A program made the position numbers and the translations under genes. Below the pieces are notes generated by a model. That model saw only the letters and a program-made list of their open reading frames with translations, was not told the origin of the DNA and searched no databases. From Myxococcales bacterium (lineage in GTDB: Bacteria; Myxococcota; Myxococcia; Myxococcales; 40CM-4-68-19): DNA of 33,112 nt. This document shows positions 1-33,112 of the stretch, piece by piece (position 1 is the stretch's first letter; each line of letters starts with the position of its first letter). Location of the stretch: assembly GCA_020201435.1 (NCBI GenBank), contig JAIVGS010000194.1:1-33112 (forward strand), given 5' to 3'.

Positions 1-460
1 CCGCGGGCGGCAGGGTGGGCATCTGATCGAGCACCCGCGCGCCCGCGCCGGCGGTGCCCGAGCCAAACCGGGCGACTTCGCGCCCGAGCGCCACCAGCCG
101 TTCGGCCTCGGCATGCGCGCGCCTCTTGAGCTCGCCGCGCTGCTGCGTGCGGTCGTCACGCGCGCCGAGGCCGTCGAGCACCGAAGGGCCGCCGGCCATG
201 GCTTCATGCGGCAGAAGGCCGCGGGCGAGCACCACGTCCCATCCCGGCGCGCCGTCCCAGGCATAGACGTCGACCTGCTGGGCGAGCGTCTCCAACTGCG
301 CCAGCGGCGCGTCGGCGGGGTCGTGGCGGGTGAGCGGAATCGCCGCCGCCACGGCGTCGAGGAGAAGCTCGGCGAGCTGCCGCGCCGCCGCCTTGCGCTC
401 GGCGAAATCGTCGCGCAGCGCGCGTTCGAGCGACGCCGCCAGCTCTTCTTCAGGCAGCAT
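1..460 (-). CDS. Unknown protein, 3' end cut off by window edge
   Basis: An open frame starts with ATG at 460 and runs off the left edge without a stop, so 153 residues are visible. I do not recognise a family. The visible part begins MLPEEELAASLERAL, is soluble and rich in Ala, Leu, Arg and Glu, and looks mostly helical. A short stretch with aromatic residues (VDVYAWDGAPGWDVVLARG, about residues 66-84) and a Gly/Ala-rich part (GSGTAGAGA) near residue 140 interrupt this. There is no signal peptide or membrane segment. Its start overlaps the end of the upstream VIT-type transporter gene by 11 bp in another frame, so the two are probably co-transcribed and translationally coupled. That is the only hint to a role, possibly in iron or metal handling. 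It is called real because of the overlap and the coding-like codon pattern. Confidence 0.6.
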   Translation of the reverse strand, partial: MLPEEELAASLERALRDDFAERKAAARQLAELLLDAVAAAIPLTRHDPADAPLAQLETLAQQVDVYAWDGAPGWDVVLARGLLPHEAMAGGPSVLDGLGARDDRTQQRGELKRRAHAEAERLVALGREVARFGSGTAGAGARVLDQMPTLPPA

Positions 461-1190
461 GGACGATCAACCGGCCGGCGAGGAACGTCGCGGCGGCAGC
501 CAGCGCGCCGACCAGCACCGTCTCGAGCCCGCTCCGCAGCCACGGTCGCCCGGTCATCAGCGTCTTGAGCGACCCGGCCACGAAGAGCGCAACCAGGGTG
601 CAGACCACCGAGAGCGTGAACGCGGTCTGCACCTGCACCGGCAGCGCGTACGGAATCACCGGGAACGCCGCGCCGAGGGCATACGCGACCGCGACGACGA
701 AGCCGGATCGGATCGGCGCCGCGGTCGGAACCGCCGAGAGCCCGAGCTCCTCGGTCATCATCGTGTCGACCCAGAAGACCGGGTCCGCTGTCACGTGCGC
801 CACCATCTGGTCGAGGGCCTCGCCGCGGAAGCCCTTGCGCGCGAAGATGGTCCGGACCTCCTTGCGCTCCTCGTCGGGGAACTCGTCGACCTCGCGCTCC
901 TCGCGCTGCCGCTCGCTCAAGATGAACTCGCGCTCGCTCTTGGCGGCGAGGAAGGCGCCGAGGCCCATCGCGATGGTGCCGCCGATCAGCTCGGCGAGCC
1001 CCGCCAGCAGCACGATCGTCGTCGAGACGGCCGCGCCGTGCACGCCGGAGACGACCGCGAACGCCGCCACCAGGCCGTCGTTGGCGCCGAAGACCAGATC
1101 TCGCAGCGAGCGGCCCCCCGGGATGTGGGCGGCCTCGGTGTGGGTCGCTCCGTCCTCGCGGGTGCGGATGAAGAACTTGGGCAGGCGCAC
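450..1190 (-). CDS. VIT1/CCC1 family iron/manganese transporter
   Basis: Inner-membrane transporter of the VIT1/CCC1 family, which moves Fe2+ or Mn2+ out of the cytoplasm. From the GTG at 1190 it has 246 residues. The first membrane helix carries the family signature GANDGLVAAFAVVSG (about 35-49), including its conserved Asp, and the second carries AMGLGAFLAAKSE (74-86). A long acidic cytoplasmic segment follows (about 86-150), with many Glu residues of the kind that bind metal in plant VIT1. Three further hydrophobic helices lie at about 161-183, 190-208 and 222-242. The frame stays open up to an ATG at 1295, but those extra 35 residues (starting MRMRISLNING) are not family-like and would overlap the divergent permease gene, so GTG 1190 is preferred; its ribosome site is weak. 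The neighbouring FTR1 importer and the Fur-like site indicate iron homeostasis. Confidence 0.85.
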   Translation of the reverse strand: MRLPKFFIRTREDGATHTEAAHIPGGRSLRDLVFGANDGLVAAFAVVSGVHGAAVSTTIVLLAGLAELIGGTIAMGLGAFLAAKSEREFILSERQREEREVDEFPDEERKEVRTIFARKGFRGEALDQMVAHVTADPVFWVDTMMTEELGLSAVPTAAPIRSGFVVAVAYALGAAFPVIPYALPVQVQTAFTLSVVCTLVALFVAGSLKTLMTGRPWLRSGLETVLVGALAAAATFLAGRLIVHAA

Positions 1191-1269
1191 GCGGCGTCTT
1201 GTAGCGAAGCCCGCGGCGACTTGCCACGGGGGATGACAAAAAAGCGGTTGCCCACTATCCTCTCCGTTG

Positions 1270-3225
1270 ATGTTGAGACTGATTCTCATTCTCACCGCGG
1301 CCGTGGCGCCGGCCGCGCGGACGGCGGCGGCCTCGCCGGCGGCCGGGCCGCAGCCGAAGGCGGAGGCATTGGAAGACCAGCCGCTGCGGCGGGTGGTGGC
1401 GCTGCTCGACTACGTGTCCGCCGATTACCCGCGCGCCGTCGGGCCGGGCGGCGAAGTGCTGTCGGCCGCCGAGCACCAGGAGCAGATCGGCTTCGTGCAG
1501 GACGCCGCCCGCGAGCTGCGCGCCGACGTGGAGGCCGAGGACATCGGCGTCAAGCTCGACGCGCTCGGCCGCGCCGTGGCCGCGAGGGCGTCTCCCGCCG
1601 AAGTCGCGTCCGAGGCGCGCGCGCTGCGCGACCAGATCGTGCAGCGGTTCCACGTGGTCCTCTTTCCGGTGCACGCTCCCGATCTCTCCCGCGGCGCGCA
1701 GGCGTACGCCCAGGCCTGCGCCGCGTGCCACGGAGTCGACGGCCGCCCGAACGCGTCGATCGGCCTGGAGACCAAGCCGCCCGATTTCAGCAAGCCCGAC
1801 GACGTCAAGGAGATGAGCCCGCAGCGCGTCTTCAGCGCGGTCACCTACGGCGTGCCGCGGACGCAGATGCCGGCGTTCGACGTCGGGCTCGACGACGCCG
1901 CGCGCTGGAACGTCGCCTTCTACCTGCTGACGCTCGCGCACCCCGAGGCGTCCGCGCACGGGCTCGACCTGGCCCGCGCGGCGCTGGTTCCCACCCGGTA
2001 CCGCGACCTCGCCTCGCTCTCCGACCAGGACCTGCGGGCGAGGCTCGCCACCGCCGGCCTTTCGCCGTCCGCCGTCGAAGAGGCGATCGCCGCGCTTCGC
2101 AGGGGTCCGTTCAGCGAACCCGCGGAGATGATCGAGGCCCAGGGCCTGGCCAGGGCCCGGCATGACGCGCAGAGAGCGGCGGCGCTGGCGCGCTCCGGCG
2201 ATCGGGACCACGCGCGCCGCACGCTGATCTCGGCCTACCTCGACCACTTCGAGCCCCACGAAGCCGTCCTCCGCGCGCGCGACGCGAATCTGGTGACCGA
2301 GATCGAGGGCGCGTTCCTCGCCCTGCGCTCGTCGATCGACGCCGGCCGCGATCCGGAGCCCGACGCGGTCCGGCTCGACGCGCTGCTGGAGATGGCCGAC
2401 GTCCGCGGCCCGGGCGGCGCGCTGGTCGCGTTCGTCGCCGCGCTCGCCATCGCGCTGCGCGAAGGAGTCGAAGCCGCCCTCCTCGTCGCCGCGATGCTCG
2501 CGCTGTTGCGCAAGGCCGGACGCGCCCGCGACGCCAACGCCGTCCACGTCGGCTGGCTCTCGGCGCTCGCCGCCGGCGCGATCACCTGGTGGGGCTCGGG
2601 CGTCCTCCTCTCGCGGCTCTCCGGCGCCCACCGCGAGCTGATCGAGGGCGTCCTCCAGCTCGTCCTCGCCGCGCTGATCCTCTACGCCAGCCACTGGCTC
2701 TTCGCCGCGATGAGCTCGCGCCGGCTCTTCTCCACCTTCTTTCAGCGCTCGATGGCCGGCGCGTCCGCCGCCGTCGTCCTCGGCACCACCTTCATCGCCG
2801 TGTACCGCGAGATGCTGGAGGTGGTGATGTTCTTCCGCAGCCTGGTCCTCGAGTCGCCGGGCGCGGGCGGAGCGGTCGCCGCCGGCGCGATCGCCGGCAT
2901 CGTCGCGCTGGTGGCCCTGGTCGCGCTCTTCCAGCGTCTGCAGAAGAAGCTCAAACCGCGGCCGCTGCTCGTTGCTTGTGGAACGATCCTGAGCGGCCTC
3001 GCGGTGCTCATGGTCGGCAATGGCATCCGATCGCTGCAGCTCCAGGGAGCGCTGCCGCTCACCGTCTGGGGCGCGTTCCAGCTGCCGGCGCTCGGCCTGT
3101 ACGCGACGCGCGAGGGCCTGCTCGCGCAGGGCCTGGTGATCCTCAGCCTCGCCGCGTCGGCGCTGTGGAGCTCGACCCACCACGGCGGCCCGGCGCCGAA
3201 AGACCGCGCGCAGGCCGCGGTCTAA
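1270..3225 (+). CDS. Cytochrome c-FTR1 fusion iron permease
   Basis: High-affinity iron permease of the FTR1/EfeU type with an extracytoplasmic cytochrome c domain at its N-terminus, 651 residues. A signal peptide (1-21, LRLILILTAAVAPAA) leads to a helical region (30-135). A class I cytochrome c domain follows, with heme site CAACH (150-154) and probable axial Met200 (TQMPAF). After a helical linker (230-380) comes the membrane permease with the two REXXE iron-binding motifs, REGVE (397-401) and REMLE (513-517), in separate helices. FTR1 proteins import Fe3+, and the heme domain probably passes electrons during iron oxidation or reduction at the outer face; that coupling is inferred. ATG 1270 is chosen because the signal peptide starts there (a TTG directly precedes it). 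A Fur-like box covers the first codons. The stop lies 5 bases from that of the convergent lipoprotein gene. Confidence 0.9.
   Translation: MLRLILILTAAVAPAARTAAASPAAGPQPKAEALEDQPLRRVVALLDYVSADYPRAVGPGGEVLSAAEHQEQIGFVQDAARELRADVEAEDIGVKLDALGRAVAARASPAEVASEARALRDQIVQRFHVVLFPVHAPDLSRGAQAYAQACAACHGVDGRPNASIGLETKPPDFSKPDDVKEMSPQRVFSAVTYGVPRTQMPAFDVGLDDAARWNVAFYLLTLAHPEASAHGLDLARAALVPTRYRDLASLSDQDLRARLATAGLSPSAVEEAIAALRRGPFSEPAEMIEAQGLARARHDAQRAAALARSGDRDHARRTLISAYLDHFEPHEAVLRARDANLVTEIEGAFLALRSSIDAGRDPEPDAVRLDALLEMADVRGPGGALVAFVAALAIALREGVEAALLVAAMLALLRKAGRARDANAVHVGWLSALAAGAITWWGSGVLLSRLSGAHRELIEGVLQLVLAALILYASHWLFAAMSSRRLFSTFFQRSMAGASAAVVLGTTFIAVYREMLEVVMFFRSLVLESPGAGGAVAAGAIAGIVALVALVALFQRLQKKLKPRPLLVACGTILSGLAVLMVGNGIRSLQLQGALPLTVWGAFQLPALGLYATREGLLAQGLVILSLAASALWSSTHHGGPAPKDRAQAAV
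1274..1294. promoter_or_regulatory. Putative Fur box
   Basis: TGAGACTGATTCTCA (1274-1288) is a 7-1-7 inverted repeat with one mismatch, and a second overlapping copy shifted by 6 bp ends at 1294. Read on the minus strand, 1293-1275 matches the classical 19-bp Fur consensus at 15 of 19 positions. It lies between the start of the VIT-type gene (1190) and the permease start (1270), and covers codons 2-9 of the permease. On the minus strand a GATAGT element (about 1254-1259) could be a -10 whose -35 falls in the box. An iron-dependent repressor acting on both iron genes is the simplest reading. The alternative is a chance match produced by Leu/Ile codons of the signal peptide. Confidence 0.65.
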
Positions 3226-3230
3226 AAGAG

Positions 3231-3749
3231 CTATTGCGGCGCTTTCACGGCCTTGCTCACGCAGCGCCCCTTTTCGCAAGCGGGCGAGGTCTGCGACCGC
3301 GGCGGCGCGCAGGACGGCATCGGGCACGCCGGCCCCTGGGCGCACTTCGCCTGGATCGCCTCGGCTGCCTTCTTCGTCACCGCCCGCGGCGTGCAGAGCA
3401 TCGGGCAGCACCCGCCCGCCGCGACCATCGTGAACGCGCAGTCGTCGTCGCCGCCGCAGGCCGAGTCGTCCGGCGCGCCGTCCGATGCAGACCCGTGCTG
3501 CGCCACGGCGGCAGCCGCTTCCGCCGCGGTCATCGGCCCGCTCGGCGACGTCGGCGCCGTGGGCGCACCGCCGGTCGTCGGGACCGGGGTCGCCGGCGAC
3601 CCCTGTTTTCCCGCTTCCGGCGTCGACGGCCGCTCGGGGGCCGCATTCGAGGGCAGGCTGGAAGCGACCGTGGTCGCCCCCGGCGCCGCGGCGTCCTTCG
3701 ACCGCGAGGCGCAGCCGAACACGAGCAGACCGAGGATCAGAGCGCGCAT
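3231..3749 (-). CDS. Cys-rich putative lipoprotein
   Basis: 172-residue exported protein of unknown function. A short hydrophobic leader (MRALILGLLVFGC) ends at Cys13, which fits a lipoprotein signal, although Phe at -2 is unusual. Residues 20-75 are a low-complexity Pro/Ala/Thr/Ser linker of the kind common in myxobacterial outer-membrane lipoproteins. The C-terminal part (about 85-165) holds ten cysteines, including CGGDDDC and GGCCPMLC, and is probably a small disulfide-stabilised domain. The gene is convergent with the cytochrome c-FTR1 permease, so proximity alone does not show a shared role. It lies downstream of the histidine kinase gene on the same strand (54-base gap) and could be read from it. 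I cannot assign a function. Confidence 0.75.
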   Translation of the reverse strand: MRALILGLLVFGCASRSKDAAAPGATTVASSLPSNAAPERPSTPEAGKQGSPATPVPTTGGAPTAPTSPSGPMTAAEAAAAVAQHGSASDGAPDDSACGGDDDCAFTMVAAGGCCPMLCTPRAVTKKAAEAIQAKCAQGPACPMPSCAPPRSQTSPACEKGRCVSKAVKAPQ

Positions 3750-3803
3750 GGAGCGAACATGCTAGCCGCTCCTGCGGCGGTCAAGCCGCCACGCCGCCGA
3801 GGT

Positions 3804-5159
3804 TCACGCTTTGTGGCGCGCCTTGCGCGGCAGCACGACGGTGAACGTCGTCCCCTCTTCGGCGGTCGACCGGGCTTCGATGCTCCCGCCGTGCGCGAGC
3901 ACCACCTGCTCCACGATGTAGAGCCCGAGCCCGAGGCCGCCGGATCGCGCCCCGCGCCGGCCCGGCTCGAAGACGTGGGGCAGCACGTCGGGCGGAATCG
4001 GCGATCCGCCGTTGTGCGTCTGCAGCACGACCACCTCGGGCTCGCCGTGAAGCCGGACCCGGACCTCGCCGTCCTCGGAGCTGTGCTGCAGCGCATTGCC
4101 GACCAGGTTCGAGATCACCTGCGCCATCCGGTCGGGGTCCCAGTTTCCCCACAGATCGCCGTCGGTCTCGAGCCGCACCGTCCGCGTCGCGTAGGCGAAC
4201 TCGAGCTCCTCGACCGTGTGCTCGCACAGCTCGCGCAGGTCGATCCGGCGCGGGTGGATGGGGAACCCTCCGCCCAGCCGGGTGCGGGCGAAGTCGAGCA
4301 GGTCGTCGATCATCCTCGCCATCCGATCGGCGCTGGAGGCGATCCGCCCGACCACCCGCGACTGCTTCTCGCTCAGGCCCGCGTAGCGGAGCAGGAGCTG
4401 CGCCGAGGTCACGATCGCGGTGAGCGGATTGCGCAGGTCGTGACCGACCACGCCGATCAGGTGCTCGCGGAACCGCGCCGTCTGCTCGCCCTCCATCTCC
4501 CGCTGCTTGCGCTCGCCGATGTCGGCGAGGATGGCGATCGACCCGGAGATCTCCCCTCGCGTGTCGCGGAGCGGAGCGACCGACAGCGCCAGGTCGAGGA
4601 TCGCCCCGTCCTTGCGCGCGCGGCGCACCTCGCGGTTGCGGATCACCTCGCCCGCCATCGACGCTTCGGCCATCGCGCGCGATTCGTCCTGGCTCTCGGG
4701 AGGCACGAACGGCAGCGGCTTCCCGAGCACCTCCACGCGCTGCCAGCCGAACAGCTCCTCGGCCGCGCGGTTCCAGATCCGCACCAGCCCGCGCCGGTCG
4801 ACCGACAGGATCGGCAGCGGGGAGGCCTCGATCAACGACTCGAAGGTCTGCAGCGCGTGCTGCGCCTGGCGCGAGCCGTTGAAAGCCTCCATCGCCTCGG
4901 CCTCGGCGGCGTCGATGGTGCGGCAGAGCGCGCGGGCGTCGGCGACGTCGACCGCCTGCTGTCCGGCGAGATCGAGCACGACGTCGCGGAGCGCGGCGCA
5001 GGAGCGGGCCGCGTCGGCGGGTTCCCTGCCGTCACAACCTCTGGCCGCGAGCTGCGCGAGCCTCGTGAGCGCAGCCTCGCGCCGCCGGGCGTTCGTTCCG
5101 CCGGCCCGCAACAGCCCGGCCAGTTGCCGGGCCTCGACCAGGGCCCCCCGCTCCCCCAC
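3804..5159 (-). CDS. PAS-domain sensor histidine kinase
   Basis: Cytoplasmic sensor kinase of 451 residues with no membrane segment. The N-terminal 95 residues are helical and may be a small sensory bundle (an RsbR-N-like fold is possible but not shown). A PAS domain covers about 104-220 (SPLPILSVDRRGLVRIWN, then ELFGW). HisKA has the phosphoacceptor in VVGHDLRNPLTAI (His240). HATPase_c covers about 340-447 with the N box ISNLVGNALQHS, a G1 region of the HNGGSPIP type lacking the usual Asp, and the G2 loop GGLGLGLYIV. These variants are seen in other PAS kinases of this subgroup, so activity is expected. The GTG start at 5159 is fixed by an in-frame stop at 5171-5169. No response regulator is adjacent; the orphan regulator at 25097-25615 is one possible partner. 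The PilZ gene lies 87 bases upstream on the same strand. Confidence 0.9.
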   Translation of the reverse strand: MGERGALVEARQLAGLLRAGGTNARRREAALTRLAQLAARGCDGREPADAARSCAALRDVVLDLAGQQAVDVADARALCRTIDAAEAEAMEAFNGSRQAQHALQTFESLIEASPLPILSVDRRGLVRIWNRAAEELFGWQRVEVLGKPLPFVPPESQDESRAMAEASMAGEVIRNREVRRARKDGAILDLALSVAPLRDTRGEISGSIAILADIGERKQREMEGEQTARFREHLIGVVGHDLRNPLTAIVTSAQLLLRYAGLSEKQSRVVGRIASSADRMARMIDDLLDFARTRLGGGFPIHPRRIDLRELCEHTVEELEFAYATRTVRLETDGDLWGNWDPDRMAQVISNLVGNALQHSSEDGEVRVRLHGEPEVVVLQTHNGGSPIPPDVLPHVFEPGRRGARSGGLGLGLYIVEQVVLAHGGSIEARSTAEEGTTFTVVLPRKARHKA

Positions 5160-5187
5160 GGGCTCAACTTATGCATCGGTCTTCGCA

Positions 5188-5212
5188 GCGCCTGTCGCAA
5201 TGCGGCAGGCGC
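5188..5212. terminator. Stem-loop between PilZ gene and kinase gene
   Basis: GCGCCTGTCGC (5188-5198), a 3-base loop and GCGGCAGGCGC (5202-5212) form an 11-bp stem with one G-U pair. It lies 35 bases past the PilZ stop and just before the kinase start. There is no T-run on either side, so it is not a classical intrinsic terminator. It may attenuate read-through, protect an mRNA end, or be a chance GC-rich hairpin. Confidence 0.35.
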
Positions 5213-5246
5213 GCGAGCGTGCGCTCGGGCGGGCGCCAGGCCGCGG

Positions 5247-5951
5247 CTAGAGCGCGATCTTGCCGGTGATCTCGTCCTTGCTGCGCAGCCGCGGCGGCTC
5301 GGGCTCGATCACGCCCTTTCCGTTGCAGCAGAACCCCGGGTGGCAGCTCTCCCAGGCGCGCGTCCAGTGCACCTCGGTCTCCGCCACCAGCCGGCTCACC
5401 GCCGACCTCCCGATCAAATCGAGCTGGTCGAACTGCACGCCCAGCTCGGACCCCTCGGTCCAGGCCACGTACCCGAAGGAGAGGTCGTGGAACGTCAGGC
5501 GATCGGGCGACAGCATGCGGATCTCGACGTGCTCGCGCCGCGGCATGCCGGCGATGCCGCCGATCCGCGCGCCTCCCGCGCTCAGGTCGAGCATCCGTCC
5601 GGTCTCGATCCGGCCTCCGCCGCGCACCTCGACCAGCACGTCGCAGCCCATCCGCGGGCTGCGCCGGCAATCGGGTATCGGGTCGCGCAGCGGACGGGTG
5701 TCGAGCAGCTCGATCCAGGTGCCGCTGCCCTCGAGGGACCCGACCACCCAGCCGTGGAGCAGCCGGCTCGGGCCGCCGGATTCGTCGAACGTCCATTCCA
5801 GGCACACCGGCGCATAGGGCAGGAGCCGCAGCTTGTCGTCGCGGTAGAAGAAGAGCGTGTGCTCCTCGATCTTCCGCACGTGCGCCTGGGCCTGCTTCAC
5901 GTCCGCGAAGCGGTAGCGCAAGCGCGTGGTCGCCCTGGCCTGGATCTCCAT
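5247..5951 (-). CDS. PilZ-domain protein, possible c-di-GMP effector
   Basis: 234-residue soluble protein. The C-terminal half is a PilZ domain (about 94-190) with the c-di-GMP-binding signature: an Arg-rich CRRSPR (95-100) followed by the DLSAGGAR motif (122-129), which gives the D/NxSxxG pattern. The N-terminal half (about 15-90) is a beta-rich domain, perhaps a divergent YcgR/PilZN-like domain. The tail (200-215) has three cysteines, CHPGFCC, which is unusual and could bind metal or heme. The ATG at 5951 is chosen because a strong Shine-Dalgarno (GGAGGGG) lies 4 bases upstream; the frame remains open to 6107 but those residues look like untranslated leader. Role: likely a c-di-GMP-responsive regulator of motility, exopolysaccharide or development; the target is unknown. 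Confidence 0.8.
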   Translation of the reverse strand: MEIQARATTRLRYRFADVKQAQAHVRKIEEHTLFFYRDDKLRLLPYAPVCLEWTFDESGGPSRLLHGWVVGSLEGSGTWIELLDTRPLRDPIPDCRRSPRMGCDVLVEVRGGGRIETGRMLDLSAGGARIGGIAGMPRREHVEIRMLSPDRLTFHDLSFGYVAWTEGSELGVQFDQLDLIGRSAVSRLVAETEVHWTRAWESCHPGFCCNGKGVIEPEPPRLRSKDEITGKIAL

Positions 5952-6046
5952 GTCCCCTCCGGAAATGGGTTTCGATGGCAACAGAATCGGACAGGAGGAA
6001 ACAAGGTCCAGGGGTGGGTGTCGGGGCCGGCCGGGCGCACCCGGGC

Positions 6047-9000
6047 CTACACGGCGAGAAGCACGCCGCGGGCCCTCGAGCCCGTGGCGGCCTCCACCGC
6101 CGCGCAATAGAGCCGGATCTGCTCGGCATAGTGGGGCCGGTCGGTCGCGTCGGTCTTGAAATCGATCACCGTCCAGCCGGCCGCGTCGCGGAAGGCGAGA
6201 TCGACCACGCCTTCGAGAAGGGTCCCGTCGGCCAGCCGATGCAGGACCGGCTCTTCACGCCGGCACTCGTCGCTGCGGGCCGCGGCCTGCAAGAGCGGAT
6301 GCTGCAGCGCCGCCACCACCGCCGCCGCCGCCGCTGAAATCTCCTCGGCCGGCGCGCCCGCGATGCGTCCCTGCGCGGCAGCCGTGCGCGCGATGCCCTC
6401 GGGGGTGGCGCGCAGGTCGATCTCCGCCAGCACGGCGTGCACCAGCGTGCCGAACCGCCTGCCTCGAGGCCGAGGCGCCTCGCGCCCCGCGACCGTCTCC
6501 AGCGCGACCTCGCTACCCTCCGGCGCCGAGGCGATCGATCGCGCCGTCGCCGTCTCCACCCGCAGCGACGGCGCCGAACCCTTCTCCAGCGTCCGCATCC
6601 GCCGCTCCTGCCAACGAGCGTGCGCCTCCGCCGTCGGCCTCGCCACGCCGTCCTCGCGGAGGAGATCGTGGCTGCGGACGCCTCCCTCGACCTCGCGGTC
6701 GATGGCGCGCTCCTGCGCGTCCCACCAGACGACCTCGTGCGCGCCGGCCTGCGGCGCGTGGAGCCCGGGCGAGACGGAGAGCGGCGCGAGCAGCCCCGCC
6801 GGCCGATCGAGCACCGTCTCCTTGCCGAACGGCGGACACCCGGGCGCGGGCCGCCCCAGCCTGCGCTCGGCCGCGGCCGGGTAGAGCGCCGGGTTGAGCG
6901 GCTCGAGCCAGCCTTTCGGCTCGTCGTCGCCGAGGACCGGCGCCACCAGCACGTCGCGCGCGCGGGTCGTGGCGACGTACGCCACCCGCGTCACCTCCTC
7001 GCGGTCGCGCTGCAAGAGCGCCTCCCGATCGGCGAGCAGCTCACTCGGCGCGCATCCCGCGAGCGGCATCGCCCACACCCGCCGCGCCGGATCGACCAGC
7101 CGCGACGGGTTCTTCGGCGCCGCGGGTGCGCACGGGTCGCAGAGCACGACCACCGGAAACTCGAGCCCCTTGGCCTTGTGCACGCTCATGATCCGGACGC
7201 CCTCGGTGCCTTCCTCGACGACCGGCGCCTCGGCCGCCTCGCCGCGCTCGGCCTCGACGTCGAGCCGGTCGACGAAGGCCCGGAACGAGCTGGCTCCGGC
7301 CGCCTCGAACCGCCGCGCCAGCTCGAGGACCCGCAGCACGTTCGCCAGCGCCTGTTCGCCGGCGTTCCGGATCGCGATGCCGGCATGCGCGCGCGTCGCG
7401 TCGAGCAGTCGCGAGATCGTCTCGGCGATCGGCCGGCGATTGCGCTTTCGATGCAGCTCATCGAGCACCGCGAGCGCGTCGGCAACTTCCGTTTCCTGCC
7501 CCGACAACGAGGGCATCCCGGCCCGAAGCCGGAAACGCTTCTGTCGCTCGCGCCAGAGGAGCAGCGAGTCGTCGCCGACCGCGAACAGCGGCCCGCGCAG
7601 CGTGGCGAACACCGACAGCTCGTCGTCCGGCCATTCGATCGCGTGGGCCGCGGTCCGCATCGCGAGGACCTCCTCGCGGGCGTGGTACGACCGCCCTCCG
7701 ACCAGCACGTGCGGAATCCGCCGCGCCTCGAGCGCGCGGACATAGGGGCGGGTCAGGTCGCCGTCCCAACCCCGCATCCGCTTGAAGAGCAGGCACACGT
7801 GCCGCGCGTCGACCGCCACCGGCTCGCGATCCCGTTCGCTGACTTTCCAGCCGCTGTGCCGGATCAGCCAGTCCACCCAGGCTGCGACCGCCTCCGGGTA
7901 CGACTGCTCGATGCGGAAGTTGACCGGCTTGTCGCCGCGCTCGCCGTAGATCCGCGGCGCAGGCAGCGCGACCAGCGCCGGTTGACCGGCAACAGTCGGC
8001 CGGTTCTGGGCGAGCGCGACGTACGCCGCCTGCGCGCCGCCAGTCATCCGCGGCGCGAACGCGGCGTTCACCGCCTGCTGCAGCGCCGGAACCGACCGGA
8101 ACGAGGTAGTCAAATGTACGAGCTCGGCGCCGGTCGAAAGCAGCAGCGCTTTCACGTCCTCGTAGAGCGCGATGTCCGCCCGCCGGAAGCGATAGATCGA
8201 CTGTTTCGGGTCGCCCACGACGAACAGCTTCCCCGCTCTCGGCCGCGTCTTGCGCCAGTCGGACAGGGCCGGGTCGTCGGCCGCGAGCAGCAGCAGGATC
8301 TCGGCCTGCAGCGGGTCGGTATCCTGAAACTCGTCGACCAGGATGTGGGTGAAGCTCTCCTGGAGGCTGCGGCGGACGTCGCCGTCGTCACGCACCAGAT
8401 CGCGCGCCTTGAGCAGCAGGTCGAGAAAGTCGAGGCACCCCGCCTGCGCCTTGAGCGCCTCGTACCCCTCGCACAGCGGCCGCAGCTCCTCGCGCAGGCA
8501 GGCCGCGAGGTCGGCGGCGCAGGCATCGAGCGCCCTCTCGAGCTCGGTCTTCGCGTCCTCGCGCAGCGTCAGAACCGATGATTTTTCCAGCTCTTTCCCG
8601 AACCACCGCCCGCCCCCGCGCCAGTTCCACAGCCGGCGGCGGCAGAGCTCCTGCAGCTCGGCTTCGAGCCCATCGAGATCGCGTCCGCCCCGGACGGCTT
8701 CGCGCCGCCGCACTTCGCCGACGAAGCGATCGATCTCCGCGATCGACTTCGCCGCCCAATCGTCGGGCCGCTGTGCGCGCGCCGCGAGCTCGCCGACCGA
8801 AGCCAGCTTCGACAGGGCCCGATCGAGCGCCGCCCGGCGATCGAGCGGGTCCCGCCGCCAGGCGCCGTCGAAATCGCGATGCTCGATCAGATCGCGGCCG
8901 GCCTGCCGCAAGAGCTCGCGCGGCGGCGCGTCGCCCGACTTGACCTTCCGCCGCAACAGTCGGCGCACGCCTTCGGGCGGGTCGCCGACGACGCGCTGGA

Positions 9001-9430
9001 ACCAGGATTCGAACGCCTGATCGAAGAGCCGTTCCTGTTCCTCGTTGGCGGCGACGGCGAAGACCGGGTCGACCCGCGCCTCCACCGGCCGCTCGCGCAA
9101 GAGGTCGGCGCAGAACGAGTGGATGGTCCCGATCGGCGCCACCTCGAGCACGCCGAGCGCGCGCGTCAGCCGCTCCTGCTCTTCGGGGCTGCCGGAAAGC
9201 CGCGCCGTCTCCAGCTCGGTGCGCAGCCGCAGCTTCATCTCGCCGGCGGCGAGGTCGGTGAACGTCACCGAGAGGATCCGGTCGAGCGTGGTCTTTCCCT
9301 GGCGCACCAGCGCGACGATGCGCGCCACCAGCTCGGTGGTCTTGCCGGTGCCGGCGGCGGCCTCGACCACCAGCGTACTGGCGAGATCGCCGCGGATGCG
9401 CTCTCGCGCATGGAGGTCGGCGAGCGTCAC
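6047..9430 (-). CDS. addA: AddA-like UvrD-type helicase-nuclease
   Basis: 1127-residue superfamily 1A helicase with a C-terminal PD-(D/E)XK nuclease, the AddA/RecB layout, for resecting DNA double-strand breaks before RecA loading. Helicase motifs: Walker A AAAGTGKTT (24-32), Walker B VDEFQDTD (about 365), motif III GDPKQSIYRFRRAD (about 400-415) and motif VI VAYVATTRARD (about 815). Nuclease: GTLVHAVLAEIDL (about 1000), then GVVDLAF and VIDFKTD (about 1072-1093) followed by the Q-x-x-x-Y motif (EQIRLYCAAV). The start is GTG 9430, whose bases overlap the stop of the upstream addB-like gene (GTGA). This marks translational coupling and a stoichiometric complex. A longer frame exists to 9538, but it would extend into addB and is rejected. 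Members of this group are also annotated simply as UvrD-helicase domain proteins, so the symbol is a family-level guess. Confidence 0.85.
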   Translation of the reverse strand: MTLADLHARERIRGDLASTLVVEAAAGTGKTTELVARIVALVRQGKTTLDRILSVTFTDLAAGEMKLRLRTELETARLSGSPEEQERLTRALGVLEVAPIGTIHSFCADLLRERPVEARVDPVFAVAANEEQERLFDQAFESWFQRVVGDPPEGVRRLLRRKVKSGDAPPRELLRQAGRDLIEHRDFDGAWRRDPLDRRAALDRALSKLASVGELAARAQRPDDWAAKSIAEIDRFVGEVRRREAVRGGRDLDGLEAELQELCRRRLWNWRGGGRWFGKELEKSSVLTLREDAKTELERALDACAADLAACLREELRPLCEGYEALKAQAGCLDFLDLLLKARDLVRDDGDVRRSLQESFTHILVDEFQDTDPLQAEILLLLAADDPALSDWRKTRPRAGKLFVVGDPKQSIYRFRRADIALYEDVKALLLSTGAELVHLTTSFRSVPALQQAVNAAFAPRMTGGAQAAYVALAQNRPTVAGQPALVALPAPRIYGERGDKPVNFRIEQSYPEAVAAWVDWLIRHSGWKVSERDREPVAVDARHVCLLFKRMRGWDGDLTRPYVRALEARRIPHVLVGGRSYHAREEVLAMRTAAHAIEWPDDELSVFATLRGPLFAVGDDSLLLWRERQKRFRLRAGMPSLSGQETEVADALAVLDELHRKRNRRPIAETISRLLDATRAHAGIAIRNAGEQALANVLRVLELARRFEAAGASSFRAFVDRLDVEAERGEAAEAPVVEEGTEGVRIMSVHKAKGLEFPVVVLCDPCAPAAPKNPSRLVDPARRVWAMPLAGCAPSELLADREALLQRDREEVTRVAYVATTRARDVLVAPVLGDDEPKGWLEPLNPALYPAAAERRLGRPAPGCPPFGKETVLDRPAGLLAPLSVSPGLHAPQAGAHEVVWWDAQERAIDREVEGGVRSHDLLREDGVARPTAEAHARWQERRMRTLEKGSAPSLRVETATARSIASAPEGSEVALETVAGREAPRPRGRRFGTLVHAVLAEIDLRATPEGIARTAAAQGRIAGAPAEEISAAAAAVVAALQHPLLQAAARSDECRREEPVLHRLADGTLLEGVVDLAFRDAAGWTVIDFKTDATDRPHYAEQIRLYCAAVEAATGSRARGVLLAV

Positions 9431-12400
9431 GGCATCTCCCGCAGCTTGCGGAGGGGAACCAGCCCGTCGGCCGGCTTGCGCTTCACCCGCTGCCACTCGT
9501 TCGGCCCGCACACCGGCTGGTAATCGCAGCGCGTGCACTCGCGGTCGTCGCGCGGCGCGGCGGGAAGAAAGCCCTGCGCCACGGCGTCCGAGATCGTCCG
9601 CGCCAGGACCGCGACGCTCCCGCGCGCGGCGGTCTCGAGCGGAACATCACGCTCGGTGAACTCGCCCACGTAGGTACAGTAATAGAGGCGCCCGCCGACG
9701 ACGCGGTGTTCGGGGAACCGTTTCTCGAGCGCCAGCGCGTACAGCGCCGGCTGGAGCGTGTCTCCGCCGCCGATGACGACGCCAGGGTCCGCCCAGACTT
9801 TTCCGGTCTTGTAGTCTGTGGCCCGCAGCGATCCGTCGGCCGCCTGTTCGACCAGGTCGATCGATCCGCGCAGCGTGATCCCGTCGTCGAGCACCACCGG
9901 CTCCCGGCGGCTGTGCGGGTCGCGCTCCTCGACGAGGTCGGTCAAGCCGAAGGCGAGCTCGAACCGCCACGGCGTCCAGGCCCTCTCCTCGGCCAGCAGC
10001 TCGAGCCAGCGGCGCAGGTCGATGCGGATGCCGGTGATGCAGTCGTCCCAGACCCGCTCGATGGCGGGCGCGAGGTCCTCCTTCGCTTCCGCCGCCAGCC
10101 GATCGATCACGGCTTCCAGGCGCTGCTGCGCCGCCGGAAGGTCGGCGACCGGCAGCGGCTCCGCGCGGAGAAACGTGAACTGGATCTTGTGGATCAGCCC
10201 GCCGCGCTGGAGCGGGTCGATCTCGTCGATCGCTTCCGGCACCTCCCGCGGCGAGAGCCGGTGCAGCGCCTGCAGGACGAACTTGTACGGGCAGGCGGCG
10301 TAGTTCTGCAGCGCCGTCGGCGAGTACGACCGCGCCGTGAGCTGGTGCTTCTGCAGCGCGGCGAGCGCCTCCGCAGAGGGCCCGACCAGTCCGTCCGCGC
10401 CCGTCCAGCGCCTGATCCAGCGGCGCGCTCCGACTCGCAGCGCCCGCGCGAGGTGGGCGTTGGCGGTGAGCAAATACGCCCCGATTCCGCGGGCTTCCGC
10501 GGCTGACAGCCCGAAGGCGTGCTTCAAGAGCGACAGGTCGTGCTCGGCGTCGTCGATCGCTTGCGCCGGATCGGCCGGCGCCGGCCAGTCCGAGCGCGCG
10601 CCGGTAGCTTCCTCTGCGCGCCGGGCCAGGTCGGCGAACGCCGGCAGGACGCCTTCGGCAGCGCGAAGCACCTCGAGGCCGTAGAAGGACGGCACCCGCG
10701 CACGCCCCTGCGACAGATCGATCCGCGGCCACGAGAGCACCAGCTTGCGCCGCGCCGCGCCAGCCGCGAGCCGCAGCGCGAGCCGCTCCCGGGCGACCCG
10801 GTCTTCGCTCGAGTCGAGGCCGGGAAGCCCCGCGCGCTCGCTGTCGCGCAAGAGAGGATCCTCGATCACCTTCTGGGGAAAGACTTTCTCGGCCAGCCCG
10901 GGCACGAACGCGACGTCGAACGACAGCCCGCGCGCCGCCGCGATCCGCGCCACGTAGACCTTGCCGTGCCGCTGGCCCGACGGCGACTCCGGACGCTCCG
11001 TCAGCCGCCGGCCGAGGACGAGTCGCACTTCGGAAAGCGAAATCGGCCCGACCGGGTCCATGGGGTGCAGCTCGTGCAATACCGACAACACCCGGTTCGG
11101 CTCGCGCAGCGCCCGGGTCGCGAGCGCCGTCAGCGGCTCGAGCCATGCGCCCCAGCTGGCCTCGCGCGGCAGCGCGGCGAGCGCGTCGAGCAGCGGCAGC
11201 GCGAATGCGCGCAGCGCGGCGAGATCGTCGAGCTCGCGCCGCAGCCGCGCCGAGAGCGCCTCCTCCTCGGCGTGGCCCTCCAGCTCACGACGCAGCGAAT
11301 TCTCCAGTCCTGACAGGCGTTTGACCCATCGGTCGCGACCGCCGATCACGGCCGCGTCGACGATCAGGCCCTCCCATCGCCACGGAGCGCGCAGCGCGCC
11401 GGCCGCGACCGGCGCATCGGGGTCGGCCGGCGATTGCGGTTCCTGCTCCGGCTCCGTTTCCGCGCGCGCCGGAATCAGCTCGGAGTCGGGCGGCACCCAG
11501 CGATCGCCGGACGCCGGCGCGGGCGGCGGCCCGCCTTCGACCGCGTCCGGCACCTCGCCGAGGGACAGATACTCGGCGAACGACCGCGCCGAGAGCCCCT
11601 CGGCGGCACAGGCCAACAACGCCAGAAACGCCCGCCCCGCCGGGTCGGGCCGCAGCGTTCCCGAGGCGAAATATGCCGGAATTCCGGCGCGCGCGAACGC
11701 CTCTTCGAGCAGCGCCCGATACTGCCCCGGCGCCCGCAGGAGGACCGCCATGCGATCGAACGGCGTCCCGCGCGCCGCCTCGGCGAGGACGCGCCGCGCG
11801 ATCTCGACGCACTCCCGGCTCTCGCCCGGCGCGGACAGGATCTCGACGTCCTCCCCGAGCGGCGGCAGGGCTTCGGCGCCCTCGACGAACAGCCGCTGCT
11901 GTACGCGTGAGAGCGAGGTCTCGCGCGGCTCCTCGACCGGGACCGGTGCGACGCCGAGAGCGCGCGACAACCGATCGACCGCGCGCGCATCCCCCGCGGG
12001 CGCCGTGGCCAGCACGTCGCCGCGCAGCCGCGAAAGAAACCGCGCCTCGACCGCCGCCTGCACCGGCAGATCGACCAGCACCGCGGGCAGCGACAGCAGC
12101 GGATGTTCCGGCGCTTCCAGCGCGAGCCGGAAGACCTCGGCGCGATCGGCGAGCTGCGCGCGCGACAGCTCCGCCTCGTACGCCTCGAGCAGACGCCCGA
12201 GGTCGCCCGCCGGCCGCGCTCCCGCAAGTCGCACTTCCTGCAGCGTCTGCGCGAGAGCGCGCCCGAGCCCCGGCTGCTGCGCGACCGCCTGAAATTTCCC
12301 CAGCTCCCCCGCGTGACCCAGCTGATGCACGACGCGCGCGCAGACCGCCTCGATTCCCAGCGGCGAGAGCGGCGAAAGGCCCCGCGCGGCCAACGCATCG

Positions 12401-12603
12401 GCCGCGACCACCGCCGCCAGGCGGCCGAGGGTGAAGCGATGCCAGCCGAACGACGCCTTGACGCGCTGCGCTGCCTCGCGTGCGAGGTCGGCGGCGGCCT
12501 CCTGCGTGGCCCCGACGATCAGCGCGCGGCTGCGCGGCGCGAGCCAGTCCAGCGCGCGGACGAGCCGGGCGTCTGCGCCGGCCGATGTGAGAAGCTCGTT
12601 CAC
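9427..12603 (-). CDS. addB: AddB-like PD-(D/E)XK nuclease subunit
   Basis: About 1058 residues, partner of the AddA-like protein. The C-terminal nuclease has RGSIDLVEQ and ATDYKTGKVW (about 908-935) and the iron-sulfur staple of AddB nucleases: one Cys in NYAACPYKF (about 768) and three in CTRCDYQPVC (about 1021-1030). The N-terminal helicase-like part is degenerate. Where a Walker A would stand the sequence is LIVGATQEAAADLA, with no GKT, so it probably recognises or scans DNA rather than hydrolysing ATP. An acidic Pro-rich insertion lies at about 370-400. Start: GTG 12603 places LLTSAGADARL near the N-terminus as in related proteins; in-frame ATGs at 12633 and 12642 are alternatives and would overlap the divergent glycosyltransferase gene. 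The stop overlaps the start of the addA-like gene by 4 bases. Confidence 0.8.
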   Translation of the reverse strand: MNELLTSAGADARLVRALDWLAPRSRALIVGATQEAAADLAREAAQRVKASFGWHRFTLGRLAAVVAADALAARGLSPLSPLGIEAVCARVVHQLGHAGELGKFQAVAQQPGLGRALAQTLQEVRLAGARPAGDLGRLLEAYEAELSRAQLADRAEVFRLALEAPEHPLLSLPAVLVDLPVQAAVEARFLSRLRGDVLATAPAGDARAVDRLSRALGVAPVPVEEPRETSLSRVQQRLFVEGAEALPPLGEDVEILSAPGESRECVEIARRVLAEAARGTPFDRMAVLLRAPGQYRALLEEAFARAGIPAYFASGTLRPDPAGRAFLALLACAAEGLSARSFAEYLSLGEVPDAVEGGPPPAPASGDRWVPPDSELIPARAETEPEQEPQSPADPDAPVAAGALRAPWRWEGLIVDAAVIGGRDRWVKRLSGLENSLRRELEGHAEEEALSARLRRELDDLAALRAFALPLLDALAALPREASWGAWLEPLTALATRALREPNRVLSVLHELHPMDPVGPISLSEVRLVLGRRLTERPESPSGQRHGKVYVARIAAARGLSFDVAFVPGLAEKVFPQKVIEDPLLRDSERAGLPGLDSSEDRVARERLALRLAAGAARRKLVLSWPRIDLSQGRARVPSFYGLEVLRAAEGVLPAFADLARRAEEATGARSDWPAPADPAQAIDDAEHDLSLLKHAFGLSAAEARGIGAYLLTANAHLARALRVGARRWIRRWTGADGLVGPSAEALAALQKHQLTARSYSPTALQNYAACPYKFVLQALHRLSPREVPEAIDEIDPLQRGGLIHKIQFTFLRAEPLPVADLPAAQQRLEAVIDRLAAEAKEDLAPAIERVWDDCITGIRIDLRRWLELLAEERAWTPWRFELAFGLTDLVEERDPHSRREPVVLDDGITLRGSIDLVEQAADGSLRATDYKTGKVWADPGVVIGGGDTLQPALYALALEKRFPEHRVVGGRLYYCTYVGEFTERDVPLETAARGSVAVLARTISDAVAQGFLPAAPRDDRECTRCDYQPVCGPNEWQRVKRKPADGLVPLRKLREMP

Positions 12604-12604
12604 G

Positions 12605-14068
12605 ATGCGGAGCCTACAACAGGGGTCTGACATTCGACGCATCTACCTTGCCATCGCCCTCGGCGCGCTCGCGCTGCACCTCGCATGCGGCAGCGATTAC
12701 GGGTGGTTCCGCGACGAGATGTACTTCCTCGCCTGCGGCCGCCGCCTGGCCTGGGGCTACGTCGATCAGCCGCCGCTGATCGCGCTGGTCTCGCGGATTT
12801 CGTACGCAATTTCGGGGCAGCACGTCTGGCTCTATCGACTTCCGGCAGCCCTCGCGCACGCCGCGACGGTGGTGCTCGTCGGCCTCTTCACGCACCGGCA
12901 GAAGGGCGGCCCGTTCGCCGTCGCGGTCGCGTGCGTCTGCGTCGCGCTGGCCCCGGGCGAGGTCGCGGAGGGCGGGCTTCTGACCATGAACGCGTTCGAG
13001 CTGCCGCTCTACCTCGCGCTCGTCCTCGTCGTGCTCGAAGGCCGCTGGGCGGCCGCCGGCGTCCTGACCGGGATCGGCATCCTCAACAAGCATTCGTTCG
13101 CCTTATACGCGGTCTGCCTGCTGGCGGCAGTCCTCCTCGACTCGAGGCTCCGCACGCGCCGCATCCTGCTTGCGCCGCTCGTCGCCGCGGTCATCGTCCT
13201 GCCCCACGCGATCTGGCAGGTGCGAAACGGCTTCCCGATGCTCGAGCTGCTCGCCGCCCAGAAGTGGAAGAACGCGCCCTGGACGCTTTCCTCGTATCTG
13301 GGCCAGCAGCTCCTCGAGATGAACCCGCTCGCGCTGCCGATCGTCCTCGCCGGGCTGTGGCTCGCCGCGCGCGAGCTGCGGACGGTCGCGATCGCATTCC
13401 TCCTCGAGGAGCTCCTCTTCGGGGCGCTCAAGGGAAAGGCGTACTACGTCGCCCCCGCATTCCTGCCGCTCTTCGCGATGGGCGGCATCGCCGCCGAACG
13501 GATCCGCTCGCGGTGGCGGGCCGCGATCCCGGCGGCGATCGGCGCGTCGGGACTCGCTCTCTCGCCGCTCGTCGTTCCGATCCTGCCGCCGGCCGCGCTC
13601 GAGCGATGGGAAGAGATCCTGCACGTCGCGCCGCCGCAGATGGAGCGGCAGCGGCTCGGGCCGTTGCCCCAGCACCTCGCCGATCAATTCGGGTGGAGCG
13701 AGCTGTCGCAGGCCGTCAGCGAAGCCGCCGCCCGGCTTGCGCCGCAGGAGCGCGCCCACGCGGGCGTCTTCGGCCAGAACTACGGCGAAGCGGCGGCGCT
13801 CGAGCTGCTCGGCTCCGGCGGCCTGCCCGTCTTCAGCGCCCACAACGCGTACTGGATGTGGGGCCCGCCGCCCGGCGTCGACACCGTCCTGATCGTCGGC
13901 GGCCGCCTCGAGGACCACCTCCGCAACCTGCGCGAATGTCGCGTCGGCGCGCACGAGAAGGACGTCCCCTGGGCGATGCCGTACGAGAGGGCCCGGACGA
14001 TCTTCATCTGCAGCGGCCTTCGCGCGCCGATCGCGGAGATCTGGGCCAGCGACAAGCACTACGAATAG
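12605..14068 (+). CDS. GT39/ArnT-like membrane glycosyltransferase
   Basis: 487-residue polytopic membrane protein of the dolichyl/undecaprenyl-phosphate-sugar mannosyltransferase family (PMT/ArnT, GT39; annotated as PMT_2). After the first helix (IYLAIALGALALHL) comes the catalytic-loop signature YGWFRDEMYFLACG (32-45), with the Asp-Glu pair at 37-38 that acts as catalytic acid in this family, then WGYVDQPPLIALV. About nine further hydrophobic segments follow, and a periplasmic C-terminal domain starts around residue 345. Family members transfer a sugar from a lipid carrier to lipid A, protein or polysaccharide on the outer face of the inner membrane; the acceptor cannot be told here. ATG 12605 has a GAGAAG ribosome site about 10 bases upstream. 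Its start codon is one base away from the preferred start of the divergent addB-like gene. Confidence 0.85.
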   Translation: MRSLQQGSDIRRIYLAIALGALALHLACGSDYGWFRDEMYFLACGRRLAWGYVDQPPLIALVSRISYAISGQHVWLYRLPAALAHAATVVLVGLFTHRQKGGPFAVAVACVCVALAPGEVAEGGLLTMNAFELPLYLALVLVVLEGRWAAAGVLTGIGILNKHSFALYAVCLLAAVLLDSRLRTRRILLAPLVAAVIVLPHAIWQVRNGFPMLELLAAQKWKNAPWTLSSYLGQQLLEMNPLALPIVLAGLWLAARELRTVAIAFLLEELLFGALKGKAYYVAPAFLPLFAMGGIAAERIRSRWRAAIPAAIGASGLALSPLVVPILPPAALERWEEILHVAPPQMERQRLGPLPQHLADQFGWSELSQAVSEAAARLAPQERAHAGVFGQNYGEAAALELLGSGGLPVFSAHNAYWMWGPPPGVDTVLIVGGRLEDHLRNLRECRVGAHEKDVPWAMPYERARTIFICSGLRAPIAEIWASDKHYE

Positions 14069-14088
14069 TGCTCGAGTACACTGTCGCC

Positions 14089-14169
14089 ATGCGGCTGATC
14101 GGTCTTTGGGCGGCGCTTCTCGCCGTCTCGTGCCACACCGGCTCGTCGAACACGCGGGCGCGCCGGTGA
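14089..14169 (+). CDS. Tiny lipoprotein-like ORF, possible remnant
   Basis: A 26-residue frame, MRLIGLWAALLAVSC followed by a short polar tail, looks like a complete lipoprotein signal peptide with lipobox AVSC and almost no mature protein. Its stop overlaps the ATG of a second mini-frame (TGATG). It may be a decayed lipoprotein gene, a leader peptide, or chance. There is no clear ribosome site. Confidence 0.3.
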   Translation: MRLIGLWAALLAVSCHTGSSNTRARR

Positions 14170-14216
14170 TGACCGCGCTCGCGGTCGGGCCGGTCCCGGA
14201 CGTCGCCAAGCCTTGA
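14169..14216 (+). CDS. 15-codon mini-ORF upstream of hydrolase
   Basis: ATG 14169 opens a 15-residue frame (MTALAVGPVPDVAKP) whose TGA overlaps the TTG start of the following hydrolase (TTGA). Together with the preceding 26-codon ORF it makes a chain of stop/start overlaps. It could allow translational coupling to the poorly initiated TTG gene. It may equally be the out-of-frame remainder of a broken gene. Confidence 0.25.
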   Translation: MTALAVGPVPDVAKP

Positions 14217-15031
14217 TCCGCTTTCCTGCCCGACACGACGGTTTTTCGCTCGGCGGGGACCTCTTGCTCCCGGAGGGGCCACCGAAGGCGTGCGCGGTCG
14301 TGGCCGGCGCGATGGCGGTCCGCGCGAAATTCTACGCGCCGTTCGCGCGGCACCTCGCCGAACGGGGAATCGCGTCGCTGATCTTCGACTATCGCGGCAT
14401 CGGCGCCTCGCGCCCGGACGGCTCGCTGCGCGGTTTCGAAGCCTGGTTCCACGACTGGGGCGAGAAGGACATCGGCGGCGCGATCGATCTCCTGAAGGGC
14501 CGCTTTCCCGGCCTGCCATTGCACTTCGTCGGCCACAGCGCGGGGTCGCAATTGATGGGCCTCGTCGCCGACGCGCCGATCGCCTCCGCGCTCTTCGTCG
14601 CTTCCGGCACCGCCTTTTGGCGCGCCTACCGGGGCCGGGCGCGCGCCTTCATGGGGACGCTGTGGTACTTGCTCATCCCGACTTTTACCACTGTTTACGG
14701 CTACTTGCCGATGCGTCTCGTCGGGCAGGGGGACGACGTCCCGCTCGGTGTCGCCCGCGAGTGGGCGAAATGGGGCAAGGATCCCCGCTACGTCTTCAGC
14801 TACGCCGAGCCGCGCGGCGGCCTCGGGTACACCGGCTACAAAGGTCGGTTGCGCATGCTCACCTTCGAGGACGACTCGTACGCGCCGAAGACGGCGGCCG
14901 AATCGCTGCTCTCGCTCTATACGAACGCGCGCAAGGAGCTCCAGCTCCGGCCCGGTCCGATGGGCCACTTCGGGTTCTTCCGCAATCCAGCCTTGTGGCC
15001 TGAGCAGGTCGCATGGCTCACTGGAGCCTGA
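14213..15031 (+). CDS. Alpha/beta hydrolase (COG4757-like)
   Basis: 272-residue cytoplasmic alpha/beta-fold hydrolase of the uncharacterised COG4757 type. The nucleophile elbow GHSAG (107-111) gives Ser109, and the probable catalytic His is in PGPMGHFGFF (His252). FDYRGIGAS (58-66) is the strand-loop after beta-4. The middle part (about 125-190) is a lid with WRAYRGRARAFMG and a hydrophobic stretch, typical of the group. The TTG start at 14213 is accepted because the protein begins exactly where family members do (IRFPARHDGFSLGGDLLLP); its ribosome site is poor and it overlaps an upstream mini-ORF stop (TTGA). The substrate is unknown, probably an ester or lipid. The efflux genes follow after 47 bases and may share its transcript. 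Confidence 0.8.
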   Translation: MIRFPARHDGFSLGGDLLLPEGPPKACAVVAGAMAVRAKFYAPFARHLAERGIASLIFDYRGIGASRPDGSLRGFEAWFHDWGEKDIGGAIDLLKGRFPGLPLHFVGHSAGSQLMGLVADAPIASALFVASGTAFWRAYRGRARAFMGTLWYLLIPTFTTVYGYLPMRLVGQGDDVPLGVAREWAKWGKDPRYVFSYAEPRGGLGYTGYKGRLRMLTFEDDSYAPKTAAESLLSLYTNARKELQLRPGPMGHFGFFRNPALWPEQVAWLTGA

Positions 15032-15078
15032 CGGCGCACTTGCGTTGCCGGCCCCGCGCTGCGCAGCATCCGCCGATC

Positions 15079-16278
15079 ATGGCCGAGCAAGAGCACGAGC
15101 ACGAGCCGCACGAAGGCAACGGCGAGAAGCAGCCCGAGCCGCGCAAGGATCCGAAGAAGGCCCGCCGCACCCGGATGATCATCGTCGCGGTCGTCGCGAT
15201 CGCGGTCATCGCCGGCTTCCTCTGGTGGCTCGATGCGCGCCATTTCGAGGACACCGACGACGCGCAGATCGACGGAAACATCACCGCCGTCAGCTCGCGC
15301 GTTCCGGGGACCGTGGTGGCGGTCCATGTCGAGGACAACCAGCAGGTCAAGGCCGGCGATCTGTTGATCGAGCTCGATCCCGCCGACCTCCAGGTGGCGC
15401 TCGCCCAGGCCCGCGCGGCGGTCGCCCTCGCCCAGGCGCAGCTCGAGGCCGAGCAGCCAGCGGTTCCGATCACGCAGACCTCGAATCGGGCGACCGTCCA
15501 AAGCGGGCAGGACGAGGTCGCGAACGCGCAGGCCGATCTCGAAGCCGCGCGCAAGGATCTCGACCAGGCCCTCGCGCACGACAAGTTCGCCCAGCAGCAG
15601 AGACAGCGCGGCCAGATGTTGTTGAATTCACACACGATTCCGCAGGCGGACTACGACCAGCGGGTGAGCGCGGCCGACGCGGCGGCAGCGGCCGTGGCGG
15701 CCGCCCGGCAGCGCGTCGATCAGCGAAAGGCGCGCCTCGCGACTGCCCAGACGCGGCTGGCCGAAGTCCGGGCCAACGCCCCGCGGCAGCTCACCGCGCG
15801 GCAGGCGGGGCTCTCGGTTCGCGAAGCGAATCTGCAGCTCGCGCAGGCCCAGCTCAAGCAGGCCGAGCTGAACGTCTCGTACGCCCGGGTCGTCGCCCCG
15901 GTCGCGGGCATCGCCGGAAAACGCTCGGTCAACGTCGGCGACCGGGTCCAGCCCGGCCAGGAGCTGCTCTCGCTGACGCAGACGCAGGACCTGTGGGTGA
16001 CCGCCAACTTCCGTGAGACGCAGATCGAGAACATGAAGGCCGGCCAGAAGGCGACCGCGCACGTCGACGCGCTCTCGCGCGATTACGATGCGACCGTCGA
16101 GAGCTTCGCCGGCGCGACCGGGTCCCGCTACAGCCTGATGCCGCCGGAAAACGCGAGCGGAAACTACGTCAAGGTCGTCCAGCGCATCCCGGTGCGGCTG
16201 CGGCTCGACAAAGGCCAGCCGGAGATGGAGCGCCTGCGGCCCGGGATGTCGGTCGAGCCGAAAGTGCGCGTGCGATGA
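15079..16278 (+). CDS. emrA: EmrA/HlyD-type periplasmic adaptor
   Basis: 399-residue membrane fusion protein of the EmrA/HlyD family. It links an inner-membrane pump to an outer-membrane channel for drug or metabolite export. The charged cytoplasmic N-terminus (rich in His, Glu and Lys, 1-32) precedes one transmembrane helix (33-50). The conserved DTDDAQIDGNI (58-68) opens the first half of the lipoyl/barrel-sandwich domain. A long alpha-hairpin coiled coil rich in Ala and Gln spans about 95-260. The second half-motif SYARVVAPVAGIAGKR and the beta-barrel VNVGDRVQPGQELLSL follow. The C-terminus (RLRPGMSVEPKVRV) is typical. ATG 15079 is chosen over 15013, because the preceding residues would overlap the hydrolase gene. 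The stop overlaps the MFS start (ATGA). Confidence 0.9.
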   Translation: MAEQEHEHEPHEGNGEKQPEPRKDPKKARRTRMIIVAVVAIAVIAGFLWWLDARHFEDTDDAQIDGNITAVSSRVPGTVVAVHVEDNQQVKAGDLLIELDPADLQVALAQARAAVALAQAQLEAEQPAVPITQTSNRATVQSGQDEVANAQADLEAARKDLDQALAHDKFAQQQRQRGQMLLNSHTIPQADYDQRVSAADAAAAAVAAARQRVDQRKARLATAQTRLAEVRANAPRQLTARQAGLSVREANLQLAQAQLKQAELNVSYARVVAPVAGIAGKRSVNVGDRVQPGQELLSLTQTQDLWVTANFRETQIENMKAGQKATAHVDALSRDYDATVESFAGATGSRYSLMPPENASGNYVKVVQRIPVRLRLDKGQPEMERLRPGMSVEPKVRVR

Positions 16279-17843
16279 AGGGACATGAAGAAGGCTGGAC
16301 CGGCGGCCACAACCCGTGGACGGTCGCGCTCGTCGTCACCATGGCGACGTTCATGGAGGTGCTCGACACCACCATCGTCAACGTCTCGCTGCCGCACATC
16401 GCCGGAAACCTCTCGGTCACCGAGGAGCAGGCGACCTGGGTCCTGACCTCCTACCTGGTCTCGAACGCGATCGTGCTGCCGATCAGCGGCTGGCTCGCGA
16501 CGCGGATCGGCAGGAAGCGCTTCTACATGAGCTGCGTGGCGATCTTCACGCTCAGCTCGTTCCTCTGCGGAATCGCGCCCAATCTCGGGCTCCTGATCTT
16601 CTTCCGCATCGTCCAGGGCATGGGCGGCGGCGGCCTGGGGCCCAGCGAGCAGGCGATCCTCGCCGACACGTTCCCGGTCCGGAAGCGCGGCATGGCCTTC
16701 GCCGTCTACGGGATGGCGGTGGTGCTCGCGCCGGCGATCGGGCCGACCCTGGGCGGCTTCATCACCGATCACTACTCCTGGCGCTGGGTCTTCTTCATCA
16801 ACGTGCCGGTCGGGATCGCGTCGCTGATGCTCGCCGGACGGATCGTCACCGACCCGCCTTGGCTCGTCGAGGCGAAGGGCAAGGCCGGCCCAATCGACGG
16901 CGTCGGCCTCGGACTGATCGCGGTCGGGCTCGGGGCGCTGCAGTACGTCCTCGACAAGGGCCAGCAGGACGACTGGTTCACCTCGCCGGCGATCGTCGCC
17001 TTCGCCACCGTCGCGGCCGTCGCCCTGGTCACCTTCGTGGTCTGGGAATGGCGGCAGGAGCACCCGGTGGTCGAGGTGAAGCTCTTCCGTAACCCCACGT
17101 TCGCAATCACGAATCTGCTCATGGTCACGCTCGGCATGGCGCTCTACGGCTCGACCGTGCTGCTCCCCCAGTACGTCCAGATCTGGCTCGGCTGGTCGGC
17201 GCAGGACGCCGGCCTCGCGCTCTCGCCAGGCGCGTGCGTCGTGATCCTCCTGCTCCCGATGGTCGGGCGGCTGGTGGGCAAGGTCGACGCGCGCTTCCTG
17301 ATCGCCTTCGGCTTTTCGCTTCTCGCCTGGTCGCTCTGGCACATGGCGTACAGCATCCAGCCGGGGATCGATTTCTCCACCGCGGTGTGGCTGCGCATCT
17401 ACCAGAGCTGCGGCCTCGCGTTCCTGTTCGTGCCGATCAACACCGCGATGTACGCCGGCGTCCCACCCGAGAAGAACAACCAGGTGTCCGGCATCGTCAA
17501 CCTCGCGCGGAACGTCGGCGGCAGCGTCGGGATCGCGTTCGTCGCGACCGAGATCGCGCGGCGATCGCAGCTTCACCAGGCGCGGCTCGCGGCGCACATG
17601 GTGCCGGGACACGAGTTCTACGCGCGCGTGCAGGCGATCTCGATGGCGATGCAGCACGCCGGTATCGGGGCGGCCCGGGCGGCGAAGATGGCGACCGGAG
17701 CGGTCTACGGACAGCTGGTCAAGCAGTCGCAGACGCTCGCCTATCTCGACGTGCTCTGGCTGCTCGCGGTCTTCTCCGCGGTCATGGTCCCGCTCGTCCT
17801 GCTCACGAAAAAACCGAAGCTGGGCGCGGCCATGGCGCACTGA
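16275..17843 (+). CDS. emrB: EmrB/QacA-type MFS exporter (DHA2)
   Basis: 522-residue major facilitator pump of the DHA2 (14-helix) drug:H+ antiporter family, partner of the upstream adaptor. The helix 1 motif LDTTIVNVSLPHIAG (30-44) contains the conserved Asp31, and motif A is GWLATRIGRKR (72-82) between helices 2 and 3. Motif C-like VLAPAIGPTLGG (about 152-163) is in helix 5, the antiporter signature. The translational overlap ATGA with the adaptor gene shows that they form one EmrAB-type unit. No TolC-like channel and no MarR/TetR regulator is adjacent, so the outer-membrane part must come from elsewhere. Typical substrates are hydrophobic drugs or uncouplers; the true substrate is unknown. 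Confidence 0.9.
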   Translation: MKGHEEGWTGGHNPWTVALVVTMATFMEVLDTTIVNVSLPHIAGNLSVTEEQATWVLTSYLVSNAIVLPISGWLATRIGRKRFYMSCVAIFTLSSFLCGIAPNLGLLIFFRIVQGMGGGGLGPSEQAILADTFPVRKRGMAFAVYGMAVVLAPAIGPTLGGFITDHYSWRWVFFINVPVGIASLMLAGRIVTDPPWLVEAKGKAGPIDGVGLGLIAVGLGALQYVLDKGQQDDWFTSPAIVAFATVAAVALVTFVVWEWRQEHPVVEVKLFRNPTFAITNLLMVTLGMALYGSTVLLPQYVQIWLGWSAQDAGLALSPGACVVILLLPMVGRLVGKVDARFLIAFGFSLLAWSLWHMAYSIQPGIDFSTAVWLRIYQSCGLAFLFVPINTAMYAGVPPEKNNQVSGIVNLARNVGGSVGIAFVATEIARRSQLHQARLAAHMVPGHEFYARVQAISMAMQHAGIGAARAAKMATGAVYGQLVKQSQTLAYLDVLWLLAVFSAVMVPLVLLTKKPKLGAAMAH

Positions 17844-17876
17844 GGAATGATTCCACGGAACTCGTGTTCCCCCGCC

Positions 17877-18434
17877 ATGCCCGCATGGTCCTTCGCCTTG
17901 CTGTTCGCAGCCGCGGCGGTTGCGCAGCCTGAGCTGCGTGACGAGCTGTTCGAAATGTTCACCGCCGATCAGGATGCGCGCGACCTGGTGGTGCAGCGCG
18001 ACTTCAAGGACCAGAAGTCGCTCGCGCAGATGAAGGCCCTCGACGCCCGCCACACCGCGCGTTTGAAAGAGGTCGTCGCGAAGTACGGATGGCCGGGCAA
18101 GTCGCTGGTGGGCGAGAAGGCCGCGCACGCGGCGTGGCTGCTCGTCCAGCACGCCGACGCCGACCCCGCGTTTCAGCGGCGCTGCCTCGATCTGATGGAA
18201 AAGTCGCCCGGCGAAGTGAGCGCGAAGGACATCGCCTATCTCACCGATCGCGTCCTGCTCGCCGAGGGCAAGCCCCAGCGCTTCGGGACGCAGTTCCAGA
18301 AGAACGAGGCCGGGCAGTGGGTCCCGAAGACGCTCGAGGATCCCGGGCACGTCGACGATCGCCGCCGCTCGGCCGGGCTCGAGCCGATCGCGGACTACGC
18401 CCGCAAGATGGCCGAAACGTACGACAGGAAGTGA
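17877..18434 (+). CDS. Secreted DUF6624-type protein
   Basis: 185-residue protein with a signal peptide (MPAWSFALLFAAAAVAQ, 1-17). The mature part matches the DUF6624 pattern as I know it: an N-terminal helical region with AQMKALDARHTARLKEVV (50-67), then KYGWPGKSLVGE (69-80), AAWLLVQHADADPAFQRRCL (85-104), and AYLTDRVLLAEGKPQRFGTQF (120-140). The biochemical role of the family is unknown. ATG 17877 is chosen because the signal peptide begins there; ATG 17847 would add ten residues (MIPRNSCSPA) that do not fit one. It follows the MFS pump gene by 33 bases on the same strand and is probably on the same transcript. Its stop is 3 bases from that of the convergent lipoprotein gene. Confidence 0.8.
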   Translation: MPAWSFALLFAAAAVAQPELRDELFEMFTADQDARDLVVQRDFKDQKSLAQMKALDARHTARLKEVVAKYGWPGKSLVGEKAAHAAWLLVQHADADPAFQRRCLDLMEKSPGEVSAKDIAYLTDRVLLAEGKPQRFGTQFQKNEAGQWVPKTLEDPGHVDDRRRSAGLEPIADYARKMAETYDRK

Positions 18435-18437
18435 AGA

Positions 18438-19187
18438 TCAGCCCCGGATGCGGATGTGCAGGAACTCCCCGAACTCAGGGAAATCGGTGTCGCCGAAGTC
18501 GTCGGGGAAGTTGGAGCCCGCGATCATCCGGACGAAGATCGCCATCCCCACCCGGTCGCCGGGTTTGAGCGAGAAGTCGTTCGGATCCCCGCTGTCCAGC
18601 GGATGGGAGAGCTCGTAGACCGTCGTCGCGCCGTCGTTGTGGAACGCCGCCTGACCGTCGTTGGTGCCGCCGAGGTCGACGTCGCGGAAGCCGCAGGTGC
18701 CCGGCCGCCGGCCGGGAGGGCACGGGGGCGCGTTGGTTCGAACGTCGTCGATCAACGGCGGGTCGAAATCGGGGTTCACCACCAAGACGTCGTCTCCGTT
18801 GGCGTACGGAAAGCCGGAGTCGTCGTTGTCGAACTGGACGTCGAAACTGTTGCCGAGGTCGACCGTGCCGCGGGCGAAGCTGAGCGCGACGTACATGTTC
18901 ACGTGATCGTCCATGACGTACAGCGTTCCCGGCGTGGTGCCGCCGCCAGGCAGGTTGACGTCGAAGGTGAACGTCGCCGCGGTGTCCCATTCGCCCGGCG
19001 AGAGCACGCCGTCGATGGTCGCGGTGCCGTGGCCGGCGAGGACCGGATGCGCCGGCGGCGGATCGGCCGGTTGCGCGCTGCTGGCGAGCTCCGGCGAGGC
19101 CGTTCCTGGAGCGAGGCGCGGGCCGGAAACGCGGTCGCAGGACAATGCACCCGAGAGAAAAATCGGGACCAGATACAGTTTTTTCAT
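18438..19187 (-). CDS. Lipoprotein with CBM9/DOMON-like domain
   Basis: 249-residue exported protein. A leader with a Lys pair (MKKLYLVPIFLSGALSC) ends at Cys17, consistent with lipid attachment. After a Pro/Ala-rich linker (20-50) the rest resembles the CBM9/DOMON-like beta-sandwich seen in secreted bacterial proteins: IDGVLSPGEWDTAATFTF (about 58-75), TLYVMDDHVNMYVALSF, then Asp/Asn-rich loops that could bind calcium. Such domains bind sugars, heme or ligands, and no enzyme motif is present. ATG 19187 is preferred over 19220, because a strong GGGGGGAG ribosome site stands just upstream and the signal peptide starts there. A possible promoter lies at 19211-19239. Function beyond ligand binding at the cell surface is unknown. 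Confidence 0.75.
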   Translation of the reverse strand: MKKLYLVPIFLSGALSCDRVSGPRLAPGTASPELASSAQPADPPPAHPVLAGHGTATIDGVLSPGEWDTAATFTFDVNLPGGGTTPGTLYVMDDHVNMYVALSFARGTVDLGNSFDVQFDNDDSGFPYANGDDVLVVNPDFDPPLIDDVRTNAPPCPPGRRPGTCGFRDVDLGGTNDGQAAFHNDGATTVYELSHPLDSGDPNDFSLKPGDRVGMAIFVRMIAGSNFPDDFGDTDFPEFGEFLHIRIRG

Positions 19188-19210
19188 CGCTCCCCCCTGC
19201 TTCGAATCGA

Positions 19211-19239
19211 CCCTTAGCAACCGCGAGAATTGCGGTCAA
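19211..19239 (-). promoter_or_regulatory. Possible sigma70-type promoter of lipoprotein gene
   Basis: On the minus strand TTGACC (19239-19234) is followed after 17 bases by TGC-TAAGGG, an extended -10 (19216-19211). The -10 lies 23 bases before the ATG at 19187. An inverted repeat ACCGC/GCGGT (19220-19224 and 19232-19236) sits between the elements and could be an operator. The -10 hexamer itself is poor. Confidence 0.4.
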
Positions 19240-19320
19240 CCGGGTCACGAAGCACGACGTTCGTCGGATCGGACGCGCAGCGCAACAGTTCTGCAACACG
19301 CCGCGCGTTGACTTCCGCCC

Positions 19321-19354
19321 GCGAAAGGAGCGCTCCTCCCGCGTAAGCTTTCGC
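19321..19354. repeat. Nested inverted repeats in divergent intergenic region
   Basis: AGGAGCGCTCCT (19326-19337) is a perfect 12-bp palindrome. The arms GCGAAAG (19321-19327) and CTTTCGC (19348-19354) form a second inverted repeat around it. The site lies 63-96 bases before the start of the secreted hydrolase gene, in the longest gap of the window (19188-19416). It could be an operator for that gene; apart from this and the promoter above I see nothing else in the gap. Confidence 0.35.
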
Positions 19355-19416
19355 GCTCCAGCCACCCGAGGTCCGATCAATGAACTGAATGCACGTCCTT
19401 CAAGGGGGATGCACAC

Positions 19417-22128
19417 GTGTCCACGTTTCGTCTCGCGCCCGTCCTCGTCGCCGCCACCGCGCTCTTCGCCACCGCCGCCGCGGCCAAGATCACCAAAGTC
19501 CAGATCAACACCCGGGACATCGCTTTCGGGGAGCATGTCGTGGGCGACACGACAGGTCGCGTGATTGGCCAATACGAGCGGATCGTCGGGGTCGCGTTCG
19601 GAGAGGTCGATCCCGCCGATTCGAAGAACGCCGTGATCGTCGACGTCGGCCTCGCCGCCAATCCACTCACCGGGAAGACCGAATATTCGTTCGACTTCTA
19701 CATCCTCAGGCCGCTCGCCAACGGCAACCACAAGATGATGTACGAGCCGCCGAACCGCGGCAACAAGACGTGGACAGCGCTCGGGCGCTTCACCGGCGGC
19801 GGGAACGATCCGGGCGCCGTCTGCACCAAGCCGTGCCCGGACGCGACCGCCAGGATGATCGACAATTCGTTCCTGCTTCAAAGAGGTTACACGCTGGTCT
19901 GGAGCGGGTGGGACAAGGCCGCGGGCCCGGTCCAGGCGAGCACCGCCGGCGCGACCGGCGTCAACTTCCCGATCGCGCACAACCGGGATGGCTCGACCAT
20001 CACCGGTCCCGCGTTCGAGTACATCGTCAACCCCGGGGCGTCGTACACGCTGAACTATCCCGCTGCGACGCTCGACAAGACGGCGGCGACGCTCACCCAC
20101 CGCGTGCACCTCGGGGACCCGCCGGTGGCGCTCGATCCTTCGGCGTGGAACTACAACGCCGGCGGGACGGCGATCACGCTGGTGTCCGGACCGTTCGTCA
20201 GCAATGACGTCTACGAGTTCTCGTACACCGCGAAGGACCCGACGCCGAACGGCCTCGGCTTCGCGGCGGTGCGCGACTTCGTCGCCTGGCTTCGCTACGA
20301 GGCCGACGACGGGCATGGCACGCTCAATCCGCTGGCCGGCGACATCCAGCGGGTCAGCACCGAGATCTCATCGCAACCAGGCCGATTGCTTAATGATTTC
20401 CGGCACTTGGGCTTCAACCAGTCGGAGAAGGGGCAGAAGGTCTTCGACGCGATGATGCAATGGATCGCCGCCGGCGACGGCATCAACATGAACTACCGCT
20501 TTTCGCAGCCGGTGCGGACCGAGCGCAACCGGCAGGATCACCTCTTCATCGAGGGGCGGTTCCCGTTCGCCAACGTCTTGACCACCGACGCGATCACCGG
20601 GCTGACTGACAGCCGTCTCGCCAAATGCACCGCCACTGGCACCTGTCCGGTCTCGGCGGAGATCTACTCGGCCAACGAGTACTGGGTGAAGGCCGCGTCG
20701 CTGCTGCACACGCAGCCGGACGGCAGCGCCGACCTCCCGGACTCGCCGTACGCGCGCGACTACTTCGTCTCCAGCATGCAGCACGGCACCGGCAGCGGCT
20801 CGTCGAAGGGAAACTGCCAGCAGTTCCAGAACCCGCTCAGCTCGTCGCCGGTGCAGCGCGCGCTGTTCCTCGCTCTCGACGCGTGGATCGACGGCGTTCC
20901 GCCGCCGCCGACGCGCGTGCCTCGATTCGCCGACGGCACGCTGGTCGCGCCGCTGCCGCAGTCGGGGATGGGCTTCCCGAGCATCCCGAACGTCACCTAC
21001 GTGGGCCTCAAGACGACGCGCTATCTGTTCGACTACGGGCCGGACTTCTATACGACCGGCATCGCGACCACCAATCCGCCGGTGATCCACGTCGCGGCTG
21101 GCAACCCCCAGGCGACCTACCAGGACAATCCGCTGAACGGGCCGATCTATCCGAGCTTCATCCCCAAGACCGACTCCGACGGGAACGACATCGCCGGCGT
21201 CCGGCTCCCGGACGTGAGCGTGCCGCTCGGGACGTACACCGGCTGGGCGCTGCGCTCGGGCGCGCAGGCGAACGACGGGTGCGAGAGCTCGGGCCAGTTC
21301 ATCCCGTTTGCGCAGACGGAGGACGCGCGCGGGACCGACCCGCGGCCGTCGGTCGCGCAGCGGTACCCGACCTACGACGACTACGTGACCAGGATCGCCG
21401 CCGCGCTCACCGACCTGATCCACCATCGGCTCGAGCTCTGCGAGGACGGCCAGGCCGAGTTCACCCGGCTCAAGACGCCGAGCTCGCTGGCGGCGGGCAA
21501 GTTCAACTTCCTGCCGCCGGCGCAGCCGGCCAATGAAACGAACCCGCCGACGTTCACCTGCCACGACGAGACCGTGCCCACCGCGGTCTGCCACGACGTC
21601 ACGGTCGCGGCGGACTCGTCCTGCCACGCGAGCGCGTCGATCGAGAACGGCTCGTCCGACGCCGACGGCGATTCGGTCACGACCGCGCAGTCGCCAAATG
21701 GGTCGTTTGACCTCGGGGCCACGCCGGCCAGCCTGACCGCGACCGATCCGTGGGGCAACGTATCGAAGACCTGCAACGCGACCGTCCACGTGGTCGACAC
21801 GACCCGCCCCTCGATCGGCTCCGCCAGCGCCTCGCCGGCGGTGCTCTGGCCGCCGAACAAACAGATGGTCCCGGTCTCGATCGTGGCCGTCGCCAGCGAC
21901 AACTGCGACGCGTCGGTCTCGAGCCGCTGCCGGATCACCAGCGTGACCAGCAACGAGGCCGCGGACTTCCAGATCACCTCCGCGATGACCGTCGACCTCC
22001 GCGCCGACCGCTCCGGCGGCGGTAAGGGCCGCGCCTACAACGTCTGGGTCACCTGCACCGACGCCTCCGGCAACGACAGCACGCCGAAGGCGGCGACGGT
22101 CGTCGTCCCGCACGATCAAGGGACCTGA
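19417..22128 (+). CDS. Secreted alpha/beta hydrolase with Ig/HYR-like tail
   Basis: 903-residue secreted protein. Signal peptide 1-22 (APVLVAATALFATAAAA). Residues 24-700 resemble the large 'alpha/beta hydrolase domain-containing' family (Abhydrolase_10-like): GYTLVWSGWD (157-166), a possible nucleophile segment SSQPGRLLNDF (318-328), GFNQSEKGQKVFDAM, then NYRFSQP and HLFIEGRFPFAN. The usual G-F-S-Q-S-G-R elbow is altered to I-S-S-Q-P-G-R, so Ser319 is only a tentative nucleophile. Two beta-sandwich modules follow: a Cys-containing HYR-like one (about 715-800) and one beginning LWPPNKQMVPV, common at the ends of secreted proteins of environmental bacteria. The GTG start at 19417 is chosen for its signal peptide and an AAGGGGG site 8 bases upstream. 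The substrate is unknown. It is convergent with the M3 peptidase gene, 1 base apart. Confidence 0.8.
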   Translation: MSTFRLAPVLVAATALFATAAAAKITKVQINTRDIAFGEHVVGDTTGRVIGQYERIVGVAFGEVDPADSKNAVIVDVGLAANPLTGKTEYSFDFYILRPLANGNHKMMYEPPNRGNKTWTALGRFTGGGNDPGAVCTKPCPDATARMIDNSFLLQRGYTLVWSGWDKAAGPVQASTAGATGVNFPIAHNRDGSTITGPAFEYIVNPGASYTLNYPAATLDKTAATLTHRVHLGDPPVALDPSAWNYNAGGTAITLVSGPFVSNDVYEFSYTAKDPTPNGLGFAAVRDFVAWLRYEADDGHGTLNPLAGDIQRVSTEISSQPGRLLNDFRHLGFNQSEKGQKVFDAMMQWIAAGDGINMNYRFSQPVRTERNRQDHLFIEGRFPFANVLTTDAITGLTDSRLAKCTATGTCPVSAEIYSANEYWVKAASLLHTQPDGSADLPDSPYARDYFVSSMQHGTGSGSSKGNCQQFQNPLSSSPVQRALFLALDAWIDGVPPPPTRVPRFADGTLVAPLPQSGMGFPSIPNVTYVGLKTTRYLFDYGPDFYTTGIATTNPPVIHVAAGNPQATYQDNPLNGPIYPSFIPKTDSDGNDIAGVRLPDVSVPLGTYTGWALRSGAQANDGCESSGQFIPFAQTEDARGTDPRPSVAQRYPTYDDYVTRIAAALTDLIHHRLELCEDGQAEFTRLKTPSSLAAGKFNFLPPAQPANETNPPTFTCHDETVPTAVCHDVTVAADSSCHASASIENGSSDADGDSVTTAQSPNGSFDLGATPASLTATDPWGNVSKTCNATVHVVDTTRPSIGSASASPAVLWPPNKQMVPVSIVAVASDNCDASVSSRCRITSVTSNEAADFQITSAMTVDLRADRSGGGKGRAYNVWVTCTDASGNDSTPKAATVVVPHDQGT

Positions 22129-22129
22129 T

Positions 22130-24280
22130 CTACCGGCCCTGCCCGGGTGACGCGGCGAGCCCGCGCCACTCGAGCAGCGGCTCGATCCGCGGCGGTCCTC
22201 CGTAGAACTTCTCGAACAGCACCCGCGGCTCCTCGGTCCGCGCGCGCGAGAGGATCCGGGCGCGGAACACGTCGCCGTTGGCGCGGGTCATCCCGCCGTG
22301 CTGGTAGAACCACTGGCCGCTGTCTCGCGCCAGCACCTCGCTCCAGATGTACGCGTAGTACGCGGCCGAATAGCCGCTGGAGAAGATGTGCGAGAAGTAC
22401 GCGGTGTGGTAGCGGGGAGGTACGGGTGGGAAGAGCACGCCGTCCTTCTGCAGCGCGCCGTCGTCGAACGACGCCACCGCCGGACCGTCTTTGGGGATCT
22501 CGCTCTCCGGGAGCTGGTGCCAGCTCTGGTCGAGGATCGCCGCCTCGAGGTACTCGCTGGTCTTGAAGCCGGAGTCGAAGTTCTCCGCGCTCTTGACCTT
22601 GTCGAGGAGCGCTTTCGGCATCGGCTCGCCGGTCTGGTAGTGCCGGGCGATGTTCGCCAGCACCTTCGGCTCGCGCGTCCAGGTCTCGTTGAACTGCGAG
22701 GGGAACTCGACCCAGTCGCGCGGCGCGCTCCCCGACAGCAGCGGGTACTTCGCCTTGTTGAACAGCCCGTGCAGCGCGTGGCCGAACTCGTGGAACGCCG
22801 TCGTCACCTCCTCGAAGGTCAGGAGCGTCGGCTGCCCGGCCGGGGGCTTGGGGATGTTCAGGTGGTTCGCCACCACCGGCTTCTCGCCGAACAGGCCCGA
22901 CTGCGGGACGTACGCGTTCATCCACGCGCCGCCCTGCTTGTTGTCGCGCTTGTAGTAGTCGCCGACGAAGATGCCGAGCTGTGACCCGTCGGCGTCGATC
23001 ACGTCCCAGACCCGCACTTCCGGCTGGTAGACCGGGAGGTCGTGGCGCTCCTTGAAGGTGATCCCGTAGAGCTGGTTGGCGGCGTAGAAGACGCCGTCCT
23101 GGATGACGCGGTTGAGCTCGAAGTACGGCTTCACCGCCGCCTCGTCGAAGTCGTAGCGCTGCTTGCGCAGCTTCTGCGCGTAGAACTCCCAGTCCCACGG
23201 CTCCAGCTTCTCTCCCTGCGGCATCAGCGCCTGGAGGTCCTGGGCGTCCTTCTTCGCCTTGGCCAGCGCTGGCGGCGCGAGCTCGCCGAGCATCTTGTTG
23301 ACCGCCTGCGGCGTGCCGGCGGTCTCCTCCTCGAGCGTATAGGCGGCCCAGTTGGCGTCGCCGAAGAGCTTCGCCTTCTCGGCCCGCAGCGCGAGGATCC
23401 GGGCCACCACCGAGGCGTTGTCGGCGTCCCCGCCGACGCCCCGCGAGACCGAGGCCTTGAAGAGCCGTTCGCGAAGGCCGCGGTTGGTGAGGTCGCGCAG
23501 CGGCGGCTGCTGGGTCGTGTTCTGCAGCGTGAGGACGTACTTGCCGGAAAGCTTCCGCGCCTTGGCGGCTTCCGCCGCGGCGCCGATCTGCTCTTTGGAC
23601 AGTCCGTCGAGCTCCTTCTCGTCGTCGACCACGACCGCGTTTTCCTTCGTGGATTTCAGCGTGTTCTGCCGGAATTTCGTCGTCAGCGACGAAAGCTCCT
23701 TGTTGATTTTCTTGAGCTTTTCCTTATCGGCCGGCGACAGCTTCGCGCCCGCCCGCACGAACTGGACCTGGTAGCGCTCGACCAGCTGCCGCGACTCGGG
23801 ATCGAGCCCGAGCTCGCCGCGCTTCTGGTAGAGCGAGTCGACGCGGGCGAAGAGCGCCGGGTCGAGCAGGATCTCGTCGCGGTGCGCCGAGATCCGCGGC
23901 GCCATCTGCGCCTCGATCTTCTGCATCTCCGGATCGGTGTTGGCCGAGCTCAGGTTGTTGAAGACGATCTGCACCCGCCGCAGCAGCCGCCCCGACTTTT
24001 CCAGCGCGACGAACGTGTTCTCGAACGTCGGCTGCGCCGGGCCGTGGGCGATCGCCTGGACCTCCTTGAGCTGCTCGGCCATCCCGGCCTCGAAGGCGGG
24101 CGCGTAGTCCGCGTCGTGGATCTTGTCGAACGGCGGGTAGTGCAGCGAAAGCGGGCTCTCCTCGAAGAACGGATTCGCGCCGGCCGCGGCGGACTGCTCC
24201 GGGGCGGGGGCGGAGGCCGACTTCCGGGTCGATGCGCAGGCGAACAGCGTCAGGCAGACGGCGATCCGAACAGGCGTCAC
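22130..24280 (-). CDS. M3 family metallopeptidase lipoprotein (Dcp-like)
   Basis: 716-residue zinc oligopeptidase of family M3 (peptidyl-dipeptidase Dcp/oligopeptidase A group), here with an export signal. The N-terminus VTPVRIAVCLTLFAC ends in a lipobox (LFAC), so it is probably anchored in the envelope. The helical N-terminal half spans about 40-400. The catalytic site is FHEFGHALHG (HExxH near residue 493), and the third ligand is the Glu of WVEFPSQF about 28 residues later. The substrate-side YHTAYFSHIFSSGYSAAYYAY is also family-like. It likely trims short peptides in the periplasm or outside the cell. The GTG at 24280 is chosen because GGAGGAG stands directly upstream and the signal peptide starts there; the frame remains open to an ATG at 24322, but that part is not signal-like. 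Confidence 0.9.
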   Translation of the reverse strand: MTPVRIAVCLTLFACASTRKSASAPAPEQSAAAGANPFFEESPLSLHYPPFDKIHDADYAPAFEAGMAEQLKEVQAIAHGPAQPTFENTFVALEKSGRLLRRVQIVFNNLSSANTDPEMQKIEAQMAPRISAHRDEILLDPALFARVDSLYQKRGELGLDPESRQLVERYQVQFVRAGAKLSPADKEKLKKINKELSSLTTKFRQNTLKSTKENAVVVDDEKELDGLSKEQIGAAAEAAKARKLSGKYVLTLQNTTQQPPLRDLTNRGLRERLFKASVSRGVGGDADNASVVARILALRAEKAKLFGDANWAAYTLEEETAGTPQAVNKMLGELAPPALAKAKKDAQDLQALMPQGEKLEPWDWEFYAQKLRKQRYDFDEAAVKPYFELNRVIQDGVFYAANQLYGITFKERHDLPVYQPEVRVWDVIDADGSQLGIFVGDYYKRDNKQGGAWMNAYVPQSGLFGEKPVVANHLNIPKPPAGQPTLLTFEEVTTAFHEFGHALHGLFNKAKYPLLSGSAPRDWVEFPSQFNETWTREPKVLANIARHYQTGEPMPKALLDKVKSAENFDSGFKTSEYLEAAILDQSWHQLPESEIPKDGPAVASFDDGALQKDGVLFPPVPPRYHTAYFSHIFSSGYSAAYYAYIWSEVLARDSGQWFYQHGGMTRANGDVFRARILSRARTEEPRVLFEKFYGGPPRIEPLLEWRGLAASPGQGR

Positions 24281-24302
24281 GGGCTCCTCCGGGGGAGGGG
24301 GC

Positions 24303-24332
24303 CTACTAGCAGCGACGCGCACCCGATTTCAA
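24303..24332 (-). promoter_or_regulatory. Possible promoter of M3 peptidase gene
   Basis: On the minus strand TTGAAA (24332-24327), an 18-base spacer and TGC-TAGTAG, an extended -10 (24308-24303), stand 23 bases before the GTG start. The layout is the same as that of the possible lipoprotein-gene promoter at 19211-19239, including the TGCTA element. Confidence 0.4.
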
Positions 24333-24372
24333 GCGCAAACGATCGGAAGATCAGTAGGATGGCGGGCGGCCG

Positions 24373-25092
24373 ATGCGACTCGCCCGCGACGATTGCGGCA
24401 GTGGACTGCCGGTGCTGCTCGTGCACGGCTTTCCGACGTCGAGGAGGCTTTGGAAAGACGTCGTTCCGGCGCTCGCGGCCGCGGGATTCCGCGCGATCGC
24501 CCCGGATCTCGCGGGCTACGGCGAGTCCCCCGACGCCGGCGACGTCGGCATGGAGAGCCAGGCGCGCTGGCTGCTCGAGATGCTCGACGAGCTCGGGCTC
24601 GCGCAGGTGTCGGTCGTGGCGCACGACGTCGGGACCGCAGCCGCCCAGATCCTCGCGGTGCGGGAGCCGAAGCGCGTGCGCCGGCTGGTCCTGATCGACG
24701 GCGTTCACGAGACCGAATGGGCGATGTCCGGGGTCTCGAGCATCGTGGGCTGGGATCCCGCTCAGGCGGCCCGGCTGCAGCCGGTGCTGGCGCGCAAGCT
24801 GCGCGCGATCCGGGAGCTGCTCGAGCCGTATGCGGGCGAGACCGGAGGAAACCGGCTGATCCACGCCGCACGCTGCCTCGAGCCGCGCCAGACCGCCGGC
24901 ATGACCGCGCGCCTGCGCGCGACCGGCATTCCGGTGCAAGTGATCTGGGGCGCGGAGGATGCCTGGCTTCCGCTCGAGACGATCGGTCGCCCGCTGGCGG
25001 CGGAGCTCGGGACCGGGGTGAAGGTCTTGCCCGGCGGCCATTTCCTGCCGTTCGAAAACCCGTCCGCGGTCGCGCGCGAGCTGATCGAATGA
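24373..25092 (+). CDS. Alpha/beta hydrolase with Asp nucleophile
   Basis: 239-residue alpha/beta-fold hydrolase. The oxyanion segment is LLVHGFPTSRRLW (15-27), and APDLAGYGES (43-52) is the strand 4 loop. The nucleophile elbow reads VVAHDVGTAAAQ (81-92), so the catalytic residue is Asp85 rather than Ser, as in haloalkane dehalogenases and epoxide hydrolases. The acid is probably in WGAEDAWLP (about 195) and the base is His223 in GGHFLPFENP. The halide-binding Trp usually found next to the nucleophile in dehalogenases (HDWGG) is replaced by Val, so an epoxide hydrolase or another C-O hydrolase is more likely. Start ATG 24373; the ribosome site is weak. It is divergent from the M3 peptidase gene, and its stop is 4 bases from that of the convergent response regulator gene. 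Confidence 0.8.
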   Translation: MRLARDDCGSGLPVLLVHGFPTSRRLWKDVVPALAAAGFRAIAPDLAGYGESPDAGDVGMESQARWLLEMLDELGLAQVSVVAHDVGTAAAQILAVREPKRVRRLVLIDGVHETEWAMSGVSSIVGWDPAQAARLQPVLARKLRAIRELLEPYAGETGGNRLIHAARCLEPRQTAGMTARLRATGIPVQVIWGAEDAWLPLETIGRPLAAELGTGVKVLPGGHFLPFENPSAVARELIE

Positions 25093-25096
25093 GACG

Positions 25097-25615
25097 CTAG
25101 TCGAGCAGCTCGGCTTCCTCGGCCGCGAGGAGCAAAAGCTCGGACTCGATGTCGGCCGGATCGGTCTCGGAGACGAGCTTCTTGCGCACGTCCCGCTGCT
25201 TGCGGCCGAGCTCGATCAGCTGCTGGTTCTCCTCCTGCAGCCGCGCCACCTCGAAGGCGAAGTGGACGATCGTGCGCAGGTCGCGGTTGTTCCACGGCTT
25301 GCGGATGAAGCGGTACACCTCGCTCTCATTGATCGAGCGCAGCGTCGTCTCCGGATCCCGGTCGCCGGTGAGCATGATCCGCACCACCTGCGGGTGCCGG
25401 ACGCGCACCAGCTTGAGGAAGTCGACCCCGGAGAGCCCGGGCATCATCTGGTCGCTGATCACCACCTGGAACGCCTGCTCCTGCAGCATCGTCAGCGCGG
25501 TGGCCCCGTCGCCGGCTTCGACGACGTCGTAGCCGTCCGCCTCCAGCACTCGCCGCAGCGAGCTGCGGACGCCTGCCTCGTCGTCGACGACCAGCAGCCG
25601 GCGCGAATCGCCCAT
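25097..25615 (-). CDS. Orphan response regulator with helical tail
   Basis: 172-residue response regulator. The receiver domain (about 6-122) has the acidic pair Asp11/Asp12 (VVDDE), phosphoacceptor Asp55 in VISDQMMPG, Thr83 (MLTGD) and Lys106 (IRKPWNN). The sequence NRDLRTIVHFAFEVARLQEENQQLIELG leads into a coiled coil (about 120-150) and an acidic Leu-rich end (SELLLLAAEEAELLD). There is no DNA-binding or enzymatic output domain. The receiver plus coiled coil resembles regulators of the RpfG/HupR type cut off after the receiver, or a stand-alone protein acting by contact. It is divergent from the secreted protein/oxidoreductase/antiporter operon (81 bases between starts). No kinase is adjacent; the nearest is at 3804-5159. 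Confidence 0.85.
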   Translation of the reverse strand: MGDSRRLLVVDDEAGVRSSLRRVLEADGYDVVEAGDGATALTMLQEQAFQVVISDQMMPGLSGVDFLKLVRVRHPQVVRIMLTGDRDPETTLRSINESEVYRFIRKPWNNRDLRTIVHFAFEVARLQEENQQLIELGRKQRDVRKKLVSETDPADIESELLLLAAEEAELLD

Positions 25616-25645
25616 CGACCGGATTCGAGGCACAGACGACCGGGC

Positions 25646-25679
25646 TTGACAAGGGGCGCGCGAACATCGGACGTACGTC
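25646..25679 (+). promoter_or_regulatory. TTGACA element and palindrome before operon
   Basis: A perfect -35 hexamer TTGACA (25646-25651) stands before the secreted-protein gene, but no good -10 lies at 16-18 bases (GGACGT at 25669). The perfect palindrome GACGTACGTC (25670-25679) overlaps the expected -10 region, where a regulator could bind. GGGGGA just before ATG 25697 serves as the ribosome site. Confidence 0.35.
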
Positions 25680-25696
25680 TTTTGACCGGGGGACAA

Positions 25697-26149
25697 ATGC
25701 ACATCGCCGGAAAAGTCGTTGTCGCTCTCGTTCTCCTGCCCGCGCTGGCCAAGGCCGACGAGCCGCTGCGGGCGCAGGATTCTGACGTCGCCGGCGTCAA
25801 GGCGGAGGTGCTGCAAGCGCACCGCACCTCCGACGGGATGCTCGAGGTCCGCTGGCGCTGGCACAACACCACCTCCGCGCCGGTGCGCCTGCTCAACAAG
25901 GCCAGCGTCGGCGACGCCCTGAAGAAGGAGACGTACCTCCTCGATGGCGCCAACAAGACGAAGTACCTCGTGGTCCGCGACCAGAAGGGCCACGTGCTCG
26001 CCAGCCCGCTCGCGGACGGCGTCTACCTGAAGCCCGACCAAAGCGCGACCGCCTGGGCGAAGTTCAAGGCGCCGCCGGCGGACGTGGACAAGGTCACGGT
26101 CGTGATCCCGAAGACCCCGCCATTCGACGGCATACCGATCGCGAAGTGA
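25697..26149 (+). CDS. Small secreted beta-sandwich protein
   Basis: 150-residue exported protein. The signal peptide is MHIAGKVVVALVLLPALAKA (1-20). The mature part resembles a small beta-sandwich domain found in some bacterial extracellular proteins: VKAEVLQAHRTSDGMLEVRW, then a W-H-N-T-T-S-A-P segment, KYLVVRDQKGHVLAS, a Pro-Asp-Gln-Ser-Ala turn before AWAKFKAPP, and a closing TPPFDGIPI. No catalytic motif is visible. ATG 25697 has a GGGGGA ribosome site. It is the first gene of the likely operon: its stop lies 15 bases before the start of the molybdopterin oxidoreductase gene, so co-transcription is very likely. Whether it takes part in that system is unknown. Confidence 0.75.
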   Translation: MHIAGKVVVALVLLPALAKADEPLRAQDSDVAGVKAEVLQAHRTSDGMLEVRWRWHNTTSAPVRLLNKASVGDALKKETYLLDGANKTKYLVVRDQKGHVLASPLADGVYLKPDQSATAWAKFKAPPADVDKVTVVIPKTPPFDGIPIAK

Positions 26150-26164
26150 TGGCAAGATGGGCGG

Positions 26165-28405
26165 GTGACGAAGGCGCTGACCATCCCTGAACCCGCCCCG
26201 CTCGTCAGGAAAGAGCCACCCTCGGTAGCGGGCGGGCTTCCGGCGGTGGTCTCGGGAATGAAGCATGCGCTCGGCCAGGCCGGGATCGTTCGCGGCGCGC
26301 GGCTGCTGCGGACGCTGAACCAGTTCGACGGCTACGATTGTCCCGGGTGCGCCTGGCCCGATCCCGACGGGGAGCGCTCGGTCTTCGAGTTCTGCGAGAA
26401 CGGCGCGAAAGCGATCGCGGAGGAGGGCACGCCGCTGCGCGTCGCGCCCGAGTTCTTCGCCCGCCACAGCGTCGCCGAGCTCGCGGCGCAGAGCGACCTC
26501 TGGCTCGGCAAGCAGGGCCGGCTCACCCACCCGATGGTGCTGCGGCCCGGCGCCAGTCACTACGCGCCGCTCCCGTGGGACGAGGCGTTCGCGCTGGTCG
26601 CGGACAAGCTGCGCTCGCTGAAGACGCCCGACGAGGCGGTCTTCTACACCAGTGGCCGCACCAGCAACGAGGCTGCATTCCTGTATCAACTGTTCGCGCG
26701 CGCGCTCGGCACCAACAACCTGCCGGACTGCTCGAACATGTGTCACGAGTCGAGCGGGACGGGCCTCAGCGAAACCATCGGCATCGGCAAGGGCACCGTC
26801 CGTCTCGACGACTTCCTGCACGCCAGGGTGATCGTCGTCATCGGGCAGAACCCGGGGACCAACCACCCGCGCATGCTGACCGCGCTGCAGCAGGCGAAGC
26901 GGGCGGGTGCGAAGATCGTCAGCGTGAACCCGCTGCGCGAAGCCGGGCTCTTGCGGTTCAAGCATCCGCAGGAGGTATTCAAAGGTGCGACGGACCTGAC
27001 CGACCTGTTCCTGCAGGTGCGCATCAACGGCGACGTCGCGCTCCTCCAGGGCCTCGGCAAGGCGCTCTTCGAATCGAAGGCGGTGGACGAGTCGTTCGTC
27101 CGCGACCGCACCGAGAATTACTTGAATTATTCCGCGCACATAGAGCGATCGGATTGGGCGGACATCGTCTTCTCCAGCGGCATCCGGGAGGAATCCATCC
27201 GCGAGGCGGCGGCGCTGCTCGCGTCGACCGACCGGATCATCTTCTGCTGGGCGATGGGTCTCACCCAGCACGAGAACGCGGTCGACAACGTGCGGGAGAT
27301 CGTGAACCTCCTGCTCTTGCGGGGCGCGTTCGGCAAGCCCGGCGCGGGCGTCTGCCCGGTGCGCGGTCACAGCAACGTCCAGGGCGATCGGACGATGGGC
27401 ATCTGGGAAAAGCCGAAGCCCGCGTTTCTCGACGCGCTCGACAAGGCCACCGGGATCAGCGCGCCTCGCAAGCACGGCCTCGATACCGTCGAGGCGATCC
27501 ACGCCCTCCACGACGGCCGGGCGAAGCTCTTCTTCGCCCTCGGCGGGAACTTCGTCTCGGCGACGCCGGACACCGATTACACCGCGGCCGCGCTGCGCCG
27601 GGCGGTCCTGACCGCGCATGTCTCGACCAAGCTGAACCGCTCGCACCTCGTCACCGGCGAGACCGCGCTGATCCTGCCCTGCCTCGGCCGCACCGAGCGC
27701 GACGGCGGCCAGCTCGTCACCACCGAGAACTCGATGGGCGTGGTGCAGACGTCGCGCGGCCGGATGCCGCCCGCGAGCGAGCATCTCTTGTCCGAGCCGG
27801 CGATCGTCGCGCGGCTGGCTGAAAAGACGCTGCCGTCCTCCAAGGTGCGCTGGAACTGGCTGGCCGAGGATTACGACCGGATCCGCGATCTGATCGCGCA
27901 GGTCGTGCCCGGCACCGAAAATTACAACGAGAGAGCGCGACGCCACGGCGGTTTCTACCTTCCCAACGGACCGCGCGAGGGAAAGTTCCTGACGCCCACC
28001 GGCAAGGCCCGCTTCACCGTCCACGATCTGACGCGGAACCAGTTGAAATCAGGGCAATTTCTGATGATGACCGTGCGCAGCCACGACCAGTACAACACCA
28101 CCCTGTACGGCCTCGACGACCGCTATCGCGGCCTGAAAGGCGACCGACGGGTCGTGCTGCTGAACGCCGAGGACGTGGACGCGCTCGGACTGCGCGAGGA
28201 CCAGCGCGTCGACCTCGTCAGCCACTTCCGCGGCGAAACCCGCACCGCACAAAACTTCCGTATCGTCGCGTACGACATTCCGCGCGGTTGCGCGTGCACC
28301 TACTTTCCGGAAGCGAACGCCCTCGTCCCCGCCCGCCACGTCGCGCGCGGCAGCAACACGCCGGCCTCGAAATCGGTCGTGATTACCGTCGAACAGCGCG
28401 CGTAG
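26165..28405 (+). CDS. FdhF/YdeP-family molybdopterin oxidoreductase
   Basis: 746-residue bis-MGD molybdenum (or tungsten) enzyme of the FdhF/YdeP family, related to the formate dehydrogenase alpha subunit. It has no Tat or Sec signal, so it is cytoplasmic. The N-terminus shows YDCPGCAWPDP (58-67) and FCENGAKA, typical of YdeP-like proteins. The canonical four-Cys [4Fe-4S] motif is not complete (Cys59, Cys62 and Cys77 are seen). The molybdenum ligand is probably Cys193, followed by His194 in NMCHESSG, where FdhF has selenocysteine-His. VIGQNPGTNHPRML, GAFGKPGAG and VRGHSNVQGDRTMG are cofactor-binding stretches. The C-terminal MopB domain (about 610-745) has MMTVRSHDQYNTTLYG. Start GTG 26165. 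The substrate of this family is not established, and formate is not certain. The antiporter genes begin 44 bases downstream. Confidence 0.85.
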   Translation: MTKALTIPEPAPLVRKEPPSVAGGLPAVVSGMKHALGQAGIVRGARLLRTLNQFDGYDCPGCAWPDPDGERSVFEFCENGAKAIAEEGTPLRVAPEFFARHSVAELAAQSDLWLGKQGRLTHPMVLRPGASHYAPLPWDEAFALVADKLRSLKTPDEAVFYTSGRTSNEAAFLYQLFARALGTNNLPDCSNMCHESSGTGLSETIGIGKGTVRLDDFLHARVIVVIGQNPGTNHPRMLTALQQAKRAGAKIVSVNPLREAGLLRFKHPQEVFKGATDLTDLFLQVRINGDVALLQGLGKALFESKAVDESFVRDRTENYLNYSAHIERSDWADIVFSSGIREESIREAAALLASTDRIIFCWAMGLTQHENAVDNVREIVNLLLLRGAFGKPGAGVCPVRGHSNVQGDRTMGIWEKPKPAFLDALDKATGISAPRKHGLDTVEAIHALHDGRAKLFFALGGNFVSATPDTDYTAAALRRAVLTAHVSTKLNRSHLVTGETALILPCLGRTERDGGQLVTTENSMGVVQTSRGRMPPASEHLLSEPAIVARLAEKTLPSSKVRWNWLAEDYDRIRDLIAQVVPGTENYNERARRHGGFYLPNGPREGKFLTPTGKARFTVHDLTRNQLKSGQFLMMTVRSHDQYNTTLYGLDDRYRGLKGDRRVVLLNAEDVDALGLREDQRVDLVSHFRGETRTAQNFRIVAYDIPRGCACTYFPEANALVPARHVARGSNTPASKSVVITVEQRA

Positions 28406-28449
28406 CGCCACGCCTTGCCGCGCGGCGCCGGAATACCTACCTCGCGCGA

Positions 28450-28926
28450 GTGCTCCCCTGGCTGGTGCAGTTCACGATCGCGTTCGTGCTCTGGTTCCTC
28501 TACGTCGGCAAGCTGCAGCCGGACGAGGCCGTCTTCGGCGTCGTGGCCTCGGCGATCGCGGCGTTCGCCTCGCGCATCGTCCTGGAGAAGGACATCGCGC
28601 CGCTGCGGGCGGAGTGGCGAGCGGTGGCCCAGATCTGGCGGATGCCGAAGTACATGGTCGTCGGCGGATGGGAGATCGTCGCCGTCCTGCTGAAACAGAT
28701 CTTCCTGCGCAAGCCCGCGGAATCGCTCTTCTACAGCGTGCCGTTCGACACCGGCGGCGACAGCGACGAGGACGCCTTTCGCCGCGCGCTCGCCGTCGGC
28801 TACACCACCGCCACGCCGAACTTCGTGATCGTCGGCATCGACCACGCTCACCGCCGCCTCGTCTACCACCAGATCCAGAAGAGCGACGTCCCGGAGATGA
28901 CCAGGCGGCTCGGAGCGAAAGCATGA
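28450..28926 (+). CDS. mnhE: Mrp/Mbh antiporter subunit E (MnhE/MbhA)
   Basis: 158-residue membrane protein of the MnhE/MrpE family, the first subunit of the cation/H+ antiporter module. N-terminal helices: LPWLVQFTIAFVLWFLYVG and EAVFGVVASAIAAFASRIV. The middle has PKYMVVGGWEIVAVLLKQIF, and the soluble C-terminal domain has the family pattern ALAVGYTTATPNFVIVGID (about 113-131), like the conserved 'TPGT' region. The GTG at 28450 is preferred because the helix starts there; the frame extends upstream into the oxidoreductase gene in another phase. The stop overlaps the start of the F subunit (ATGA). The short gap to the upstream oxidoreductase suggests a single transcript. Confidence 0.85.
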   Translation: MLPWLVQFTIAFVLWFLYVGKLQPDEAVFGVVASAIAAFASRIVLEKDIAPLRAEWRAVAQIWRMPKYMVVGGWEIVAVLLKQIFLRKPAESLFYSVPFDTGGDSDEDAFRRALAVGYTTATPNFVIVGIDHAHRRLVYHQIQKSDVPEMTRRLGAKA

Positions 28927-29177
28927 GCGCGTGGCTCGCGGGAACGACGATCTTCTGCGCCTGCCTCGTCCCCTGCGCAGCGATCTGCCTGCGGGCGAAG
29001 AACGTCTTCGACCGCCTGGTCGCGCTGGAGATGAGTGCGATGCTCGCCGCGCTCGCGATGATCCTCCTCGCCGAGGAGATGAAGCGGCCGATCTTCTTCG
29101 ATCTCGGCCTGACGCTGGCGCTGCTCTCGTTCGGCGGCGGCCTGGTCTTCGCCCGATTTCTCGAGAGGTGGGTGTGA
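28923..29177 (+). CDS. mnhF: Mrp/Mbh antiporter subunit F (MnhF/MbhB)
   Basis: 84-residue protein with three membrane helices, of the MnhF/MrpF family: GTTIFCACLVPCAAICLRA, the conserved NVFDRLVALEMSAMLAALAMILLAEE (N-x-x-D-R motif, about 27-52) and ILFFD-like RPIFFDLGLTLALLSFGGGLVFARFLE. Its length is usual for the family. The ATG at 28923 overlaps the stop of subunit E, and its own stop overlaps the GTG of subunit G (GTGA), so the row is translationally coupled. It is a structural part of the ion-translocating module. Confidence 0.88.
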   Translation: MSAWLAGTTIFCACLVPCAAICLRAKNVFDRLVALEMSAMLAALAMILLAEEMKRPIFFDLGLTLALLSFGGGLVFARFLERWV

Positions 29178-29494
29178 TCGCCTGCGTCGCATCCATCTTC
29201 GTCTACCTCGCGGCTGCGTGCGCGGTCTTCGGCGCGCTCGGCATCTGGCTGATGCGCGACCCGTACCAGCGCCTGCACTACATCACGCTGCCGGCGGTGT
29301 TTTCCTCACTTTTCATCACCATCGCCGTGTTCCTGCGCGAGCCGCAGAAGCAGGCCGGCGGCAAGGTCGCGCTCGCGGCGCTGGTCCTCTTCGCGCTCAA
29401 CTCGATCGTGACCCATGCGACCGCGCGCGCGGCCTGGGTCTACGAGCACGGCTGCTGGCCGCCGAAAGACCCGCCTCCAGAGCCTCCGAAATGA
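29174..29494 (+). CDS. mnhG: Mrp/Mbh antiporter subunit G (MnhG/MbhC)
   Basis: 106-residue membrane protein of the MnhG/MrpG family. Three helices: ACVASIFVYLAAACAVFGALGIWL, ITLPAVFSSLFITIAVFL and VALAALVLFALNSIVTHATARAA. The signature LMRDPYQRLHYITLP (about 28-42) corresponds to the L-x-R-x-P-D-x-Y-x-R-L-H motif of the family, and the late SIVTHATARAA corresponds to 'PxxxHxxARAA'. The GTG at 29174 overlaps the F stop; the end overlaps the start of the next gene (ATGA). Confidence 0.88.
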   Translation: MIACVASIFVYLAAACAVFGALGIWLMRDPYQRLHYITLPAVFSSLFITIAVFLREPQKQAGGKVALAALVLFALNSIVTHATARAAWVYEHGCWPPKDPPPEPPK

Positions 29495-29742
29495 TCGCTC
29501 CGCTGCAGTGGCTGCTGTTTCTCTTGCTCGCGGTCACTGGACCGGCCGTCGTCCTCACCCGCGAGCCGGTGGCCCAGGCGGTGACGGTGAGCTTCTACGG
29601 GATCGTGCTCGCGCTGGTCTTCTTCCTCCACCAGGCGCCCGACGTCGCGCTCTCGCAGATCGTGGTCGGCGCGGTCGCGCTGCCGCTCATGATCCTGCTC
29701 GCCGTCGCCAAGGTGAAGCGCAAGGAGGCTTCCCGGAAATGA
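29491..29742 (+). CDS. MbhD-like subunit (MrpA C-terminal part, DUF4040)
   Basis: 83-residue membrane protein equivalent to MbhD of archaeal Mbh complexes and to the helices after the antiporter domain in MrpA. Three helices: PLQWLLFLLLAVTGPAVVL, VTVSFYGIVLALVFFL and VALSQIVVGAVALPLMILLAVAK, with the family motif APDVALSQIVVG (about 49-60). In MrpA this stretch is part of one large protein; here it is a separate gene, as in the Mbh/Mbx lineage. The ATG at 29491 overlaps the G stop and its TGA overlaps the next ATG (ATGA). Confidence 0.82.
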   Translation: MIAPLQWLLFLLLAVTGPAVVLTREPVAQAVTVSFYGIVLALVFFLHQAPDVALSQIVVGAVALPLMILLAVAKVKRKEASRK

Positions 29743-30485
29743 AGGCCCGGCTCGTCCTCTTCGGCATCGGTGCCCTCGGCTTCGCCGCGGTCTGGTTCGC
29801 GGGCGCGCGCAAGCTCGATCCGATGGGCAGCTACCACGGCGCCTACGGCGAGATCCTGAACGCCGTCTCCGTACCGGAACGTCACTCGACCAACGTCGTC
29901 TCGGCGGTGAACTTCGACTACCGCGGCCTCGACACGCTCGGCGAGGAGTTCATCCTCTACATCTCGGTCGTCGCCGTGGCGGCCATCCTCCGGAAACAGA
30001 AAGACGAGGAGGAGGAAGACGAGGACGAGGCGCCCACCCAGTTGCGCGAGGCGCCCGACAGCGACGCGGTGCGGCTGTTCGGCGTGGGGCTGGTGCCGGT
30101 CACGGTGATCTTCGGGCTCTACATGATCTCGCACGGGTCGGTCTCGCCCGGCGGCGGGTTCCAGGGCGGCGTCGTGCTCGCTACGGTTCCCCTCGTCGTC
30201 TATCTCTGCGCCGGCGCGAAGACATATCTGAGAATCGCGCCGCCCGCGCTGGCCAAGGGCGGCGAAGGTCTCGGCGCCGCCGGATACGCGCTCATCGGCT
30301 GTCTCGGCGTCCTGGCCGGCAAGAAGTTTCTCGAGAACGTGGTGCCGCTCGGCACGCCCGGCGAAGCCTGGTCGGCCGGCACGATCACGCTCTTGAACCT
30401 GACCGTCGGCGTCGCGGTCGGCACCGGATTCGTCGAGCTGATCTCGAGCTTCGTCGAGGAGCTCCTGCGAAAGGCGGAGAAGTGA
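29739..30485 (+). CDS. MbhE-MnhB fusion subunit
   Basis: 248-residue fusion. Residues 1-86 match MbhE (last part of MrpA): an N-terminal helix, then STNVVSAVNFDYRGLDTLGEE (50-70) and a helix ending in ILRKQ. An acidic linker (87-110, run of Glu/Asp) joins it to an MnhB/MrpB/MbhF domain (111-245), which has FGVGLVPVTVIFGLYMISHG and the signature SPGGGFQGGVVLA (136-148), plus three more helices. In P. furiosus Mbh and in Mrp these two parts are separate or joined differently; fusion of MbhE with MnhB is reported in several bacterial annotations as 'MnhB domain-containing protein'. The ATG at 29739 overlaps the previous stop, and the TGA overlaps the C-subunit ATG by one base (TGATG). Confidence 0.82.
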   Translation: MKARLVLFGIGALGFAAVWFAGARKLDPMGSYHGAYGEILNAVSVPERHSTNVVSAVNFDYRGLDTLGEEFILYISVVAVAAILRKQKDEEEEDEDEAPTQLREAPDSDAVRLFGVGLVPVTVIFGLYMISHGSVSPGGGFQGGVVLATVPLVVYLCAGAKTYLRIAPPALAKGGEGLGAAGYALIGCLGVLAGKKFLENVVPLGTPGEAWSAGTITLLNLTVGVAVGTGFVELISSFVEELLRKAEK

Positions 30486-30832
30486 TGCTCGGTCATCTCC
30501 CGTACGCGCTCGCGGCGTGGCTGATCCTCTGGGGGCTGTACGGCATCGTCACCAGCCGAAACCTGATCCACCTGGTCATCTGCCTCGCCGTGCTCCAGAC
30601 GTCTACGTACTTGATTTTACTCGCGATTGGATACAAGGCCGGAGCGGTCGCGCCGATCTACGCCGACATGCCGGCCGGGACTGTGGCGGTCGATCCGGTG
30701 GTGCAGGCGCTGATGCTCACCGACATCGTCGTCGAGGCGACGGTGGTGGCCCTGCTCCTCGCGATCGCGGTGCAGGCGCACGAGCGGGGCGGCTCGCTCG
30801 ATCCGGCCAGGCTCTGCGCCTTGAAAGGGTGA
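30485..30832 (+). CDS. mnhC: Mrp/Mbh antiporter subunit C (MnhC/MbhG, NuoK-like)
   Basis: 115-residue protein with three helices, homologous to NuoK of complex I. Helix 1 is LPYALAAWLILWGLYGIV, helix 2 RNLIHLVICLAVLQTSTYLILLAIGY, and helix 3 DIVVEATVVALLLAIAVQAHE. The conserved PVVQALMLTDIVVEATVVAL (about 76-95) includes the Glu used for proton transfer in this family. A GTG at 30482 lies just before the ATG and is an equally possible start. It is translationally coupled to the genes on both sides. Confidence 0.88.
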   Translation: MLGHLPYALAAWLILWGLYGIVTSRNLIHLVICLAVLQTSTYLILLAIGYKAGAVAPIYADMPAGTVAVDPVVQALMLTDIVVEATVVALLLAIAVQAHERGGSLDPARLCALKG

Positions 30833-30834
30833 CC

Positions 30835-32595
30835 ATGCTCGCACCGTGGCCGGTCGCGCTGCCGCTCGTCGCCGCGGCGTTTCTCGCCGGCCTCGGCGAC
30901 AAGTTGCCCCGCCGGCTTGCCGACGCGATTGCCATTGGGGCCGCAGCGATCACCGCCCTCTGCTGCGCGCTGCTCCTCGCCGGTCCCCCCGTCGTCTACT
31001 GGTTCGGCGGCATCCAGCCGCGCAGCGGGACGGCGATCGGCATCGACTTCGCCATCGACGCGAACGGCGCCGGTCTCGCGGTCCTCTCCTCGCTGCTGAT
31101 CCTCGCCGCCCTCTTCTTCTCCCTGAAATATTTCGACAAGCCCGCCCACATGTTCCAGGTGCTCCTGCTCGTCTTCCTCGCCGGCCTGTGCGGCTTCTCG
31201 CTCACCGGCGATCTCTTCGATCTCTTCGTCTTTTTCGAGGTCATGAGCGCGGCGGCGTTCGGTCTCTGCGCGTACAAGAGCCGCGAGGTGGGTCCCCTGC
31301 AGGGCGCGATCAACTTCGCGGTCACCAACACCGCCGGCGCGTTCATCACCTTGAGCGGAATCGCGCTGCTCTACTCGCGCACCGGCGCGCTGAACCTGTC
31401 GCACATGCACCGGATGATCGCCGGGCACGACGACAGCCTCGTGCTCGCCGCCGCGGCGCTCGTCTGCACCGGTTTTCTGGTCAAGGCCGCGATCGTGCCC
31501 TTCCAGTTCTGGCTCGCCGACGCCCATGCGGCAGCGCCGACGCCGGCCTGCATCGTCTTTTCCGGGGCGATGGTCGAGGCCGGCCTGTACGCGGTCGCGC
31601 GCCTGCAGGGCGCGCTGTTCGGCCTTCCGCAGCTGCGCACGCCGCTGCTCGCCGCGGGGGTCGCGACCTGCCTGGTCGGCGCCGTGATGTGCTTCGCCCA
31701 GCGCCACCTGAAGCGGCTGCTGGCTTTTTCGACGATCGCGCACGCCGGCGTAATCCTCTGTGGAATCGCGGTGTTGGAGCCGGGCGGCCTGTCCGGCGCC
31801 GGCCTCTACGTGGTCGGCCACGGGCTGGTCAAGGCCGCGCTGTTTCTCTGCGCCGGCATGCTGCTGCACCGGCTGCAGTCGATCGACGAGCTCGCATTGC
31901 ACGGCCGCGGCCGCGAGGTGCCGTGGGTCGGCGTCCTCTTCGCATTGGGCGGCCTGTTGCTCGCGGGCGCGCCGCCGACCGCGATGTTCTTCGGCGACGG
32001 CGCGATCCACCACGCGCTCGAGGCGCACCCGATCGCGCGGTTCGCGGTGACCGTCGCGTCGATCGCCACCGGCGCCGCCGTCCTGCGCGCGTGCGGGCGC
32101 ATCTTCCTCGGCCTTGGACCGCGCGAGCCGGATGCGCCGGGCGGCGGCGAGCAGGACGAGGAGCCCGAGACCGAAGCCGCGCCGATCCCGTGGAGCATGT
32201 GGGTCCCGGCGGCGTTCCTGCTGGCGCTCGCGATCGGTTCGGCCTGGTTGCCGCGCGAGCACGCGGGAAGCGCGGCGGCCCGGATGCTCGACGCGCACTC
32301 CTGGGCGACGCAGGTGCTCGATCGGGCCCAGCCGGCGATGCCCTCGCCGCCGCCGGAAGAGCCGCTCGCGAAGGGCCTCGCGCACGCCGCGCTCACCGTC
32401 GGCCTCGCGATCGCGCTCGCCCTTTTGACGCTCTTTCGCAAGCGGCTGCCGGAGATCTTGCGCGGTCCGGTTCGCGCGGTCTGGAACCCGCTCGCCGGAT
32501 CGCTGCGCGCGCTGCACACCGGAGCGGTCGGCGACCAGGTCGCCTGGCTCACGCTGGGCGTCGCGGCGCTCGGCGCTAGCCTCGTGTTTTCTTGA
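30835..32595 (+). CDS. mnhD: Mrp/Mbh antiporter subunit D (MnhD/MbhH, NuoM-like)
   Basis: 586-residue proton/cation antiporter-like subunit (Proton_antipo_M), about 14-16 helices. Key charged residues are in place: Glu135 in [14 protein letters not shown] (broken helix 5), Lys217 in [20 protein letters not shown] (helix 7), and HAAAPTPA (231-238). It is longer than a usual MrpD (about 500), with an extra C-terminal stretch: a Glu-rich segment (about 435-450), two or three helices, and [21 protein letters not shown] at the end, as in MbhH and HyfB-type proteins. It is the only antiporter-like subunit in this set. ATG 30835 is chosen; GTG 30829 in the same frame would overlap the C stop. The last 20 bases overlap the convergent msrB gene. 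Confidence 0.87.
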
Positions 32596-33028
32596 ACAAC
32601 GGCAGGTACTTGGCGTAGCCCTCGGCTTCGAGCTTCGAAACCGGGATGAAGCGCAGCGAGGCGGAGTTCATGCAGTACCGGAGTCCCGTCGGGGCGGGGC
32701 CGTCGTCGAAGACGTGGCCGAGGTGCGACTCGGCGTGCTTCGAGCGCACTTCCGTCCGCCGCATGAAGAGCTTGTGATCGCCGTGGGTGGTCACGTTCTC
32801 CGGCTCGAGCGGCTTGGTGAAGCTCGGCCAGCCCGTGCCGGAGTCGAACTTGTCCAGGGAGCTGAAGAGCGGCTCGCCGGAGACGACGTCGACGTAGATC
32901 CCGTCCTCGTGGTTGTCCCAGTACTCGTTTCGGAACGGCGGCTCGGTGCCTTCGTGCTGTGTCACCCGGTACTGCTCGGGGGTCAGCTTCTTCTGCAGCT
33001 CGGCCTCAGGCGGCTTCTTGAAGTCCAT
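32576..33028 (-). CDS. msrB: Peptide-methionine (R)-S-oxide reductase
   Basis: 150-residue MsrB that reduces methionine-R-sulfoxide in oxidised proteins with thioredoxin-type donors. Family motifs are GTGWPSF (64-70), [11 protein letters not shown] (101-111) and the catalytic [11 protein letters not shown] (117-127), with Cys119. The two CxxC zinc sites of many MsrBs are missing ([13 protein letters not shown] where others have CxxCGxPLF). Cys119 is the only cysteine in the protein, so there is no resolving cysteine and regeneration must use an outside thiol. No signal peptide is seen, so it acts in the cytoplasm. It starts at ATG 33028. Its 3' end overlaps that of the mnhD-like gene by 20 bases on the opposite strand, leaving no room for an intrinsic terminator. 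Confidence 0.92.
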
Positions 33029-33082
33029 ATGCCGAGGATACGCTCGAATCGCGCGGCCGGTTTCGCACTCTAATGATGCGCC

Positions 33083-33112
33083 ATGCTGAACGTCACGCCG
33101 CCCGGATTTCCC
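33083..33112 (+). CDS. Possible start of a gene cut by right edge
   Basis: After an 82-base stretch following the msrB start (divergent), ATG 33083 opens [10 protein letters not shown] to the window end. Another ATG at 33073 is in a different frame. Only ten codons are visible, so neither identity nor reality can be decided. Confidence 0.3.

Follow-up and report, generated by a model that had tools for sequence, protein, structure and literature searches.

A predicted Fur operator that appears to encode part of the signal peptide of a probably leaderless iron permease gene in a family of soil myxobacteria

The classical Fur box (GATAATGATAATCATTATC) can be read as overlapping 7-1-7 units, and in Desulfovibrio overlapping boxes offset by 6 bp have been described (PMC545781). 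Sites for Fur behind the transcription start are also on record: iron control of Shigella shuT requires a Fur site in its 5' UTR, and in-gene Fur sites were reported for gspC, garP, yahA, and fadD of E. coli (PMC5458455). Leaderless genes, which carry a TANNNT signature about 12 nt before the start codon, are common in some delta-proteobacteria and account on average for 15.8% of the genes in the genomes of this group having them (PMC3160421). The nreAXY genes of Mesorhizobium have a metal-responsive repressor, a compact promoter and a leaderless transcript with no Shine-Dalgarno (SD) sequence (PMC12724321). No paper combining a Fur box with a leaderless gene was found among the open-access papers searched.

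The locus analyzed here, the start of a cytochrome c-FTR1 iron permease gene, resembles each of these systems in part. Its putative operator at 1274-1294 has the same half-sites and the same 6-bp offset as the classical Fur box, and the likeness to classical Fur systems extends to an iron-uptake target and an autoregulated fur gene; the site differs from the classical box by a GAGAAT/GATTCT hexamer variant and by its location inside a coding start. Like the shuT and E. coli sites (PMC5458455), it would lie downstream of the transcription start. However, those sites belong to a leader or to a more internal part of a gene, with no codon-level conservation described, whereas the FTR1 site occupies the first codons of a predicted leaderless gene and is codon-constrained. 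Like bacterial leaderless genes (PMC3160421), the FTR1 gene lacks an SD and has its -10 element right in front of the start codon, and it shares with nreAXY (PMC12724321) a putative metal-sensing repressor, a compact promoter and a leaderless transcript, the last by prediction. In nreAXY the operator lies between -35 and -10 and the repressor belongs to the CsoR/RcnR family, whereas in FTR1 the operator lies within codons and the regulator would be Fur.

The Fur box, the promoter and the start codon of FTR1

The window, that is the whole stretch of 33,112 nucleotides, is contig C57 of a 4.76 Mb genome, for which the genome-wide figures come from pattern searches; the organisms compared with it are uncultured and represented by MAGs. 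The FTR1 gene (651 codons, + strand, 1270-3225, stop codon 3223-3225) encodes a protein with an FTR1 domain (PF03239, 47.3 bits, cut-off 25.3) and a cytochrome c domain (PF13442, 42.3 bits, cut-off 27), and scores 63.3 bits with the EfeU equivalog NF041756, below its cut-off of 255. A VIT-family transporter gene (Pfam VIT1) is encoded divergently on the - strand (450-1190, most likely with a GTG start at 1190-1188). Thus, Pfam bore out the gene identities proposed in an earlier note made from the sequence of this locus. A second, distant cytochrome c-FTR1-like gene of 35% identity is present in the same genome (G000:C193:346-1791).

The box is the 21-mer TGAGACTGATTCTCATTCTCA on the + strand; it begins with base 2 of codon 2 and ends with base 1 of codon 9 (ATG at 1270-1272). 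The two overlapping 7-1-7 units that the earlier note had placed on codons 2-9 (TGAGACTGATTCTCA and TGATTCTCATTCTCA) were located at 1274-1288 and 1280-1294, so that the site holds the minimum of two 7-1-7 (or three hexamer) units in register of a Fur operator. They are the sole sites in the window with three or fewer mismatches from TGATAATNATTATCA (two observed versus 0.01 expected), and zero shuffles reached two. The agreement of 15 of 19 bases with the classical consensus given in that note holds, by a hand count, for the consensus read on its complementary strand; on the usual strand it is 14 of 19 because the center base differs. Throughout the genome, the degenerate box TGAKAMTNAKTMTCA has one perfect match, which is the FTR1 site, and one further place with one mismatch (C192:15036), just behind a fur gene, while the reversed control pattern gave 0 matches. 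Weak genome matches with two to three mismatches deep in genes (C259, C164, C199, and others) looked like chance occurrences and were dismissed.

One sigma-70-like promoter was found, composed of a -35 element ATGACA (1233-1238, + strand), a 17-nt spacer and a -10 element TATCCT (1256-1261, + strand); shuffles yielded 0. Both elements are conserved in relatives, and the promoter as a whole through most of family f1, to which the window belongs. Since only 8 nt separate this conserved promoter from the ATG (6-8 nt from the start codon in relatives), leaving no room for an SD, the FTR1 mRNA is probably leaderless, as judged from the spacing and the absent SD. The first T of the -10 element precedes the start by 13-14 nt in most of these genes, compared with about 12 nt for TANNNT in known leaderless genes, and a leader of 0-3 nt is therefore possible; the -10 spacing and the TANNNT rule (PMC3160421) predict a transcription start at 1267-1270 on the + strand. 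A leaderless start would place the operator at about +4 to +27. The site is thus probably an ordinary operator directly behind the transcription start, which is coding because the leader is absent.

The earlier note had suggested repression of the importer by a block inside its coding start. A Fur-type operator is indeed present in the first codons, but the promoter, which predicts a leaderless mRNA, does not point to an unusual in-gene roadblock. It is very unlikely that a longer transcript starts further upstream and that Fur or another protein bound at the box halts its elongation as a roadblock: the shuT and E. coli sites (PMC5458455) would be precedents, but the sole promoter-like site, conserved across the family, ends directly in front of the ATG. 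There is hardly any probability that the repeat functions as a 5'-terminal RNA hairpin of the mRNA. A stem is predicted from the first 27 nt in G000 and G003 (z about -2 to -2.6), but none forms in G008, where the change is uncompensated, and the noncoding boxes before fur and bfd have the same sequence. An RNA element was rejected because of the non-folding of G008 and the lack of an Rfam match.

The position of the start codon was supported by the distance between the box and the beginning of the conserved domain ('..LLDYV'). This distance varies from 65 to 158 nt and equals 2 mod 3 in all 12 genes of the spacing set, which consists of the 11 FTR1 genes of family f1 and of G024 (family f9). 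In three genomes (G004, G005, and G006) a stop codon lies 13 nt upstream of the box, and in these three as well as in G011 no plausible later start was found before the conserved domain. Because of the constant frame, the upstream stops and the lack of later starts, the start codon was assigned to the box; it is the ATG at 1270 in the window, and G010 and G008 use a GTG instead. The box of G024 contains the ATG. Roughly the first 22 codons encode MLRLILILTAAVAPAARTAAA, which by eye has the build of a signal peptide. A true start further downstream, with the box in an untranslated leader or promoter and thus noncoding, would agree with the FTR1 genes of Myxococcaceae and of f5/f7 relatives, in which the box is upstream of the start codon. 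Nevertheless, this alternative is most improbable considering that the spacing changes by multiples of three only, that four genomes have no plausible later start and three of them carry the stop at -13, and that the residues encoded by the box form the beginning of the signal peptide.

Conservation of the box and constraint on its codons

The box was found at the same codons in 11/11 examined FTR1 genes of family f1, that is, at an orthologous place amid diverged sequence. In frame, it reads Leu-Arg-[Leu/Met]-Ile-Leu-Ile-Leu. This agrees with the earlier note, according to which Leu/Ile codons and operator share the same bases: the box encodes Arg followed by Ile-Leu-Ile-Leu. The codons under the box are TTG-(AGA/AAA)-NNG-ATT-CTC-NNT-NTC in all 11 genes, although in the gene bodies TTG makes up 6% of Leu codons, AGA 1% of Arg codons and ATT 5% of Ile codons. 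When synonymous sequences were drawn with the codon usage of the genes themselves, the observed box was matched in 0 or 1 of 100,000 draws for each of the 11 genes; with uniform codon usage it was matched in 0.1-0.3%. In an alignment of nine genes, all four invariant amino acid columns under the box (Leu2, Arg3, Ile5, and Leu6) had an identical codon, whereas among the invariant columns elsewhere in the gene (n = 170) 13.5% had an identical codon in 9/9 genes. The earlier note had asked whether relatives conserve the motif at this place and avoid silent changes; since the 11 genes keep rare codons that preserve the repeat, the codon comparison favors an operator.

In G012, a single genome from another family of the order, the box is read in a different frame, and its spacing to the -10 element is almost unchanged; the peptide of the box region is MIENDSQNHFRRLLALV (MIENDSQNHF...). 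This different frame at a nearly equal promoter distance indicates that the DNA rather than the peptide is conserved. G008 carries a weaker box (TGAAAACGATTCTCA).

In GC-rich genomes, early codons are often AT-rich. The likeness to a Fur box could accordingly be a by-product of a conserved MLR-ILIL signal peptide and of an AT-richness of the early codons that prevents folding of the mRNA start, all the more as the box encodes hydrophobic residues. This possibility has next to no probability, as synonymous draws almost never produced the box even with uniform codon use, the box of one relative lies in another frame and encodes an unrelated peptide, and the palindrome raises the folding of the mRNA start instead of lowering it. 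Taken together, our observations make it likely that a true Fur operator, the 21-bp element, has become part of the coding sequence of a leaderless gene.

The candidate regulator and the divergent VIT gene

The genome contains three genes with a FUR domain. The protein encoded on C192 (FUR domain, 128.9 bits) has its best scores with Fur models and Fur structures, the best PDB matches being Fur proteins, yet it remains below the NCBIfam equivalog cut-offs. A cognate Fur candidate is therefore encoded in the same genome as the FTR1 box. The fur gene on C192 is preceded by a box (TGAGAATCAATTTCA), and the next gene carries another one on its first codons. Within family f1, 2-8 box matches per genome were obtained, compared with almost none for the control, and the examined matches were located mainly at fur, at the gene behind fur, at bfd and at FTR1. 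Noncoding Fur boxes precede bfd, which encodes a bacterioferritin-associated ferredoxin (MILCIC...), at six loci (L069, L077, L080, L085, L090, and L093), and these boxes support the Fur identity of the motif. Hence, besides FTR1, the predicted regulon includes fur in the genome itself and in relatives, and bfd in relatives. The iron-specific identity of the C192 regulator is likely rather than certain because its scores remain below the equivalog cut-offs. It is improbable in a high degree that another paralogue of the Fur family, sensing a different metal or peroxide, binds the box. Three FUR-domain genes are present and none exceeded an NCBIfam equivalog cut-off where tested, but the C192 protein is the best one by Fur models and structures and has boxes at its own locus, no box was found within the loci of the other two paralogues, and the targets FTR1 and bfd are iron genes.

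The VIT gene is adjacent and divergent in 10/11 loci of family f1, about 84 bp from the box, and the earlier note had assumed that one site could control the importer and the VIT gene together. Such a double function, in which the operator would repress FTR1 and control, perhaps activate, VIT, would be in line with this arrangement but is unlikely. The box at the FTR1 start is retained in G011, G012, and G024, which lack VIT, and its distance is fixed relative to the FTR1 promoter and inconstant relative to the VIT start. Neither a second box nor a recognizable promoter was found at the VIT side, and the idea of joint control was consequently not upheld. A divergent VIT promoter with TTGTCA as the -35 element was discarded since the spacing is not kept.

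Moreover, a conserved element, CGACTTGCCACG, lies between the two genes near the VIT start (1217-1228, + strand). Eight of its bases (TTGCCACG) are invariant in 10/10 f1 loci, its distance to the FTR1 promoter is variable, and on the VIT strand it reads CGTGGCAAGTCG, often followed by TCGC. No known motif fitting this element was found. A sigma-54 reading of CGTGGCAAGTCGTCGC near VIT was rejected as the gap between GG and GC is 9 nt and not 10.

Coding Fur boxes in other genes and the proposed mechanism

According to the earlier note, Fur sites within a signal-peptide region are uncommon. This holds in part, but the arrangement recurs in other myxobacterial genes. In the gene behind fur, an extended Fur box lies inside the signal-peptide codons (LRMRIxIG..., MRMRIII...) at 8/8 loci (L001 1944-2696 in G000:C192, L073, L075, L076, L079, L081, L089, and L092); the gene has no Pfam or NCBIfam match. 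In the lipoprotein cytochrome gene of G011, the ATG overlaps the box and a -10-like element is positioned 7 nt upstream. The same overlap of box, ATG and signal peptide occurs in the genes for an exported protein of roughly 280-300 amino acids in three genomes of genus g18 of family f6 (L123, L124, and L125), again with a -10-like element 7 nt upstream, which is weak in G027. In the orthologues of these genes in genus g15 (L130, L131, and L132; 35-37% identity), the start codon follows the box at a distance of about 75 nt; the difference between the two genera looks like a second case of operator capture at a coding start. In FTR1 of Myxococcaceae the box is in the leader. On the FTR1 tree the coding arrangement is strongly clustered and needs at most three changes. 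In addition, a Myxococcaceae lipoprotein gene (L128 in G072:C161, LRMILKFTVTVATLLFCGC...), presumably of the imelysin/EfeO type by its look, has a Fur box on its first codons.

Because coding boxes exist beyond FTR1 and orthologues have the box in the leader, operators seem to have been captured by the coding sequence in several genes. We consider it somewhat more probable than its opposite that Fur operators of myxobacteria were repeatedly captured as the first codons of leaderless or nearly leaderless genes for exported iron proteins, giving operator-coded signal peptides. With similar, limited confidence we count as candidate cases FTR1, the gene behind fur in family f1, the g18 exported protein of about 300 amino acids and the G011 lipoprotein cytochrome. 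Capture may have been helped by the fact that the in-frame Fur box happens to spell a positive n-region (AGA = Arg) and then Ile/Leu.

From the position of the box we infer how Fur binding, repression, the mRNA 5' end and export could be connected. Fur-Fe(II) from C192 would bind as two overlapping dimers, covering the FTR1 transcript from about +4 to about +27, and would obstruct RNA polymerase at -10/+1 when iron is plentiful. Under iron starvation, Fur would leave and the leaderless FTR1 mRNA would be made. As this mRNA would have no leader, the operator would also be translated as codons 2-9, and these codons would supply the charged n-region and the hydrophobic h-region of the export signal peptide.

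With a putative Fur site inside the first codons of FTR1, it appears, with strong support from the comparisons above, that in this family of soil myxobacteria the same bases serve as iron off-switch and as code for an export signal. The locus would be a clear-cut example from nature of a short sequence constrained both as operator and as signal peptide, and the orthologous genes in which the same operator remains noncoding supply a matched comparison. It shows a route by which regulatory DNA becomes protein-coding once the 5' leader is lost. Operators of this kind can distort start-codon calls as well as codon-bias and dN/dS analyses at gene starts, and of the four target genes detected in family f1, two would escape a search for Fur sites restricted to noncoding DNA.
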